Origin: Thiorhodovibrio litoralis
GTDB lineage: Bacteria; Pseudomonadota; Gammaproteobacteria; Chromatiales; Chromatiaceae
Reading direction: 5' to 3'
Length of the DNA: 64,000 nt
Assembly: GCF_033954455.1 (NCBI RefSeq)
Contig: NZ_CP121473.1
Span: 2,280,501-2,344,500, forward strand
Shown here: one piece after another, positions 1 through 64,000 of the stretch
Layout of the letters: each line of letters starts with the position of its first letter
Numbering within the stretch: position 1 is the first letter of the stretch
Translations under genes and position numbers: made by a program
The notes under the pieces: generated by a model
Seen by the model: the letters and a program-made list of their open reading frames with translations, nothing else
Told to the model about the DNA's origin: nothing
Database searches by the model: none

Positions 1-351
1 GAGCGCGACCAAGACCCGCTCGGGTTGCTCGGCGATCAGACCGGCCAGACAGGGAAGCAGCTCGTCGAACAGCTCTGCAAGCACGGGCACACGGGCACCG
101 GGGCCGAGCAGGTCCTGCGCGGTCAGTTGCAGGCAGAGGTCGTACAGAGCCGAAACGATGGTGTCCAGCTCGGCATCACTGCTAGTCCTCTCGGCCAGCC
201 CTTCGGCGACCGGGGCGGCATAGCGGCGCAACACATCCTGGAAATCATCCGGCGCCAGCCGCCGCTGCAGGTACCGGGCGCGCAGAAAGCGCTGGTTGTA
301 GTCGTCCCGCCGGCGCAGCAGGGCCTCGGCCAATGCCGTCAGTTCTGCCAC
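1..351 (-). CDS. Hypothetical protein coupled to MoxR-type ATPase (3' end outside window)
   Basis: The reverse strand is open from a GTG at 351 to the window edge (117 codons), starting [20 protein letters not shown]. It overlaps the last 13 bases of the upstream ATPase gene, the usual sign of translational coupling. The visible part is Leu/Ala/Arg-rich and looks helical; no domain is recognisable. MoxR-type ATPases are commonly followed by a von Willebrand factor A partner, so this may be such a partner's N-terminal region, but the metal-binding motif that would show it is not in the window. GTG was chosen because it gives the overlap. Confidence 0.6.
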   Translation of the reverse strand, partial: MAELTALAEALLRRRDDYNQRFLRARYLQRRLAPDDFQDVLRRYAAPVAEGLAERTSSDAELDTIVSALYDLCLQLTAQDLLGPGARVPVLAELFDELLPCLAGLIAEQPERVLVAL

Positions 352-1928
352 TTCAGCCAGCCCAGGTAGTTGCTGTAGCGCTGATGCAGGTACTTAAGCT
401 TGAGGATGTCGTCATACATGTGACCGTAAAGCTTGCGCCCTCTGGCCCAGTCGCGCAGCACACCCTCGATGCGGGCCAGGCGCTTGCGCACCTCGGCCGC
501 CGTCAGCCCGTCGAGGCCGCGCTCGAACTCAGCCTCCACCTCGGCCACCGGGTCGTCCCGCTCGAGACCGAGCCGGTCGAACTCCTGGCAGGAGCGGTCA
601 AACAGGCCACGAATCCAGCTGATCCGATCGACACGCAGGGTGGTCTGGCTGTCTTGCTCGAAGGCAGGGGCATCCGGGTTTTGGGTCAGCTTGTCGTGCA
701 TGACAAAGGGGATCATCTGGCGCATGTCCTCGAAGCTCACCGCGTGATCGCCGCGAAAGTAGGCCATCGCCTTGATAAATTGAATGCAGGTCATCAGCGC
801 CCGCACGGAAAAGCCGTTCAGGGACTGACTACCCAACTCGACCTGGGCGCTCTTGCCGGTCTCCTCGGTGTTCAAGGCGCTAAACTCGAGACCTGAGAGC
901 TTGACCGTGTCCTTGGTCATGTACTCGAACTGGTTGGCGGCGGGCTCAAAGAACTCGAAGTGACTGGCGAAGAACTCCAGCCGGCGGCGCAGCAGGGCCG
1001 GGAACTCCACCGCCAGGATCTCGCGCTCGAGCCGGTCGAGTTCCTCGGGGCTGAAGATGATCTGCGCCGGCACCACCTGCTCGGGCTGGATGCCGTCCTC
1101 AATGCGCAGCAGCAACTCGTTGAGAAAGCGCGTGTTGAAGTGCAGCGCCTTGACAACAATGTCGATGCGGTCGCGCAGGGCCTCAATGACCTGGTAGGTG
1201 CCGCCGCCAGCGTCGTCGTTGGCGGTTAGGTACCAGGCCGCCGGCGGGCACTCGTAGACTTGGTCGTAAAGTTCGGCGTAGTTGTCGGCCATGGTGGTGA
1301 GCAGGGCCGACTGAGTGCGGGTGGGAATGCGGTTGTACTCGTCGATGATTTTGACCCGCATCGACAGCCAGCGGCGCCAGGCGATCTTGACCTCGTCCAT
1401 GGATTGGGCGTTGATAAGAGTCGCCGGCAGCGGGTTGCCGAGCAGATCGGCGATGGTCATCTGCGGTTGGCCGTGCTGGATGGCGCGGCGGATCTCGTGC
1501 AAGTTGTAGCCGGCCAGCACGCCCATCAGGATAGCGATGGCGGTCTTGCCGCGACCGGGCCCGCCCACCAGCAGGCAGCGCCGCCGCACCGCCAGGTTCA
1601 ACAGCGGCGCCAGCGCGTAACTGGAGTAGCTCTGGTCGGTAGGCAAATTGATCGCCACCTTGCGGTCGCCGAAGTCGAAGCGCATTGGGGGCGCGTCGTT
1701 GTACTCGATGTCGTAGAAGGGCGAGATGATGGCGTGATTGACGATCCAGAAATAGGCCTGGCGCAATTTCTCGTCGAGCGGCTGCTCATCGACCTGAGCC
1801 GTTGCCGGCTCGCTGCTGGCGACCGGGCCGCGGTAGAGGTCAGCGACGTCGAAATCGTGCTGCGGTCGCTCGGCGGCTGGCCGGGTGGGCGACTGGGAAA
1901 TCTTGGCGTAGCGGTCGCGTTGGCGCAT
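339..1928 (-). CDS. MoxR-like AAA+ ATPase
   Basis: A 529-residue AAA+ protein. Walker A is [12 protein letters not shown], Walker B is the [17 protein letters not shown] region, and a sensor-1-like segment ([12 protein letters not shown]) follows, giving the MoxR/dynein-midasin type of order. The C-terminal third is a helical lid with no recognised domain. MoxR proteins act as chaperone-like ATPases that remodel or insert cofactors into partner complexes, usually with a VWA protein; the overlapping downstream gene would be the candidate partner. Start chosen at 1928 rather than an in-frame ATG at 1955 because TTGGAG lies seven bases upstream of it. The substrate cannot be told from sequence. 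Confidence 0.8.
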
Positions 1929-2034
1929 GGGCGGGCTCCAAGAGGACTCTGGCAACTATGGCACAATCCGCAGGTGGCGCGCATCGCTCCAATTCGCATC
2001 CGTTGGCGTTCATTTGCGGACTGCAACCAAAATC

Positions 2035-2616
2035 ATGACCGTTATCGAGGCAATCGCGGTAATCTTCGGCTTTCTCTGCGTCTGGCTGATCATTCGCCAG
2101 AATATCTGGTGTTGGCCAACCGGGTTGGTGCAGGTGGTGCTCTACCTGTTTATTTTCTCCCAGGTCAAGCTTTACTCGGACATGCTGCTGCACGGCATCT
2201 ATGTGGTCATGCAGCTGTACGGCTGGCACTGGTGGTTGCACGGCGGGCATGATCGCGACCGCCTGCCGGTGACGCGCCTGTCCGCTGCCGGGCTATCTGC
2301 CTGGGCCTTGCTGGCGGCGGCCGCCAGCCTGGGCTGGGGCCACCTGATGGCGACCCAGACCGACGCCGCCTTGCCCTACGCTGACGCCTTCACCACGGTG
2401 GCGAGCCTGGTCGCGCAGTGGCTGCTGGCGCGCAAGAAGTTGGAGTCCTGGCTGTTCTGGATCGCCGTCGATCTGGCCGCTATCGTCATCTACTATTCCA
2501 AGACGCTTTATCTGACCTCCGGCCTCTACGCGGCTTTTCTGGTGATGGCTGTTTTTGGGCTGCTCGCCTGGCACAGATCCCAGCGCGAGCCGCAGGCGGC
2601 GGTGCAACCGGCATGA
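2035..2616 (+). CDS. pnuC: Nicotinamide riboside/mononucleotide transporter PnuC
   Basis: A 193-residue inner-membrane protein with about seven hydrophobic segments. It has the PnuC hallmarks: an N-terminal [19 protein letters not shown] segment, [22 protein letters not shown] in the middle and [16 protein letters not shown] near the end. PnuC lets nicotinamide riboside cross the inner membrane and the imported substrate is trapped by phosphorylation. The next gene starts within its stop codon (ATGA overlap) and encodes exactly the kinase/adenylyltransferase needed, so the pair forms an NAD salvage operon. No NAD-linked riboswitch was recognised upstream. Confidence 0.9.
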
Positions 2617-3599
2617 GCACTGGGTTAGTACTGGGCAAGTTCGCGCCCCTGCATCGAGGCCACCAACTGCTGATCGAGACCGCCCTGGCGGAAAACGATC
2701 GGGTGCTGGTCATGATCTACCACGCCCCTGACGTCACCGGCGTAGCCCTCCCGGTGCGGGCAGGCTGGATTCGTGCCATCTACCCACAGGTGGCGGTGAT
2801 CGAGGCCTGGGATGGTCCGCTAGAGGTCAGCAATGCGCCTGACATCCGGCGCCAGCACGAGACCTACATCCTCGCTCGACTCGGCGGGCGCCGCGTCGAT
2901 GCCTTCTACTCCAGCGAGTTCTACGGCGAACATGTCAGCTGCGCCCTCGGCGCAATCGACCGTCGCATCGACCCGGAACGCACCCGCGTGCCCATCTCGG
3001 CCACCGCAATCCGCGCCGCCCCCTACCAACACCGTGAATTCCTGGACCCCCTGGTTTATCGCGACTTGATCACCCGCGTGGTGTTTCTCGGCGCCCCCAG
3101 CACCGGCAAGAGCACCCTGGCTGCGGCCCTGGCCGCGCGCCATCACACCTGCTGGATGCCAGAATATGGCCGAGAATACTGGGAAGCACACCAGCGCCAG
3201 CGCCGCCTGAGCCCGGTGCAACTGGTGGAGATAGCCGAAGGGCACCGCCAGCGGGAGGACCGCCTGGCCGAGCAGGCCAACCGCTTCCTGTTCGTCGACA
3301 CCGACGCCTCAACCACGCGCCATTTCGCCCGCTACTACCACGGCAGGGAGTTGCCGCGACTTGATCAACTGGTCGCGGAATGCGCCCAGCGCTACGACCT
3401 GTTCTTCCTGTGCGAGGACGACATTGCCTACGCCGACACTTGGGATCGCTCCGGCCCGGCCAACCGTCGCGAGATGCAAGCCCAGGTCAAAACCGACCTG
3501 GCGCTGCGCAAGCTCCCCTACCTGGCCTTGTACGGTCCGCTCGTACAGCGGATGGTCCAGGTCGACCAGGAACTGGCCCGCTCCTTAGAATGCTCTTGA
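2613..3599 (+). CDS. nadR: NadR-like bifunctional NMN adenylyltransferase / ribosylnicotinamide kinase
   Basis: A 328-residue protein of two parts. Residues about 1-160 are a nucleotidyltransferase with the [10 protein letters not shown] signature and an ISATAIR motif (the family ISxTxxR), expected to make NAD from NMN and ATP. Residues about 170-328 are a P-loop kinase (GAPSTGKST) expected to phosphorylate nicotinamide riboside. There is no N-terminal helix-turn-helix, so unlike the enterobacterial trifunctional protein it should not act as a repressor. Its ATG overlaps the pnuC stop, matching a channel-plus-trapping-enzyme operon. Confidence 0.88.
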
Positions 3600-3686
3600 A
3601 ATCAGCATAGTCCGCGTTATGCTCGGTGGTCAGTTCGTTGGATTCGTTCTTTCTTCACTAACGCTTGGCATTGAGGCGGTAGAGCT

Positions 3687-4286
3687 ATGAAACGGTTGAC
3701 GACCCCAATATTGCCGCCGGCAGTTGGTGCATGCGCACTGCTGTCAGGCTTGCTGAGCCTGAGCGGATGCAGCGGCGAGAGTGGAAGTGGCAGTGGCGAA
3801 TACTATACCGACTGGGATATCGCCGGTGGTTGTGCCAGTGACCAAGGCGGCGATACCCGAACCAGCGGCGCCGGAACCGAGGTCGATGTCTGCGATGGCG
3901 TGGGGGAGTATTCCTGGATATGGGTGACCTATGCGGCTCCCTGGTGCAGTGCGAGCAAGGCGCAGGCGCCGCAGATTCGGGCATTTAAACACCAGGCCGA
4001 ATCCGATGTGATCCTCTATGCAGTGCTGACCGCAGGTGACGAGGTTTTTTCCGCCGCCACCGTCGCCGATGCGCGCTCCTGGGCCAGCACCCACGGCTTG
4101 CCAGCGACGCAGGTGCTGACCGAACAGTCTTCGCGCACCATCCCGCAGCACTTACTCATTGGCCCGGATGGCCGCACGTTCTACCGCTACGTCGGCTTCC
4201 TGGATGCCGCAGAGATGCACCAGTTGCTCGCGGACTTTCGCCACAGCACCCGAGTCCCCGACGTGCGATCACTGCCCCGGCCATGA
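3687..4286 (+). CDS. Thioredoxin-fold (TlpA-like) lipoprotein with altered redox motif
   Basis: A 199-residue probable lipoprotein: a hydrophobic signal segment ends in LSLSGC, a good lipobox, followed by a Ser/Gly-rich linker. The body has a thioredoxin-like order, with WVTYAAPWCSASK at the active-site position and TIPQHLLIGPDGR as the cis-Pro segment. The usual CxxC is replaced by CSAS, so the second cysteine is missing and ordinary disulfide exchange is unlikely; a peroxiredoxin-like or structural role is possible. The stop overlaps the creB start (ATGA), so it is translated with the Cre two-component system, which suggests an envelope-sensing link (inference). Confidence 0.7.
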   Translation: MKRLTTPILPPAVGACALLSGLLSLSGCSGESGSGSGEYYTDWDIAGGCASDQGGDTRTSGAGTEVDVCDGVGEYSWIWVTYAAPWCSASKAQAPQIRAFKHQAESDVILYAVLTAGDEVFSAATVADARSWASTHGLPATQVLTEQSSRTIPQHLLIGPDGRTFYRYVGFLDAAEMHQLLADFRHSTRVPDVRSLPRP

Positions 4287-5005
4287 GCCGACACATTCTC
4301 ATCGTCGAAGACGAGCCGGCGATTGCCGATACGCTCATCTATGCGCTGCAAAGCGAGGGGTTTCGCACCACCCATTGTCTGCTCGGTCGCCAAGGACTTG
4401 AGCTCGCCGCAGCTGACGCGGCTGATCTGATGATCCTCGATATTGGCCTGCCCGATCTCAACGGCTTTGACGTCTGCCGGGAGTTGCGTCGCACCAGCGA
4501 ACTGCCGGTGCTCTTTCTGACCGCGCGCGGCGATGAGATCGACCGCATTCTGGGGCTTGAGCTTGGCGGCGATGATTATGTCCTCAAGCCCTTCAGTCCG
4601 CGCGAAGTCGCTGTGCGGGTTCGCCGCATTCTCCAACGCCAGCAGATGGCCCCGGATCAGACCTCGACCGCGAGCACCAGCCCCTTTGAACATGATCCGA
4701 CGCGCCGAGCGATTCGCTACCTGGCGCAGCCGCTTGAGCTGACGCGCTACGAATACGACCTGCTGGTGACTCTGATCGGCGCGCCCGGGCGGGTATTCAC
4801 CCGAGCCCAGCTGATGCAGAAAATTTGGGCGCATCCGGAACATAGCCTGGAGCGCACCGTCGATACCCACATCAAGACAGTGCGCGCCAAGCTGCGCGCC
4901 ATCCATCCTGACGCCGATCCGATTCGCACCCATCGCGGTATCGGCTATTCCCTTGAGCCGATAGCGAATCCAAAAGGGTATCCAAACGGAGAGCCGAACG
5001 GTTGA
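4283..5005 (+). CDS. creB: Two-component response regulator CreB
   Basis: A 240-residue OmpR/PhoB-type regulator. The receiver domain (about 1-120) has the acidic pair EDE near residue 9, the phosphoacceptor in LMILDIGLPDLNG and the conserved Lys in VLKPFSPREV. The C-terminal winged helix (about 140-230) contains LTRYEYDLLVTL and THIKTVRAKLR. Assignment to CreB rather than another OmpR type rests on the downstream order kinase then creD and on the operator upstream of creD. It overlaps the kinase start (TTGA). Confidence 0.87.
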   Translation: MSRHILIVEDEPAIADTLIYALQSEGFRTTHCLLGRQGLELAAADAADLMILDIGLPDLNGFDVCRELRRTSELPVLFLTARGDEIDRILGLELGGDDYVLKPFSPREVAVRVRRILQRQQMAPDQTSTASTSPFEHDPTRRAIRYLAQPLELTRYEYDLLVTLIGAPGRVFTRAQLMQKIWAHPEHSLERTVDTHIKTVRAKLRAIHPDADPIRTHRGIGYSLEPIANPKGYPNGEPNG

Positions 5006-6465
5006 GACTCTCGCTGCTGGTCGCTGTTGGCTATTTCCTGATCGTCGGCCTGGCGGCCTGGTTCGTGCTGGATGTGTTTGTCGCCGAGGTGAAGCCCGGT
5101 GTGCGCAAGACTATGGAGCATACCCTGGTCGATAGCGCGAATCTGGTGGCCGAACTCGTTCGCCCGGCGCTGCTTGGGTTGCCAGTTGATCAGCAAGTGC
5201 CCGACCAGCCATCGGCCGCTCAGCGCATCCATGCCGCCCTGGCACGATTTCGCGAGCGCTCAGTCGCGGCGCGCATTTGGGAGCATCAAAAGCACACACT
5301 CGATTTGAGCCTTTATGTCACCGATGACAAAGGCCGCGTGCTCTATGCGACTGATCCAGAGCAAATCGGCGCGGATTATTCGCGCTGGAACGATGTCTAT
5401 CTGACCCTGACCGGACGCTATGGCGCGCGCTCGACGCGCAGCGATCCAGAGGACGAAGCCTCCTCGATCATGCATGTGGCCGCGCCCGTGCTGGCTGATG
5501 GGCGCATCATCGGGGTGGTCAGCCTGGCCAAGCAGACCCGCAGTGTCGAGCCGATCGTGGTGGCGAGCAAGGACAAGATTCGCGCGCGCGGATTCCTGCT
5601 GCTGCTCATCGCCGCCGCGATTGGCGCCGCGTTCACTTGGAAACTGAGCGACTCCATCGGCCGTCTGGACCGTTACGCCCGCTCGGTGACCGCCGGTGCG
5701 CGCGCTCGCCCGCACCGCTCGCGGGTGCGTGAGCTCGACGACCTGGCCGATGCCCTGACCGGGATGCGCGAGCGCCTTGAGGGCAAGCAATACGTCGAGC
5801 GCTATCTGCACAGTTTGACCCACGAGCTGAAAAGCCCGCTGGCCGCCATTCGCGGCGCGGCGGAACTGCTTGAAGAAGCCGACATGCCCGCCCCTGAGCG
5901 TGAGCGCTTTTTGGCCAACATTCGCGAACAAGCCGAGCGGCTGTCACAGGTGGCCGAACGATTGCTGGAGCTGGCGCGGGTTGAACAGATGCAGATGCTG
6001 ACTAAGCCGGAACCTCTGGATTTGGCCGAACTGATTACGCAAGCCGCCGACGCACTCGCCCCCATGGCCGCGCAGCGGGGGATTCGCTTTGAGCTCGACT
6101 TGACGCGCCCCTGCCGGGTCCGGGGTGATCGCTTTCTGTTGGTCCAGGCGCTGATCAATTTGCTTGACAATGCGGTGGGGTTTTCTCCGCAGGATGCCGT
6201 GGTACAGATTCGGCTGCGCGCCAGTGCCCAGCGAGCCGAAGTTTGCATCCTCGACCAGGGGCCAGGCGTTCCCGACTACGCCCGCGAGAAAGTCTTCGAG
6301 CGGTTTTTCTCCCTGCCGCGCCCGGACGTGACGCGCAAGGGCACAGGTCTTGGTTTGAGCTTTGTGCGCGAAGTCGCCGACCTGCATGAGGGCCAGATTG
6401 CGCTTGAGAACCAGCATCCACAAGGTTTTCTGGCCTGCCTGGCATTGCCCTGTCGCGAGTCCTGA
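5002..6465 (+). CDS. creC: Sensor histidine kinase CreC
   Basis: A 487-residue membrane kinase starting at TTG within the creB stop, with GGAGAG about nine bases upstream. One hydrophobic segment near the N-terminus and another near residues 195-215 bracket a periplasmic sensor region. Then come a HAMP-like linker, a dimerisation domain with the phosphorylated His in LTHELKSPLAAIRG, and an ATPase domain with N box (INLLDNAVGFSP), G1 (LDQGPGVPD) and G2 (GTGLGLSFV). All catalytic elements are present. CreC phosphorylates CreB; the signal in enterobacteria relates to carbon metabolism and envelope stress. Confidence 0.87.
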   Translation: MRLSLLVAVGYFLIVGLAAWFVLDVFVAEVKPGVRKTMEHTLVDSANLVAELVRPALLGLPVDQQVPDQPSAAQRIHAALARFRERSVAARIWEHQKHTLDLSLYVTDDKGRVLYATDPEQIGADYSRWNDVYLTLTGRYGARSTRSDPEDEASSIMHVAAPVLADGRIIGVVSLAKQTRSVEPIVVASKDKIRARGFLLLLIAAAIGAAFTWKLSDSIGRLDRYARSVTAGARARPHRSRVRELDDLADALTGMRERLEGKQYVERYLHSLTHELKSPLAAIRGAAELLEEADMPAPERERFLANIREQAERLSQVAERLLELARVEQMQMLTKPEPLDLAELITQAADALAPMAAQRGIRFELDLTRPCRVRGDRFLLVQALINLLDNAVGFSPQDAVVQIRLRASAQRAEVCILDQGPGVPDYAREKVFERFFSLPRPDVTRKGTGLGLSFVREVADLHEGQIALENQHPQGFLACLALPCRES

Positions 6466-6532
6466 TTATTCGGTGTAGATGGCGGGCAAGGCCTGCGCAT
6501 AGGGTCCGGTCGCCATTGCGGCAGAGCGAGAC

Positions 6533-6580
6533 TTCACCAAGACTTCACACAAGTTCACCGGGACTTGACCTGAGCTTCAT
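6533..6580 (+). promoter_or_regulatory. CreB operator (cre tag) upstream of creD
   Basis: TTCAC at 6533-6537 and TTCAC at 6544-6548 are separated by six bases, exactly the enterobacterial cre tag TTCAC-N6-TTCAC. A third TTCAC lies at 6554-6558 (five-base spacer) and a weaker pair TTGAC-N6-TTCAT at 6565-6580. The cluster sits 52-99 bases before the creD start and points along the coding strand. Inference: phosphorylated CreB activates creD here. Confidence 0.8.
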
Positions 6581-6631
6581 CCCGTCGCGCCACACTGTCC
6601 TTGGGGTTTAACACAATCGCAGGAGACAGCA

Positions 6632-8074
6632 ATGCACAAGGCACTCGTGATCAAGGTGGCGATCATTCTCGGGCTGACGTTGGGACTGATGGTCCCACTT
6701 GGCATGGTCAGTCAGCTCATTGATGAACGCGCCGCGCGGCAAGAGGCGGTGGTGAGTGAAATCGCCGCCAGCTCCGCCGGCGCGCAGCGACTAATCGGCC
6801 CGATTCTGGTCTTGCCGTACCAGGAGGAATTTACACAGGAGTATTGGGAGAAAGAAACCATTGATGGTGAACTCAAACGCGTGCGTCGCATCCGGCAGGT
6901 GAAGGTCGATGGCCGCGCCCTCATCATGCCGTCAAGTGCGCAGATGCAGTTCGATGGCAGGACCTCGGTCAAACGCCGGGGCCTGTTCAAGGCCTTGGTC
7001 TATGAACTCGAGGGTGGCATCCAGGGACGCTTCGTCATTCCGGCGCAGCCAGCGTTGGAGCGCCAGCAGGAAAACTCGCACATCCAATGGGGCCAACCCT
7101 ATCTGAGTCTTGGTCTGTCCGATACGCGCGGGCTGGCGCGCACACCGCAACTGCAATGGGATGGAACACCGATCGACTTCGCGCAGGGAACACTGCTTGA
7201 TCCGACCCTGCCGCAGGGGATGCATGTGCCGCTGCCGAGCCTCATCCAAGTTGGGCAGGGCAGGGCGCCGTTCGGTGACGGGTCCTTCGTTGATGGGGCG
7301 GACGCTGATGAGGCGGAACAGGCACCACGGGAGATTCCATTCAGCATCACGCTGGCGTTCCGGGGGACGGAGTCGGTCAGCTTCGTGCCATTGGCCGACA
7401 GCACCCGCATCGAACTCGCCTCGACCTGGCCGCATCCCAGCTTTCAAGGGCGCTTTCTGCCGAATGCCGATGGGCAGACGATCGACGCCGACGGATTTAG
7501 CGCGCTCTGGGAAGTCTCGGCCCTGGCGACAGCGGCCCCGGCCAATCTGTGCGCCGATGTGGCGGCCGGCCGCGACTGCCTGGGTGGCTGCGCCGACTGG
7601 CTGGGCGTGCGTTTCATCGAGCCGGTGAATATTTACTCCATGTCCAATCGGGCGGCGAAGTATGGAATCTTGTTTATCGGCCTGACCTTCGCGGCGGTGC
7701 TCTTGCTGGAACTGTTGCGCTCACTTAAAGTCCATCCGGCGCAATACCTGCTTGTTGGCCTCGCGCTGGCGTTGTTCTTTCTGCTGCTGCTCAGCCTCTC
7801 GGAGCATATCGCTTTCGGGCTCGCCTATGGCTTGGCCACGCTGGGCTGTGTCAGCTTACTTGGGTATTACTTGATCGCAGTGCTCGGCAGCGTCAAGCGC
7901 GGAGCCGGCTTCGCGCTGCTGCTTGCGGTGCTGTTCGCAGCGCTCTATGGGCTGCTGATGTCCGAGGATGCCGCGCTCTTAATGGGCTCGCTGCTGCTGT
8001 TTGGCCTGCTGGCGCTGACCATGGTCCTGACCCGGCGGCTCGACTGGTATGCGCTGGAGAAATCGGTTGCCTGA
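6632..8074 (+). CDS. creD: Inner-membrane protein CreD
   Basis: A 480-residue protein with one N-terminal transmembrane segment (LGLTLGLMVPLGMVSQL), a large periplasmic beta-rich domain to about residue 335, and a C-terminal block of about five transmembrane helices. This is the CreD layout. The conserved stretch VNIYSMSNRAAKYGILFIGL precedes the helix block. AGGAGACAGCA lies just before the ATG. CreD is the main CreBC target and is linked to envelope integrity and beta-lactam/colicin responses in other bacteria; its molecular activity is unknown. Confidence 0.87.
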   Translation: MHKALVIKVAIILGLTLGLMVPLGMVSQLIDERAARQEAVVSEIAASSAGAQRLIGPILVLPYQEEFTQEYWEKETIDGELKRVRRIRQVKVDGRALIMPSSAQMQFDGRTSVKRRGLFKALVYELEGGIQGRFVIPAQPALERQQENSHIQWGQPYLSLGLSDTRGLARTPQLQWDGTPIDFAQGTLLDPTLPQGMHVPLPSLIQVGQGRAPFGDGSFVDGADADEAEQAPREIPFSITLAFRGTESVSFVPLADSTRIELASTWPHPSFQGRFLPNADGQTIDADGFSALWEVSALATAAPANLCADVAAGRDCLGGCADWLGVRFIEPVNIYSMSNRAAKYGILFIGLTFAAVLLLELLRSLKVHPAQYLLVGLALALFFLLLLSLSEHIAFGLAYGLATLGCVSLLGYYLIAVLGSVKRGAGFALLLAVLFAALYGLLMSEDAALLMGSLLLFGLLALTMVLTRRLDWYALEKSVA

Positions 8075-8089
8075 ACCTTGCTCAGTCGA

Positions 8090-8260
8090 ACGCTGCGGCG
8101 CCAATACCGGATTCGAAACCGTGTTGGCGCTTGCGGATGAGCTCAAGGCCGATAAAGCGATTGTAGGCATGGAACCCGGGTATCCGTTCGCGCAGGCCAG
8201 CGGCAGTTCCCTGATGCAACAAATTGGCCGCCTAGTTGAGCAGATCAGGCCGCGGCTGTT
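8090..8260 (+). pseudogene. Possible IS110-type transposase remnant
   Basis: A short frame after creD reads ADELKADKAIVGMEPGYPF, resembling the conserved N-terminal block of IS110-family transposases in which Lys/Asp-rich sequence precedes VGMEPTGHYW. Only this block is left, the TGHYW part is degraded, and no start, catalytic residues or ends are visible. It is best read as a decayed insertion-sequence fragment; the match is short and could be chance. Confidence 0.35.
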
Positions 8261-8377
8261 TGAGTCGCTAACTCGTTGCTTGGGGTTCGTGTTGAGACTT
8301 AGAATTGGACGGCCTAATTGTTTCTTTATCTTCTGGCATGGCAGACAATCTCCGTCCCCACCAGAAAGGTCATCCCG

Positions 8378-8605
8378 ATGCGCGCCGGCTATCTCATCGT
8401 CGAAACCCGAGTTGATCGACCTGGAGTTGTCAGAATTCACGGCACTGACCATCAACCAAGACTGCCCGCCGGGCCGGCCCAGGAACCCGACCTCCCGGAG
8501 ATCTGCCATGTTACATCCTTCGCGAGTCTGGATACCGCCCTCATGCACGCCCGTTTCGCCCAGCGCGCGGCATTAAGTGAAGGCCGAAGCATCGGGCCAG
8601 GTTGA
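8378..8605 (+). CDS. Small hypothetical protein
   Basis: A 75-residue frame beginning MRAGYLIVETRVDRPGVVRI and containing TSFASLDTALMHARFAQRAAL. AGAAAGG lies about eight bases before the ATG. The N-terminal half looks like a beta-rich segment and the end like one helix; there is no signal peptide or membrane segment. It lies between a transposase remnant and the TMEM43 gene on the same strand. No domain can be named, and it may be the N-terminal part of a longer lost gene. Confidence 0.45.
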   Translation: MRAGYLIVETRVDRPGVVRIHGTDHQPRLPAGPAQEPDLPEICHVTSFASLDTALMHARFAQRAALSEGRSIGPG

Positions 8606-8653
8606 GCGCGCCAAGGGCACCACCGCCTCTCCCCCTGTAAATGACGGATCGTT

Positions 8654-9739
8654 ATGAGTAACAATAAAGGCTGTTTATTTGCTACCCCGTTAATTGGTGG
8701 GTTGTTTATATTGATGATGTTGCCCCTGCTATTTTGGAACGAAGGCCGGGCGATTAACACCTATCGCTCTCTGGTTGAGGGCGTGGGCGCGGTCATCTCC
8801 GTTGCCGCAGACAGGGTTCAGGAAGCCAATGAGGGCAAGCTGGTTCATATCGCCGGCCGAGCCACCAACAACAAGCCGGTGCGAGACTTGCTTTTTGGGA
8901 TTACAGAAGATCATGTCTTGCGCCTCAAACGCACTGTCGAGATGTATCAATGGCACGAGAAGAGTTCGTCAAGACGATCGGGCAGTGAGAGCAGTACGGA
9001 TTACAGCTACTACAAAGATTGGGCAGATGAGCTGATACAGTCGAGTAGCTTCCATCGAGACGGGTACGATAATCCGCCCATGCCTTATCACGGGGAAATT
9101 TTTAATGCTGAAACTGTCACCGTCGGCGCCTTTTTTCTGCCACCCAATATGGTCGAGCAGATGAATGATTTTCAGCAGATTCGGGTCAAACAAGCACCGG
9201 AGCTATCACGCCACGTTAAGCTGATCAACAGTGGGTACTTTTATTTGGGTGACAACGAAAAAACGCCCAAAGTCGGCGACGTGAAAATCAGTTTCTCCAT
9301 CATCCGACCAGGAGAGGTGTCAGTGGTGGCACAACAAAGGGGTAACAGCTTTCAGCCCTACGACACCAGCTACTATCCAGTGGAACTATTTGAGACAGGG
9401 ACGCACAGCGCCAAAGCCTTGTTCGACAGAGCTCAATCGAAAAATACAGTTCTCACTTGGATGCTCCGTTTCATGGGCTTTATGGGCATCTTCGTCGGAC
9501 TGATGATGATATTTAAGCCGTTGACCTCGTTACTTGGCTACATTCCCATCTTGGGCAACATGGCGAACTTTGGCATTGGCCTGTTTGCCTTTGGGATTGC
9601 TATCGGCCTAGCCTTTGTGATTATTTCTTTAGGGTGGATATTCTATCGCCCGTTGTTCGGGGTTACCTTGCTTGTCGTTGGTCTAGCTGGTTTTTCGGGT
9701 ACCTGGTTCGCGGTGCAGAAGTTCCAGCAAAAATCATAG
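8654..9739 (+). CDS. TMEM43 family membrane protein
   Basis: A 361-residue protein with one N-terminal transmembrane helix (LFATPLIGGLFILMMLPLLFWNEGRA), a long extracytoplasmic domain, and three or four C-terminal helices from about residue 265. The WNEGRA motif directly after the first helix and the domain order match the TMEM43/LUMA family. In animals that protein lies in the ER and inner nuclear membrane; bacterial members are of unknown function. Its layout (one N-terminal helix, periplasmic domain, C-terminal helix block) is like that of CreD 600 bases upstream, so a related envelope role is possible but not shown. Confidence 0.8.
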   Translation: MSNNKGCLFATPLIGGLFILMMLPLLFWNEGRAINTYRSLVEGVGAVISVAADRVQEANEGKLVHIAGRATNNKPVRDLLFGITEDHVLRLKRTVEMYQWHEKSSSRRSGSESSTDYSYYKDWADELIQSSSFHRDGYDNPPMPYHGEIFNAETVTVGAFFLPPNMVEQMNDFQQIRVKQAPELSRHVKLINSGYFYLGDNEKTPKVGDVKISFSIIRPGEVSVVAQQRGNSFQPYDTSYYPVELFETGTHSAKALFDRAQSKNTVLTWMLRFMGFMGIFVGLMMIFKPLTSLLGYIPILGNMANFGIGLFAFGIAIGLAFVIISLGWIFYRPLFGVTLLVVGLAGFSGTWFAVQKFQQKS

Positions 9740-10144
9740 CCGCCACATCAGTGAAGCGCCCCGCCCACCAATGATCCCTGTGTCACGCGGATCACCGGTC
9801 AGGGACGATGGGCCTGAGTCGGCACCGGACGGAAATCCGCTCACCCAGCCCGAGCCGGATCAAACCTCGTGATAGCTCAGATACGCTTCGGATGCGGCTT
9901 TTTTGGAACGACGCTCAGCGACTCGAAATCCGGCTGCTACAGCCGATGCTAAGCGTCCATGGTGATGTCGGCATTTAGAGTTCATGCCGCTCGGCAGTGT
10001 CACAGGGAACTGCGGTCCTGGTTGGTGGCGTTGGTGCTCTTGGTCGAAGTGACACGCCAGGTAAGCCGGCAAGTCTCCGCTGATCTTCAGTAAGCGCAGC
10101 TTGAGAAGGGCCTCCGTGCGCGCCACGCCGAGGCCCTTAGGGAT
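9740..10144. other. Intergenic region, no convincing gene
   Basis: About 400 bases between convergent genes. The reverse strand has an 88-codon frame (9860-10126) with LRLLKISGDLPAYLACHF; it has no clear ribosome site and may be a transposase C-terminal fragment. Nothing else was recognised. Confidence 0.4.
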
Positions 10145-10576
10145 CTATTTAACCGAAATCACGTGGAAAAAATCACGGATCAATAGGATCTGACCGTCGA
10201 TCGCTTCCCAAATATGCATGTAGCGACCGGTGATTCGCTGCTCCCCGATCTCTGCCGTCATGTCGGAAATTTCATAGGCGGCGTTCGACCCATAGGTGCG
10301 GATATCGATCACCTTGAACTGCAGGTTGTGCACACCCTTTGCAAAGGCTGCCGCATAGTTTTTCGCGATGGCATCGCGACCGAGGATCACAGGTTGGCCG
10401 GGCAGAAACAGCGCGGCATCCTCGGCGTAGAAATTCGCCACGGCTTGGGCGTCCTGCAGGTTGTAGGCTTCGGCAAAGGCGTTCATCCGCGCGATAATGG
10501 GGTTGTCCGGCTGCGCTGCGACGGCGGAGGCGAACACGAGCAGGATCGCGAAAGCAATCGATACAATTTGTGACAT
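10145..10576 (-). CDS. Exported SnoaL/NTF2-like (SgcJ-type) protein
   Basis: A 143-residue protein with a clean Sec signal peptide (IVSIAFAILLVFASAVAAQ, cleavage after AAA/VAA-type site near residue 20). The mature part has the cone-fold pattern of SnoaL/DUF4440 proteins: a helix with FAEAYNLQDAQAVANFYAEDA, LFLPGQPVILGRDAIAKNYAA, and paired strands ending in WEAIDGQILLIRDFFHV. Such proteins bind small hydrophobic ligands or act as small isomerases; no catalytic role can be read. Start taken at 10576, where the signal peptide begins, not the upstream in-frame ATG at 10699. Confidence 0.78.
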   Translation of the reverse strand: MSQIVSIAFAILLVFASAVAAQPDNPIIARMNAFAEAYNLQDAQAVANFYAEDAALFLPGQPVILGRDAIAKNYAAAFAKGVHNLQFKVIDIRTYGSNAAYEISDMTAEIGEQRITGRYMHIWEAIDGQILLIRDFFHVISVK

Positions 10577-10697
10577 GGAATATGGCCTTTTGAGTCGAAT
10601 GAATGCCGAGGCAACGTGCCACAGAACAGCGGTTTCGGGCAAGTGGGGATTTGAGGGCGATGCGGAGCCCCACTCGCTCCTGCGCGCAGCGGTGGCC

Positions 10698-12961
10698 ATG
10701 CGTTTGCGCTGCTTTTTCCCCCTGGCGGCAGAGGATCAGGGGCGTGCTCTGAGTGCGCTGCGCTGGCCGTTTCGCGATGACGCGTTGCTTGGGGATCTCA
10801 AGCATGGTCTGCGCGTTCAGGCGCTGGATGCCCGCGAGATTAGCAGCGCGGATGAACGCTGGTTTCTGCGCCGCGTTCGGCCGTATCGCACCGACGATGA
10901 CACGGTCCAGGGGATGGTGGTGACCTTCATGGACATCACCTCGCGCAAGCGCACGGAGGTTGCCCTGCGCGAGAGCGAGGAACATCTGCGCCGGATTACC
11001 GATGCATTGCCCGTGCTGATTTCCTATGTGGATCGGGATGGGTGCTACCGTTTCAACAACGCCCGTTATCGAGACTGGTTCGGGATTGATCCCAGCGCCG
11101 TGCAAGGCCGCCGGGTCAGCGAGGTGATCGGCGAGACGGCCTTCGCGGAAATCCAGCCACTGATGGAGCGGGCGCTCTCTGGCGAGACCGCACACTTCGA
11201 AAGTTGGCTGACGACCGAAGCCGCGGGTGGTGCGCGCTGTGTTTCAGCGCAATACATTCCGGACACCGACCAACGTGGGCTGACGCGTGGTTTCTTTGCC
11301 TTGGTCACCGATGTCACCGAGAGACGCAAGGCAGAGGAAGGACTGGAGAGATTGCGCCAGGATAACCAGCGTAATCTTGATGAGCTCCAAGCGCTGCTTG
11401 ATGCCGCACCGATCGGCATCTTTTTCGCGCGCGATCCAGGCTGCCAAGACATGATGATGAATCAGGCCGGGGCAGCGCTGCTGCGCGTGCCGCCGGATGC
11501 AAACCCGTCCAAGTCAGGTTCCCACGCCGAGGAGCTGGCCTTTCGCGTCTTCCATGCCGGGCATGAGTTGCCTCCCGAGGAGCTGCCGATGCAGCAGGCC
11601 GCCGCGCTTGGACGCACCATCGGCGGGATGGAGTTGGATATTCATTTTCCTGATGGCGCCCAGTTGAGCCTCCTGACTCATGCCGCGCCACTGTTCGATG
11701 ACACGGGGCAGGTGCGCGGCAGTGTTGGCGCCTTTGTGGATGTGAGCGAACAAAAACGTCTGGAGGCTCGTCTGCGCCAACAGACACGGGATCTGGAAGC
11801 CATCAATCAGCGCAAGGATGAATTTCTCGCCATGCTCGGGCATGAATTGCGTAATCCCCTGACGCCAATCCGCTCGGCGGTCTATCTCCTGGGCACGAAC
11901 CCCTCGCCCGGCGTTGATCTGGCCTGGGCCGGAGAGATGATCGACCGACAAGTCACGCACCTTGAGCGCATGGTTGACGATCTGCTCGATGTGGCGCGGG
12001 TGCGGTGCGGGACCCTGAGCCTGGCTTGCGAGGAACATCCCCTGCAAGGGCTGCTGCGGGAATGCGTCGAGGCCATCGCCCCGCAAGCGAGGAAAAGCAC
12101 TTGGCACTCACCTGCACTCTGCCGGAGGAACCGGTGCGGGTCTTCGGTGACCGTATCCGTTTGGTTCAGGTGTTTACCAACCTGCTCAACAATGCGACGC
12201 GTTACACCCCCGAGCATGGACAGATCAATCTGACGCTAGGATTGACGGATGATGATCAAGCCTGCGTCGAGGTGGCGGACAGCGGCAAGGGCATTTCCAG
12301 CGATCTCTTGCCACATGTGTTCGACATTTTTGACGGTGCGGTCGCCCACCCGGATCGGGCACACGCCGGGCTGGGGCTCGGTTTGATGTTGGTCAAGCAG
12401 ATCGTCGGTTTGCACGAAGGACAGGTTGACGCCCGCAGTGCGGGGTTGAATCAGGGTAGCTGTTTCCGCGTGACCCTGCCCTTGATCAGCCGCAATAATG
12501 CGCGCGGCGATGGCGGCGATGGCGGCGAGGGTTTTGAAGTTGCGAGTGTTTCGGTGTCCGTGGGCGACCGGGCGACGCAAGGGCTTGACGTGCTGATTGT
12601 GGATGACAACCTGGATATTCTGTCGTCCGTTGCTGGATTGCTGCGGCAACTCGGTCACAGGGTCCGGGTGCTGGATGCCGGTTCCCGCGTGCTCGCCATG
12701 GTCCGCGACAATCCAGTGGATCTTGTCTTGCTGGATATCGGTCTGCCGGATCTTGACGGCTATCAAGTGGCGCGCTTGCTGGCGCAAGAGCCTAACCGGG
12801 CTGATTATGCCGTTGTCGCTATTACCGGCTATGCCAATGCGGCTCCCACCGCCACGGCGCGCGGCGGCGATTTTGACGCTTGGCTGCAAAAACCTTTTCG
12901 TTTGGAGCAACTCAAGCCGCATCTGCGAACGCGCGCCGAACGCGAGACTGGCTCTGGCTAG
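10698..12961 (+). pseudogene. Hybrid sensor histidine kinase, 5'-truncated and frameshifted
   Basis: Two adjoining frames make one broken kinase. The first part begins inside a domain like the end of CheB/CheR-PAS hybrids (DERWFLRRVRPYRTDDDTVQ, GMVVTFMDITSRK). Two PAS domains follow, then a His-kinase dimerisation segment (EFLAMLGHELRNPLTPIRS). A one-base loss near 12088-12090 shifts the frame; the ATPase domain then continues (FTNLLNNATRYTP, GLGLGLMLVKQIVG), followed by a receiver domain with DLVLLDIGLPDLDGY and LQKPF. The CheB/CheR N-terminal portion is missing. Both defects argue for a pseudogene, though the frameshift could be a sequencing error. Confidence 0.72.
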
Positions 12962-12996
12962 GTGGCCGAGTGCGCGCGCATTTCTCAGGAGCCTGT

Positions 12997-13420
12997 TTAG
13001 GGAATGGACATGCGCACAAGGTCCGCCAGGCTGTTGGCGCCGAGTTTTTCCATCACTTTCGCGTGATGCGCCTCGACCGTGCGAATACTGATCCCAAGAT
13101 CAATGGCGATCAACTTGTTTGAATCGCCAAGAACCAAGCGCTCGAAGATCGCCCGTTCGCGCTTTGTCAATGCGGGCAAGAGGGCCTTGCCGGCAACAAT
13201 CCGCTGCTCAAAGCTTGTGTGCTCATCGCCGTTGGACAATTCTTGCTGCACTCGTTCAAGCAAGTCCTGAGCTCGGAAGGGTTTAGTAAGAAAATCCTTG
13301 GCGCCCATCTTCATCGCCGCCACCGCCATGTCGATATCACCATGGCCAGAAATCATGATAACGGGCAGTCGCGGATGGTCGGTTCGCAGACGCTCAAGCA
13401 AGGTCATGCCGCCCATATCC
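12997..13420 (-). pseudogene. FixJ-like response regulator, C-terminal fragment (IS-interrupted)
   Basis: The C-terminal two-thirds of a LuxR/FixJ-type regulator. It holds the end of the receiver (LPVIMISGHGDIDMAVAAM, DFLTKPF with the conserved Lys) and a LuxR-type helix-turn-helix (LTKRERAIFERLVLGDSNK, IRTVEAHHAKVMEKLG). It stops at an IS4-family element; the N-terminal piece lies beyond it at 15075-15320. Removing the element and one copy of the 10-base duplication rejoins DVRMGDM to GGMTLLERL in frame, so the insertion is the only visible lesion. It lies next to the broken hybrid kinase. Confidence 0.85.
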
Positions 13421-15074
13421 CATAGCCGTCAGGCTAGTCCTTTTTTTTTCTTAATATCAACATGATAGAGGCAAGCTTCCGAGCGCAAAGATAGGTGGAA
13501 GGTGGCTTTCGCCACCTTCCACCATTCGTTTTCATAATCGCTCTCCTAAAAAGCCGATCATATTCATTCATTCAGACAGTTCAAAGAAGTGATCGGCGGC
13601 CTTCTTTAAAAAATTGTACCCCTAAATACTCGATTACGAAACTGTCAAAATGTGATATTGATCAACTAATCTCTAAATTGGATGTTGCCATCGCCCCGTT
13701 CTTTACCCAACAAGAGCTTGAGGAGTTGGCCAGAAAAACGGGCTTCGTTCAAAGGGAAAGTAAGATCGGCGGTGCCCTGTTTTTGGATCTGATCGTTTTC
13801 AATCATGAAAACCTGAAAGAACAGAGCCTGAATGATCTCTGCATCACGCTGAAGGATAAGTTTGATATCCCTATTCGCAAGCAGAGTTTGGATGAGCGGT
13901 TCAACGAAACGGCTGTCCTTTTTCTGAAAGCGGCGATCGAGCATCTACTCAACAGCCAACTCGATACGGAATCCTATTTGTGTGACTTGGAAGGGATCAA
14001 ACGCATTCTGATCAAAGATTCCGTGTGTTTTCAAATCCCAGAGCAACTGATGGACGTGTATCCGGGAAGCGGCGGATCTGGTTCAAAAGCGTCTGTGAGA
14101 ATCCAGTTTGAGTATGACCTTTTCGTAGGGAAGGTCAACGATCTTTCGCTGCATGCCTTCAACGATCAAGATGCAAGTAATTCTATTAAAACTATGGATT
14201 TGCTGAAATCCGGAGATCTGGTTATTCGGGATTTGGCCTACGTGGGTATTCCTGCTTTGAAGGAGATGATCAAGCGTTCCGTCTCCTATCTCTGTCGGCT
14301 CGGAACGCAAGTGAAGGTCTATCAGGAGCAAGACGACGAATTGGTCGAACTCTGCTTCGACAAGATACGGCGTGGCATGGAGCAACGCGGTTGGGATCGG
14401 ATGGAGATGACAGTCTATATCGGCAAGGAAGAAAAGCTCAATACGCGACTGATAATCTACAGGCTACCCGAGAATGAGGTAGCCGAAAGGCTGCGGAAAG
14501 CCCGGGCCAATAACAAAAAGAAAGGCCGCAACGCGCTTTCTAAAGAATATATCGCCAGAGCCTATTTGAATCTGTTTATCACCAACACCGACAAGGCGAC
14601 GATCCCGGCTGAGGTGGTGTGGAATCTTTACCGACTGAGATGGCAAATTGAGCTCGCTTTTAAAATTTGGAAGTCGATTTGTGACATCGAAAAAGTCAAA
14701 AAGGTAAAACGACATCGACTGGAATGTTATATCTATGCCAAGCTGATATTGATCCTGCTTGGGTGGCGCGTTGTTTACAAGATTGCAAAAAATCTCTTTG
14801 TGCTGGAGAGAAAGGCGCTCAGCTTCTACAAGTCATTCAAAACGTTGATTAGCTCCAAAATCGACGGCTTGCGGGAGGTTTTCCTGACTGGAACTCGGCG
14901 AATGGACGAGTTCCTGCGGGATGTTTATCAAGTCAGCAGAATCCATCACTTGCTGGAGAAGAAAAAAGGGAAGCCGACATCGCTGGAATTGCTGCTGAGT
15001 TGCTCAAATGCCTAATAAAAAAAGGAATTCTCGGCGGAAAAATAACGCTGGCCACTCTTAGCCTGACGGCTATG
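13421..15074 (+). mobile_element. IS4-family insertion sequence (1,654 bp)
   Basis: Ends are perfect 16-bp inverted repeats: CATAGCCGTCAGGCTA at 13421-13436 and its reverse complement at 15059-15074. A 10-bp target duplication GCCCATATCC flanks it at 13411-13420 and 15075-15084, a size usual for IS4 elements. One transposase fills it. Its base composition is visibly more AT-rich than its surroundings, suggesting a recent source outside this genome. It splits a FixJ-like gene. Confidence 0.93.
13495..15015 (+). CDS. IS4-family transposase
   Basis: A DDE transposase of up to 506 residues. The IS4 signature Y-x2-R-x3-E-x6-K is perfect in YRLRWQIELAFKIWK near residue 385; an earlier catalytic Asp fits VIRDLAYVGIPAL near residue 245. 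The frame is complete within intact inverted repeats, so the element may be active. The first 40 residues are not typical and the true start may be a later non-ATG codon. AT-rich codon use contrasts with neighbouring genes. Confidence 0.9.
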   Translation: MEGGFRHLPPFVFIIALLKSRSYSFIQTVQRSDRRPSLKNCTPKYSITKLSKCDIDQLISKLDVAIAPFFTQQELEELARKTGFVQRESKIGGALFLDLIVFNHENLKEQSLNDLCITLKDKFDIPIRKQSLDERFNETAVLFLKAAIEHLLNSQLDTESYLCDLEGIKRILIKDSVCFQIPEQLMDVYPGSGGSGSKASVRIQFEYDLFVGKVNDLSLHAFNDQDASNSIKTMDLLKSGDLVIRDLAYVGIPALKEMIKRSVSYLCRLGTQVKVYQEQDDELVELCFDKIRRGMEQRGWDRMEMTVYIGKEEKLNTRLIIYRLPENEVAERLRKARANNKKKGRNALSKEYIARAYLNLFITNTDKATIPAEVVWNLYRLRWQIELAFKIWKSICDIEKVKKVKRHRLECYIYAKLILILLGWRVVYKIAKNLFVLERKALSFYKSFKTLISSKIDGLREVFLTGTRRMDEFLRDVYQVSRIHHLLEKKKGKPTSLELLLSCSNA

Positions 15075-15320
15075 GCCCATATCCCCCATTCGTACATCAA
15101 GCAGGAGAATCATCCCCCGCTCGCTGACACCTTCGAAGCGCTCCAGAAAACCCAGAGCACTGCCGTAAGCCTCAACCTCGATCGACACCGAGCGCAGCAG
15201 CATCGCGATGGCTTCGCGAACGTCAGGTTCGTCATCAATCACATAGGCCAGTGGGGCTGCAGTCACCGCAATCTCCGAATCGCGTTGAACGCCGATGATA
15301 CTGGCTCGGTGAGGCGCCAT
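15075..15320 (-). pseudogene. FixJ-like response regulator, N-terminal fragment
   Basis: The N-terminal part of the regulator split by the IS4-family element: LAYVIDDEPDVREAIAMLL carries the acidic pair, and MILLLDVRM carries the phosphoacceptor Asp. The reading frame runs into the element at 15074 and resumes in the fragment at 12997-13420. A start at 15320 (MAPHRAS) is plausible; the frame is open further upstream to 15500. Residues missing from the pair: none beyond the insertion itself. Confidence 0.82.
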
Positions 15321-15459
15321 CAAACATGGCTCACCCAGTCTGCGCTGAAGCGAACGTTCTTGCGGCGACACTGGCTTGGTCGGTCCCAGAGTGCAGGCGT
15401 CCGCGTTATGCGATTGAAACCGCGGACCCATGGTATCGACTGAAGATCGCGCTCCGTAA

Positions 15460-15570
15460 TCAGTGACGGAGAACGCCCCGATGCTCAAGCAGGGCGACAA
15501 AGGAGAGCATGACGATGATCGTGACCGAGACCAACAACCATTTGAATTGGAATAGGCGGCGTTCTGTCAT
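15460..15570 (-). CDS. 36-residue single-span membrane peptide
   Basis: A short frame with a good ribosome site (GAGGAAG about six bases before ATG) encodes MTERRLFQFKW, then the hydrophobic stretch LLVSVTIIVMLSFVALL, then EHRGVLRH and a stop. This is one positive-inside transmembrane helix. It sits directly upstream of the split FixJ-like gene on the same strand. It could be a true small membrane protein, or the first helix of a membrane sensor kinase whose remainder was lost, since FixJ regulators normally have such a partner. Confidence 0.4.
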   Translation of the reverse strand: MTERRLFQFKWLLVSVTIIVMLSFVALLEHRGVLRH

Positions 15571-15823
15571 GTGGTCTTCCTCATATTGCGTAACCTTCAA
15601 CTCTTAATAACCAGGCAACTGGCCGCCAGGGGGATTGCTTGTGAATGTCATGGTGACGGGATGGCGGTCGAGTCACCGCCATCCCGGCGCTGCGAATGCG
15701 CCGTGCGAAGGCACCGCACCATGATCTTGTTTTCTCCTCCGCCACTCCTCGATTCCTCGGTCGTCAGCATAGGCAACCGCAGCGGCGAGAGGTATTCGGA
15801 CTTACCGAAGATGTTCTAAGTAG

Positions 15824-17735
15824 TGCCTGGCCGAAAAGTCGATTTTTTCGCAAGCCATATGCGGCTGCGGCCGAGTTAACCACGTACTGTCGACGGCTTT
15901 TTTCGGTGAGAGCGGGACCCGACGTAGCTTATTAATAATGATTCTTAAATGCGAAAAAATTAAGACAAACCGATCCCTCGGGCCGTCTCACGGCACCCGG
16001 CGGAATCGCCTTAAGCGGCGCGTTTGAGTTGTCGGCGCCGACGGCGTTCGGCCTCGGCATCAGCGGCGATGAGGATGGCGCCGAGGCGGTGGATGTTGCG
16101 CCCAAGCACCGCGAGGGCAACATAGCGCTCGAAGCCGTCCGCGCCATGGTCGGGACAGCGGTCGAGACCATGGCCTTCGAGCGCATTGATGGCTGATTCA
16201 ACCGCCGAGTGCCGGCGTTTGCGCCGGCGGAATGCGGGATCTTGCTCGCGCTCACGCTCGGCGGCGTTGCACTTGCCTTTCTTGGGCAGCACGGGGAAGT
16301 CGATCACCTCGGCGAGTTGCTTTTGGTTGCTGGGGCTGTGAAAGCCTTTGTCGAAACTGAGGCTTTTGATGCGTGGGTAGCAGGCTTTGAGGTGGGTGGC
16401 GATGGGCACGGCAACTTGGTCATCGGTTTCACCGAACATCACCCGATGCTGGAGGATGAAACCAAACTGATCCTCGCTGATGGCCACGCGCACGCCAAGC
16501 TCGACCGGGGTGCCGGCCTTGCCTTTGCTGACCCACTCGGTATGGGGCTCGAAGATGGAGAAGACCTTCTCGGCATGGGGGATGCGCTCGCCCTGCAAGA
16601 CACGGCGATCGATCTGTTCGATGAACAGTTCGGCATAGTCGATGTAATCATTGAGCGCGGTGAACTGTTCGGCTGGGACATGATGGAACACCACGAGCTT
16701 GTAGCGGGTGTCCCGGGCGCGAGTGAGGAACTGCTCGGCAATGTCGAGGTAAGCGCCGTAAGCGGCATCGATCTCCTCTTCGCGTGCCGCACGCTTGGCT
16801 TCATCCTTGGAGGTGGAGCGCTTGAGTTGCTGCACGCGCCGATAGGCTCGTTTCAAGCAACGGATGTTGTAGGCGCTCTGGCGCCAGTCACTCAGACCAT
16901 GGTCGCTGCAGAAAGCCGCCGAGGTCTCGATGGTCTTGCGCACGGCGTCCTGGAGCAGATTGATGTCGGTGGGGAAGTGCACATCGGTTTCAACGACGAA
17001 GGAATCGCAGCGCGCTTCCAGCGGGGAGTCCGGATGCGGTTTCACCAAGTCATGTCCAGCCTTGACCACCACGGCATTGATGCGCGCGAGCAGCTCCGGG
17101 GTGAACAGGCGCAGGTTGTCTTTGAGAGTTTGCAGGCTGTAGCGATGCTCGTCGGCCCAGTCGCTGTGGCCGAGCATCTGGCGCACCAGGCGATGCTGGT
17201 TGGCGAGTTCTTGCACCCGGTCGTAGTCGGCATTCAACCCCAAGCGCAAGGTGCCCAAGACCAGAATGCGCCATTGCGACATGCCCGGACGCCCGGTCTG
17301 GGCACTGACGAACTCCTCGCCGTCGGCGCGCACCGGCAGTACATCGGCGAGGATGGCGAAGACCTCATTGCGCAGCGCCTCGGTGGTGTAGATGTGCTGC
17401 AAGCCCCGTAGCAGGCGCGGGATGTCATCGCGGGAGAAGCAGTCGAACTCGATGGCAGCGATGTCGCATTCGCCAAGTTGCATCTGGGCACGAAGGATGT
17501 CACGCATGGGAGAAGCTGGTATGAACGAAGTTTGGGTTGTTGGGACAGTGCAGCGCGGCTCGATTGCCCGCCGGCAAAGCCAGTATTCTTAATACATTCA
17601 GTTACTTGCGCTTCTTCCTGCCATCGCCACAGGATACGCCGGGGTTAAGGGAGCAAGAAATTGACTAAACTTCACCAATCGCTTCGTATTCTAACGCATT
17701 GTCTTTGCATGTGAAAATCACTTTTCGGCCAGGCA
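15824..17735 (-). mobile_element. ISNCY-type insertion sequence (about 1.9 kb)
   Basis: Inverted repeats TGCCTGGCCGAAAAGT (15824-15839 and the complement at 17720-17735) bracket one transposase. CTAAGTAG occurs immediately outside both ends (15816-15823 and 17736-17743). Because this 8-mer can be partly assigned to the ends, the duplication may be 6-8 bp. Beyond the core repeats the ends keep partial similarity (GATTTT). The element sits immediately upstream of a multihaem cytochrome gene. Confidence 0.85.
16011..17507 (-). CDS. ISNCY-family transposase
   Basis: A 498-residue transposase resembling the ISDol1 group of the ISNCY family. It has an N-terminal region with IYTTEALRNEVFAILADVLP and GRPGMSQWRILVLGTLRLGL, a central DDE-like core (CDSFVVETDVHFPTDINLL), SLSFDKGFHSPSNQKQL late in the core, and an ending HSAVESAINALEGHGLDRCP that carries the family's late Glu. 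The whole frame is intact between intact terminal repeats. The family call rests on these remembered conserved blocks. Confidence 0.82.
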   Translation of the reverse strand: MRDILRAQMQLGECDIAAIEFDCFSRDDIPRLLRGLQHIYTTEALRNEVFAILADVLPVRADGEEFVSAQTGRPGMSQWRILVLGTLRLGLNADYDRVQELANQHRLVRQMLGHSDWADEHRYSLQTLKDNLRLFTPELLARINAVVVKAGHDLVKPHPDSPLEARCDSFVVETDVHFPTDINLLQDAVRKTIETSAAFCSDHGLSDWRQSAYNIRCLKRAYRRVQQLKRSTSKDEAKRAAREEEIDAAYGAYLDIAEQFLTRARDTRYKLVVFHHVPAEQFTALNDYIDYAELFIEQIDRRVLQGERIPHAEKVFSIFEPHTEWVSKGKAGTPVELGVRVAISEDQFGFILQHRVMFGETDDQVAVPIATHLKACYPRIKSLSFDKGFHSPSNQKQLAEVIDFPVLPKKGKCNAAEREREQDPAFRRRKRRHSAVESAINALEGHGLDRCPDHGADGFERYVALAVLGRNIHRLGAILIAADAEAERRRRRQLKRAA

Positions 17736-17789
17736 CTAAGTAGAATTACGGAGACAGCGCCGATAAAGAGCAAGACCAGCCGCGTTGAG

Positions 17790-18413
17790 GTGTTGGTGGG
17801 CACGGTAAAATCCAAGCTCCGGCGGGTTGGTGGATGCCAGTGCCGGAGCCGGGTTTTCTGATCTCGCGGACGGTACCTGGCTGAGCCGACGATCAGTGAC
17901 CACAAATGGGTCCAATCCTTCCGGCCGATCGGCCAGTTTTCGCACGACCTGTTGCGGGTGAACTTGCGCGATGCCTGCAGCGGGTGCCACAACAAACCCG
18001 GAGACAGCCTGCATCGCGGGATTGTTTACAACTGCGGGCAATGTCATTCACAGCAGGCATGGACACCCGCCACCATCGATCACGACCGTTTCTTCCTGCG
18101 CGACGGAGATCATCAGGCCGCGTGCGAGACCTGTCACATCAACAACGATGTCAGGCGCTACACCTGTTACGGTTGCCATGAACATTCACGCTCTAAAATC
18201 CGTGGCGAGCATGTCGAAGAAGGCATTGATGAATACGAGAATTGCGTTGAATGCCATCGCAGTGGCGAAGAAGACCATGAAGATTGGAGAGAAAGCGGCG
18301 ACCACGAGAAACGCCGGTGGAAGCTCGGCGATGTGGGCCGATTCATAGACCTGGATGATGGCCAAAGACATTCGCGGGGGTATGAAGACGATGACGATGA
18401 GGATGATGACTGA
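17790..18413 (+). CDS. Five-haem c-type cytochrome (5' end uncertain)
   Basis: Five CxxCH haem sites are present: CSGCH, CGQCH, CETCH, CYGCH and CVECH. Before them the frame reads DGTWPEPTISDHKWVQSFRP and GQFSHDLLRVNLRDAC, a conserved type of lead-in for periplasmic multihaem cytochromes. The end is a strongly acidic tail (YEDDDDEDDD). The frame is open leftwards to the ISNCY element at 17736, but no signal peptide is visible, although c-type cytochromes need one for haem attachment. The 5' end was therefore probably lost or moved by the insertion. A TTG at 17952 is the latest start keeping all haem sites. Electron-transfer partner unknown. Confidence 0.68.
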
Positions 18414-18609
18414 ACGCGGCTTTGGCTACGCTAGGTATTTGGTAAAACAGACGATTTTTCAGGCGAACTCCGTTTAGCATGCCCGCCAATCGGTCCGGTT
18501 TACAAGCCGCCCGCGACGCCTGGCAGTATCGCGGGCAGCAACGCCCGACCTTCGCGCACGCTCCTGGACCATCTTCGGCTCGCCTCTCACGCCTTGACCA
18601 GAACAAAGC

Positions 18610-19494
18610 ATGCAGGTTTTCGGCATCGATTTCACCAGTCGCCCTCGGCGGGGCAAGCCCATCACCTGTCTGCCATGTCGGCTGCAAGGCGATCGACTCG
18701 TTGCCGGCTCGCTCGCGTGTTGGTGCGATTTTGCCTCCTTTGAATCCTTCCTGAGGCAGCCCGGCCCCTGGATCGCCGGCCTGGATTTTCCCTTCGGCCA
18801 GTCGCGCACCTTTCTCACCAACATCGGCTGGCCCATGACCTGGTGCGGCTACGTGCGTCACGCCGAAACCCTGGGACGCACGGGCTTTCGCCAGGCGCTC
18901 GACGCCTACCGCGCCCAACGGCCCGCTGGGGACAAGGAACATCGTCGCGCCACCGATCAGGCCGCCGGGGCCATCAGCCCGCAGAAGCTCCATGGTACCC
19001 CGGTCGGACTGATGTTCTTCGAGGGTGCGCCCCGGTTGCTGCGCGCCGGCGTGACAATCCCCGGCATCCATGCCGGCGACCCCGGGCGCCTGTGCGTCGA
19101 AGCCTATCCCGGCTTGCTCGCGCGCGCACTGATCGGACGCCGATCCTACAAGCAGGATGATCCCAAGAAACAGAGCCCTGCGCGGGAGCAGGCGCGCCGC
19201 GAACTGCTGGCCGCGATCCTGGACGGTGCCACCCGCGCGGCCTATGGTCTGACGATTGAAGCCCCGGGCAGCCTGGCCGATGATCCCACCGGCGATAGCT
19301 TGGATGCCTTGCTCTGCGCCATCCAGGCCGCCTGGGCTTGGAGGCAGTGGGCGGATGATGTTGGTCAGCTCACCGTGCCAGAAGCCACGAGGTCCATGTC
19401 CATACAAAGGTCCACAATCGACCCGCTCGAAGGCTGGATCGCTGATCCGCACCTGGTGCATGGACCACCACCCTCAAACCCTACCGCGGCTTGA
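18610..19494 (+). CDS. DUF429 domain protein
   Basis: A 294-residue protein with the DUF429 pattern: VFGIDFTSRPRRGKPITCL at the start, GLDFPFGQSR, and CVEAYPGLLARALIGRRSYK, then DPTGDSLDALLCAIQAAWA at the end. The fold is related to RNase H-like nucleases, with the conserved acidic residues in GIDF, GLDFP and GDSLDAL fitting a metal site. Function is not established. It is closely followed by an ADP-ribosylglycohydrolase gene, with which some DUF429 proteins are neighbours. Confidence 0.78.
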   Translation: MQVFGIDFTSRPRRGKPITCLPCRLQGDRLVAGSLACWCDFASFESFLRQPGPWIAGLDFPFGQSRTFLTNIGWPMTWCGYVRHAETLGRTGFRQALDAYRAQRPAGDKEHRRATDQAAGAISPQKLHGTPVGLMFFEGAPRLLRAGVTIPGIHAGDPGRLCVEAYPGLLARALIGRRSYKQDDPKKQSPAREQARRELLAAILDGATRAAYGLTIEAPGSLADDPTGDSLDALLCAIQAAWAWRQWADDVGQLTVPEATRSMSIQRSTIDPLEGWIADPHLVHGPPPSNPTAA

Positions 19495-19526
19495 CCAGAG
19501 GGTCCTTGGGGATCAGGCTTCCGATA

Positions 19527-20479
19527 ATGCCCAACCAAGCCCCAACACCGCCATCCGATCCGCTGGATCGCATCCAGGGCGCCTTGCTCGGCGTGGCCCT
19601 AGCCAACGCCTGGGGCGCGCCCCACGAAGGCGGACCACTCGAAGGACTGCTGTGGCGCGTCATCGGCACCCGTCAGGGCCGCCGACGCTGGACCGACGAC
19701 ACCCAGATGACCTTCGACGTCGCCGCGTCTCTGGCCGAGCTTGGCCGCGTCGACCAAGACGATCTGGCGCGGCGTTTCGCGGGCTCCTATCGCTGGTCGC
19801 GCGGCTATGGTCCCGGCGCGGCCAAAATCCTCAAGCGCATCCGACGCGGTCAACACTGGACAGCGGCCTGCCGCGCCGTTTATGCCCAGGGCTCCTTCGG
19901 CAATGGCGCGGCGATGCGCGCGGTGCCGATTGGACTCTTCTTCGCCGCTCAGGGCAAGGACGCGATCATCCAGGCCGCTCGGTCCAGCGCCGCGATCACG
20001 CACGCGCACCCCCAGGGCCAGGAAGGCGCGGTGCTGATCGCCTTGGTGGCGGGCAGGCTGTTGCGCGGACTCAGCCCAACAGCCCTCTGGACGGACATCC
20101 AGGCACAGGATTGGACGCCGGCTGTTGCCGCCAAGCTCTCCCTCGCCGCGCAGTGGTTGCGCCACGACGAACCCATCGCGCCCAAGACCGTCGCCCGGCA
20201 ACTCGGCCACGCGATCACCGCTGCCGACTCTTGTCCGACCGCCGTCTACATCGCCCTGCGTCATCTGTCCAAGCCCTTCATTGACCTGCTTGAGTTCACC
20301 CGCCACGTCGGCGGCGATGTCGACACCATCGGCGCCATGGCCGGTGGGGCGCCGCGCGCGGACTGGGCGCCTTGCCGATGGACCATCTGGCCCAGCTCGA
20401 AGACGCCGGCTGTCTGCTGCGCGAGGCGGGTGCGTTCGCGGCCGCCGTGGATGGACATCGATCTCGCCAGAGCTACTGA
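19527..20479 (+). pseudogene. ADP-ribosylglycohydrolase family, C-terminal frameshift
   Basis: A protein of the DraG/ARH family that removes ADP-ribose from proteins or other targets. Metal-binding motifs are present at both ends: WTDDTQMT near residue 50 and GGDVDTIGAMAG near residue 270. Just after the second motif, around 20348, the frame slips: the proper continuation (GLGALPMDHLAQLEDAGCLL, then GHRSRQSY and stop at 20479) is in another frame. Uncorrected, translation runs to 20495 with an unrelated tail. The catalytic core is intact, so the product might still work. An upstream TTG at 19491 overlapping DUF429 is an alternative start. Confidence 0.75.
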
Positions 20480-20528
20480 GGCCCCGAGCCACTGAATCAA
20501 GTCGATCAGCCGCCACCCAACCAGCGCG

Positions 20529-21722
20529 ATGCCACGTTTGATTCTGCATGTCGACCTCGATGCCTTCTTCGCGGCCATCGAGCAGCGCGACCACCCCGAA
20601 TGGCGCGGCCGTCCGCTGGTGGTTGGCGCCCAGCCCGGCGGTCGTGGCGTGGTCGCGACCTGCTCTTATGAGGCGCGCCGTTTCGGCGTGCATTCCGCGA
20701 TGCCGATCACGCAGGCCGCGCGTCGCTTGCCGCCCGAGACCGTCTATGTGCGCCCGCGCATGGCGCACTATGCCCAAGTCTCCGCGCAGATCATGGCGGT
20801 GCTTGCCACCATCTCACCGCAGATCGAGCGGGTCTCGATCGACGAAGCCTATCTCGATGTCTCCGGGCTGACCGCCCTGGTCGGACCACCCCGGGTCATC
20901 GGCGAACAGGTCAAGGCCGGCATCCGCCAAGCCGGCGGATTAACCGCCTCGGTCGGCATCGGCCCCAACCGGCTCATCGCCAAGCTGGCCTCCGACTATC
21001 ACAAACCGGATGGTTTGACGGTGGTGCTGGCGGAGCAAGTAGCGGACTTTCTCGCCCCGATGCCCTTCAACGTCCTGCGCGGCATGGGCGCGAAAACCGC
21101 CCCGCGCCTGGCCCGGCTTGGGGTCAAAACCGTTGGGGATGTGCGGGCGCTTTCGCTCGAGACCCTGCGCCAGCATTGCGGCGCGCGGGCAGGCACCCAG
21201 TTCTATTACCAGGCACGCGGCATCGCCGATGACCAGCTCTACCCGGAGCGGGAGCGCTTGTCGATCTCCAAGGAAACAACCTTCCCCGAGGATGTCACGG
21301 ACCCGAGGCAACTTGCCGAGACCCTCCACTGGGCCGCGCGCGAAGTCGCCTGGACCGCGCGCCAGACCGGGCACATCGGACGGGTCGTCACCTTGAAGAT
21401 CCGTTTCTATCCCTTCGAGACCCATACCCGCTCGCGTTCGCTGAAGGTGCCGACGGCGGATGAGCAGGAGTTGTATCAGATCGCCTGGTCACTGCTCGCG
21501 ACCGAAGCCGCCTGGGTCGGCCGACCCGTGCGACTCATCGGTCTGGGACTCTCCGGCTGGTCGCCACCCAACACGCGCAAACAGCTTGATTTGTTCGAGA
21601 CGGCCGAGGCAAGAAGCAAACTAGCGGACAACCCCTTGACGGAGACATTGGATGCAATCCGCCATCGCTTTGGTGCCGAGGCCATTCAGCGCGGGCTGAG
21701 CACCCCTCACTACGGTGACTGA
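20529..21722 (+). CDS. dinB: DNA polymerase IV
   Basis: A 397-residue Y-family translesion polymerase. Catalytic acidic residues are seen in [19 protein letters not shown] and [13 protein letters not shown]; steric-gate and finger residues lie in [15 protein letters not shown]. Then come helix-hairpin-helix thumb sequence ([20 protein letters not shown]) and the little-finger domain. The C-terminus ends [17 protein letters not shown], which is not an obvious clamp-binding peptide; QLDLFE near residue 352 fits a beta-clamp motif better. It copies past damaged bases with low fidelity; no LexA box was identified upstream. Confidence 0.92.
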
Positions 21723-21748
21723 CGCTGTATTCTGGAGCACCCAAACCG

Positions 21749-22225
21749 ATGCACATCTGGGTCGACGCCGATGCCTGCCCCCATGTCATTAAGGACATCT
21801 TGTTCCGCGCCGCCGAGCGCTGCCAGATTCCGCTGACCCTGGTGGCGAATCAGCCATTGCCAACGCCGCCATCGCGTTTCATCAAGAGCCTGCAAGTCCG
21901 ATCAGGCTTCGATGTGGCCGACCAGGCGATTCTGGATAAGATCCAAACGGGCGATCTGGTCATCACCAGCGATATCCCGCTGGCCGCCGACGTCATTGCC
22001 CGGGGCGGTCAGGCGCTGAGTCATCGTGGTGAGTTGTTTACCAGTGAGAACGTCCGTGCGCGACTGAATGTTCGCGATTTCATGGAGACGCTCAGAGCCA
22101 GCGGGATCAACACAGGCGGACCACCGGCCTTGAGCCAAGGTGATCGCAAGGCATTTGCTGGGCACCTCGACAGGCTACTGGCAAGTATCCGCCGGGGCGG
22201 TAATAAAGCAAGCCGATCAGCATAA
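21749..22225 (+). CDS. yaiI: YaiI/YqxD family protein (DUF188)
   Basis: A 158-residue PIN-like protein. The family pattern is clear: [17 protein letters not shown] at the N-terminus with two acidic residues, [20 protein letters not shown], and [18 protein letters not shown]. The acidic residues fit a PIN-type nuclease site, but activity has not been demonstrated for the family. It lies 26 bases after dinB and may share its transcript. Confidence 0.88.
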
Positions 22226-22366
22226 TGCAGAGCCCGCCGGCTCGACCTCGCAACGGCCATGGCACGCGGAGTCAAACGCACCCGAGTCGGTTCGCCAACC
22301 CGGCCCCCATCAAGGCACAGAAGTATTGGCCCGGCAGGCTCAGCTCATGGCTGTGAACATCTGCCT

Positions 22367-22656
22367 GGCGAACCAGGGCACTCTGAGATGGTGAACAAGG
22401 TTATTTGCTGGTTAACCGTCAGCCATGGACAGGGAAACGAGATTCTCCGCAATGGTGAACAAGCCGCCCTGGGGTGGTGAACTGTCTTCCCTGACCTAGG
22501 GAACTGCGTTCCCTCCTAGGTAGGGAACCCAAGTCCCTAGGGTAGGGAACCAGGTTCCCCATGGGGTAGGGAACCAAAGACCCTAGAGTAGGGAACCCAA
22601 TTCCCCACACTGGAGAACCAGGTTCCCTAGACTGGGGAACAGAGGACCCTAGTCTT
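22367..22656 (+). repeat. Tandem array of about 13 iteron-like 22-bp repeats
   Basis: A core G-(g/t)-(g/t/c)-AAC recurs at 22367, 22391, 22411, 22433, 22455, 22477, 22499, 22523, 22545, 22569, 22591, 22613 and 22635: spacings 20-24, mostly 22 bases. The best units (from 22499 on) read GGGAACC, three or four bases, TTCCC, then TAG or similar, so each is itself a short imperfect palindrome. Units grow more alike towards the right. Two further cores lie at 22849 and 22865. A two-helical-turn spacing puts every core on one DNA face, as in iterons of plasmid origins or partition sites. No Rep gene is in the window. Confidence 0.75.
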
Positions 22657-22904
22657 GTCGGCAAAGACCCTGAGAGTCCAGGGTTGTTCCCTACAGCTCT
22701 GAGTGATGCGTCGGCGATACGCGTACGCTCTTGTCTGGGTAAATGGCAGCCAGCAAATAACCGAACCCCTGATCAATCCAGCAATCCGCCTCAGAATCCG
22801 ACTTCGGCCGGGGTTGTTCTGAACGTGGAAGCCAGTGTGGTTCAGCTAGGGAACTCCGTCGCTGGGGAACGCCGTTCCCTAGTCTCCTCGCGCGCCTATC
22901 AGCT

Positions 22905-22953
22905 AGCAAGCAAGCAATAAAAAATTCACAGAGAATTTTTAATGCTGCTTGCT
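22905..22953. terminator. Long AT-centred hairpin
   Basis: Arms 22905-22927 and 22933-22953 are near-perfect inverted repeats (AGCAAGCA...AAAAATTC against GAATTTTT...TGCTTGCT) with a five-base loop ACAGA and one bulge. The centre is A/T-rich with a T5 run, so it could act as a terminator in either direction. Its place beside the iteron-like array also fits a structured or easily melted part of a replication origin. Confidence 0.6.
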
Positions 22954-23308
22954 GATCGCTGACGCGCGCGAGGCGCTCGCCGAGCCTGGCCCGCGCATCG
23001 ACCGACGCCGAGCTGACGCGGGCCGGACCGCGACGGGACGCGCTGGCCCGAAGCCCCGGAGCGAACCGAATGCGGTCGTGCTGAGCGCCGTCTCGAATTC
23101 ATGCCCCGCCCCAGACCGCCGCCAGCCTCGAGGCGGAGACGACGCTAGCCCGGACCCCTAGCCAACCCGGCAGACGATCCCCTCCCGATTTTCCCTGGAC
23201 AGGGCAAGCACGAAAGCTCGGCGATTTCCCGAGGACTCGGTGTCGCTGATTCGCGCCTAATCGCGCAGGCTAACCGGCATTCATCCCACCTGCCGGAGGT
23301 CTGTCCCC
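22954..23308. other. Very GC-rich leader before traL
   Basis: About 350 bases with many CG steps and short repeats of GACGCG type. No gene is convincing. A good ribosome site (GGAGG, eight bases before the traL ATG) lies at its end, so it probably holds the tra promoter, though no box can be named. Confidence 0.4.
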
Positions 23309-23590
23309 ATGCATCCCCTTGCGCTCCCCCATGGCGTCGACGACCCGCCCTCGCTGCTGCTGTGGCGGCTCGATGAACTCATCCCGCTGGTGCTCATGCT
23401 GGTCGTCGGCATGCTCAGCGACCGGCTGCTGATCTTCCTCGCCCTGGGACTGGGTCTGTCGCGGCTCTACGGGCGCTTTCGCGACAGCCGCCCGGATGGC
23501 TTCGCGCTGCACTGGGGCTACTGGCACGGGCTGGTTCCGCTCAAGGCCCGGCGCTGCCCCAATCCCTTCACGCGCCGCTTTCAGCCTTGA
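23309..23590 (+). CDS. traL: Conjugative type IV secretion protein TraL
   Basis: A 93-residue membrane protein. DDPPSLLLWRLDELIPLVLM at the start, a hydrophobic pair of helices (VLMLVVGMLSDRLLIFLAL) and the ending ALHWGYWHGLVPLKARRCPN are typical of TraL of F-type systems. It is the VirB3-like inner-membrane component. First of four genes in the order traL-traE-traK-traB with very short gaps, GGAGG before the ATG. Confidence 0.85.
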   Translation: MHPLALPHGVDDPPSLLLWRLDELIPLVLMLVVGMLSDRLLIFLALGLGLSRLYGRFRDSRPDGFALHWGYWHGLVPLKARRCPNPFTRRFQP

Positions 23591-23598
23591 GGTCGCCC

Positions 23599-24174
23599 AT
23601 GGATTTTCATACCCTGACGCGCACCTGGCGCGGCCTGAACGCCGAGAACCGCTTCCACCGCCTGGTCCTGGCGGTGCTCCTGCTCACCAACCTGCTGACC
23701 CTGCTCGCCCTGGTCCGCGCCGATCGCACCGTGGTGCTGGTGCCGCCGATTCTGGAAGGCGAGGTCAATATCGCTCGCGACAGCGCCAGCCGCTCGGTCA
23801 AGGAAGCCTGGGCGGTGCATGTGGCCGGCCTGCTTGGCAATGTCAGTGCCGGTTCGGCGGACTTCATTCGCGAGGCGCTCGAACCCCTGCTGGCACCCCG
23901 CCTGCGCCGGGAGATTCTCACCGTCATTGCCGACCAGGTCGCCGCCATCAAGCGCGAGCGGGTGGCCATGCATTTTTCCCCGGACGCGCTGCGCTATGAC
24001 CCACCCAGCGACACCTTCTTCGTCACCGGCCAGCAGGTCAGTGCTGGTCCCGGTGCCGAGCCGATCCGGAACCAACGCACCTACGAAATCCAGGTCGGCT
24101 TCCAGCATTACCGCCCAGTCATTCGCCACCTGGATGTCTACCCCGGCGGTCCGCGCACGACCGAGCAACCTTGA
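23599..24174 (+). CDS. traE: Conjugative type IV secretion protein TraE
   Basis: A 191-residue protein with one N-terminal transmembrane helix (LVLAVLLLTNLLTLLALV) and a periplasmic domain, as in TraE/VirB5-8-like assembly proteins of the F-type apparatus. EAWAVHVAGLLGNVSAGSADFI and a TFFVTGQQVS strand are typical. The start at 23599 has GAGG six bases upstream and is preferred to a TTG at 23587. The next gene begins within 12 bases of its end. Confidence 0.85.
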   Translation: MDFHTLTRTWRGLNAENRFHRLVLAVLLLTNLLTLLALVRADRTVVLVPPILEGEVNIARDSASRSVKEAWAVHVAGLLGNVSAGSADFIREALEPLLAPRLRREILTVIADQVAAIKRERVAMHFSPDALRYDPPSDTFFVTGQQVSAGPGAEPIRNQRTYEIQVGFQHYRPVIRHLDVYPGGPRTTEQP

Positions 24175-24185
24175 GGAATTCTCAA

Positions 24186-25097
24186 ATGCCTATCCCATCC
24201 CGCCGTCTTGCCCTCGCTGTTCAATCCGTCTTGCTCGGATCGGGCCTCGCCCTGATGAGCCTCGGCTGTGAGGCCGAGAGTCCGTTTCTGCGAGCCAGCG
24301 CCGAGACCAGCCCGGAGTCTGGTGCAAAAGACGTCCAACTGGCCTTGCGACCGCGCACCGTGACGGTCGACCTCGGCAGCAATGTCATCCTGGAACTAGC
24401 GATTGATCATCTCAACCGCATCGTCACGCCGTTCCGGTCGCCCTCGGTGCGCACGGTCGCGAGTCTGTCGACCGAGGTCGATGGGAACGTCCTCTATGTC
24501 GCCACCGCCGATGAAACCCCGGCGACTTTGTACATCACCGATGGCGATGATGCCCAGGCCACGGTCGCGCTGACGCTCGCGCCGCGGCGAGTGCCTCCAC
24601 GGGAGATTCGTCTGGTCGTGCCGGGACTGGACAGCCGCCGTCAGGCCGCCAGCTCGTCGCCGGCAGCAGCGGAATCGCCATCGACACTGGCGGACCTCCC
24701 GCCGGTGGCCACCTGGCGCCAGCCGCAGCACTACATCGATGAGCTGACCCAGGGGTTTCGCGCCCTGGCCTTGGGTGAGGTGCCGGATGGTTACCGGAAA
24801 GCGCGCTCCGGTTTCGGGGTGGCCATCCGATGCGGTGGCGGTTTCCAGCTGAACCAAGTCAAGGCATTCGACGGCGATTCACTGCGCTTCCTGACCTCCA
24901 GGGTGCGGGCCAAGGGTGACCAACCCGTCGTACTCGATGAGAGCCAATGCCAAGCCTCGGGGAAGGGCACCATTGCCGCCGCCGCCCTCTGGCCCAGCGG
25001 TCCGCTGCATCCTGGCGCGGAAGCCACCCTGATGGTCGCGATCGATCCGTCGCGCGAGCCGGTCGGGCGAACGGGTCTACCAGGAGGAGCCCACTAA
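24186..25097 (+). CDS. traK: Conjugative type IV secretion protein TraK
   Basis: A 303-residue exported protein: signal peptide with LGSGLALMSLGC, possibly a lipobox, then a beta-rich secretin-like domain (SNVILELAIDHLNRIVTPF, VDGNVLYVATADETPATLYI). TraK is the VirB9-like outer-membrane core component. The ATG at 24186 has GAGG upstream; a TTG at 24171 overlaps the traE stop. Its stop TAA shares a base with the traB ATG. Confidence 0.83.
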   Translation: MPIPSRRLALAVQSVLLGSGLALMSLGCEAESPFLRASAETSPESGAKDVQLALRPRTVTVDLGSNVILELAIDHLNRIVTPFRSPSVRTVASLSTEVDGNVLYVATADETPATLYITDGDDAQATVALTLAPRRVPPREIRLVVPGLDSRRQAASSSPAAAESPSTLADLPPVATWRQPQHYIDELTQGFRALALGEVPDGYRKARSGFGVAIRCGGGFQLNQVKAFDGDSLRFLTSRVRAKGDQPVVLDESQCQASGKGTIAAAALWPSGPLHPGAEATLMVAIDPSREPVGRTGLPGGAH

Positions 25098-26404
25098 TGG
25101 TGGAATTCACGGAACACTGGGAACGCCTGTCCCCGCGCCTGCGTCAGTGGATTACCCTGGGAACCGGTGGCGTGATCGTCGGCTCGCTCGCCCTGTTGAT
25201 TGCCACCGCCCCACAGGATGACCGCGGCAGCGAGGCGCAGCGCCGGCGCCTTGTGAACAATCTGCTCACCGATGTCGATCCCCGCGACCTTGGTATTGAT
25301 GGCCTGGGCCGACGCTTGCAAACCCTGGAAGGCGACGTGCGCAAGATCGCCCACAACCTGGAACAGCTTGGCCTGGATGCCGTCGACAACGCGGGCAATC
25401 GCGCGACCCTGATGCAGACACTGCGCCGGGAACGCCAGGCGGAGCTGGATGGCTTGAAACGCGAACTGGCGGGCGTGCGGGAGGAACTGAAAAGCCAGCG
25501 TTCACTTCCCCCTGGACAGGGAGCCGACGTCTGGGTACCACCATCGCCGCCGGATGTTACCGAGACTCTCGCTGATTCTGAGCCAGAGATTCGCCAACCC
25601 GAGCCGCCACCACTCGCTCAGCTGTTCGATGCGCCACGCGCCACTGTCTCCGAGCCAGCCGGCAGCGCCAAACCGGCTGGTCCCGCCCTCAGCATCCGTC
25701 ACGTCCAGGACGATGCGGCCAAAGCCGCCGGCAAGGATAAGAACCCCGAGGACGCCATCCCGGAAGTCCGCATCCCTGCCGGCAGCATCCTGCAAGGCGT
25801 GCTGCTCTCTGGCATGGATGCCCCGACCGGTCGCGCTGCGCGCCAGGATCCCTATCCAGCGCTATTGCGGCTGAAAGACAACGCCATCCTGCCCAATCGT
25901 TTCCGCGCCGATATCCGCGAGTGCTTTCTGCTGGTCGGCGGCTACGGGGATCTGGGCTCTGAACGGGTCTATCTGCGCGCCGAGTCCATCAACTGCGTGC
26001 GTCGCGATGGGCGAACCATCGAGGTCGCCATCGATGGCTATGCCGTCGGCGAGGACGGCAAGGTCGGTGTGCGCGGGCGACTGGTGAATAAGCAAGGGCA
26101 GGTCATCGGACGGGCCATGCAGGTGAGTTTCCTGCAGGGCTTCAGTCAGCTGTTCGGCACAGTTCCAGTCGCCTCGGTTGCGACTGGAGGAACCACCATG
26201 CCCTACCAGCAAGTCTTCTCCGGACAAGCCCTGCAAGGCGCGGCCATCGCCGGTACCGGCAAGGCGCTGGATCGCCTCGCCGAGTATTACCTGGATCTGG
26301 CCGAGACCATCTTCCCCGTGCTTGAAGTCGATGCCGGGCGTGGGGTGGAGGTCATCCTCAATCGTGGCGTGGGGCTGAAGCTTGATTCGCTTGATCAAAA
26401 ATAA
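25097..26404 (+). CDS. traB: Conjugative type IV secretion protein TraB
   Basis: A 435-residue VirB10-like protein. One N-terminal transmembrane helix (ITLGTGGVIVGSLALLIA) is followed by a coiled-coil region (about 75-130), a proline-rich linker, and the conserved outer-membrane channel domain from about residue 220 (PEVRIPAGSILQGVLLSG, LPNRFRADIRECFLLVGG, YYLDLAETIFPVLEVDAGR). A strong ribosome site (AGGAGGA) precedes the ATG. It spans both membranes in the core complex. No traV or traC follows: the transfer operon ends here. Confidence 0.87.
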   Translation: MVEFTEHWERLSPRLRQWITLGTGGVIVGSLALLIATAPQDDRGSEAQRRRLVNNLLTDVDPRDLGIDGLGRRLQTLEGDVRKIAHNLEQLGLDAVDNAGNRATLMQTLRRERQAELDGLKRELAGVREELKSQRSLPPGQGADVWVPPSPPDVTETLADSEPEIRQPEPPPLAQLFDAPRATVSEPAGSAKPAGPALSIRHVQDDAAKAAGKDKNPEDAIPEVRIPAGSILQGVLLSGMDAPTGRAARQDPYPALLRLKDNAILPNRFRADIRECFLLVGGYGDLGSERVYLRAESINCVRRDGRTIEVAIDGYAVGEDGKVGVRGRLVNKQGQVIGRAMQVSFLQGFSQLFGTVPVASVATGGTTMPYQQVFSGQALQGAAIAGTGKALDRLAEYYLDLAETIFPVLEVDAGRGVEVILNRGVGLKLDSLDQK

Positions 26405-26553
26405 CCCGCACTCGACAGGGATCGTCTGTGCGATCAGCCGATTTCTGGAACCGAAGACAACAGCAACAGTCCCGGTTCCGGCCTGCCGCGGGCTTCGCCG
26501 GTCCCATTCAATCACGCTATTCAATCGGTATCACAATGGGGGGAGCATTCGTT

Positions 26554-27207
26554 ATGGGGCTGATGGTGTTGAACGCGTCGGACACTTTTCCGTTGGCCAT
26601 GTCGAGCCGCGAGATCGCGGAACTGACCGGGAAAACGCATGGCCATGTTCTTCGCGATATCCGAAAGATGTTGAAGAATCTTTATCGTCTGGACGATAAA
26701 CCAAAACTGGATCAACTTCAAATACAGAGTGTTACGATTGAAAAGGATGATCGTGGCTACATTGCCCGGATCGACCTCGACAAGGATCACACCCTCACGT
26801 TGCTCACCGGTTACAACGATCAGGCGCGGTTGCGGGTCGTTCGGCGCTGGCAAGCATTGGAGAAGACCCAAGTCCGGCCTCTCTCTCCAGCCGAGTTGAT
26901 GATCGCGCATGGGCAGGCGCTGCTCGCGGCCGAACGGGATCAAGCCGAACAAGCGGAGCGGATCGCGCGACTCGAACAGCGGGTCGATTTGATGGGTGGC
27001 GATACCGGGTATCGCACGATCACCGCCTACATGAAGCAAAACGGGATTCGGTTACCGATCTCCGAATCGCGCCAGAAAGGGATTGCCGCCGCCAAACTCG
27101 CGCGGGAGCGCGGTGAAAGAATCGGCAACATTCCAGATGAGCGCTTCGGTTCGGTGAACAGCTATCCGATCGACGTGTTGGATGAAGTGTTCTCTCTTGC
27201 GGGCTAA
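26554..27207 (+). CDS. Rha-type phage regulatory protein
   Basis: A 217-residue protein. Residues about 8-95 match the Rha family (SREIAELTGKTHGHVLRDIR, then DRGYIARIDLDKDHTLTLLTGYN), a DNA-binding type found in temperate phages and integrative elements. The middle is a coiled coil (LLAAERDQAEQAERIARLEQ), and the C-terminal part (TAYMKQNGIRLPISESRQKG) resembles phage antirepressor DNA-binding ends. Start at 26554 has GGGGAG eight bases upstream; in-frame ATG at 26536 lacks one. It follows the truncated tra operon and is likely element cargo or control. Confidence 0.75.
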   Translation: MGLMVLNASDTFPLAMSSREIAELTGKTHGHVLRDIRKMLKNLYRLDDKPKLDQLQIQSVTIEKDDRGYIARIDLDKDHTLTLLTGYNDQARLRVVRRWQALEKTQVRPLSPAELMIAHGQALLAAERDQAEQAERIARLEQRVDLMGGDTGYRTITAYMKQNGIRLPISESRQKGIAAAKLARERGERIGNIPDERFGSVNSYPIDVLDEVFSLAG

Positions 27208-28465
27208 CGCCAGCCTGTCAGAATTGTGACAGCGCCGCGCGCAAGCGGCGAGGAAATCGCTCGATCCTGAGTTCGCGCCAGCCGCCAGAGTGACCATCAA
27301 CTCCGCTGGGTTGCGAATCGACAGTGCCGGAAACATGGCACTCTTTGGCTCCCAGCCGTGGGCCGCGCCGCTTCATCAAAACGTCACTTAGGTTTGGTTA
27401 CTTGGAAGGATCGCCAAGGACACCCGGGTCGATTGGTCACTCACGCCGACCCCGCATGCGGGGGCGCTTGCGCGCTGATCTGTCGTCGGGCGCGCTTTGA
27501 TCGAGAGGCGCGAAAGCTGTGCGCCAATTCGCGGCCAAGAAGGCTGTTCTTGCATGGATCTTGCAGGATCAAGACCATGGCTCGTCCCCTTTGGCATTAC
27601 ATGGTCTGGTATCGCTCGGCCGCCACGGTGCGGCCGGACAATCATTTCTTGCCGCTGCCGGTGACCTTCTACGCAGCGGCGCATTCCGCGCCCTTGCCAT
27701 CTTGCCGGGAACAAGTGGCTTCGCTGGCGACGACTCACGGGGTTGACCAAGAAAAACAAAGCCCCGTGCGTTAAGTCTCGAACGACGCCAGCCTGAGGTT
27801 CTTCGCGGACTTCAAGATGATCCAAAAATGAATCATTTTTAAATACAATGCCTTATCGAGATAAGCAACGATAGGGGCTCTGCGCTCGATCTGATGTTTC
27901 CAACGTGCGTCACGCTTGTCGCGTGCGGCTAGTTAAAGGGCGCGTCGCCCATCCCCCGGCGATGCCCACGGCGAAATCGTGGCCATCCTTGAGTGCCTTC
28001 GTTGCAGACGATAGCTTGGTCCGTTCTCCGAACGGCAGGCTTCCCGACTCCTTCGCCGGCCTGATCGAACCATGGCCGAGGGATTGGGTAGCCATCGACG
28101 ACCCAGTCACCGTCAGCCTGCAAGTGACATCGGAATGAGCCGTGCCCAGGATTGAGACGCCGAGTTGAAGGGGAACGGCGAAACCGTACCCCTTCGATTC
28201 CCGGCCCACGTCAGAGCATCCTTGAGCCGTCCAGTCGGCCTGTTGCAGCCTCGGTATCCACTCGCCAAATGGATGCAGACAGACCGTACATCCCCCAATG
28301 GGGGATGTACGAAAGGTTTTCTCCTAGCAATCCTGAACCAGAAAAGAACGCCTAAGTGCAAGATCCTCGGTCACGATCAAGGCGATACGGCTCGTGTGGA
28401 ACCGTCAGGAGCAAGCGTCCGGCAAGATCAAGCGCTCCACTGACGCCTGCCAGCCCCCTGATTTA
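27208..28465. other. 1.26-kb region without a convincing gene
   Basis: Several overlapping frames exist on both strands but none has a recognisable domain, good ribosome site or consistent codon use. The only clear structure is a hairpin at 28286-28310. TGTCA-N6-TGACA at 27220-27235 is a short dyad after the Rha gene. This likely marks the decayed right edge of the integrated element. Confidence 0.45.
28286..28310. repeat. Perfect 11-bp stem hairpin
   Basis: GTACATCCCCC and GGGGGATGTAC are perfect complements around a three-base loop (AAT). A T-rich stretch (GGTTTTCTCC) lies a few bases to the right. It is 150 bases beyond the 3' end of the peptide transporter gene and could be a terminator or a small mobile palindrome. 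Confidence 0.6.
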
Positions 28466-30019
28466 TCAGCCTCGCACCGCCAACCTTCGCGCCTCCTCGA
28501 TATCCTGCATCTGCCGCCTGGTCCAGGGAACCAAGGCGAAGAGTACCAGCGCGATACCCAGCGTCAGCACCGCATTGATCAGATAGGATTCCGCCGGCGA
28601 GCGCCCATGGGTGAGCTGAATGATCTGCCCGGCCAGTCCTTGCCCAACCGCCGAGGTCAAAAACCACAGACTCATCACCTGGCTGGCGAAATGCGCTGGG
28701 GCCAGGGTTGTCGTGGCTGAAAGTCCCACCGGTGAGAGCATCAACTCCGCCACCGTTTGCAGCACAAAGACCCCGGCGAGCATCCAGAAGGCAGCCTTCA
28801 CCGGCCCATCGGCCGGGTAAGTCGCAAACAGCCAGGACATGATGGCCGCCGAAAGCCCGATCAGCAGCACCGCGCTGGCAAACTTAAATGGCGTCGAAGG
28901 AAACCGCCCGGCGCGTCGGGTGAACAACCAGCCAAACAGCGGTGCCAGAATGACGATACTGATCGGATTGACGGTCTGATACCACTCCGGGTCGATGCGG
29001 AAAGCACCCACCGACAGTTCAGTGTTGGCCTCGGCAAAGAGGGCCATGTAACCGGCCGCTTGCTCGAACACCATCCAGAACAGACAGGCGCCAATGAACA
29101 GTGGCAGATAGGCGCGCACATGGCGCCGGTCACTGGCGCTGGAGCGCGGATGCCTCAGCATGGCGCGGAAATAGACCGCTGAGGCCAACAACGCCAGCGC
29201 AAAGACCGCATCATTGACCCGCGCCGGCTGGGCGCTCGCCTCCCAACCGCGCAGCACTCCAGTCAGCAGATAGAGCAACCCAATGCCGCCGAGCAGTCCC
29301 ACCACCTGCCAGGGTAGCCGCCGGCGCGCGTCCGGGCTGAGCGGATTGGGAACCGCATCGCCCGCGCCATGCAGGGTGCGGGTAAAACCGATATAGACCG
29401 ACAATGCCACCGCCATCCCAGCCGCCGCGGCGGCAAAGCCGGCATGGAAGCCCCAGCGCTGCTTGAGAAAGGCCACTACGAAAGGCGCCAGTAAAGCCCC
29501 AAGGTTGATGGCCAGATAAAACAGCTGAAAGCCGCCGTCGCGACGAGGGTCGGACGGCGCATAAAGCGCACCGACCATGGTCGAAATATTCGGCTTCAGC
29601 AGCCCGCTGCCGAGCGCGATCAAGGCGAGTCCCGACCAGGAGAACGCCGGAATGCCCGGCACCGCCATGCATAGATGCCCGGCCATGATGACCATGCCGC
29701 CATAGAGCGTCGTGCTACGCGCGCCGAGCAAGCGATCTGCTAGAAAGCCGCCCACCACCGAAAGCAAATAGACGGAGGCGCCATAGGTGGCCACCACCAC
29801 GGCTGCCGTCGCCTCATGCAGTCCAAGCCCGCCCTCGGCGATGGTGGCATAGAGGTAGTAGGCCAGAATGGCCCGCATGCCGTAGTAGGAAAAGCGCTCC
29901 CACAACTCGACATTGAACAGCATCGCCAGCCCGCTCGGATGGCCGAGAAAGCGGCGGTTGTCGCCGGCGGCGAGGGAGCGTTCGGCCGGCGTGGGGGAGG
30001 GCGGTTGCAGGTCGGTCAT
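28466..30019 (-). CDS. POT family proton-dependent oligopeptide transporter
   Basis: A 517-residue membrane protein with about 14 hydrophobic segments. The PTR2 signatures are present: FNVELWERFSYYGMRAILAY in helix 1 with the ExxER-type motif, and GGFQLFYLAINLGALLAPFV in helix 5. It moves di- or tripeptides inward with protons across the inner membrane. Alone on its strand; divergent from the DUF2499 gene, 120 bases apart. Confidence 0.9.
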   Translation of the reverse strand: MTDLQPPSPTPAERSLAAGDNRRFLGHPSGLAMLFNVELWERFSYYGMRAILAYYLYATIAEGGLGLHEATAAVVVATYGASVYLLSVVGGFLADRLLGARSTTLYGGMVIMAGHLCMAVPGIPAFSWSGLALIALGSGLLKPNISTMVGALYAPSDPRRDGGFQLFYLAINLGALLAPFVVAFLKQRWGFHAGFAAAAAGMAVALSVYIGFTRTLHGAGDAVPNPLSPDARRRLPWQVVGLLGGIGLLYLLTGVLRGWEASAQPARVNDAVFALALLASAVYFRAMLRHPRSSASDRRHVRAYLPLFIGACLFWMVFEQAAGYMALFAEANTELSVGAFRIDPEWYQTVNPISIVILAPLFGWLFTRRAGRFPSTPFKFASAVLLIGLSAAIMSWLFATYPADGPVKAAFWMLAGVFVLQTVAELMLSPVGLSATTTLAPAHFASQVMSLWFLTSAVGQGLAGQIIQLTHGRSPAESYLINAVLTLGIALVLFALVPWTRRQMQDIEEARRLAVRG

Positions 30020-30139
30020 GGAATCAGGCGTGCTCGGATCAAAAGGGTGCCATCCGCCAATCGTATGCTGATGGATCCATCCGGCGTGCTATGCAGGTGC
30101 TAGACTGGCGGGTCTGATCCGCGACCATAATGCGCAATC

Positions 30140-30883
30140 ATGCTGCTGTCACTGCCAACAGCCATCATTCATCTGCTAACGGTCAGCGAATGGCTGGCGG
30201 CCATTTTGCTTCTGCGTCGGTATGCCGTCGTGGCGGGTTTTCCGCGGCTGAAGGTCTTCGCCCATGCCATGCTGCCGCACCTGGTGGCGGGTCTCTTGGT
30301 GCTGAGTTTCCATGCCAGCGGTGACCGCGTCCAGTGGCTGCTGGAAGGATCGCGACTCATGACCTTCCTGGGCAGCCTCTCGCTCCTTTGCGCGACCCTG
30401 CTGATGCTGCGCACCCAGCGCGTCTCCCCCCTTTGGTTCGCGGGCGCGCTGCTGGCGTTGGGGCTGGCCTGGGGTTTGAGCCGGCTGTGGGTCGCGGATG
30501 GCCTGTCCGCTTTGCTCCCCGGTGCGAATCTGGCGTATCTCGGCTTTCTGGTGTTGCTCTTGGTGGTGCATCACCAAAGTCCCAGTCTGTTCTCGTCTTG
30601 GAGCATCGCGGGATTCTGGTTTCTGCTGGTTTTCGTCGCCGGGGCGATTGTCGCCACGTGGGTGGCGACCGTTCAACTTGGCCTGCCGAGCCTCGCCCAT
30701 GCCGATGCGCTCCATGGCGCGAGTGAAAGCCTGCTGTCCGTCAGTAATTTTCTGATCGCGTTCGGCGCTTATCGGCGTTTGCGGTTGGCAAAACCTCAGT
30801 CCGCGATCAAGGCTGGACCGTCCGCGCTTGACGCATCAGCTCCGGTAATTGACCTGCCATCGAATCAGTCCACAATCCCATGA
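30140..30883 (+). CDS. Membrane protein with fused DUF2499 and DUF3593 domains
   Basis: A 247-residue protein with about seven hydrophobic helices. Residues 1-90 resemble DUF2499 (SLPTAIIHLLTVSEWLAAI, then FAHAMLPHLVAGLLVLSFH). Residues about 125-220 resemble DUF3593 (NLAYLGFLVLLLVVHHQSP, then ADALHGASESLLSVSNFLIA). As far as I recall, cyanobacteria and plastid lineages encode these as separate, often adjacent, proteins (Ycf49 type). Function is unknown, with a thylakoid/photosynthetic association suggested by distribution. The 3' end overlaps the next gene by ATGA. Confidence 0.68.
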   Translation: MLLSLPTAIIHLLTVSEWLAAILLLRRYAVVAGFPRLKVFAHAMLPHLVAGLLVLSFHASGDRVQWLLEGSRLMTFLGSLSLLCATLLMLRTQRVSPLWFAGALLALGLAWGLSRLWVADGLSALLPGANLAYLGFLVLLLVVHHQSPSLFSSWSIAGFWFLLVFVAGAIVATWVATVQLGLPSLAHADALHGASESLLSVSNFLIAFGAYRRLRLAKPQSAIKAGPSALDASAPVIDLPSNQSTIP

Positions 30884-32385
30884 CGCGCCCGTTTATTATT
30901 GTCCTGGCGGTTGCGATGCTGCTCGCGCCGACACTCTCCCGAGCCGGCGAGGCGCTGCCGCTGACTCTGCTGCACTTCAACGACTTTCACGGTCAGCTCG
31001 ATCCGGTGGAAGATCAAGGGGACTCGTCGACCAAGGGTCAGCACCTGGGCGGGATCGCCCGACTCGCCGGGCTGGTGGACTCCATCCGCAAAGAAGATCC
31101 AACCCGGCCGGTGGTGCTGCTCTTCGGTGGTGATCTCCTTCAGGGCACCGTCACCTCGACGGTTTTTCTTGGCCTCCCGGATATCCAGATTCTGACCGAG
31201 ATCGGCGTGGATGCCGCTGTGATGGGCAATCATGAGCTGGATTACGGCCAAGCCGTCTTCCGCCAGATTCTCGCCACCGCCGGCTTTCCCATCCTGGCCG
31301 CCAACCTTGAGGTCACGCCGATTCCCTTTCCAACGCCGGCGACCCTGATCCTGCATCCGCCGAATGGCCCGCGTATCGGCATCCTCGGCCTGGTCACCGA
31401 GGAACTGACCACCACCACCCATCCACGCAACACCAGCGGAATTGCCATGCGATCCGCCGAAGAGATCGCCGCCGGCTGGGTGCCGTGGCTGCGCGCGCGC
31501 TCGGATCTCGTCGTGGTCCTGTCGCACCTAGGGCTTGCCGCCGACCACCAACTTGCCCGAACCGTTCCGGGAATCGATCTGATCGTTGGCGGGCATAATC
31601 ATCGCCTGCTCAAACAGCCGGAAATCGAACAAGGCGTCGCGATCCTCCAAGCCGGCGCGCGCGGACAATATCTGGGGCGTCTCGATCTGGTGGTTCAAGA
31701 CGGACAGATCGACATCCAGGGCTACCAAGCCATCCCGGTCGACGACCGCGCCCCCGAGGACGCATCCGTCGCCGCGCGGGTTGCCGAGCTGAACGCGCGT
31801 CTCGCCGAAGAGATCGAGGTGGTCGTTGGCCACAACGCGCGCCGGCTCGACGCCAGCCGCGCGGTCATCCGCCGCAGCGAAAGCAACTTCGGCGACTGGG
31901 TGGGCGATCTGGCCCGCGCCCAGACCGGGGCCGATGTGGCCTTGTTCAACGCCGGCACCTTCCGCGCCAGCTTGCCGGCCGGAGAGGTGCGGCTGCGCGA
32001 TCTCCACCAGGCCTTTCCATTCGGGAACGAACTGGTCACCGCCACCATCAGCGGAGCCAGGCTCCAGCAGGTGCTGAACCGTTCCGCCGCCCTCGACCCG
32101 CGGGATGACCCCGGCGGCTTTCTCCAGGTCTCCGGCGTGCGCCTGGTGATCGCGGACGGCATTGCCCAAGACATCCAGATCGGCGGCAAGCCGCTGGACA
32201 GAGACGCCGACTACCGGCTGGTGATGCCGGATTTCCTGGCCGCTGGTGGCGACGGCTATGCCGAACTCAAGGACTTACCGGATGCGACGGAGACCGGGCT
32301 TCTCATTTTGGATCTGGTGACCGATGCCTTTCGCCAGCAAGGTCAGGTGGATGTTGGGATCGACGGGCGATTAGTGCGCCGCTGA
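30880..32385 (+). CDS. Periplasmic 5'-nucleotidase / metallophosphoesterase (UshA-like)
   Basis: A 501-residue exported enzyme with signal peptide (VLAVAMLLAPTLSRAGEA). The metallophosphatase domain has all dimetal motifs: LLHFNDFHGQLD, LLFGGDLLQGT, AVMGNHELDYG, LSHLGLAAD and IVGGHNHRL. The C-terminal substrate domain has ESNFGDWVGDLARAQTGAD, LFNAGTFRASL and AAGGDGY. Expected to hydrolyse extracellular nucleotides or nucleotide sugars. Coupled by overlap to the membrane protein upstream. Confidence 0.88.
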   Translation: MTRPFIIVLAVAMLLAPTLSRAGEALPLTLLHFNDFHGQLDPVEDQGDSSTKGQHLGGIARLAGLVDSIRKEDPTRPVVLLFGGDLLQGTVTSTVFLGLPDIQILTEIGVDAAVMGNHELDYGQAVFRQILATAGFPILAANLEVTPIPFPTPATLILHPPNGPRIGILGLVTEELTTTTHPRNTSGIAMRSAEEIAAGWVPWLRARSDLVVVLSHLGLAADHQLARTVPGIDLIVGGHNHRLLKQPEIEQGVAILQAGARGQYLGRLDLVVQDGQIDIQGYQAIPVDDRAPEDASVAARVAELNARLAEEIEVVVGHNARRLDASRAVIRRSESNFGDWVGDLARAQTGADVALFNAGTFRASLPAGEVRLRDLHQAFPFGNELVTATISGARLQQVLNRSAALDPRDDPGGFLQVSGVRLVIADGIAQDIQIGGKPLDRDADYRLVMPDFLAAGGDGYAELKDLPDATETGLLILDLVTDAFRQQGQVDVGIDGRLVRR

Positions 32386-32932
32386 AGCGCCCCTGGAATG
32401 CCTGAGTTCCGTCAAATGTTCCCGATGCTTCGCCGCTTGCGAGGCGAAGGCATCGGGTCTAGACTTTCACATTCGCGGATGCTCCAGGCAACCGTTTCCA
32501 TCATGCTCCGCTGTCAGGATAACGCCTTGCGTCCCACCATGCTCACCGTCGCGATCACATCCACCGCTGCCGATTCCCAATCAGGCGGCCCGGTGGTTCT
32601 GCGCGCGCGTGATTGTGCAGGCGCGTTCCCCGCCCATCAACGCCATACATCACCGCGCCGCTGTCACCTCAACCGCCGACCCTGCGGCAAAACACCAGCG
32701 CGCACGTGCTGATCGCCTGACCGGTCACCCCGTCAGTCGATCTGGCGGGGTTGAGCAACACCGGAGTGTCCAGGCTTCCCTCCCGAAACCACCTGTTCGC
32801 AACGCCATCCCCGCCGTGGTTTGGCTGCCTTGGCCCATTCATGGTCAATGGCGGTTCGATCATCTCGGCGTCCATCTTGTTCCAAGATGCGCCGGATCAA
32901 CCAGGCCGCTCACAGGCGGCGAGGAGGACAAC
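32386..32932. other. Intergenic region before rtcB
   Basis: About 550 bases containing only a hairpin at 32421-32457 and, at its right end, a strong ribosome site (GAGGAGGA) for rtcB. Short frames present have no recognisable content. Confidence 0.4.
32421..32457. terminator. Stem-loop after the 5'-nucleotidase gene
   Basis: CCCGATGCTTCGCC pairs with GGCGAAGGCATCGGG with one bulged G and an eight-base loop, 36 bases after the stop. No T run follows, so it may be a transcript-stabilising or repeated palindrome and not a full intrinsic terminator. Confidence 0.5.
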
Positions 32933-34129
32933 ATGCCCATTCGGAAGGTCTTCACTGAGGGCGCCAAGCCCGTCAAGGTCTGGACCGACGATATCGATGC
33001 GCGCTCACAAGCACAGCTCGTCAATATCTCGACCCTGCCGTTCATCCACAAGCATGTCGCCGCCATGCCTGACGTGCATCTGGGCATTGGCGCTACCATC
33101 GGCAGCGTCATCGCGACCGACAAGGCCATTATCCCGGCCGCTGTCGGTGTCGATATCGGCTGCGGCATGGCCGCCGCGCGCACCTCGCTGACCGCCGAGC
33201 AGATCGACGAGAAGGCGCTGAAAAAGCTCTTCGACCAGATCAGCCGCGATGTCCCGGTCGGGCGCGCGCAGCACAAGGACGACCGCGCGCTGACCGACGC
33301 CGCCGCGCCCTTCGCCGCGCCGCTCAAGGCGATGACCGACAAACACCCGCAATTGCTCAAGGCGTTCGGGCGCTTCTCCAACTGGGTCAACCAGATCGGC
33401 ACCCTGGGTGGGGGCAATCACTTCATCGAGGTCTGTCTGGACGAGTCCAACCGCGTCTGGGTGATGCTGCATTCTGGCAGTCGCGGGATTGGCAACGCCA
33501 TCGGCCATTACTTCATCGAGCTGGCCCGCCGCGACATGGAGCGCTGGATGATTCAGCTGCCGGACCGGGACCTGGCCTATCTGCCCGAGGGCACCGAACA
33601 TTTCGATGACTATGTCGAGGCCGTGTCCTGGGCGCAATCCTATGCGCGGGAGAATCGCGATCAGATGATGCGCCTGGTTTTAGCTGCACTTGCGCGGCAT
33701 CTGCCGGAGTTCAGCGTCACCGAGGAAGTGGTCAACTGCCACCACAACTATGTGGATCGCGAGAACCACTTCGGCGCCAATGTCTGGGTCACCCGCAAGG
33801 GCGCCATCCGCGCCCGCGAAGGTGATCTTGGCATCATCCCCGGCAGCATGGGCGCGAAAAGTTACATCGTGCGCGGCAAGGGCAACCCCGAGAGCTTCTG
33901 CTCCTGCGCCCACGGCGCGGGGCGGCGGATGAGCCGGACCGCTGCCGAAAAGCAGTTCAAGCCAGCCGACCTGGTCGCGCAGACCCAGGGTGTGATGTGT
34001 CGCAAGGACAAAGGGGTGCTCGATGAAATCCCTGGCGCCTACAAGGACATCGACCAGGTGATGGCCAACCAGAGCGACCTGGTCGAGGTGGTGCATACCT
34101 TGAAGCAGCTGGTGTGCGTGAAGGGATGA
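32933..34129 (+). CDS. rtcB: RNA-splicing ligase RtcB
   Basis: A 398-residue RNA ligase joining 2',3'-cyclic phosphate (or 3'-phosphate) and 5'-OH ends with GTP and Mn. Metal and guanylylation residues are visible: AMPDVHLGIGATIGSVIA, GVDIGCGM with the key Cys, LGGGNHFIEV, NCHHNYV, GSMGAKSYIVRG and CAHGAGRRMSR, whose His takes GMP. AGGAGGA precedes the ATG at 32933. There is no archease or PrfH gene next to it. Confidence 0.92.
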   Translation: MPIRKVFTEGAKPVKVWTDDIDARSQAQLVNISTLPFIHKHVAAMPDVHLGIGATIGSVIATDKAIIPAAVGVDIGCGMAAARTSLTAEQIDEKALKKLFDQISRDVPVGRAQHKDDRALTDAAAPFAAPLKAMTDKHPQLLKAFGRFSNWVNQIGTLGGGNHFIEVCLDESNRVWVMLHSGSRGIGNAIGHYFIELARRDMERWMIQLPDRDLAYLPEGTEHFDDYVEAVSWAQSYARENRDQMMRLVLAALARHLPEFSVTEEVVNCHHNYVDRENHFGANVWVTRKGAIRAREGDLGIIPGSMGAKSYIVRGKGNPESFCSCAHGAGRRMSRTAAEKQFKPADLVAQTQGVMCRKDKGVLDEIPGAYKDIDQVMANQSDLVEVVHTLKQLVCVKG

Positions 34130-34158
34130 GCCAAGCAAGGCGGTGAGGTGGATGGGGG

Positions 34159-34422
34159 TCAATCGCCGCCGCCATCGCCCCCGTCACCACCGCCGTCGAA
34201 CCAATCCCCACCATCGCCGCCGAATCCGTCGCCAGCTCCCGGCCCCAAGCGGGAGACGAGCTTGACCAGCAGCACAAGGATGGCTATTCCGAACAGAATT
34301 GGACAGAGGGCGCCCCTGAGCCAATCACTGGAAAACAGATCCATGCAGTGAAAGGACCAGGCGGCGATGACAAGCCAGAGGATAACCGCCATGATTGCTT
34401 CCCGATGTCGACGAGACGCCAT
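34159..34422 (-). CDS. Small membrane protein with Gly/Asp repeat tail
   Basis: An 87-residue protein with two hydrophobic helices (VILWLVIAAWSFHCMDLF and CPILFGIAILVLLVKLV) and a tail of about 25 residues made almost only of Gly and Asp (GDGGDWFDGGGDGGDGGGD). Tails like this occur in small envelope proteins but have no defined role; the acid content could bind metal. A second start 10 codons in (MAVILW) is possible. It is convergent with rtcB. Codon use is normal for the window. Confidence 0.55.
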   Translation of the reverse strand: MASRRHREAIMAVILWLVIAAWSFHCMDLFSSDWLRGALCPILFGIAILVLLVKLVSRLGPGAGDGFGGDGGDWFDGGGDGGDGGGD

Positions 34423-34463
34423 CAGCGCCGCTGTCTCGCGGACCTTAGCTGTTGAGGATAAAC

Positions 34464-34949
34464 GTGAAAATCATTCTTCTGGGTAATGCCGGTTCCGGCA
34501 AGAGCACCTTCTCTAGGAGGTTGCGCGCCCGCGAGCCGGCCGCTTGTCTGTCGCTCGATACCGTCGCCTTCGCGGATGGCCCGACACGGCGTCCGCTTGC
34601 GGACAGCATCGCCGCCGTGCGGCAGTTTATCGCCACGCATGAGAGCTGGATCATCGAAGGCTGCTACTCCGATATTCTCGAGCCGATCCTGGCAGAATGC
34701 GAGGAACTGATCTTCCTCAACCCCGACATCGAGGTCTGTGTCGCGCATTGTCGCGCACGCCCGTGGGAACCAGAGAAATTTCCCTCTCCAGAGGCGCAGA
34801 ACGCGAACCTGGACAACTTGATCGACTGGGTTCGCGCCTATGAGACCCGGGAGGATGAGTATGGACTCGCGCGGCATCGGCAGCTGTACAACAGCTTTCG
34901 CGGCAAGAAGCGCGAGTTCCAGAATCCTGCCGACTACGTCGGTGTTTAA
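34464..34949 (+). CDS. Small P-loop kinase-like protein
   Basis: A 161-residue nucleoside/adenylate-kinase-like protein with a Walker A loop at the very start (LLGNAGSGKSTFSRRL), then LSLDTVAF, WIIEGCYSDILEP and FLNPDIEVCVAHCRARPWEP, as in small 'topology modulation'/FlaR-type P-loop proteins. GTG at 34464 is chosen because GAGGA lies five bases upstream. Substrate unknown. A distant relative is encoded at 38264-38863. Confidence 0.7.
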   Translation: MKIILLGNAGSGKSTFSRRLRAREPAACLSLDTVAFADGPTRRPLADSIAAVRQFIATHESWIIEGCYSDILEPILAECEELIFLNPDIEVCVAHCRARPWEPEKFPSPEAQNANLDNLIDWVRAYETREDEYGLARHRQLYNSFRGKKREFQNPADYVGV

Positions 34950-35565
34950 GTGCCGCGTGCTTGAGCGCATTCGAGCGACACACCACTGCGTGACCCCAGA
35001 CCGAGCATCCCAAAATACCAACTGACAGCCTGACCACGCAGTTGAACAGGCGAGGGGAACGGTCTGCGAAAATAGCATCACCGTTTTGCGCTTGAGCGAA
35101 GGGTTGAAGACCCGATTGGAGGATTGATCTTTGGCCCTAAAGCAGCCTGCTCGCGTTATCTCCGAGGGGCCTTTCTACTAGGTGGTAGGTCAGTTGCGAC
35201 CCAAACCGGCCATAACGCAACAAAGAATCCGAACTGAACTGTGGCGAGGCGGATTCAGCGTCCCGGCGTGGAGCAATGATGAGTGTTATCCGTGCCCTGA
35301 TGCTGAACACTTCAGCGTCGGAGACTCCCGCATCAACATCCGTTCAGGTCAAACCCATCGCGAGTGGTGGCCTGCCAGCTTGGTTGCTGATCATGACGAT
35401 AGAGCGGCAATAACAGTCGGCCGACGATGATGCCGAGATAGCCTCACACGCGTCTGTTCGAGACTGCTCTTTGCGATCAGAATCATGGGTCACCCGGTTG
35501 CGGCCAGGCGCCTATCCTGGTTGCTATGAAGAGACCGCATAGTAACGTCGGTTTCTCCAAATAAT
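34950..35565. other. Intergenic region, nothing recognised
   Basis: About 600 bases between the P-loop kinase and the end of the AraC-type gene. No frame with a recognisable domain or good start was found; composition is less GC-rich than average. Confidence 0.4.
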
Positions 35566-36585
35566 TCAGGTCCCTGCGGGAGTCGTGCGCGCGCCGAATC
35601 GATAGGAGCGCGGCGTCTGGCCTGCCCAGCGCTTGAACGCCCTGGTGAAACCGCTTTGGTCGGCGAAACCCGTCAGGAAGGCGACTTCGGCAAGACTATA
35701 GTCGGTTTCCGCGAGCAACCGTTGGGCAAGATCCTTGCGAGCCATGTCGACCACACCCTGAAACGAATGGCCCTGCTCAGAAAGCCGTCTCTGCAGCGTT
35801 CGCGCACTCATCGCGAGTTCCGAGGCGATGGAAGACACTGTGGGCACACCCTCACTGAGTAGATTCGCAACGGCGCGCCGTACCCGAAGTTCGAGGTGAC
35901 TCTCTTGGGTTAGCGACGCCAGTTGCTGCTCGAGATGGCGATCAAAGAACCCCACGATCGTCTCGTCACCGAGTCGATTTGGCGCATCAAGACTCTCTTT
36001 ACTGACTAAGAGGGCATCGCGCCTGGATTCAAAGTAAACAGGGCACCCAAAATGTGCTTCATAAACCGAGATATCTCCTCTCGGTACGTGCTTGAAATGG
36101 ACCGCCAGAGGCACGAAGGCCCTTGAGCTCACTTCTCTGCTAATCGTGTCGACGGCCGACAGGCTCGCTTCGTTCGACAGCAGCATGCCTAGCCGGCCAT
36201 CGCCAGCCTTATCAAGGTTAAAGAACAGACCGTCGCAGGTGCTCTCAAGCGAGTAGGTCTCTGCAGCCCCAAGAACATGGCCATACCGTTCTGCTCTCAC
36301 GAAGGAGCCACGCAGATTTGGCGCGGATTTCCAGGCGAGACCAAAGGCGCCGTAATCGTCGCTGCGCATGGCCGCACCGATGCGGAGGGGGAGCGCGAGA
36401 CCATTTGGATCCCGGTGGGCCAGTGCGGCAAAGAAATCGTAGTACTCAGCCGACGACACCATGCGGGTCGGATCGATCGGTCCCTCAGGGTCAAGGCCAA
36501 ACTGTTTGACAAGGTCCGCGGTGTCAACACCGGGGCTCGCCTGGCCGACGACCTTGTAGACATAGAGAGAGGTGAGCTGGCTCAT
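35566..36585 (-). CDS. AraC family transcriptional regulator
   Basis: A 339-residue regulator. Residues about 25-205 match the Arabinose_bd-type ligand domain (PF12625) and the end carries two helix-turn-helix motifs (VSSIASELAMSARTLQRRLS, then SLAEVAFLTGFADQSGFTRA, FKRWAGQTPRSYR). Divergent from an NAD(P)-binding protein gene with a 172-base gap, so it probably controls the 36758-38198 pair. No operator could be defined. Confidence 0.87.
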   Translation of the reverse strand: MSQLTSLYVYKVVGQASPGVDTADLVKQFGLDPEGPIDPTRMVSSAEYYDFFAALAHRDPNGLALPLRIGAAMRSDDYGAFGLAWKSAPNLRGSFVRAERYGHVLGAAETYSLESTCDGLFFNLDKAGDGRLGMLLSNEASLSAVDTISREVSSRAFVPLAVHFKHVPRGDISVYEAHFGCPVYFESRRDALLVSKESLDAPNRLGDETIVGFFDRHLEQQLASLTQESHLELRVRRAVANLLSEGVPTVSSIASELAMSARTLQRRLSEQGHSFQGVVDMARKDLAQRLLAETDYSLAEVAFLTGFADQSGFTRAFKRWAGQTPRSYRFGARTTPAGT

Positions 36586-36757
36586 TCGAAAACCCCGACG
36601 AAGAGAGACAAGAGATTCGTGTCCGACGCTTCAGAACAGATGGCGCAAAATCCGACTTGGCGCACCTGGCCAAAATTTTGGCAGTACCGGCAAAGAACCA
36701 AATCCTCTGGTTCAAGATCATGTGCTCTCACGTTCACCAACCTCTGGGAGTAATGAC

Positions 36758-37612
36758 ATGAACCTGAAAACCAAGATCACCAACAGCAATGATCTCGTCC
36801 TGGTCCTGGGCGCCACCGGCAAAACAGGTCGCCGTATCGTCTCTTCACTGAAGAACCTAGGTGTCCCGGTGCGGCTGGGCTCGCGCTCGGCTTCGCCCGC
36901 CTTTGACTGGAACAACGCCGCGAGCTGGGATGACTGTCTCGAGGGCGTCACCAAGATCTACATCAACTATGCACCCGATCTGGCAATGCCTGGCGCGACC
37001 GACGCGATCAGCGAACTGGTCAGCCGGGCACGATCCGCTGATGTGAAGCACCTGGTGCTGCTATCGGGTCGTGGCGAAGCGGAAGCCCAGGCCTGCGAGG
37101 CAATTATCCGGCACAGCGGAATCGACTGGACCATCGTTCGCGCGAGCTGGTTCAACCAGAACTTCTCGGAAGGGGCATTTGGCGACATGGTGCGGGCCGG
37201 GCAGATCACCCTGCCCGACGTATCAACGCCAGAGCCCTTTGTTGATGTTGATGACATCGCAGAAGTCGCGGTTGTTGCATTGACCCAGCCAGGTCACGCT
37301 GGCGAGCTCTATGAAGTGACAGGGCCACGGCTGCTGACCCTGGCCGATGTCGCGGAAGAACTGTCGCAGGCGACCGGCCGCACGATCCATTACAGGCCGG
37401 TAACGCACGACGCCTTTGTGCAAGGCGTTGGCGATTCTGGTGTGCCCCGGGATGTACTGTGGATGCTCGACTATTTGTTCGCGACCGTGCTGGACGGGCG
37501 CAATGCCTACCTGACAGACGGTGTGCAGCGTGCTCTCGGTCGGGAGCCGAAGGACTTTTCTGACTACGCCAGAGAGATCGCCGCAACCGAGACCTGGAAG
37601 GCCGCGGCGTGA
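36758..37612 (+). CDS. NmrA-like NAD(P)-binding protein
   Basis: A 284-residue Rossmann-fold protein with the dinucleotide loop LVLGATGKTGRRIVSSL near residue 15, LVLLSGRGEAEAQ, and WTIVRASWFNQNFSEG as in NmrA/HSCARG-type proteins and atypical short-chain reductases. These sense or use NAD(P)H; some reduce quinones. GGGAG lies eight bases before the ATG. Followed by a DUF1772 gene and divergent from an AraC regulator, a common arrangement for stress-inducible detoxification pairs. Confidence 0.82.
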   Translation: MNLKTKITNSNDLVLVLGATGKTGRRIVSSLKNLGVPVRLGSRSASPAFDWNNAASWDDCLEGVTKIYINYAPDLAMPGATDAISELVSRARSADVKHLVLLSGRGEAEAQACEAIIRHSGIDWTIVRASWFNQNFSEGAFGDMVRAGQITLPDVSTPEPFVDVDDIAEVAVVALTQPGHAGELYEVTGPRLLTLADVAEELSQATGRTIHYRPVTHDAFVQGVGDSGVPRDVLWMLDYLFATVLDGRNAYLTDGVQRALGREPKDFSDYAREIAATETWKAAA

Positions 37613-37703
37613 GACCGGGGCGCGATACAGGGGCAGGTGTTGCAACCGCGCAAAGCCCGAACGTTTTCCAAACCTCAAAACTCATCAGATCGGAGCGTGC
37701 ATC

Positions 37704-38198
37704 ATGAGTGTACTGGAACTTGCCTTGATCCTGGCGACCCTGTTCTGTGCTTTAACGGCCGGTTTTGCCTTTGCCTTCGCGACAGTGGTGATGCCCGGGC
37801 TCGGAAAGCTGGAAGATAAAGCATTTATCCGAGGGTTTCAGGTGATCGACAGCGTCATCCAGGCCGGTCAGCCCGTCTTCGGCCTGGTCTGGATAGGCTC
37901 TACTGTGGCTCTGCTGGTTTCGGCGGTGATGGGAACCCTGCAACTTGAAGGCATCGAACGGGTTTTCCTTGTCGCCAGCGCGCTCATCTACGTTGTTGGC
38001 GTCCAGATACTCACGTTCAGGATCAATGTGCCGCTGAACAACGCGCTTCAAACGCTGGATGTCGACGCGATGGATGACGATGCACTGGCATCAGCCCGGC
38101 GCGACTTCGAAGCCCGCTGGGTCAGATGGAACGCGGTCAGAACCGTCATCGCATCTCTGATCAGTGTGGCATTGCTGTTCGTCTTGCTGTGGCTTTAA
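37704..38198 (+). CDS. DUF1772 membrane protein
   Basis: A 164-residue protein with four hydrophobic helices, including LALILATLFCALTAGFAFAF at the start and VIASLISVALLFVLLWL at the end, and the conserved loop FRINVPLNNALQTLD (family NxPxN-like). DUF1772 proteins are uncharacterised; some are linked to anthrone-oxygenase-like activity. It is 91 bases after the NmrA-like gene on the same strand. Confidence 0.8.
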   Translation: MSVLELALILATLFCALTAGFAFAFATVVMPGLGKLEDKAFIRGFQVIDSVIQAGQPVFGLVWIGSTVALLVSAVMGTLQLEGIERVFLVASALIYVVGVQILTFRINVPLNNALQTLDVDAMDDDALASARRDFEARWVRWNAVRTVIASLISVALLFVLLWL

Positions 38199-38263
38199 CC
38201 TGACTTGCCCGGTTCTCATGGGACGCTTGGGTACCCGGCCGAGCCGGGCGCAGGAACGCCAGG

Positions 38264-38863
38264 CTAGGTCACTATTGTTCTGCTGGTGCTCCCCTTATCT
38301 GACTGAGACGCAGGGTTTTGACCCATCTCTTGATCAAGGCCAAACTGTTCCAGCCGGACGCCATCGAGAAAAGCTCTGATGGCGCGTGGCGACATCAAGT
38401 GATGAACTCTCTTTGATTTCGTGGAGTCGGACGCGAGTTTTCGATATGCGGGAGTCAGCTTTCTATGGCACAGCCAAAGAATACTGTAACTATTCAGTGT
38501 CCCTTGTAATATTGGGCTGTTGTCTGGCCAGCCTTCTGGGTTTACAAATAAACCTTTTAGCAAACGCTTTGTCACCCACATGACGTGCGTTGTTAACGGA
38601 AGATCAATGTAAACGAGGGTATCTGCAGCAGAAAAGCGTTCCCATGCCGATGGGGCGCAACCAAATCCATCAATGATCCATTCGTCTTGTTTTAAGATGT
38701 CAGAATGTATGTTGAGATATGCAGCATGGGGGATCTCTTCGCCTCCCGCCTGATAACGTATTTTATCTACAGAGTACAAAGGCAGGCTAGTGGCGTCGGC
38801 CAATTGCTTCGCCAGTGTAGACTTGCCGCCTCCCGCATTACCAAATATTGCTACTTTTTTCAT
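38264..38863 (-). CDS. P-loop kinase-like protein (FlaR/topology modulation type)
   Basis: A 199-residue protein with Walker A at the start (IFGNAGGGKSTLAKQL), YSVDKIRYQ, WIIDGFGCAPSAWERF and VYIDLPLTTHVMWVTKRLL, the pattern of small adenylate-kinase-like proteins. Substrate unknown. Codon use is more AT-rich than neighbours, suggesting a separate origin. The last 25 residues are Ser/Thr/Gln-rich and may be a random extension. Confidence 0.75.
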   Translation of the reverse strand: MKKVAIFGNAGGGKSTLAKQLADATSLPLYSVDKIRYQAGGEEIPHAAYLNIHSDILKQDEWIIDGFGCAPSAWERFSAADTLVYIDLPLTTHVMWVTKRLLKGLFVNPEGWPDNSPILQGTLNSYSILWLCHRKLTPAYRKLASDSTKSKRVHHLMSPRAIRAFLDGVRLEQFGLDQEMGQNPASQSDKGSTSRTIVT

Positions 38864-38908
38864 GTTGCTTTCTATGGATCTAGTTAAGACTTCACGGCGC
38901 TGCGAACG

Positions 38909-39658
38909 TCATGATTCTTGCGGAATCAGGTTATAGATGACCGGCATTCGCCCTCGCCACTTGCCCCAAGCTTCGTCATCCATTATCAGGCTGGCCATGA
39001 AATGGGCCACGTTGATCCGACTGGTCGACCCCGGATCAAAAATGGCACCGCGTGTTGGTGAAGGATGCAACGAATAGTGACTCACCGTGCTTTCGTCGAT
39101 CAGCGTGTCAGGGCGGACCGCGACCCATTCAATCACTTCATCGGACTGGCCAATCTTAACCCGTAAAAACTCAGCTGCCTTTTCATTATCCGCATGCGGG
39201 GGCACAAATCGGCGCAACAGACTGATGACGATTCTATCTTTCATCGAAACGGGCTCTGGGAGATCCCTGTTGCGGTTAGCCACTGTGTTCATCAAAATCA
39301 ACCGAATGGGCGTTTTCTGGGGATTCGCCCGAGCAACCTGACACACTCGGCGCACCGCCTCGGTCACCAGACGATGTGGGGGACCAAAGATACCTCTCAA
39401 AGTCAAATTGTGGCCAAGACAGGATGCGATGCACCGGCAACCGGCAACGACCTCGGTGAGTTCGGTGTCACTGAGGTCGAGAAGGTTGCCGCGAATAACT
39501 GTCAGTCTGCCATTCGCTAGGAGTTCATCGGGCATTTTCTTACTGCTGCGCACGATGACGCGAACGAACTGCTCGTGTTCCAATAGATTGTTGACTAGTA
39601 GGCGCCCAGTTGCCCCGCTTGCGCCGAGAACCAGAATTGGAGACGTCTTTTCAGTCAT
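38909..39658 (-). CDS. NAD(P)-binding SDR-like protein
   Basis: A 249-residue protein with the Rossmann loop LVLGASGATGRLLVNNLL, GNLLDLSDTELTEVVAGC and LILMNTVANRNRD, typical of atypical short-chain dehydrogenases (NAD(P)H-binding, PF13460). No catalytic YxxxK motif stands out, as is common in this group. It is not clearly co-transcribed with its neighbours. Role unknown; it is a distant paralogue of the NmrA-like protein at 36758. Confidence 0.8.
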   Translation of the reverse strand: MTEKTSPILVLGASGATGRLLVNNLLEHEQFVRVIVRSSKKMPDELLANGRLTVIRGNLLDLSDTELTEVVAGCRCIASCLGHNLTLRGIFGPPHRLVTEAVRRVCQVARANPQKTPIRLILMNTVANRNRDLPEPVSMKDRIVISLLRRFVPPHADNEKAAEFLRVKIGQSDEVIEWVAVRPDTLIDESTVSHYSLHPSPTRGAIFDPGSTSRINVAHFMASLIMDDEAWGKWRGRMPVIYNLIPQES

Positions 39659-40092
39659 GGTAATTGCCTTAAAAGCTTAGTCGACAGCTTGGTACGTTCA
39701 GTCACCGGCGGACGATGGTGATGATTGTTGGTTGCTCCCCTTGACCAACACAGTTTTTTTGACGGCTTCCGATACTTGCGTGTTTGCGGCATCCACGACG
39801 GCTTGTCGATTTTCGAAGGCGCCATCGACTTGAAATTCGAAGTCGTCACGACCGTGATCACCTGTGCCGACCTAGCCGGAGATATCGATGGTTTTTGCGA
39901 CTGGCCTGAACAGTGACAGGGCTGATTCGAAAGGTTGTGCTCATTGGTGCCAGCGCAAAATCAGTCCTCTTCATGATGGTTTCCTTAGCATGATGGACAA
40001 ACTGGGGTTTCGGTCATGGATTGGGGTTGGGACACAGCAGCGCCGCGTCCCAATCAGAGCGCTTATTCAACCCCTGCTTGCAGCGAATCGAC
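39659..40092. other. Probable decayed coding sequence
   Basis: The reverse strand carries a start with AAGGAA upstream at about 39981 (MKRTDFALAPMSTTF...) that stops after about 38 codons. Another frame then reads DFEFQVDGAFENRQAVVDAA until about 39700. Together they look like one frameshifted small protein, but no family is recognisable. Otherwise the stretch is empty. Confidence 0.3.
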
Positions 40093-40965
40093 TTACTGCC
40101 GCGGGCTTTGCGTGGTGGACACGGCGCCCTCGGCTTTCGGCTGTTCCAGCAAAACGGGAGGCTCCTGCGTAAAGTCGATCCAGGGATTGTCGCCAAGCGT
40201 TTCGTCGCCTTGGACGCTCTCATCCTCGTAGCGCATGATGAAGTGTTTCGGACCATGGGCATGGGCCACGACAAGGCCGTGCGGTGCGTCAAAATAGCCG
40301 CCATGTGGGACCAGACCGGGATAACTGATTCGCCAGGCTTCGCCGTTTGCGTGGACCTTGCCGAAGCGAAGCTTGCCCACAACGTTGTTCTCGAAGACGA
40401 AAAACCAGGTATAGGGACCACCGGACACGATGGTCATGACCTCATCGATGCCGACGCCTGCCTCGGAGCTGTTGACATGCAGCGTGCCGAACTTCCGCTG
40501 CAGGAAGGCCGTGGTGTCGTGATCCAGGGCCTGCATGTCGTAAACCTTGGGATATGGCGGCACATTTCGCTCCGAGGTCTGCAGAGAGCCGCCCCGATGC
40601 ATCGCCGGTTGCCTTCCGGCTTTACGGATTTCCTCGACCAGTTCGCGTCTGCCCAGATGGAAGTGGCGAATCAGCGCTTGCGTCTCGGCCGAGGTCACGG
40701 CCCGGTGCACGGATGCTTGCAAGATGGGCTTGGCCTGCGACGGAATCGTCACCTGGCTGACGCGGACGCCCACCGTCATCAGGATGCGGTTGACGGCTTG
40801 CAGACCTCGCGCGGGTGGTGTGCCATCGCTGTAGTAAAGGGTGATTGCGTTTTCGTCATCAATGGTGGGCGGTGTCGTCTCTGCAGTCGCGTCAGTCATG
40901 CTGGTCACGATCAGCATGGCGGCGGCCATCAAGGCGCCAAGAGGTGAGTATTGTCTTGGTTGCAT
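40093..40965 (-). CDS. Exported protein of unknown function
   Basis: A 290-residue protein with an N-terminal signal peptide (GALMAAAMLIVTSMTDATA). The mature part has IRHFHLGRRELVEEIRKAGR, KFGTLHVNSSEAGVGIDEVM and VPHGGYFDAPHGLVVAHAHG; several His-rich spots could bind metal but no motif is recognisable. GGAGAAATG overlaps its ATG as ribosome site. Only 30 bases upstream lies the end of a transposon copy, so its original promoter has been displaced. No transmembrane segment is seen after the signal. Confidence 0.6.
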   Translation of the reverse strand: MQPRQYSPLGALMAAAMLIVTSMTDATAETTPPTIDDENAITLYYSDGTPPARGLQAVNRILMTVGVRVSQVTIPSQAKPILQASVHRAVTSAETQALIRHFHLGRRELVEEIRKAGRQPAMHRGGSLQTSERNVPPYPKVYDMQALDHDTTAFLQRKFGTLHVNSSEAGVGIDEVMTIVSGGPYTWFFVFENNVVGKLRFGKVHANGEAWRISYPGLVPHGGYFDAPHGLVVAHAHGPKHFIMRYEDESVQGDETLGDNPWIDFTQEPPVLLEQPKAEGAVSTTQSPRQ

Positions 40966-41147
40966 GGCATTTCTCCGTGATTCGTTGCGGTGTGCTGAGC
41001 GTAATCACGATAATTGCGGGACCCATTTCCAAGCCATTTGAAGGACATGGAATGCGTGTGGGATCACGGGGGCCGTTACTGGCCGACAGCGGGAAGCCGG
41101 AATCGTGAACCACGCTTCCCCCCTGAGGGGGGAGAGACGCAGCGGGT

Positions 41148-41957
41148 TCAGTTGCCTCTAGCGCTCTGGCGAATGGCGCGAGCGAGGGTGTAGCGGGCAT
41201 AGCGCTCGGCATCGGCTCCGCGACGCGGGGACGCGCGCTCGAGCAAGCGTTGGTAGACCGTGGTCGGTGCAAGGCCGGCCTCAAGAGCGCCGCAGACCCA
41301 GCCCCATTCGCGGGCAGATTCGGACGGATCACCGGTGGATAAGCGCGCCCGTGGAGCGCAGTTGACGACCGGCGGCGGAGCCGGAGCCATCGTTGGCAAG
41401 GCCGGAGTTGGATCCCAGACGCGCTCCTGCGGGCTTGGTCGCCGAAGGACATTGACCCACTCCCCGCCACGCTTGGCATTCTTCATCCCGGCGAGCCGAC
41501 CGAGGTGCTCACCGGAGACCGAGCCCGGATCGGCGCCAACGCGCGGGATCAGCCAACGCTGCACATCACAGCGCTGCGCCTCATCGAGCGCGCGGGTCAG
41601 CCGTAGCCACAGGTGGCAGCCCCCGAGCGTCGAAGTCTGCACCACCAGGGCCGCATAGTGCCGAGCGATGCGCTGCGCCATCGGCCGTGCGACATCATCG
41701 AGAAACACCATTGGCCAGGGATAGCCGCGGGCTGGACGGATATAAATATCGGCCTGTTGGACATTGCGCGCTCTGGCCAGCCCCAACGGAAGCTGATCCA
41801 AAGAGCGATCATGGAACCACAGCATCGTCGCCTTGGCGGTGCGCACCGCCAAATCGGCACGCACGATGCCAGCGTCGTGCCATGCCTCAAGCATCACGGC
41901 GGTGTGTCTTGCCGCTGTCATGGCCTGGTGCGGGCGCTCAGCGCTCAAGCGGCTCAT
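41148..41957 (-). CDS. RepB-type primase-domain protein (transposon-borne, copy 1)
   Basis: A 269-residue protein whose first 175 residues match the RepB/archaeo-eukaryotic primase pattern (PF16793 type). ADIYIRP carries an Asp at about 70, FLDD an acidic pair at 87-88, VVQTSTLGGCHLWLRL a His at 115, and GEHLGRLAGMKNAK the C-terminal motif (residues 149-162). The acidic residues and His are those expected for nucleotidyl transfer. The rest has a Pro-rich linker and a small helical end. Its ATG shares one base with the stop of the AAA gene. Why a cut-and-paste-type transposon would encode a primase is unclear; repair or replicative transposition are possibilities. Confidence 0.65.
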   Translation of the reverse strand: MSRLSAERPHQAMTAARHTAVMLEAWHDAGIVRADLAVRTAKATMLWFHDRSLDQLPLGLARARNVQQADIYIRPARGYPWPMVFLDDVARPMAQRIARHYAALVVQTSTLGGCHLWLRLTRALDEAQRCDVQRWLIPRVGADPGSVSGEHLGRLAGMKNAKRGGEWVNVLRRPSPQERVWDPTPALPTMAPAPPPVVNCAPRARLSTGDPSESAREWGWVCGALEAGLAPTTVYQRLLERASPRRGADAERYARYTLARAIRQSARGN

Positions 41958-42808
41958 CAGGCGCCCGCCCTGGCACTCGGGCGTTGGCGGGCGTTGCCCG
42001 CCGCTGAACCAAACACCTCAAGGTAGAGTTGTTCATCGAGCTGCGCGCGTTCGAGCCGAGCAGCCTGCGCCAGCAATTCTGCCGCCATGGTCGTGAGCAC
42101 GCGATAATTGCCCAACGCATGCTCAGCGAGCGTCTTCATCAGCCCTGCGCTCATCAGACTCGCATTGCCGGCACTGTGTTGTAAATGCTCCAGGCAGGCG
42201 ACCAGCGCCTCGCGACTGGCATACTCCATACTCAGGCGCGTACGGATACGACTGCCCAGCGGCAGCAACTCCTCACGGCGCAGCTTGGTCGCCAGGCGGC
42301 CATCGCCGGCCAGGATCACGCTCAACAACGTGCGCGAATCGAACTGCATGGAGGTCAGCAGACGCAGCTCATTGAGCACCGTCGGATGCATCTCCTGCGC
42401 CTCGTCGATGAGCAACACCGGGCGCAACAGCGTCGTCTCCAGATGCGCCAGCCAGCGCTCGCGCAGGATCTTGAAGCCACCCCAGCGGTTATGGGGCTTG
42501 AGGTCAACGGCGAACAGATCGCCCATCTCGCGGTAGAAGTCCGCCACCTTCGAGCTGGGATGCGTGAGCGCCCCAACGCTGATATCGGGCAGCTGGCGCA
42601 GACGCTCATCGAGCAGGCGCAGTACCGCACTCTTGCCGGTACCCGGATCACCTTGAATGAGCGCAAAACCGCCTTCGCGGATCAGGCTCTGCTCGATGCG
42701 CCAGCAAAACTGCTCCACCGGCGCGCTGCGATGCAGTGCCGCCGTCGGCAGCTCCGGGGAGAACGGATTGAACTTCAGTCCATAGAGGGCCAGCAGGGTC
42801 TTGTTCAT
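41957..42808 (-). CDS. ExeA/TniB-like AAA ATPase (copy 1)
   Basis: A 283-residue AAA+ protein of the ExeA/TnsC-TniB type: YGLKFNPFSPELPTAALHRS start, Walker A in QGDPGTGKSAVLRLL (about 52-66), Walker B in PVLLIDEAQEM, and a sensor-like RTLLSVILAGDGRL. In Tn7- and Mu-like elements this class of ATPase picks the target DNA and activates the transposase. Start overlaps the transposase stop (ATGA); stop overlaps the primase start. Confidence 0.85.
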   Translation of the reverse strand: MNKTLLALYGLKFNPFSPELPTAALHRSAPVEQFCWRIEQSLIREGGFALIQGDPGTGKSAVLRLLDERLRQLPDISVGALTHPSSKVADFYREMGDLFAVDLKPHNRWGGFKILRERWLAHLETTLLRPVLLIDEAQEMHPTVLNELRLLTSMQFDSRTLLSVILAGDGRLATKLRREELLPLGSRIRTRLSMEYASREALVACLEHLQHSAGNASLMSAGLMKTLAEHALGNYRVLTTMAAELLAQAARLERAQLDEQLYLEVFGSAAGNARQRPSARAGA

Positions 42809-44262
42809 CGACTGGATTCCAGGTCATCGTGTTTTGGCAGATAGGCCGGCGGCAGACCGGTGGCGGCATACTCGGCGAGCAAGTCGCGCAGCAACGGTGG
42901 CAGCGTCGTGGCGCGTTGTGATGGCGGTGGCGGTGCGCCGGCGGGCTCAAGGCGCCGACGCTGCCCGGAGGCATTGGCGGCTTTATCGAGGGGATAGAGG
43001 CGGCAGAGGATGGCGCCCGAGTGGGGATCAACCACGTCCACAGCACTCAGATCCCAGCGGGCATAAGCGATATGCAGTTGCTCAAGGTGACGCAAGCGCG
43101 CCGGCACCTCGAAGCGCTTGCCCGCCAGGCTGAGCGTCCCATCGCTGCGGCGCTGACGGCGTTGGACGCGACAACGAAAAGCGGCGCGGACCTGCTCGCT
43201 GTCCGGACAGGGGCGCCCCACGTTGGGCGCATCGAGAAGACGCGCAAGCGGCGTGGCGGCGGTCTCACTGTGGACCTTGCGGTGGTACTCCTGCTCCACC
43301 CACGCCTGAGTGAGGGTGTTGAGCCGCTGCAGGCTCAGCTCCTCCAGCCCCTTAAGCATCGCCATCAGGCGGCCTTCCAGCGTGGCCCAGAAGCGCTCCT
43401 GCTTGGCGTTCTGATACGGGCTGTACGGCAGGGTCGGCTCGTGGAGGATGCCCAGCGCATGCAATCCGGCGGTGAATTCCTCGGCCTGCATTGCCGCGCC
43501 GTTATCGCTCATCAGGGCGCGCGGCAGCCCGCGCTTGTGCAACGCCTGTCCCAGACCATGCACCAAGGTCTCGGTGGTCTCATCGAGGTACCACTGCAGA
43601 TGGCAGATCAGGCGCGAGTGATCGTCGATGACCGCCAGCAGCAGGGGCTTGACCCAGACGCCACCCCGGGTGAGGACGTTGCGCGAGCCATGATGAAAGT
43701 CCAGATGCCACAAGGCATGGACATACTGGGCTTCATAGCTGCGCACCTCGCAGGCCTCCAGGCGCCGCGCGGCCTGCTCGGCCCCGGGTGTCTTGCGCGC
43801 CGGGACACGCCGGCGGTGCAGGCCCGCGCGCTTCATGAAGCGGCGCACGGTGGCATAGGAGGGCAGCGGCCCCAGGGTTTCATCGCCCGCGCACAAGGCG
43901 GCGAGGTTGTCGTAATGCAGCTGCACCGTCCAACCGGGGTAGTCGCGGTATTGCGCCTGTACGGCCTCCATCAGGCGCGGGCTCAGCGCGCGCTGCTCCC
44001 CGGCATCGCTGCGCCGGCGCGGGCGCAGTGCGGTCACCGGGTCTTGGGCATCGCGTGCGAGGTAATACCAGCGCTCCAAGGTCCCAAAGCTAAAACTGAC
44101 CGCCCGCCCAGTCACCGGATGACGCCATGACTTGGCCGCCAGCGCCTTCAGCCGCGCGCCCAGCGCGTTCGCCGGCGCAGGATCAGCCAATAAAGGACCA
44201 ATAATGGCAAAGCGCAACCGCGCCCAACCATCGGGATCACCGAGGCCGTTGTCATCGGACAT
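42805..44262 (-). CDS. DDE transposase, rve/TniA-like (copy 1)
   Basis: A 485-residue integrase-core transposase. Catalytic residues fit Asp188 (WHLDFHHGS), Asp253 (MSDNGAAMQ) and Glu289 (NAKQERFWATLEGR), a DD35E spacing. An N-terminal helix-turn-helix region precedes the core and a basic beta-rich domain (RRQRRSDGTLSLAGKRFEVP) follows. Copy 2 differs at four residues. Arrangement with a following AAA ATPase matches TniA-TniB. Confidence 0.88.
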   Translation of the reverse strand: MSDDNGLGDPDGWARLRFAIIGPLLADPAPANALGARLKALAAKSWRHPVTGRAVSFSFGTLERWYYLARDAQDPVTALRPRRRSDAGEQRALSPRLMEAVQAQYRDYPGWTVQLHYDNLAALCAGDETLGPLPSYATVRRFMKRAGLHRRRVPARKTPGAEQAARRLEACEVRSYEAQYVHALWHLDFHHGSRNVLTRGGVWVKPLLLAVIDDHSRLICHLQWYLDETTETLVHGLGQALHKRGLPRALMSDNGAAMQAEEFTAGLHALGILHEPTLPYSPYQNAKQERFWATLEGRLMAMLKGLEELSLQRLNTLTQAWVEQEYHRKVHSETAATPLARLLDAPNVGRPCPDSEQVRAAFRCRVQRRQRRSDGTLSLAGKRFEVPARLRHLEQLHIAYARWDLSAVDVVDPHSGAILCRLYPLDKAANASGQRRRLEPAGAPPPPSQRATTLPPLLRDLLAEYAATGLPPAYLPKHDDLESSR

Positions 44263-44355
44263 TCGTCTTCACCTCCCAGTTGTTTCACACATCACCGGGA
44301 GTCTAGAAGGCGCCGCCCAGCGGCGCGATGAGGTCTTCTGCGGGTTGGCGTTGCC

Positions 44356-44925
44356 CTACAGCAAGCCTGTCGCTGTCGTGCTCGGGGCGATCAATATCAG
44401 CAGTTGCACGACGCGCTCGGACAACGCTTTTGCGCTCAATTTTTCCAGCAGGGATCCTGGCAGGTGCTCGGTGGCGATCGGCGGCATCAACAGACCAGCC
44501 AAGGATCGAAAGCAGCGGGTTTGCACAAACTGCTCACGCCACCAGTGCTGCCACCGCCGCAGGGTTTGGACGGTGACACCAAGCGTCTTGATCAAGCGCC
44601 GGCGACGCGATGCGCTCAGTCCGTCATGCAGGGCCGAAATCAGCACGACGATGACCCCGAGATAGACCTTGCGGCCCAGAAACCGAACGGAAGGCGGGGT
44701 GCTGCGCCGCCGGCACCCGTCCGCGGCACAGCAGAAACTCAGACGGCTCTGGTAGCTCTCATCCAAGACGCCACGCACAACACCTCGGGGCTTACGCGGA
44801 TAACGGGCGCTGTGCAACGCACCACCGCAGTCACAGCCGCCCGCGCGGACTTCCTCGGCAATCGACTCGTCGATCCGGGTGAGCAGTTGGTAAAAGTTCG
44901 TGTCGGCAAGAAAGGCGTGACACAC
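44356..44925 (-). CDS. Zinc-ribbon/HTH protein of the transposon (copy 1)
   Basis: A 189-residue protein. Cysteines in GGCDCGGALH and FCCAADGCRRRSTP form a probable zinc ribbon (about 30-75); a helix-turn-helix-like segment follows (RLIKTLGVTVQTLRRWQHWW, about 110-130). Proteins of this type head operons of rve/ExeA elements and may bind the transposon ends or act as regulators. It is the first gene of the element and stops 93 bases before the transposase start. Confidence 0.65.
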   Translation of the reverse strand: MCHAFLADTNFYQLLTRIDESIAEEVRAGGCDCGGALHSARYPRKPRGVVRGVLDESYQSRLSFCCAADGCRRRSTPPSVRFLGRKVYLGVIVVLISALHDGLSASRRRRLIKTLGVTVQTLRRWQHWWREQFVQTRCFRSLAGLLMPPIATEHLPGSLLEKLSAKALSERVVQLLILIAPSTTATGLL

Positions 44926-45160
44926 TGGGACTGTCTCCTGGTTTTTGGCGAAATTCGGAGACAGCCCTCTCGGACAACTTGCGTCAAGTTGTTTGAGGGG
45001 GTTTTTTGTTTTCCCTCACTGAATTTGCTCAGAATCGCGGCCGATTCCCGCAAATAGTCTGCTCAGGCTCAGTGCGAATAACGATAGATCGGAAATGCCA
45101 ATTGATCATCGGGTCTGCTGGAACAACACTGTCCACATTGGTTCACTAATGGGTACCCGC

Positions 45161-46072
45161 ATGGAATCTCTCAGTGACATCGCGGTTTTTGTACAGGTCG
45201 TCCAGTGCGGCAGCTTCACCGCTGCGGCGGACAAGCTGGTGATGTCCAAGTCAGTGGTCAGCAAATACGTCACTCGGTTGGAGGATCGTCTAGGCGCGCG
45301 TCTACTCAATCGCACCACGCGCCGGCTCAGCTTGACTGAGGTGGGTCAGGCTCTGTTTGAACGGTCCCGGCGTGCGCTGCTGGAAATAGAAGAGGCGGAG
45401 GCTGAGGTTTCCCGGCTACAAGGCGAACCACGCGGAGCCTTGCGTCTGAATTGCCCCATGTCGTTCGGCGTGTTGCACGTGGCGCCTTGGCTGCCCGAGT
45501 TTCAGGTCCGCTACCCGGAAGTGAGTCTTGACTTGGTGTTGGACGATAGGCGGGTGAATCTGGTGGAAGAAGGCTTCGATTTGGCCATCCGCATCGGTGA
45601 GCTGCCTGATTCATCGCTAGTTGTCAGGCGCCTGGGTCCTTGCCGTCATGTGGTGTGCGCAACGCCTGAGTATCTGGCCCGACATGGTGTTCCCCAGACA
45701 CCGCAACAGCTTACCAAGCACTTGGCTTTGACTTATCGCTATCAGGACTCGCCGAATGAATGGCGCTTTATCGCGCCGGATGGTGAGTTGTTGCAGATTC
45801 CAATGGTCAGTCGATTGCAGATGAACAACAGCCTGGCCTTGCGCCAAGCCGTGCTCAGAGGGGCGGGCATTATACTCACGCCCACCTTCATGGTGGGCGC
45901 CGATCTTCGCAAGGGCCGGCTCAAGGCGGTGCTGCCGGAGTATCAGGTGCTGGAGGTGTCGATCTACGCGCTTTACCCACAGCGCAAACACCTGTCGCCC
46001 AAGGTGCGGGCGTTCATCGGTTTTCTGGCCGAGCGAATTCAGGATCCTCCTTATTGGGAGACCGAGCCTTGA
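45161..46072 (+). CDS. LysR family transcriptional regulator
   Basis: A 303-residue regulator: winged helix at the start (GSFTAAADKLVMSKSVVSKY, then RLGARLLNRTTRRLSLTEVG) and a periplasmic-binding-like effector domain (LRLNCPMSFGVLHVAPWLPE, GFDLAIRIGELPDSSLVV). This layout is the large CrgA/DmlR-like subgroup. Start at 45161 is the usual MESLSDIAVFVQV position; earlier in-frame starts exist at 45149 and 45095. A transposon end lies 90 bases upstream, so its normal promoter may be gone. Confidence 0.88.
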   Translation: MESLSDIAVFVQVVQCGSFTAAADKLVMSKSVVSKYVTRLEDRLGARLLNRTTRRLSLTEVGQALFERSRRALLEIEEAEAEVSRLQGEPRGALRLNCPMSFGVLHVAPWLPEFQVRYPEVSLDLVLDDRRVNLVEEGFDLAIRIGELPDSSLVVRRLGPCRHVVCATPEYLARHGVPQTPQQLTKHLALTYRYQDSPNEWRFIAPDGELLQIPMVSRLQMNNSLALRQAVLRGAGIILTPTFMVGADLRKGRLKAVLPEYQVLEVSIYALYPQRKHLSPKVRAFIGFLAERIQDPPYWETEP

Positions 46073-46099
46073 ATCGCCGAAGTCTGGGCAATTCCGACC

Positions 46100-47035
46100 T
46101 CATTCCTCGCGCCGCTGGGCGATGATGGTGACCGCGATGCCCATTGCGATGATCCCCGCGCCGAGCCAGGTCATCAGGCTATATCGCTCGCCCAGAAATA
46201 CGGTTGCGGCAATCAATCCCACGGCGGCCGCCACATACCCGATCTGGCTGAGCAGCACAGGCCCGCCCTGTTGCTGCAAGCGAAAGAAGGCCGGAAAGGT
46301 CATGCCGGCGACCAGCATCTGGATCAAGGCCGCACCGGCGGCTGGGGCGATTTCGGCGAATGGCAGACCGCCCCGAGTCAACAGGAGAAGGAGCAAAAAC
46401 ACCACACTGGAAAAGGCATGACCCCAGAATGCCAGTATGTTTGGCGGCGTTCCCTCTGGCCAGTCCAGGGTGCGATAGACATTGCCCATGGCCAGCGCGA
46501 CCGGAATCGCCAGGGCTGCCAGCAGCCATTCGATAGGCGGTCCATCCGGTTGCGTTCCCCGGGTCAGGCTGACCAGTGTCGCACCTGCAAGGCCGATTCC
46601 GATCCCAGTGCGCCCCAGACGCCCCGGTGTCTTCAGGTGGAACAGCGATGCGAGCAAGAGCGTGAAGACTGGTGACAAGGCGAACAACAGACCCGTGTAG
46701 CCAGCTCCAGCATGAGGGATCACCGTGAACAACAACAAATTCGGAGCAACAAAGGACACGAGCGACGAAATCACCGTATAGCGCCAAATACGCGATCCGG
46801 GCAGCATCAATCCGCCCGTGGCAGCCATGAGCGGCAACAGAATGGTGCTGGCGCCCAGCGAGATCAAAAACGCCCAAATCAGCGGTGAGACCCCCGCGTC
46901 TCCAGCGATTTTGCCAAGCGGAAAATTGAACCCGATCAGGGTACCTGTGATCAGCAACAGCGCGACCGGACTTTGCAGCAGGTCGAACCGAGCACTGTGC
47001 CCTGCCAATGCAGTGGAATGCAGACGTGCTTTCAT
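46100..47035 (-). CDS. EamA/DMT family transporter
   Basis: A 311-residue membrane protein with ten hydrophobic helices in two repeats, the EamA drug/metabolite pattern (LLITGTLIGFNFPLGKIAG, LVSFVAPNLLLFTVI, ALSPVFTLLLASLFHLKTP in the first half; VGLIAATVFLGERYSLMTWL in the second). Substrate unknown. GGAGGAAC precedes the ATG at 47035, which overlaps the nitroreductase stop (ATGA). Confidence 0.85.
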   Translation of the reverse strand: MKARLHSTALAGHSARFDLLQSPVALLLITGTLIGFNFPLGKIAGDAGVSPLIWAFLISLGASTILLPLMAATGGLMLPGSRIWRYTVISSLVSFVAPNLLLFTVIPHAGAGYTGLLFALSPVFTLLLASLFHLKTPGRLGRTGIGIGLAGATLVSLTRGTQPDGPPIEWLLAALAIPVALAMGNVYRTLDWPEGTPPNILAFWGHAFSSVVFLLLLLLTRGGLPFAEIAPAAGAALIQMLVAGMTFPAFFRLQQQGGPVLLSQIGYVAAAVGLIAATVFLGERYSLMTWLGAGIIAMGIAVTIIAQRREE

Positions 47036-47688
47036 TGGTCTGTTCCTCCGCGCGTCGCCGCTGGTTGACAAGCGAAACGCTCCGGAAAGACGATCTGATT
47101 GAGCGGCAGCCGGGAACTGGGCTGCTCTCGCTCGCGCAAGGTTGACGGAAGAGTGGCAGGGTCGGCCTGCCGGCCAATGGCCACGGCGATCTCGACCCGG
47201 TAGTCGTCTGGCACGGCCAGCTGCCGGCGGATTTCGTCAAAGCGGATACCGGCCATCGCGTGGGCCTGATAGCCCAAAAGCGTGCTTTGCAATGACAGGT
47301 TTGCCCAGGCCGCACCGGCATCGAAGCTATGCGTGTTTGACGGATTGGTTGAATTCTTCTCCTGGGCCGGGCACAAGCGGTTGGAAACCAGAAACACCAG
47401 GGCAGAGGCGTTCTTTGCCCAGCTAGCATTGAAGGGGTCGAGTAGGTTCAAGTATTGGTCCCAGTCCCGGTTACTCCGCAGCGCATAAATGAAGCGCCAG
47501 GGCTGGATATTGAAGGCGGAAGGCGCCCAGCGGGCTGCCTCGAGAATGGTAAGGAAATCAGTCAATGGCATGGCGAGCGGCACAAAGGCGCGCGGCGACC
47601 AGCGTTGCAGGAAGACATCGGCGATCGGGTGCCCAGCTTGACGTGGCGACAGCGATTTCAGGACTTTTTCGCTTTGGTGATTGTTCAT
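47032..47688 (-). CDS. Nitroreductase family protein
   Basis: A 218-residue FMN-dependent oxidoreductase-like protein: RWSPRAFVPLAMP near the start (the typical R-S-R-F-type FMN site), AARWAPSAFNIQPWRFIYAL, and AAWANLSLQSTLLGYQAHAM in the second half. It would reduce nitro compounds or quinones with NAD(P)H. It is the first gene of a two-gene unit with the EamA exporter and faces a LysR regulator across the pair. Confidence 0.88.
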   Translation of the reverse strand: MNNHQSEKVLKSLSPRQAGHPIADVFLQRWSPRAFVPLAMPLTDFLTILEAARWAPSAFNIQPWRFIYALRSNRDWDQYLNLLDPFNASWAKNASALVFLVSNRLCPAQEKNSTNPSNTHSFDAGAAWANLSLQSTLLGYQAHAMAGIRFDEIRRQLAVPDDYRVEIAVAIGRQADPATLPSTLREREQPSSRLPLNQIVFPERFACQPAATRGGTDQ

Positions 47689-48548
47689 GTGAGTGCTCCT
47701 CGACTGGCGGTACCCTGTGAACCGCCTCTATCGAGCACTCTAGCCGGCAGTCCAGCGGAGATAATCCGGGTTGGCGGCAAAACACTGTTCGCAAAGCTTG
47801 ATCAATAAGGCAGCACCGAAGCCAGGGATGATGAATATGTCCGTGAGCTTCACAATTTGTTGAAGCAAGCCTACTTTGCTGAGACTTGGCTGAAGGAAGA
47901 CCAAAAGGTTAGAAGTACATAGCTTGATGAAAGCGTCGGCGCTAAAATTTGATCGATTCCCCCGTATATCGATATGCGACAGGTCCATAAGACTGGATCG
48001 CTAAACGATGCGACCCACTCCTTCTCGAATGTCGGCTGTTGGCCGGCAAGCGCCCTGCGAAGGATTCGGTGCTAATCCAGAAGAATCGCGAGCGCTGCGT
48101 CTTGCCTCTGGGGACGGTTGCCGACCCAAAGGAGACATCGAAGCTTCCATCGTTGGTGGCGTCAACCGAAACGGGGTTTTGGCTGACGTTGTCGATGTTC
48201 GCAGTCCTCTGCCTGGTTTAGTCATTTCCTCAAGCGCCGACATCGAGCTTTTTGGACCTCTGTTGCCGAAATGCCGAGCGCTGCATCAGCTGCGAGTTAC
48301 ACTGGAGTCCTTACGCAGTCTTCGAACCATCATCGACATCCGCGCCCCCCCAGAACCTAGGGGGCATTGCCCCAGTTGACATTCGATTACTTGGAAATCG
48401 ATCCCTTTGCCAAGATTGCCGGCTATTGGGTGTGCCACGCATAGGACGAGCCGAGGGGGGCGGGCTCGCTTGTCGGGATTCTCGGGGAGTGCCCAGATAG
48501 TGTTGCTGGCGACTCGGCCAGATTGCCCACATTGCTCTCCAATCGCGG
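47689..48548. other. Intergenic region with a degenerate repeat
   Basis: No convincing gene. An 82-codon reverse frame at 47740-47988 has no clear family. At 48041-48140 there is a copy of a degenerate sequence also found near 56523 (see repeat entries). A 9-base duplication at the right edge marks the insertion of the next element. Confidence 0.4.
48041..48140 (+). repeat. Degenerate dispersed repeat, copy A
   Basis: This stretch and 56523-56625 share GGCCGGcAAGCG, AATCGCGAG and CTGGGGACGGTTGCCGACCC (20 identical bases) in the same order and spacing. In one frame both read LAGKRP then KNRE. Probably remains of one duplicated sequence next to mobile elements; the source gene was not recognised. 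Confidence 0.5.
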
Positions 48549-48689
48549 GGACAAACGCAGCAATTCCCGTTGAAGAATTATTTGCTTTAAAAACAATGCA
48601 CTGCATGATTGTGGGAAAAATGTTTTCGTAAACTTTCTCACAGAATCAGGGTATTATCTCGCAAAGCTCAGGTTGCGAGGTAAGAACTG

Positions 48690-49679
48690 ATGAGTGCGCC
48701 TTTTGGTCGTCAATCGCTGAGTGCCGCCGGACTGCTGCGCACCGCGCGATCGGTCTTCGGGAAAATCCCGGATGAAGCGGCGAGCGACATCCCGCTGGTC
48801 GATCACCTGATGTCCGGTCTGGCGCTGTTCGGACTGAAATACCCCTCCTTGCTGCAATTCGACCAAGACCGCAAGGATGCAACCAAGCGAGCGAATCTGC
48901 GCACGCTCTACGGCATTGAGCGCGCCCCGAGCGATACCTGGTTTCGCCAACGTCTCGATGTGATGGACCCCAAGCATCTGCGCCCCTTGTACAAGGCGTT
49001 GTTGGCCGCCTTGCAGCGGGGCAAGGGCTTGGAAGGGTTTGCCTATCTGCACGGGCACTACCTGCTCTCGCTCGACGGCACCGGGTACTTCTCCTCACAG
49101 AGCATCCATTGCCAGCACTGCGCCGAGAAACACCACCGCGACGGCACCATCACCTACTACCATCAGGCGCTGGCGGCGGTGTTGGTCCACCCCGATCAGC
49201 GCGAGGTCTTTCCCTTGGCACCAGAGCCCATTATGCGCGCCGATGGGGCGAAGAAAAACGACTGCGAGCGCAACGCCAGCAAGCGGTTGTTAAGCGATGT
49301 GCGTCGCGAGCATCCGCACCTGAAACTCATCGTCATTGAGGATGCCTTGGCGTCCAACGCCCCGCACATCCGCCATCTTCAGGCGTTGAACATGCGCTTC
49401 ATCCTCGGTGCCAAGGAAAGCGACCATGGCTTTCTGTTCGACTGGGTGGCCAACACCCCAACGACGATCGTGCGCGAGTACAAGGACGAAGACGGCACGC
49501 GCCACCGCTTTCGCTCTCTCAACGGTGCCCCATTGAATGAGTCCAATTTTGACCTGGAGGTCAATTTCCTCGAGTACTGGGAGCACGCCCCGGATGGCAA
49601 GGTGACCCATTTCTCCTGGGTCACCGACATTCCCATCGACGACACCAACCTGATGACTTTGATGCGAGGAGCCCGCGCC
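48690..49679 (+). pseudogene. DDE transposase of outer IS, N-terminal part
   Basis: First 330 residues of a DDE transposase (GLEGFAYLHGHYLLSLDGTG with a likely first catalytic Asp; LKLIVIEDALASNAPHIRHL with a second). The frame is cut by the Tn5-like element at 49680 within GARA and resumes at 52050 in ARWKIENETFNTLK. Family is IS4-like but could not be fixed with certainty. Confidence 0.8.
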
Positions 49680-49686
49680 CATACCA

Positions 49687-51057
49687 TTACCCATAACTAT
49701 CCCTGACGCTGCGGTAAGCCTCCAGCGCCATGACAAAATCGGGGATGCGCTGCAACCCAATCCAGAGCGTCTTCGGTCCCGGGAACCCATCGGATTTGCG
49801 GTTGAGAAAGCCGCCCAGGGAGGCGACCATGCGCACCATGGTATCGAGCGAGGGCGGCTGCTCGGGTGGCGCTTGTTTCTGGGTGACCAGATAGACCGCC
49901 TTCCATTCCTCCTCGGCAAAGACCGCATCGCAAGGCAACTCCGGGCACTCGCGCCCGAGCATGGTCAGGTACAGCACCCGCCACGCGATGATCATGTACA
50001 AAGCGAGCGCCGGCTCCAGGCGCTCGCGCGTCTCGAGCTGCAGCTCCTCGATGCGGCAGCCACTTTTTAAGATCCGGAAAAAAATTTCCACTTGCCACCT
50101 GCAAAGATACCAGGAGAGCGTCTCGATGGCCTCTTGGGCGCTCTGCACCGCCAGATTGGTCAGCAACAGCCAGTTGAGTGGCTCCTCGCCGGCGGGCGGA
50201 TTGACCTCGGTGGCCAGCAAAGCCGTGACCGTGACATCGGGCAAGGTGCGATCCGGGCGCCAGGGTGCCTTCAGGGTCACGCGCACCACCTTGATCTCCT
50301 GCGTGACCTGGCGTGCTTTGGCCCCCTTGGTGGCGGGACGCTCGAAGGTGATCTCGGTGAGCACCGGGGCGGCGTCCAGGGCCTCATTGAGCTTTCTGCC
50401 ATCGGCCAAGCAGCGGTCGCGATGCTGCACCCGTACCAGCCAATCGGCGCTGTTCTCGGGGATGGGCGCTTCAACAAACAGGTCGTAGATGTCGCCCTCG
50501 CGATCGGCAACATAGGTCAAGCGCGTGTCGCTCAGTTCCTCGGCCAGCGCATTGACGCGCGCGTAGCCATCGACCCAGCGCACGCTTTCTTTCTCCTCCA
50601 GTGGGCGGCGCGAGTCTTTGTCCTGGCCCAGGCTACCGGGCTCGCGCACAAAAGTGTGCAAATCCAGCAGCCCCAGCGCGAGGCGCTCGGGCGTGACCGC
50701 CAAGGTGGGATGGATGTACATCCCATAGCGGCTCTCAAAGTTCAGTGGCCCAAGACCGACAATGCCTTTTTTGGTTGTATAGTCCAGCTCGCTGGTATCT
50801 TGGATACACAGCACCCGCGGATGCTCGCGCAGACGTTCTTCGGTACAAGCAAAATGGGGTGCGAGGATCTGCTCGGCGGTGACCGTGGGATGATCGAAAA
50901 AGCGATAGGCGGCCCGGGTCTCATACCAACCGTTGCAAGCCCCGGGAATACTTTGTGTCGGCTTGGCGCCGAGGGTTTCAAGCACCTGTTGGGCGCGATG
51001 ATTCAGGCGCTTGTCGCCCAGAGAGATGTCCTGCAGTTCAGAGGCCAGCGCGATCAT
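49687..51057 (-). CDS. Tn5-like (IS4 family, IS50 group) transposase
   Basis: A 456-residue transposase. It starts LASELQDISLGDKRLNHRAQ, has CNGWYETRAAYRFFDHPTVT as in Tn5, LCIQDTSELDYTTK with a catalytic Asp, VADREGDIYDLF with another, and the Y-x2-R-x3-E-x6-K signature in YLCRWQVEIFFRILK. Its stop codon lies inside the terminal repeat. The ATG at 51057 overlaps the stop of the DUF4338 gene (ATGA), so the two are translated together; a longer in-frame extension is only the shadow of that gene. Confidence 0.9.
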   Translation of the reverse strand: MIALASELQDISLGDKRLNHRAQQVLETLGAKPTQSIPGACNGWYETRAAYRFFDHPTVTAEQILAPHFACTEERLREHPRVLCIQDTSELDYTTKKGIVGLGPLNFESRYGMYIHPTLAVTPERLALGLLDLHTFVREPGSLGQDKDSRRPLEEKESVRWVDGYARVNALAEELSDTRLTYVADREGDIYDLFVEAPIPENSADWLVRVQHRDRCLADGRKLNEALDAAPVLTEITFERPATKGAKARQVTQEIKVVRVTLKAPWRPDRTLPDVTVTALLATEVNPPAGEEPLNWLLLTNLAVQSAQEAIETLSWYLCRWQVEIFFRILKSGCRIEELQLETRERLEPALALYMIIAWRVLYLTMLGRECPELPCDAVFAEEEWKAVYLVTQKQAPPEQPPSLDTMVRMVASLGGFLNRKSDGFPGPKTLWIGLQRIPDFVMALEAYRSVRDSYG

Positions 51058-51935
51058 GCCACCACCCCCAGGGCGGCGCGGAAGTCCGCCGCCAGCGGGT
51101 AGACATAGATCGCCTTGCGCGGCAGCGCGGCCCGATGGGTGCGGTCGCACTTGCCGCGCCCGGTGGTTTCGCCCAAGTCGTGCCAGTTGGCGGCACGGTA
51201 ACAGGTCCCGGCAAAGCGTGGGGTCTCGACAAAGGTCTCCAGCAGCACCAGACGCTCGCCATAGCGGGCGGGAAAGTCGACACTGACTTGCCGCGCGGCC
51301 AAGGACAGCACCTTGGAGGCGAGGTGTTTGACCTGCACCCAGGGCAGGATGAGGAAGCGGGCGTTGTTGAGCACCCGTCCCAGGTGTGCTTGGCGCTGCG
51401 CGGGCGTCCAGCCAATCCAGCGGTCGCGGGCAGCGACTTTCCAGGCCGCCGCGCCAAAGCCGATGGCGCCGAGCAGACCGCCATCCCACTGGATCAGGTA
51501 GCGCAGCTGCGCACCAGGCAGGGGACTGTAGCCGAGGTAGTGGTAGCGCTCGATCAGGCCGTTCCATAATTGCGAGGCCCTTCGATCATCAACGCGCGCC
51601 AGGCGCAAGCCGCTGAGCGCGCGCAGCGGGACGGACACTGGGATCGGTTCGGGCCGGGACTCGGGGCGCGGGACGAAGCGCCGCCCATTGCCATTGCCGC
51701 AGGTCGGTGGCGGCAGCACAATGAGCCCGGCACGATGCAACCGCAGCAGTCCCACCCGGGCACTCATGAGCTTGGGGCGGCCTTGGATATCGGTCCACTC
51801 CAGCGCGCGGCACACCCGCCGAGCGATCTCCGCGCGCAGCGGCGGCTGCGCCAGCGCGATCTCCTGGCGAATGCGCGCTAAGTCGGTCTCGTTGAAAGGG
51901 CGCCCACATAAACGGCTTGGAATCGCTTGGTCCAT
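51054..51935 (-). CDS. DruA-like DUF4338 protein carried by the IS
   Basis: A 293-residue protein of the DUF4338 family, named DruA in the Druantia anti-phage system. Conserved blocks seen: FNETDLARIRQEIALAQPPL with the N-terminal helix, VGLLRLHRAGLIVLPPP, LWNGLIERYHYLGYSPLPGA with YHYLG, LNNARFLILPWVQVKHLASK, and LLETFVETPRFAGTCYRAAN. DUF4338 proteins often occur as passengers of IS elements, so a role in transposition is as likely as one in defence. Complete, overlapping the transposase start. Confidence 0.82.
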   Translation of the reverse strand: MDQAIPSRLCGRPFNETDLARIRQEIALAQPPLRAEIARRVCRALEWTDIQGRPKLMSARVGLLRLHRAGLIVLPPPTCGNGNGRRFVPRPESRPEPIPVSVPLRALSGLRLARVDDRRASQLWNGLIERYHYLGYSPLPGAQLRYLIQWDGGLLGAIGFGAAAWKVAARDRWIGWTPAQRQAHLGRVLNNARFLILPWVQVKHLASKVLSLAARQVSVDFPARYGERLVLLETFVETPRFAGTCYRAANWHDLGETTGRGKCDRTHRAALPRKAIYVYPLAADFRAALGVVA

Positions 51936-52049
51936 GGTCTCCCGTCCCCTTGCTGAAGATGAAAGGGCATCTCAGCAGAACTCGGGAGCTGTGTCCAGCC
52001 CCGGACGACGCTGGGGCGGGGAGATATGGGTAATGGTATGGCCCGCGCC

Positions 52050-52364
52050 CGCTGGAAAATCGAGAACGAAACCTTTAACACCCTGAAAAATCAAGGCTAT
52101 CACTTCGAGCACAACTTCGGTCACGGCGATCAACACTTAAGCACCGTGCTGATGCATCTGATGATGCTGGCGTTTCTCATCGACCAGATCCAACAACGCT
52201 GTTGTCGGCTGTTTCAAACCGCAATGACAGCGGCGCAGAGCAAGATCCGGTTGTGGGATCAGCTACGCCATCGCTTCAATCTCTGCCTGATCCCAAATTG
52301 GGAGGCCCTGTATCGCTCCATCTTCGATCCGCCCAAACTCGTCCTGACCTGGGATACTTCCTAG
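52050..52364 (+). pseudogene. DDE transposase of outer IS, C-terminal part
   Basis: Continues the split transposase: ARWKIENETFNTLKNQGYHF holds the final catalytic Glu, then LMHLMMLAFLIDQIQQ and the end near LVLTWDTS with stop at 52362-52364. In frame with the N-terminal part once the nested IS and one 9-bp repeat are removed. Confidence 0.8.
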
Positions 52365-52654
52365 ACGACCGCCGTGACCGAGCGCTCGTGTGATGATGTT
52401 CAGGGGATAACCAACAGCCAGCTTGCACCATCACGGCTTACCCGTGAGGTTTTCCTCTGCCCAGGGGTTTCGCAACGCTCGCTCAATCGACGGGCGCGCG
52501 ACCGAATGGGGAGCAGCGGGAATTGCTGGGACAAACGCGTCATATTCGCTGACAAAGCTCAAAGTGCGCATAATGGTGCGTTTGCCCAAATCGAGCGAAC
52601 CGCTGCAACCATACTTCTCAGTGGTGCCGTGATAACGAACCAAGGGATATCAAT

Positions 52655-55600
52655 TTGACATCGATCAACGCGATTTTTTCAGAGCGCTCCGGCGCGGAGC
52701 GCGCCGCTTGGCTTGACGCCCTCTTCAATCGCGCGCCGATCGGCCTCGTCGTAACGGTCGACCGGGTGTTGACCGAGGTGAACGATTACTTCTGCACCTT
52801 GATCGGCTATCAGCGCTCAGAGCTGATCGGCCAGTCGACACGCATCCTGTATCCATCCGATGACGACTACCGCCGCGCTGGCGAGGTGATCTATCAGCAG
52901 CTTCGTCATCAGCCGGAGGTGCGCATCGAAACGGCAATGCGCCGCAAGCACGGCCAGATCCTCAATGTCACCTTTTCGGTTACCCTGGTCGACCCTGATC
53001 GCCCAGAGCTTGGTGCCATCTCAACGCAGCTCGATGTCACCGAGCAACGACGCTTCGAGCAGTTGCTCCAAGCGCGCATCGCGCTCTCGCTGCACGCCGC
53101 CCGAGGTGAGCATCGCGACCTCGTCGCGCGGGTGTTGACCGATGCGCTGGCCTTGACCCAAAGTGCCACCGCGCGGCTTGATGTTTCCAGCCTCGATCAG
53201 GCAGCACTGGCCTGTACCGCGCTGGCCACCCAAGGCGAAGGAGGCTACGAGTTCTCCATCGAAGGGCCACCGGGATGCCCTTGGGGCGAGGAGCCATTGC
53301 CGCCGGGCAAGACGCGATCAGTCGGCGGTGGCCACTGGACGGCGGGTGTGACCGGAAAGGAACCACCGAATCTCTTGCGCGGCTCGCGTCTGGATTTCAG
53401 CGCCCTGAGCCAGACCAGCGGTGCCCCGGACGTGCGTCTCACGGTCAGCGGCAGGGCCGGTTCATTCACACCAACCGACAGGGCCACTCTCGAACAGCTC
53501 GCGTCCATGGCCCAGGACGCCATCGGCACCCTGCAAGCACGGTCGGCCCTGCAGATCAGCGAGAGACGCGCCCAACTTGCCTTGGAGGCCGCCCGGGACG
53601 GTATGTGGGACTGGGATGTTCCAAGTGGCCGCATCAGCGTCAACGACGCTTACTTCGCCATGCTCGGGGAAGGCAACGCCGGCGGTCACTTAATGATCGC
53701 GGAATGGCAATCGCGGATTCATCCGCATGATCAGCCCAAACTGCGGCAGCGGGTCGAGACGCTGGTGAGCGAGGCGGCCTTCATGGAGGCCGAGTACCGC
53801 TTGCGTCACGCCGACGGCGGCTGGTGCTGGGTCCAATCGCGGGCCGAGATTGTCGAGCGCGATGCGCAAGGACGCGCGCGCCGGGTCGTCGGCACCCATA
53901 CCGACATCACCCGGATCAAAGAGGCCGAGCGTGAGGCAGTGCAGGCGCGCATCAAGCTTGAGGCCGCTTTGGCGAGTATGAGCGACGCGGTCTTCATCAG
54001 TGATATGCACGGCAACCTGGTCCACATGAACCAGGCGTTCGCGACCTACCATCGCTTTGCCAGCCTGAGCGAATGCGCCGAGCGCCTTGATGCGTATCCG
54101 GACATTCTCGAGGTGTCCCGGCTCGACGGAACGCGCGTGCCGTTGTCGCAGTGGGCGGTACCGCGCGCGCTGCGCGGCGAAACCGCAGTCGATCAGCGCT
54201 ATCGGCTGCGGCGCAAGGATACCGGCGATACCTGGGTGGGGAGCTACAAGCTCGGGCCCATCCGCGATGCCGACGGGCGTGTGGTCGGCGCTGTCGTGAC
54301 CTGCCGTGACATAACGGAACAGCACGCAGCCGAACAGGCGTTAAGAATTTCTGAAGAACGCCACAGGCTATTCTATAACCCTGTCTTCGGCGGCAGCATC
54401 ATTCACGATAAAGGACATGTTCTCGATTGCTCAAAAGGCATCACGAATGTCACAGGCTACTCCTATAACGAACTGATCGGCATGAATGGCCTTCTCCTGA
54501 TCGCGCCGGACTGGCGTGAATTCGTGAAAGAAAAGATCGCGTCTGGGTTTGAAAAAGCGTATGAGGCGGAAAGTATTCGAAAGGACGGCTCAATTTTTCC
54601 GGTGCGGCTTCATGCAGCAGCTACCCACTATGATGGAAAGCCGGCTCGAGTCGTCGAATTTCGTGATATTACCGAAACGAAAAAGATCGAACGCGCATTA
54701 AAGAAAAGTGAAAATTTATTGCGTAACGTTATCGACTCTTCAGTTGATTACATTTTTGCAAAAGACACGCATTTACGGACAATCTTATGTAATGTCAGGT
54801 TCGCTCAATCAGTCAATGCAAAACCGTCTGATTTAGTGGGTAAAACTGATATTGAAAATGGTTGGGATGCTGATCTGGTGAAAGGAAATTCCGACAAAGG
54901 GATTAAAGGCTACGAAAAAGACGATCTTGAAGCACTCAACGGAAATATTGTTCGCATCACGGAGACAGCGAGAATTGCCGGTCAAACACTTTTACTGGAT
55001 ACTGTGAAAATCCCTCTGAAAGACGAGAATCATCAAATATTTGGTGTCCTTGGAATAAGCCGAGATGTGACAGCGCAAAAAAGAGCGGAACAATGTCTGA
55101 AAGCGAGTGAAGAACAGTTCCGCACACTCGTTAATTCCAGCCCATTCCCGGTTGTTATTGTCGATACGAAGAATGAAAAAATTCAGTATTGGAGTGACAG
55201 CGCAGAAGAGCTGTTTGGGCATCGGCCCCAAACGCCTGCCGAATGGTTCGCCCTTGCTTATCCCGATCCCGATTACCGCCAAGCCGTCATCGAGCGCTCG
55301 ACGCCCTATCTGGAACGCGCGCAACAGACGACAACAGCGGTGAATACCGGCGAGTACGAGATCCGCTGCCGGGATGGGGCCGTCAAGATCTGCGAAATCT
55401 ACGCGCAATCTATTCCCGGTCATATGGTGTTGATCAATCATGACATCACCGAGCGCAAACAGGCCGAGCGCCAGCAGCGCCTGGCCGCCAGCGTCTTCGC
55501 GCACAGCCTCAATGGCGTGGTGATCGCCGATCCCGAGATGCGCATTCTCGACGCCAATCGCACCTACTGCGAGCTGACGGGCTTCACCAAGGCGGAATTG

Positions 55601-56356
55601 CTCGGCCAGCCCCTGGCCCGTCTGGTCGCGGGGGACGATGATCGGTCCCTGCCCGACACCCTGCGCGCGGATCTCGACGAGCAGGGACACGGTCAAACTG
55701 AGATCGACGCGCGCAGCAAGGACGGTGCGCCCTTTCCCGCCATGCTGTCACTCTCCTGCGTCAGCGATGCCGACGGCGAGGTCCAAAACCATATCGCCAG
55801 TGTTGCTGATATCAGCGCGCTCAAGGCGCACGCGGCCGACCTCGAGCGTCTCGCGCATCACGATGCCCTCACTGGCCTGCCCAACCGCCGTCTGTTGCTC
55901 GATCGGCTCGCGCAGGCCATCGCCCTGGCCGATCGCACCGGCGGGTCGCTCGCGGTCTGCTATCTCGACCTCGATGGCTTCAAGCCGATCAACGACCGCC
56001 ATGGCCACGAGGTTGGGGATCAATACCTGATCGCGGTCGGCGGGATGCTGCAAGCCAACTTACGCCGGCACGATTCGGTGGCGCGCATCGGCGGTGATGA
56101 ATTCGTCTTGATGCTCACAGAACTTCAGCGCCCCGAAGAAGACTGCTCCGCGCAGCTTGATCGCATCCTGGCCGCCATCCATGAACCGGTGATTTTGGAC
56201 GGCATTCGCCATCAGGTCGCTGCCAGCATCGGCGTGACCCTCTATCCCGGCGATCACGCCGACGCCGACGACCTGCTGGACCATGCCGACCAGGCCATGT
56301 ACCGCGCCAAACAGTCCGGCGGGTGCTGTTATCGGATCTATCAATCGGAGCGGTAA
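52655..56356 (+). CDS. Multi-PAS diguanylate cyclase
   Basis: A 1,233-residue signalling protein. About seven PAS domains and one degenerate GAF-like domain (about 130-295) precede a GGDEF domain (about 1060-1233). The active site is intact (ARIGGDEFVLML near residue 1145), and RRHD five residues earlier is a product-inhibition I-site. There is no EAL domain and no membrane segment, so it should make c-di-GMP in the cytoplasm. The start is TTG with AAGGGA about eight bases upstream. Residues about 562-852 (54340-55210) are much more AT-rich than the rest: 23-24 G+C per 60 bases against 43 per 60 nearby, suggesting that two or three PAS domains came from another genome. Confidence 0.83.
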   Translation: MTSINAIFSERSGAERAAWLDALFNRAPIGLVVTVDRVLTEVNDYFCTLIGYQRSELIGQSTRILYPSDDDYRRAGEVIYQQLRHQPEVRIETAMRRKHGQILNVTFSVTLVDPDRPELGAISTQLDVTEQRRFEQLLQARIALSLHAARGEHRDLVARVLTDALALTQSATARLDVSSLDQAALACTALATQGEGGYEFSIEGPPGCPWGEEPLPPGKTRSVGGGHWTAGVTGKEPPNLLRGSRLDFSALSQTSGAPDVRLTVSGRAGSFTPTDRATLEQLASMAQDAIGTLQARSALQISERRAQLALEAARDGMWDWDVPSGRISVNDAYFAMLGEGNAGGHLMIAEWQSRIHPHDQPKLRQRVETLVSEAAFMEAEYRLRHADGGWCWVQSRAEIVERDAQGRARRVVGTHTDITRIKEAEREAVQARIKLEAALASMSDAVFISDMHGNLVHMNQAFATYHRFASLSECAERLDAYPDILEVSRLDGTRVPLSQWAVPRALRGETAVDQRYRLRRKDTGDTWVGSYKLGPIRDADGRVVGAVVTCRDITEQHAAEQALRISEERHRLFYNPVFGGSIIHDKGHVLDCSKGITNVTGYSYNELIGMNGLLLIAPDWREFVKEKIASGFEKAYEAESIRKDGSIFPVRLHAAATHYDGKPARVVEFRDITETKKIERALKKSENLLRNVIDSSVDYIFAKDTHLRTILCNVRFAQSVNAKPSDLVGKTDIENGWDADLVKGNSDKGIKGYEKDDLEALNGNIVRITETARIAGQTLLLDTVKIPLKDENHQIFGVLGISRDVTAQKRAEQCLKASEEQFRTLVNSSPFPVVIVDTKNEKIQYWSDSAEELFGHRPQTPAEWFALAYPDPDYRQAVIERSTPYLERAQQTTTAVNTGEYEIRCRDGAVKICEIYAQSIPGHMVLINHDITERKQAERQQRLAASVFAHSLNGVVIADPEMRILDANRTYCELTGFTKAELLGQPLARLVAGDDDRSLPDTLRADLDEQGHGQTEIDARSKDGAPFPAMLSLSCVSDADGEVQNHIASVADISALKAHAADLERLAHHDALTGLPNRRLLLDRLAQAIALADRTGGSLAVCYLDLDGFKPINDRHGHEVGDQYLIAVGGMLQANLRRHDSVARIGGDEFVLMLTELQRPEEDCSAQLDRILAAIHEPVILDGIRHQVAASIGVTLYPGDHADADDLLDHADQAMYRAKQSGGCCYRIYQSER

Positions 56357-56839
56357 TAGGCATTGCGGGCATGCGCCATCTTCGGCGACCGAGTCACAGG
56401 GCCGCGCCATTCGACGAGTCGGCCAGAACGACCGAGAAGACCGGGTTGGATGCGCTGAGCTTTAGAGGGTCTAGAGATTGAGCAGTGACCGGCGAGTGGC
56501 CCCACTTCCTGAATGTCTGGAGCTGGCCGGTAAGCGACCAGAAACGCTGGCAGCATACATTCGGAAAAATCGCGAGTACTGCTTTTCTTAGGCCTGGGGA
56601 CGGTTGCCGACCCGGAGGAGACCTCGGCCCTGCAAGCAACGGCGGTGGCAATGCGCTCCAAAGCAGACATTTGCGAGCATCATCGCCTTCGTCACTGATG
56701 TCGATCCCATCGAGCGGATTCTTACCCACATCGGTGAGCGGCCATGCCCACTATGGATCACTCCCCTTTTCAGGATTTCGTCCGAACAGCGTCGGAACTC
56801 GCAGCGGATAAAGCGACCGCAATTTTCTTTGTGGCACCG
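56357..56839. other. Intergenic region with degenerate repeat copy B
   Basis: About 480 bases after the cyclase gene. At 56523-56625 it holds the second copy of the degenerate repeat. No gene with a recognisable product was found. Confidence 0.4.
56523..56625 (+). repeat. Degenerate dispersed repeat, copy B
   Basis: Matches 48041-48140: GGCCGGtAAGCG, AATCGCGAG and the shared 20-mer CTGGGGACGGTTGCCGACCC at 56594-56613, same order and spacing. One frame reads LAGKRPETLAAYIRKNREYC then stops. Confidence 0.5.
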
Positions 56840-57332
56840 CTATCGCAGCAATGATCCAATCCTGCGCTGCCCGCCGTGAATGAGTAGAGAGCGGGCGGTG
56901 TCGCCGTGTTTTGTCTTGATGCCCGGATCGGCGCCGCTTGCCAGCAATGCGCTGACGGTGTCCTGCTTGCCTACCCAAGCGGCGAACATCAGCGCTGTCC
57001 AGCCATTGTGCGCCTGGGCGTTGATTCCGATGCCCTGTTCCAGCAAAACTCTGAGTAGCCTGGGTGACCTTTTTCCGCTGCATGTGAAGGGCGTAGCGCC
57101 TGTCGCGATCGATCTGGTTCAGGCGGGCGCTGCTGGCGATCACCAGCGCCGTCGAGTCATCGCGTCCTTGCATGGCGGCGATCATCAGGGCGCTCCAGCC
57201 ATATTCGTCCTGAATATTGAAAGGCTGGCTTTTTAGACAGCATCTCAGATCGGCTCCGGCCTCAAGAACCATCTTGACCAGTTCGGCACCCCAAGCGCGG
57301 ACCTTTCCGGCTGGTTCCAGCTCAGTCCCCAC
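56840..57332 (-). pseudogene. Ankyrin-repeat protein, frameshifted
   Basis: Ankyrin repeats are visible in two frames. Upstream part: ELVKMVLEAGADL and IQDEYGWSALMIAAMQGRDD; downstream part after a slip near 57065: GINAQAHNGWTALMFAAWVG, DTVSALLASGADPGIKTKHG. A start at 57332 overlaps the stop of the anti-sigma gene, so it may have been the third gene of that operon. Ankyrin proteins bind other proteins; this one is probably no longer made whole. Confidence 0.65.
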
Positions 57333-57495
57333 CGGAGCGCAGGCGAATCGCGGCGCGCAGAAAGCCGATCTGCGTTCTGAAATTGCGGCAACCGCTGCAC
57401 ATCATCAGATGGAATCGCAGTGCGACCTGTTCGTGCCACCGCAGTGGACGGTCCAAATCCTCCGACATCAGGTGAGTGGCCTCTTTGCAGTTCAT
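57322..57495 (-). CDS. Zinc-finger (zf-HC2) anti-sigma factor
   Basis: A 57-residue protein, MNCKEATHLMSEDLDRPLRW followed by HLMMCSGCRNFRTQIGFLRA. The pattern C near residue 3, then H-x3-C-x2-C, is the zinc-binding anti-sigma domain; E-A-T-H-L-M-S-E-D-L-D is the typical first helix. There is no membrane segment, so it would act in the cytoplasm on the ECF sigma factor encoded 26 bases upstream. The pair is the usual sigma then anti-sigma order. Small size makes it easy to miss. Confidence 0.82.
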   Translation of the reverse strand: MNCKEATHLMSEDLDRPLRWHEQVALRFHLMMCSGCRNFRTQIGFLRAAIRLRSGGD

Positions 57496-57521
57496 CGTCG
57501 ATATGGCTCCGGCAGCATCGC

Positions 57522-58148
57522 TTAGCGGGTAAACCAGGTCTCATCGAGACACAGACGCAGGCTCATCCGCGCGCGGTGCAGGATGACCCAACAGTTGGAG
57601 GTGGTGATGGCGAGTTCCTGGCAGATCTCATCGGTCTCCAGTTCCAGGAACTCGCGCATCATGAACACCCGGGATGTGCGTTCGGGCAGATGATCGAGAC
57701 ACAGCTCAAATACACGCCAGAACTGCTTCTGCTCAAGTGAATCATCAGGGTTGGCCCAGCGGTGCGGCTTGTGCTCATTGGCCCAGAAACCGCGCCGATC
57801 AAACAAGTCGTTGTGGCCTTCGGTCTCTTCATCGCCGCTTCCGAGTTGCGAGATGGGGACTTCACGCTGGCGCAGGCGCAGTGCATCGATCACCTTGCGC
57901 TTGAGGATGGAAAAGACCCAGGTCTTGACGCTGGAACGATTGGCGAACGCATTGTGGCCCTTAAGAACGGCGATCAGCGTCTCCTGCACCACGTCTTCCG
58001 CCATGGCGGGATCGCGCAGTTGGATGCTCGCGAAGCGGACCAGGTCGGGGCGGTGCTCCCCGAAAAAGCCCTGAATCTGTTCGGGGACGTCCACAGATGG
58101 GTCGGCGGGCGGGTCAGCTTGCGTCATGATGGCATTGAGTTTGGTCAC
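57522..58148 (-). CDS. ECF-type RNA polymerase sigma factor
   Basis: A 208-residue sigma-70 factor with region 2 (LRDPAMAEDVVQETLIAVLK, then WVFSILKRKVIDALRLRQRE) and region 4 (LPERTSRVFMMREFLELETD, EICQELAITTSNCWVILHRA). The central insert rich in Asp/Glu is longer than usual. Its zinc anti-sigma gene follows at once. The neighbours DUF302 and HvfX/HvfC suggest a metal (copper) or redox stimulus, by inference. Start chosen at 58148; an internal ATG lies seven codons later. Confidence 0.87.
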   Translation of the reverse strand: MTKLNAIMTQADPPADPSVDVPEQIQGFFGEHRPDLVRFASIQLRDPAMAEDVVQETLIAVLKGHNAFANRSSVKTWVFSILKRKVIDALRLRQREVPISQLGSGDEETEGHNDLFDRRGFWANEHKPHRWANPDDSLEQKQFWRVFELCLDHLPERTSRVFMMREFLELETDEICQELAITTSNCWVILHRARMSLRLCLDETWFTR

Positions 58149-58353
58149 GATCTCGGTGCCTGAACGATAACATCATGGCGCAGCGGTTCGTCCGACTTCG
58201 ACCAATCGCCGTATCAAGCAGAAAGAGCGGCCGTCGTCAGGGGCAAGCGCCAATCACCAAGCTGGTGTTTTGCCGTGATCGCCGGAATATTCTGAAAGAC
58301 TGGCTATTTCTGCCAGTGCTGCGCGATTTTTTCACCACCGGAGAATGTCCCCC

Positions 58354-58827
58354 ATGAGAACAAAAATGCAATCAGACCTGACCAACCCCATGCTGCGATT
58401 CATCCTGCTACTGCTGTTGTTCGCTCCCCTGGCTGCACTGGCCGGCGACGACACCCTGAGCCGGCGGGTCAGCCCCTATTCGGTCAGCGATACCGTTGAT
58501 CGACTGGAAGCCGTGTTGCGCGAGAAGGGCGTCACCATCTTTGCCCGCATCGACCACAGCGCCGGGGCCAAGGATGTGGGGTTGACGCTGCGTCCTACCG
58601 AACTGCTGATCTTTGGCAATCCCAAGGCCGGCACCCCGCTGATGCAGGCGGCGCCCACCATTGGCCTTGACCTGCCACTGAAAGTGCTGGTCTGGGAGGA
58701 TGATCAGGGACAGGTTCAAGTGATCTGGAATACGCCGGCATACCTCATCGAAAGGCATGGCTTGGATGCTAGCTATACCAAAAATCTGGCCGCCGTTGAC
58801 GGGCTGATCGATGCGGCCCTGAAGTAG
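58354..58827 (+). CDS. Exported DUF302 protein
   Basis: A 157-residue protein with a signal peptide (FILLLLLFAPLAALAGDD) and a DUF302 domain: VSDTVDRLEAVLREKGVTIF, LRPTELLIFGNPKAGTPLMQ and PLKVLVWEDDQGQVQVIWN. DUF302 proteins are small periplasmic or cytoplasmic proteins linked to metal or redox stress, role not defined. Divergent from the sigma gene. ATG at 58354 was chosen because GGAG lies too near the ATG at 58345. Confidence 0.82.
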   Translation: MRTKMQSDLTNPMLRFILLLLLFAPLAALAGDDTLSRRVSPYSVSDTVDRLEAVLREKGVTIFARIDHSAGAKDVGLTLRPTELLIFGNPKAGTPLMQAAPTIGLDLPLKVLVWEDDQGQVQVIWNTPAYLIERHGLDASYTKNLAAVDGLIDAALK

Positions 58828-58854
58828 CTCGAGCCGACTGCGTGGTGCGGATGC

Positions 58855-59161
58855 TCATGGCGCCGCGCGGTCGGAAGGCGTCTTCAGGTTTGGGACTCGT
58901 GCAAACCGGGTCTTGATCCAGGCATCGACCGAGAGGTGCCCCGGCCCGGTGGCCGCCAGATAGAGCAGAATCGTCGCCCAGGTCCCATGCACCGGCCAGG
59001 CGTCCGGGTAGACCAGCAACTGAATGACGGCGGTCATTCCCAGCAACGCCAGCGCCGAGAAGCGGGTGCCCAGACCGATGAGCAGCAGCAGCGGAAACAG
59101 GTGCTCGGCGGTGGCTGCGGCATAGACGGCCAGCTCGGGCGAGATGAGCGGGAGGCTGTAC
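58855..59161 (-). pseudogene. HvfX/DoxX-family membrane protein, C-terminal fragment
   Basis: The last 100 residues of a DoxX-type membrane protein (AVYAAATAEHLFPLLLLIGL, LGMTAVIQLLVYPDAWPVHG, then WATILLYLAATGPGHLSVDA). The frame meets the transposon end at 59162; the first part lies at 63238-63485. The two flanks share the 6-bp duplication CTGTAC, and removing the transposon gives FLFREEY joined to SLPLISPE in frame. In Hvf operons this protein is named HvfX and assists copper-binding RiPP maturation. Confidence 0.83.
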
Positions 59162-59313
59162 TGAGCGTAATCACGATAATTGCGGGACCCATTTCCAAGC
59201 CATTTGAAGGACATGGAATGCGTGTGGGATCACGGGGGCCGTTACTGGCCGACAGCGGGAAGCCGGAATCGTGAACCACGCTCCCCCCCTGAGGGGGGAG
59301 AGACGCAGCGGGT

Positions 59314-60123
59314 TCAGTTGCCTCTAGCGCTCTGGCGAATGGCGCGAGCGAGGGTGTAGCGGGCATAGCGCTCGGCATCGGCTCCGCGACGCGGGGACGC
59401 GCGCTCGAGCAAGCGTTGGTAGACCGTGGTCGGTGCAAGGCCGGCCTCAAGAGCGCCGCAGACCCAGCCCCATTCGCGGGCAGATTCGGACGGATCACCG
59501 GTGGATAAGCGCGCCCGTGGAGCGCAGTTGACGACCGGCGGCGGAGCCGGAGCCATCGTTGGCAAGGCCGGAGTTGGATCCCAGACGCGCTCCTGCGGGC
59601 TTGGTCGCCGAAGGACATTGACCCACTCCCCGCCACGCTTGGCATTCTTCATCCCGGCGAGCCGACCGAGGTGCTCACCGGAGACCGAGCCCGGATCGGC
59701 GCCAACGCGCGGGATCAGCCAACGCTGCACATCACAGCGCTGCGCCTCATCGAGCGCGCGGGTCAGCCGTAGCCACAGGTGGCAGCCCCCGAGCGTCGAA
59801 GTCTGCACCACCAGGGCCGCATAGTGCCGAGCGATGCGCTGCGCCATCGGCCGTGCGACATCATCGAGAAACACCATTGGCCAGGGATAGCCGCGGGCTG
59901 GACGGATATAAATATCGGCCTGTTGGACATTGCGCGCTCTGGCCAGCCCCAACGGAAGCTGATCCAAAGAGCGATCATGGAACCACAGCATCGTCGCCTT
60001 GGCGGTGCGCACCGCCAAATCGGCACGCACGATGCCAGCGTCGTGCCATGCCTCAAGCATCACGGCGGTGTGTCTTGCCGCTGTCATGGCCTGGTGCGGG
60101 CGCTCAGCGCTCAAGCGGCTCAT
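59314..60123 (-). CDS. RepB-type primase-domain protein (copy 2)
   Basis: Identical in protein sequence to the copy 1 protein at 41148-41957. Asp in ADIYIRP, acidic pair in FLDD, His in GGCHLWLRL and the GRLAGMKNAK motif are kept. That both copies are intact and unchanged suggests the gene is under selection or recently duplicated. Confidence 0.65.
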   Translation of the reverse strand: MSRLSAERPHQAMTAARHTAVMLEAWHDAGIVRADLAVRTAKATMLWFHDRSLDQLPLGLARARNVQQADIYIRPARGYPWPMVFLDDVARPMAQRIARHYAALVVQTSTLGGCHLWLRLTRALDEAQRCDVQRWLIPRVGADPGSVSGEHLGRLAGMKNAKRGGEWVNVLRRPSPQERVWDPTPALPTMAPAPPPVVNCAPRARLSTGDPSESAREWGWVCGALEAGLAPTTVYQRLLERASPRRGADAERYARYTLARAIRQSARGN

Positions 60124-60974
60124 CAGGCGCCCGCCCTGGCACTCGGGCGTTGGCGGGCGTTGCCCGCCGCTGAACCAAACACCTCAAGGTAGAGTTGTTC
60201 ATCGAGCTGCGCGCGTTCGAGCCGAGCAGCCTGCGCCAGCAATTCTGCCGCCATGGTCGTAAGCACGCGATAATTGCCCAACGCATGCTCAGCGAGCGTC
60301 TTCATCAGCCCTGCGCTCATCAGACTCGCATTGCCGGCACTGTGTTGTAAATGCTCCAGGCAGGCGACCAGCGCCTCGCGACTGGCATACTCCATACTCA
60401 GGCGCGTACGGATACGACTGCCCAGCGGCAGCAACTCCTCACGGCGCAGCTTGGTCGCCAGGCGGCCATCGCCGGCCAGGATCACGCTCAACAACGTGCG
60501 CGAATCGAACTGCATGGAGGTCAGCAGACGCAGCTCATTGAGCACCGTCGGATGCATCTCCTGCGCCTCGTCGATGAGCAACACCGGGCGCAACAGCGTC
60601 GTCTCCAGATGCGCCAGCCAGCGCTCGCGCAGGATCTTGAAGCCACCCCAGCGGTTATGGGGCTTGAGGTCAACGGCGAACAGATCGCCCATCTCGCGGT
60701 AGAAGTCCGCCACCTTCGAGCTGGGATGCGTGAGCGCCCCAACGCTGATATCGGGCAGCTGGCGCAGACGCTCATCGAGCAGGCGCAGTACCGCACTCTT
60801 GCCGGTACCCGGATCACCTTGAATGAGCGCAAAACCGCCTTCGCGGATCAGGCTCTGCTCGATGCGCCAGCAAAACTGCTCCACCGGCGCGCTGCGATGC
60901 AGTGCCGCCGTCGGCAGCTCCGGGGAGAACGGATTGAACTTCAGTCCATAGAGGGCCAGCAGGGTCTTGTTCAT
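60123..60974 (-). CDS. ExeA/TniB-like AAA ATPase (copy 2)
   Basis: Same 283-residue protein as copy 1, with Walker A QGDPGTGKSAV and Walker B LLIDEAQEM. One silent base change was seen. Overlaps the transposase stop and the primase start. Confidence 0.85.
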   Translation of the reverse strand: MNKTLLALYGLKFNPFSPELPTAALHRSAPVEQFCWRIEQSLIREGGFALIQGDPGTGKSAVLRLLDERLRQLPDISVGALTHPSSKVADFYREMGDLFAVDLKPHNRWGGFKILRERWLAHLETTLLRPVLLIDEAQEMHPTVLNELRLLTSMQFDSRTLLSVILAGDGRLATKLRREELLPLGSRIRTRLSMEYASREALVACLEHLQHSAGNASLMSAGLMKTLAEHALGNYRVLTTMAAELLAQAARLERAQLDEQLYLEVFGSAAGNARQRPSARAGA

Positions 60975-62428
60975 CGACTGGATTCCAGGTCATCGTGTTT
61001 TGGCAGATAGGCCGGCGGCAGACCGGTGGCGGCATACTCGGCGAGCAAGTCGCGCAGCAACGGTGGCAGCGTCGTGGCGCGTTGTGATGGCGGTGGCGGT
61101 GCGCCGGCGGGCTCAAGGCGCCGACGCTGCCCGGAGGCATTGGCGGCTTTATCGAGGGGATAGAGGCGGCAGAGGATGGCGCCCGAGTGGGGATCAACCA
61201 CGTCCACAGCACTCAGATCCCAGCGGGCATAAGCGATATGCAGTTGCTCAAGGTGACGCAAGCGCGCCGGCACCTCGAAGCGCTTGCCCGCCAGGCTGAG
61301 CGTCCCATCGCTGCGGCGCTGACGGCGTTGGACGCGACAACGAAAAGCGGCGCGGACCTGCTCGCTGTCCGGACAGGGGCGCCCCACGTTGGGCGCATCG
61401 AGAAGACGCGCAAGCGGCGTGGCGGCGGTCTCACTGTGGACCTTGCGGTGGTACTCCTGCTCCACCCACGCCTGAGTGAGGGTGTTGAGCCGCTGCAGGC
61501 TCAGCTCCTCCAGCCCCTTAAGCATCGCCATCAGGCGGCCTTCCAGCGTGGCCCAGAAGCGCTCCTGCTTGGCGTTCTGATACGGGCTGTACGGCAGGGT
61601 CGGCTCATGGAGGATGCCCAGGGCGTGCAATCCGGCGGTGAACTCCTCGGCCTGCATTGCCGCGCCGTTATCGCTCATCAAGGCGCGCGGCAGCCCGCGC
61701 TTGTGCAACGCCTGCCCCAGGCCATGGACCAAGGTCTCGGTGGTCTCATCGAGGTACCACTGCAGATGGCAGATCAGGCGGGAGTGATCGTCAATGACCG
61801 CCAGCAGCAGGGGCTTGACCCAGACGCCACCCCGGGTGAGGACTTTGCGCGAGCCATGATGAAAGTCCAGATGCCACAAGGCATGGACATACTGGGCTTC
61901 ATAGCTGCGCACCTCGCAGGCCTCCAGGCGCCGCGCGGCCTGTTCAGCGCCCGGCGTCTTGCGCGCCGGGACACGCCGGCGGTGCAAGCCCGCGCGCTTC
62001 ATGAAGCGGCGCACGGTGGCATAGGAGGGCAGCGGCCCCAGGGTCTGATCGCCCGCGCACAAGGCGGCGAGGTTGTCGTAATGCAGCTGCACCGTCCAAC
62101 CGGGGTAGTCGCGGTACTGGGCTTGCACCGCATCCATCAGGCGCGGACTCAGCGCGCGCTGCTCCCCGGCATCGCTGCGCCGGCGCGGGCGCAGTGCCGC
62201 CACCGGGTCTTGGGCATCGCGTGCGAGGTAATACCAACGCTCCAAGGTGCCAAAGCTAAAACTGACCGCCCGCCCAGTCACCGGATGGCGCCATGACTTG
62301 GCCGCTAGCGCCTTCAGCCGCGCGCCCAGCGCGTTCGCCGGCGCAGGATCAGCCAATAAAGGACCAATAATGGCAAAGCGCAACCGCGCCCAACCATCGG
62401 GATCACCGAGGCCGTTGTCATCGGACAT
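60971..62428 (-). CDS. DDE transposase, rve/TniA-like (copy 2)
   Basis: 485 residues, differing from copy 1 at four places (Thr to Ala in DPVTALR, Glu to Asp in LMEAV, Glu to Gln in AGDETLG, Asn to Lys in SRNVLT); catalytic Asp188, Asp253 and Glu289 unchanged. Most base differences between the copies are silent and clustered in the first half of this gene. Confidence 0.88.
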   Translation of the reverse strand: MSDDNGLGDPDGWARLRFAIIGPLLADPAPANALGARLKALAAKSWRHPVTGRAVSFSFGTLERWYYLARDAQDPVAALRPRRRSDAGEQRALSPRLMDAVQAQYRDYPGWTVQLHYDNLAALCAGDQTLGPLPSYATVRRFMKRAGLHRRRVPARKTPGAEQAARRLEACEVRSYEAQYVHALWHLDFHHGSRKVLTRGGVWVKPLLLAVIDDHSRLICHLQWYLDETTETLVHGLGQALHKRGLPRALMSDNGAAMQAEEFTAGLHALGILHEPTLPYSPYQNAKQERFWATLEGRLMAMLKGLEELSLQRLNTLTQAWVEQEYHRKVHSETAATPLARLLDAPNVGRPCPDSEQVRAAFRCRVQRRQRRSDGTLSLAGKRFEVPARLRHLEQLHIAYARWDLSAVDVVDPHSGAILCRLYPLDKAANASGQRRRLEPAGAPPPPSQRATTLPPLLRDLLAEYAATGLPPAYLPKHDDLESSR

Positions 62429-62521
62429 TCGTCTTCACCTCCCAGTTGTTTCACACATCACCGGGAGTCTAGAAGGCGCCGCCCAGCGGCGCGATGAGGT
62501 CTTCTGCGGGTTGGCGTTGCC

Positions 62522-63091
62522 CTACAGCGAGCCTGTCGCTGTCGTGCTCGGGGCGATCAATATCAGCAGTTGCACGACGCGCTCGGACAACGCTTTTGCG
62601 CTCAATTTTTCCAGCAGGGATCCTGGCAGGTGCTCGGTGGCGATCGGCGGCATCAACAGACCAGCCAAGGATCGAAAGCAGCGGGTTTGCACAAACTGCT
62701 CACGCCACCAGTGCTGCCACCGCCGCAGGGTTTGGACGGTGACACCGAGCGTCTTGATCAAGCGCTGGCGACGCGATGCGCTCAGCCCGCAATGCAGGGC
62801 GGAAATCAGCACGACGATGACCCCGAGATAGACCTTGCGGCCCAGAAACCGAACGGAAGGCGGGGTGCTGCGCCGCCGGCACCCGTCCGCGGCACAGCAG
62901 AAACTCAGACGGCTCTGGTAGCTCTCATCCAAGACGCCACGCACAACACCTCGGGGCTTACGCGGATAACGGGCGCTGTGCAACGCACCACCGCAGTCAC
63001 AGCCGCCCGCGCGGACTTCCTCGGCAATCGACTCGTCGATCCGGGTGAGCAGGTGGTAAAAGTTCGTGTCGGCAAGAAAGGCGTGACACAC
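62522..63091 (-). CDS. Zinc-ribbon/HTH protein of the transposon (copy 2)
   Basis: 189 residues with the same CDCGG and CCAADGC zinc-ribbon cysteines as copy 1. A few replacements occur (Gln to His in NFYQLL, Asp to Cys in ALHDGL, Arg to Gln in SRRRRL, Leu to Ser at the end), so this is the most changed protein of the element. Confidence 0.65.
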   Translation of the reverse strand: MCHAFLADTNFYHLLTRIDESIAEEVRAGGCDCGGALHSARYPRKPRGVVRGVLDESYQSRLSFCCAADGCRRRSTPPSVRFLGRKVYLGVIVVLISALHCGLSASRRQRLIKTLGVTVQTLRRWQHWWREQFVQTRCFRSLAGLLMPPIATEHLPGSLLEKLSAKALSERVVQLLILIAPSTTATGSL

Positions 63092-63237
63092 TGGGACTGT
63101 CTCCTGGTTTTTGGCGAAATTCGGAGACAGCCCTCTCGGGCAACTTGCGTCAAGTTGTTTGAGGGGGTTTTTTGTTTTCCCTCACTGAATTTGCTCAGAA
63201 TCGCGGCCGATTCCCGCAAATAGTCTGCTCAGGCTCA

Positions 63238-63485
63238 CTGTACTCCTCGCGAAAGAGGAAGACCGCTGAATCCGATAGGCGCGGCCAACCCAGCTCGAAG
63301 GTGCCTGTCGTGATATCGATGGAGAGCCCCTCGATCTTGGTTTGGCCGGATCGCCAGAACACCCCAGCAATGGAGAAGCGCCCGAGCAAGGCGATCAGGC
63401 TGTGCGGAATGCGCTCCAGCAGCGGGATAGACACGGTGACGGCGGTGGCCAGACGGCTCGGGTGGGGCAGGGTATCAGCGTTCAT
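63238..63485 (-). pseudogene. HvfX/DoxX-family membrane protein, N-terminal fragment
   Basis: First 80 residues of the interrupted DoxX-type protein: LIALLGRFSIAGVFWRSGQT with the first helix and the conserved W-R-S-G-Q segment, then GWPRLSDSAVFLFREEY up to the transposon. The start is 10 bases after the HvfC stop, so both belonged to one operon. Function is lost unless the transposon excises. Confidence 0.83.
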
Positions 63486-63495
63486 GGGCAGGTCC

Positions 63496-64000
63496 TCAGG
63501 TCGTAGCCGTGGAGTGGAAGCCGGTCAAGACCTGCTCGCGCAGCAGGACCGCCAGACAGCGAGTGAGATCAAAGTCGGCCTGGGTTGACGCCGTCTCGGC
63601 CGCCTCGCCCAGGGTGAGGCCGGCGCGCAAGGCGGCGATAAAGCGGACATCGCCAACCGCCATCGGCAGCACCCGCACCGAGCGTTCGTGGCGCAGCACC
63701 CAGGCGCTCTCGGGCACGCCGGGATCTGCGATTTCAGCGTTTTCCTCGCCTTGGTGCGCCGCCCAGATCGAGACGACCGCATAGGTGCAGCAAATGCCGC
63801 TCAGGCATGGGTGCAGCTCCAAACGCAGGCTGGCCAGTTGTTCTGGCGCAGCCATCAGCGGCGTCAAGGTGCCGGGATCGATGGGGGCGGCATCGGCAGC
63901 GTGGAGCGCATCCAGGCAGGCCAGCTCCAGCCGTGCCAAGTCGGACAGATAAGGCCAGTCCTCGGCCAGTTGGTTTGTGGCGATGAAGTCCGCGAAGCTC
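63496..64000 (-). CDS. HvfC/BufC family RiPP maturation protein (5' end outside window)
   Basis: 168 residues of the C-terminal portion of a DUF2063/HvfC protein: FADFIATNQLAEDWPYLSDL, LELACLDALHAADAAPID and RFIAALRAGLTLGEAAETAS. HvfC/BufC works with the iron enzyme HvfB/BufB (DUF692) as substrate-recognising partner in making copper-binding peptides (oxazolone/thioamide metallophores, bufferins). hvfA and hvfB would be expected just beyond the right edge. The HvfX-type gene follows. Confidence 0.8.
   Translation of the reverse strand, partial: SFADFIATNQLAEDWPYLSDLARLELACLDALHAADAAPIDPGTLTPLMAAPEQLASLRLELHPCLSGICCTYAVVSIWAAHQGEENAEIADPGVPESAWVLRHERSVRVLPMAVGDVRFIAALRAGLTLGEAAETASTQADFDLTRCLAVLLREQVLTGFHSTATT

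Follow-up and report, generated by a model that had tools for sequence, protein, structure and literature searches.

A Tn6049-type transposon of Thiorhodovibrio litoralis with a RepB'-type primase and a putative priming hairpin in the place of the family's small fourth gene

Why should a transposon with a DDE transposase and an AAA ATPase also carry a primase gene, and what might the primase do there? The question is raised by an element that lies twice in the window, i.e. the whole 64,000-nucleotide stretch of Thiorhodovibrio litoralis DNA analyzed here (Table 1). With a probability of about 0.55, we surmise that this transposon is of the Tn6049 type, its usual fourth gene having been swapped once for a RepB'-type primase gene and an ssi-like hairpin, the two serving to prime the displaced strand. 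A sequence-only reading of the same DNA had described four genes on one strand, the last three overlapping end to start; both statements hold, with all four genes on the minus strand and with overlaps, by coordinates, of 4 bp (transposase/ATPase) and 1 bp (ATPase/primase).

Table 1. Position of the element copies, their genes, ends and hairpins in the window
Feature	Position	Strand	Remarks
Whole element, copy 1	40996..45071	-	4076 bp; gene-start end 45071, primase end 40996; from copy comparison and the interrupted-copy junction of L039
Gene 1, zinc-ribbon/HTH protein, 189 aa	44356..44925	-	some relatives annotated DUF6431
Gene 2, IS481-like DDE (rve) transposase, 485 aa	42805..44262	-	Pfam rve 3.8e-11
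Gene 3, ExeA/TniB-like AAA ATPase, 283 aa	41957..42808	-	AAA_22 2.4e-20
Gene 4, RepB'-type primase (by sequence), 269 aa	41148..41957	-	D87, D88, H115, D143, R154, N160; C-terminal helix bundle
Putative ssi-like hairpin directly after primase stop	41111..41135	-	TCTCCCCCCTCAGGGGGGAAGCGTG
Left (gene-start) terminal sequence	45032..45071	-	TGAGCCTGAGC...; TGAGC and TTGCGGGA common to both ends
Right terminal sequence	40996..41035	+	TGAGCGTAATCACG...; like end present in L117
Element copy 2	59162..63237	-	target duplication CTGTAC at 59156-59161 and 63238-63243
Primase gene of copy 2	59314..60123	-	offset 18166 from copy 1, no gaps
Putative ssi-like hairpin of copy 2	59277..59301	-	pattern match

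The element is an exact unit with the ends TGAGC...GCTCA, and its two copies in the window differ by 43 mismatches and 0 gaps. The copies and ends reported in the sequence-only reading stand, but the 6-bp target duplication reported with them is found only at copy 2, copy 1 being flanked by GTGTGC and GTGCGA with a best repeat of 4 bp (GCAC). The host genome harbors 26 full copies plus one interrupted copy, with 27 primase genes altogether; target duplications of the full copies are 6 bp in 15, 7 bp in 3, 5 bp in 2 and 4 bp in 3, with none in the remaining 3. The primase travels together with the transposase and the ATPase, as had been proposed. In L039, one copy lies within another with the duplication CCAGGG; the interrupted copy, read from base 1948 onward, breaks off at base 3104 and continues from 3099, a junction that fixes both the element ends and the duplication.

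In profile comparisons, the transposase and the ATPase both matched PHROGs transposition families, the transposase reaching 136 bits against the NCBIfam IS481 model (below its cut-off of 224), and none of the four element proteins matched TniQ/TnsD, for which reason a TniQ/TnsD-like fourth gene was rejected. Tn402/Tn5053 and Tn7-like elements also comprise a DDE transposase plus a TniB/TnsC-like ATPase; the window element differs from them in the lack of a TniQ/TnsD match and in its fourth slot. The same gene order is found in Tn6049 of Cupriavidus metallidurans CH34 (L042) and in the pBPHYT01 element (L041), at identities of 43-44% for the zinc-ribbon protein, 59-60% for the IS481-like transposase and 58-61% for the ATPase (43%, 60% and, for the 'gspA' ATPase, 58% in Tn6049 itself). 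Tn6049 is described as a multi-copy element with 12 copies (PMC2864759), a trait shared with the window element, and as having 12-bp imperfect inverted repeats and a 4-bp duplication (PMC4739549); TG...CA ends with a short target duplication are present in the window element as well. Judged by their sequence, genes 1 to 3 are of this already known kind, and the earlier statement that no described transposon family carries the set does not hold for them. The novelty lies in the fourth gene, which in Tn6049 is small (90 aa in L042) and not a primase.

To place this difference within the family, we surveyed the fourth slot at 104 loci (80 kept of 316 relatives, plus 24 others): 86 hold a small protein, 3 a primase (the window element, G441 and the decayed G507), 9 something else (2 RepA-like, 2 another ORF, 5 nothing recognized), 5 have a cut ATPase and 1 meets the contig end. 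Omitted were loci on the same contig or representing another element copy (L040, L086, L087, L088, L089, L090, L097, L100, L107, L113), loci that were broken, partial or lacking the element genes (L054, L091, L099), and L219, L220, L221 (no small gene annotated), L222, L225 and L228, the last found later via the RepA-like query. In the Streptomyces loci L219 and L220, a small gene is annotated between transposase and ATPase. The small protein ends in F at 78 of 86 loci and in PF at 58, resembling the SSB tail, with these counts including near-copies, 6 proteins of weak family score (E 0.2 to 2; L093, L112, L187, L195, L223, L226) and two proteins cut before the tail (L195, without a final F, and L131, which stops at ...HRF and is counted within the 78); among 81 distinct last-25 stretches, 73 end in F. 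As the seeds of the small-protein profile were cut ahead of the tail, the tail count is not circular. The position that the sequence-only reading likened to that of TniQ/TniR or TnsD is held in the Tn6049-type family by a small protein whose tail is SSB-like. No Pfam domain was detected in the small proteins (4 tested). A beta-clamp motif was rejected as a general feature (QxxLF in 7 of 86), and the proteins encoded in this slot by Tn6049 and the pBPHYT01 element were unlike primase fragments when read by eye.

The window element lacks the small fourth gene with its acidic, F-ending tail and has the 269-aa primase instead, the C-terminus of which is RGN, not F. L117 is 79.6% identical to it in DNA over element positions 53-3060, i.e. 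through the ATPase, and has a like right end, with a small fourth gene of 59 aa. In the transposase tree, which scores cut loci as 'none', the three primase rows form a single clade (support 99), the sister of which is L117 (100). The small gene was replaced by the primase gene, most likely once.

As predicted from its sequence, the fourth protein is an AEP primase of the RepB' type, in line with the earlier assignment to RepB/AEP primases; the motifs quoted for it (ADIYIRP, FLDD, HLWLRL, GRLAGMKNAK) are all present. Its best PDB matches are RSF1010 RepB' 3h25 (E 2.1e-9) and 3h20 (E 4.9e-9), and the Pfam RepB_primase score is 22.6 bits, slightly below the 24.3 cut-off. Acidic residues of motifs I and III are kept, D87, D88 and D143 aligning with RepB' D77, D78 and D134 (positions counted by hand on the PDB-match alignment). 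The motif II residue is His115, where RepB' enzymes carry Gln; certain other AEP families usually have His at this site. Gln is the family rule for RepB' motif II according to PMC5862659, which gives motif IV as Arg followed by Asn six residues on, the spacing found in R154...N160. The C-terminal helix bundle aligns with two RepB-type proteins, and the structural model shows three helices at 211-268; with this weak model (pLDDT 55.9), 3h20 and 3h25 were the sole Foldseek matches with E <= 0.001 (TM 0.24-0.33). None of the 26 full copies has lost the open primase frame, and dN/dS between the window and G441 is 0.22 at dS 0.61, showing that the primase gene is under purifying selection.

Directly behind this gene lies a hairpin on which the sequence-only reading had not remarked. 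In PMC4434180, the start triplet GTG occupies nt 31-33, behind a hairpin that ends at nt 27; a GTG stands at this same +4 position in the window element. An inverted 40-mer search of part of the non-coding DNA of an IncQ1 plasmid returned one site pair, of the plan TTTCCCCC...GGGG...GTG, and a common pattern, composed after both the element and the IncQ sides had been seen, is present in the G441 and G507 elements and found at 0 of 86 small-gene loci; a narrower form matches all 27 copies in the host genome and no other site there. We surmise that the hairpin, which resembles the IncQ priming sites, is a putative ssi. The solo-primase plasmids L230 and L231 both lack an ssi-like site, and no second ssi was found on the other element strand with a relaxed pattern. 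The hairpins of the window, G441 and G507 elements are kin and not independent.

It is conceivable, if rather unlikely, that the primase is real while the C/G hairpin is a structural mRNA end resembling ssi by chance. A hairpin rich in G+C and with short flanks is easily matched, and the flank score of the window hairpin, 9, equals the background maximum (likewise reached by 6 of 156); G441 (10) and G507 (11) alone lie above it. Compared with shuffled sequence, the tail has only a modest folding advantage in the window (z -2.37) and none in G441 (z -0.66). Against an mRNA end, there is no T-run after the hairpin on either strand, and across all sequence compared the pattern turns up just in elements with a primase and in the IncQ pair, apart from one match outside any element, at window position 10715. 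A dinucleotide model expects 0.017 matches per 64 kb, so either this model is too lenient or the 10715 match is not due to chance.

We infer that the primase is active, that it recognizes the hairpin and that there is a replicative step, which would most likely proceed as follows: 1) transposase and ATPase would join the element 3' ends to the target; 2) the free target 3' end would prime one strand across the element, entering from the gene-start side, and the coding strand would be displaced; 3) once single-stranded, the ssi-like hairpin close to the far end would receive a primer made by the element's own primase, and the displaced strand would be filled in, back across the element. Loading of the host primase would become unnecessary, and a single ssi would suffice, as the target primes the other strand. 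The RSF1010/IncQ module (RepA, RepB', RepC, ssiA/ssiB) shares with the element a RepB'-type primase with both domains, a hairpin with GTG three bases on and, possibly, the strand-displacement logic (PMC6925257, PMC4538821); unlike IncQ, the element has no RepC gene, only one ssi-like site, and His in motif II. Phage Mu likewise has an rve transposase plus AAA ATPase and joins transposition to replication, as we propose here; however, Mu is described as requiring PriA replication restart (PMC3325207) and uses the host PriA primosome, whereas the window element encodes a primase. Counting against a replicative step, no cointegrate or inversion signature was found among the 26 copies: swapped 6-bp flanks gave a single cross-match, L029/L039, both of which have their own 5- or 6-bp duplication, and this candidate was rejected. 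The exchange of a standard helper gene for a primase and a putative start signal suggests that the element supplies some of its copying machinery itself.

The best reading of the fourth slot is that it brings in replication proteins, and that, in the window lineage, a primase with a start site of its own is supplied. More tentatively, the slot may be an exchangeable replication-recruitment module (SSB-tail mimic attracting host proteins, plasmid RepA-type helicase, or plasmid RepB'-type primase plus ssi), the window element being self-priming by IncQ-like strand displacement. A RepA-like protein takes the slot in three other relatives; the RepA-like query yielded 0 plasmid matches at 1e-15. 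Alternatively, the SSB-like tail may recruit host proteins, with the primase and RepA-like swaps having had other reasons and the slot no common role. We consider this doubtful: at 9 of 104 loci the slot lacks the small gene as well as a primase, and the Thermobacillus relative has no annotated small gene, but the best solved-structure matches of the primase and RepA-like proteins are replication proteins of the same plasmid type. This alternative and the mRNA-end one each concern one part only, and the odds of the rivals do not sum to one.

Less probable still is a primase turned DNA-binding adaptor that assembles or places the transposition complex on the hairpin or on single-stranded DNA and makes no primers. 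This would be consistent with its having replaced a small protein without detected Pfam domain, with a motif II unlike that of RepB', and with RepB' binding ssi DNA through both domains (PMC4434180). However, the metal-binding and motif IV residues, which an adaptor would not need, are identical in the window primase and both G441 genes, and the hairpin behind the primase speaks for genuine priming rather than a new function.

The primase has a narrow range. Its close relatives are two G441 genes (80% identical) within full-length elements and a 70% identical G507 gene within a decayed element, with a stop, a replaced motif III aspartate and no ATPase found. The expectation that homologues lie beside such ATPase and transposase genes is borne out by these, but not by L099 (G441), a 51% fragment without adjoining element genes, nor by RepB proteins about 27-37% identical, which sit on plasmid records. 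The gene is present in 2 of 3 genomes of the host's genus and 3 of 146 of its family (host included); at class level, 3 of 369 genomes match, 2 of these being plasmid-type RepB at 35%. In viral contigs the patterns matched, yet no primase or transposase relative was confirmed; a genome-contig scan with the primase alignment and two patterns also confirmed none, and carries little weight for range. That primase and hairpin were captured from a plasmid and are passengers without transposition role would agree with the narrow lineage and with RepB relatives in the plasmid collection being plasmid genes, but is the least probable reading, as the primase occupies the slot of a family-wide gene rather than being added alongside, starts where the ATPase gene stops and shows purifying selection.

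To our knowledge, Mu is the main case for which the handover from transposition complex to DNA synthesis has been worked out in detail. If our reading is true, a slot that may be filled by an SSB-like tail, a helicase-type protein or a primase renders this handover testable by single-gene swaps, and the occurrence of an SSB-like tail in a transposon protein found throughout the family would be a clear prediction for binding assays. Casposons and pipolins are mobile elements with their own DNA-synthesis enzymes, namely polymerases combined with other recombinases; the window element differs in pairing a DDE transposase with a primase, and, if our reading is true, would link DDE transposition with replication modules of plasmids.

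The two copies in the window, which are ~98.9% identical to each other, belong to a larger set: a search of the own genome found 27 primase genes on one 5.47-Mb contig, and all 27 places are taken by 26 full elements plus 1 copy interrupted by another. The interrupted copy, seen from unit base 1948 onward only, breaks after unit base 3104 and restarts at 3099 with a six-base overlap, CCAGGG, and it is this stop and resumption that fix the element ends and the duplication. Among the 26 full copies, the target duplication is 6 bp in 15, 7 bp in 3, 5 bp in 2, 4 bp in 3 and absent in 3, with copy 1 of the window having 4 bp, as given also for Tn6049 (PMC4739549, available part). Alignment of the own-genome copies showed 97 variable columns out of 4076. 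The element is real, mobile and present in many copies. A spread of 4 to 7 bp over the 26 copies is unusual for one transposase. At the gene-start end (window 44926-45071), folding is far better than that of shuffles (z -5.5), with a terminator-like hairpin and T-run on the outward strand; the sequence of this hairpin is largely kept in L117 (a sister element with a small fourth gene), G441 (a genome of the same genus) and G507 (a genome of the same family).

Positions of the elements, ssi-like sites and RepA-like fourth genes; L numbers are fetched loci
Feature	Position	Strand	Length or basis
Element copy 1	40996-45071	minus	4076 bp
Element copy 2	59162-63237	minus	4076 bp
ssi-like site of the element	116-140 bases from right end	coding strand	pattern match
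Lone ssi-pattern match outside elements	window 10715	plus	joint pattern
RepA-like protein in fourth slot	L129 3298-4254; L179 3648-4259; L228 3184-4365 (open frame)		

The sequence-only reading had held that no described transposon family carries this gene set, which is wrong for the three-gene core, since Tn6049 of Cupriavidus metallidurans and an element of Paraburkholderia phytofirmans, found via plasmid collection matches with transposases 60% and 59% identical, respectively, have the gene order of the window, but their annotated fourth genes are 71 or 90 aa long. Tn6049 is described as a 3.5-kb transposon with 12 copies and a 'gspA' gene (PMC2864759, available part). The window element is a variant of this known kind, and what is new is the primase as fourth gene. 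We found no report of a transposon that pairs a DDE transposase with a RepB-type primase of its own, a weak absence given that subscription journals were mostly outside coverage; mapped elements with AEP genes use tyrosine or serine integrases, as far as the accessible part of PMC5862659 goes. On a contig of another genome (L091, G382), a transposase fragment forms a tandem array, repeating every 789 bp.

Pfam RepB_primase scored 22.6 bits on the fourth protein (E 1.1e-4), under the 24.3 cut-off, and in a PDB sequence search the only matches with E below 0.5 were two entries of RSF1010 RepB' (2.1e-9 and 4.9e-9). Counted on that alignment, D87, D88 and D143 align with D77, D78 and D134 of RepB', which a structure study reportedly identified as its catalytic residues. 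In general, metal is bound by acidic residues of motifs I and III (PMC5862659). That review's description of motif IV is matched by R154 and N160; in motif II, the window protein has His115 in contrast to the Gln that it gives for RepB'-like enzymes. Alignment with the plasmid-type RepB proteins L197 and L198 includes the C-terminal helix bundle, needed in plasmid primases for primer synthesis (PMC4434180, available part). AlphaFold models of the primase were weak (pLDDT 46.8 and 55.9); among 887 Foldseek matches of the latter, only 3h20 and 3h25 had E <= 0.001, with TM-scores of 0.22-0.33, a result not independent of the sequence evidence because Foldseek also uses sequence.

Following the primase stop, three lineages have in common the stretch CGTCTCT-C5-6-loop-G5-6-...CGTGG, a hairpin pattern with 27 matches in the 5.47 Mb of the own genome, all of them next to primase genes, one per gene. 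In ssiA, a single-strand initiation site of IncQ plasmids, the hairpin spans nt 7-27 and the start triplet GTG lies at 31-33 (PMC4434180); the window hairpin likewise leads to a GTG at the ssiA distance, which varies by one or two bases among copies and lineages as the C- and G-runs differ in length. As a reference for real sites, part of the non-coding DNA of an IncQ1 plasmid was searched for 40-mers occurring in both orientations. One pair emerged, arranged as TTTCCCCC-loop-GGGG-CG(.)GTG, and a second IncQ1 plasmid contains it as well; from its form and place we infer that the pair is ssiA and ssiB, the two ssi sites being located in oriV (PMC6925257, available part). A joint pattern, written with both the primase-element and IncQ sides in view, matched over 1.3 Mb of collected sequence only primase elements or the IncQ pair, apart from the lone window match in the table, and was absent from small-gene loci (0/86) and RepA-like loci (0/3). 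Against an ssi reading, beyond the way in which the pattern was written, the flank score of the window hairpin was equalled by 6 of 156 background hairpins, those of G441 and G507 by none, and no ssi-pattern site was found in two solo-primase plasmids. No second ssi-like site was found on the opposite strand of the window element. The hairpin is probably an ssi site.

The fourth slot was examined at 104 loci, namely the best 80 of 316 relatives confirmed in genome_contigs (84,980 species) by a scan with a ten-row transposase alignment, plus 24 further loci: 86 small genes, 3 primases (the window and two G441 copies), 9 with neither, 5 with a cut ATPase and 1 at a contig end. The small proteins end in F in 78/86 cases (L131 only through being cut short) and in PF in 58/86, and 70/86 combine the F end with at least two acidic residues among the preceding seven; at the same loci no ATPase (0/86) or transposase (0/85) ends in F. 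The host's own SSB proteins, two in number, end in FDDDIPF and FDDDLPF, the small protein of L117 ends in FDDDLPEF, and SSB binds partner proteins through such a C-terminal tail. A report of an SSB-like tail on a transposon protein was not found, again a weak absence with subscription journals mostly outside coverage. Near the C-terminus of seven of the 86 (L155, L161, L177, L194, L085, L095, L096) is QPDLF or QLDLF, which we take to resemble the beta-clamp binding motif. Two Accumulibacter elements (L134, L143) have a different ~90-aa ORF (RPPQGERAMTD...) after the ATPase, at the small-gene place; in distant relatives on Streptomyces plasmids (L219, L220) the annotation places a small gene ahead of the ATPase, next to the transposase, not after the ATPase; and on the Undibacterium plasmid pUKW01 (L223), portions of a related element are repeated, including three consecutive annotations of one small protein.

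The metagenome-assembled genome behind L117 is titled delta proteobacterium / Myxococcota. DNA identity between L117 and the window element is 79.6% from element position 53 up to 3060, a span that takes in most of the ATPase gene; the right terminal sequences are also alike, but in between L117 has a 59-aa small gene and lacks the hairpin. A transposase tree (103 rows) grouped the three rows with a primase, the window and two copies from one other genome, as a single clade (support 99) whose sister is L117 (support 100). The simplest account is a single replacement of the small gene by the primase.

The fourth slot has also received another protein. In L129 and L179, an AAA_25-type protein starts at the ATPase stop, the L179 copy running off its contig; that of L129 matched Pfam AAA_25 (E 2.2e-34) and had RSF1010 RepA (E 1.4e-8) as its only PDB match at E <= 0.01, a name not to be over-read, because a best PDB match says little on origin. 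A phylum sample of 299 genomes gave one more case, in G623, overlapping the ATPase after a distant transposase. These RepA-like proteins are putative helicases, and the transposase tree does not distinguish between one gain and two for L129 and L179. The Walker A of both is unusual (GGEPKCCKS).

Among the own-genome copies, the primase gene has 7 variable columns, 6 silent and 1 non-silent; its frame is open in 26/26 full copies and the proteins are identical in 24/26. Against the G441 relative, dN/dS is 0.22 at dS 0.61, which argues that the primase gene is kept by selection across real distance; the zinc-ribbon gene is near this value (0.18) and the ATPase below it (0.083). The gene is rare, being present in 3/146 genomes of the family, own genome counted, in 2/3 of the genus, and, in a class sample of 369 genomes, in the own genome only, two others matching via plasmid-type RepB. 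The third element of this sort, in G507, is decayed, its primase match having an internal stop and having lost the motif III aspartate. In both G441 copies (L051, L052), the same deletion of ~80 bp breaks the transposase frame in two; given their 99% identity, they may have been mobilised in trans, or the decay may have preceded or accompanied copying. Other RepB_primase-domain matches in the own genome (G000:C1:4199659, 1228835 and 5351424) score above the family cut-off and lie in open frames of 826-937 aa.

In Mu, replication restarts after strand transfer, a step that needs PriA both for replication and for insertion repair (PMC3325207, available part). We propose that the small protein of the family would use its SSB-like tail to hand the transposition complex to host proteins, whereas the primase or RepA-like protein of the variants would itself be the replication protein supplied. 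A primer made at the ssi-like site and extended toward the gene-start end would copy nearly the whole element, and the opposite strand could be primed by the target 3' end. Repair of the gaps that follow cut-and-paste would draw on the same parts, as would making the second strand in a copy-out route. For the window element, we infer an IncQ-like strand-displacement mode. The interest of these elements rests on the pairing of a primase with a start site, and on a fourth slot that is exchangeable.
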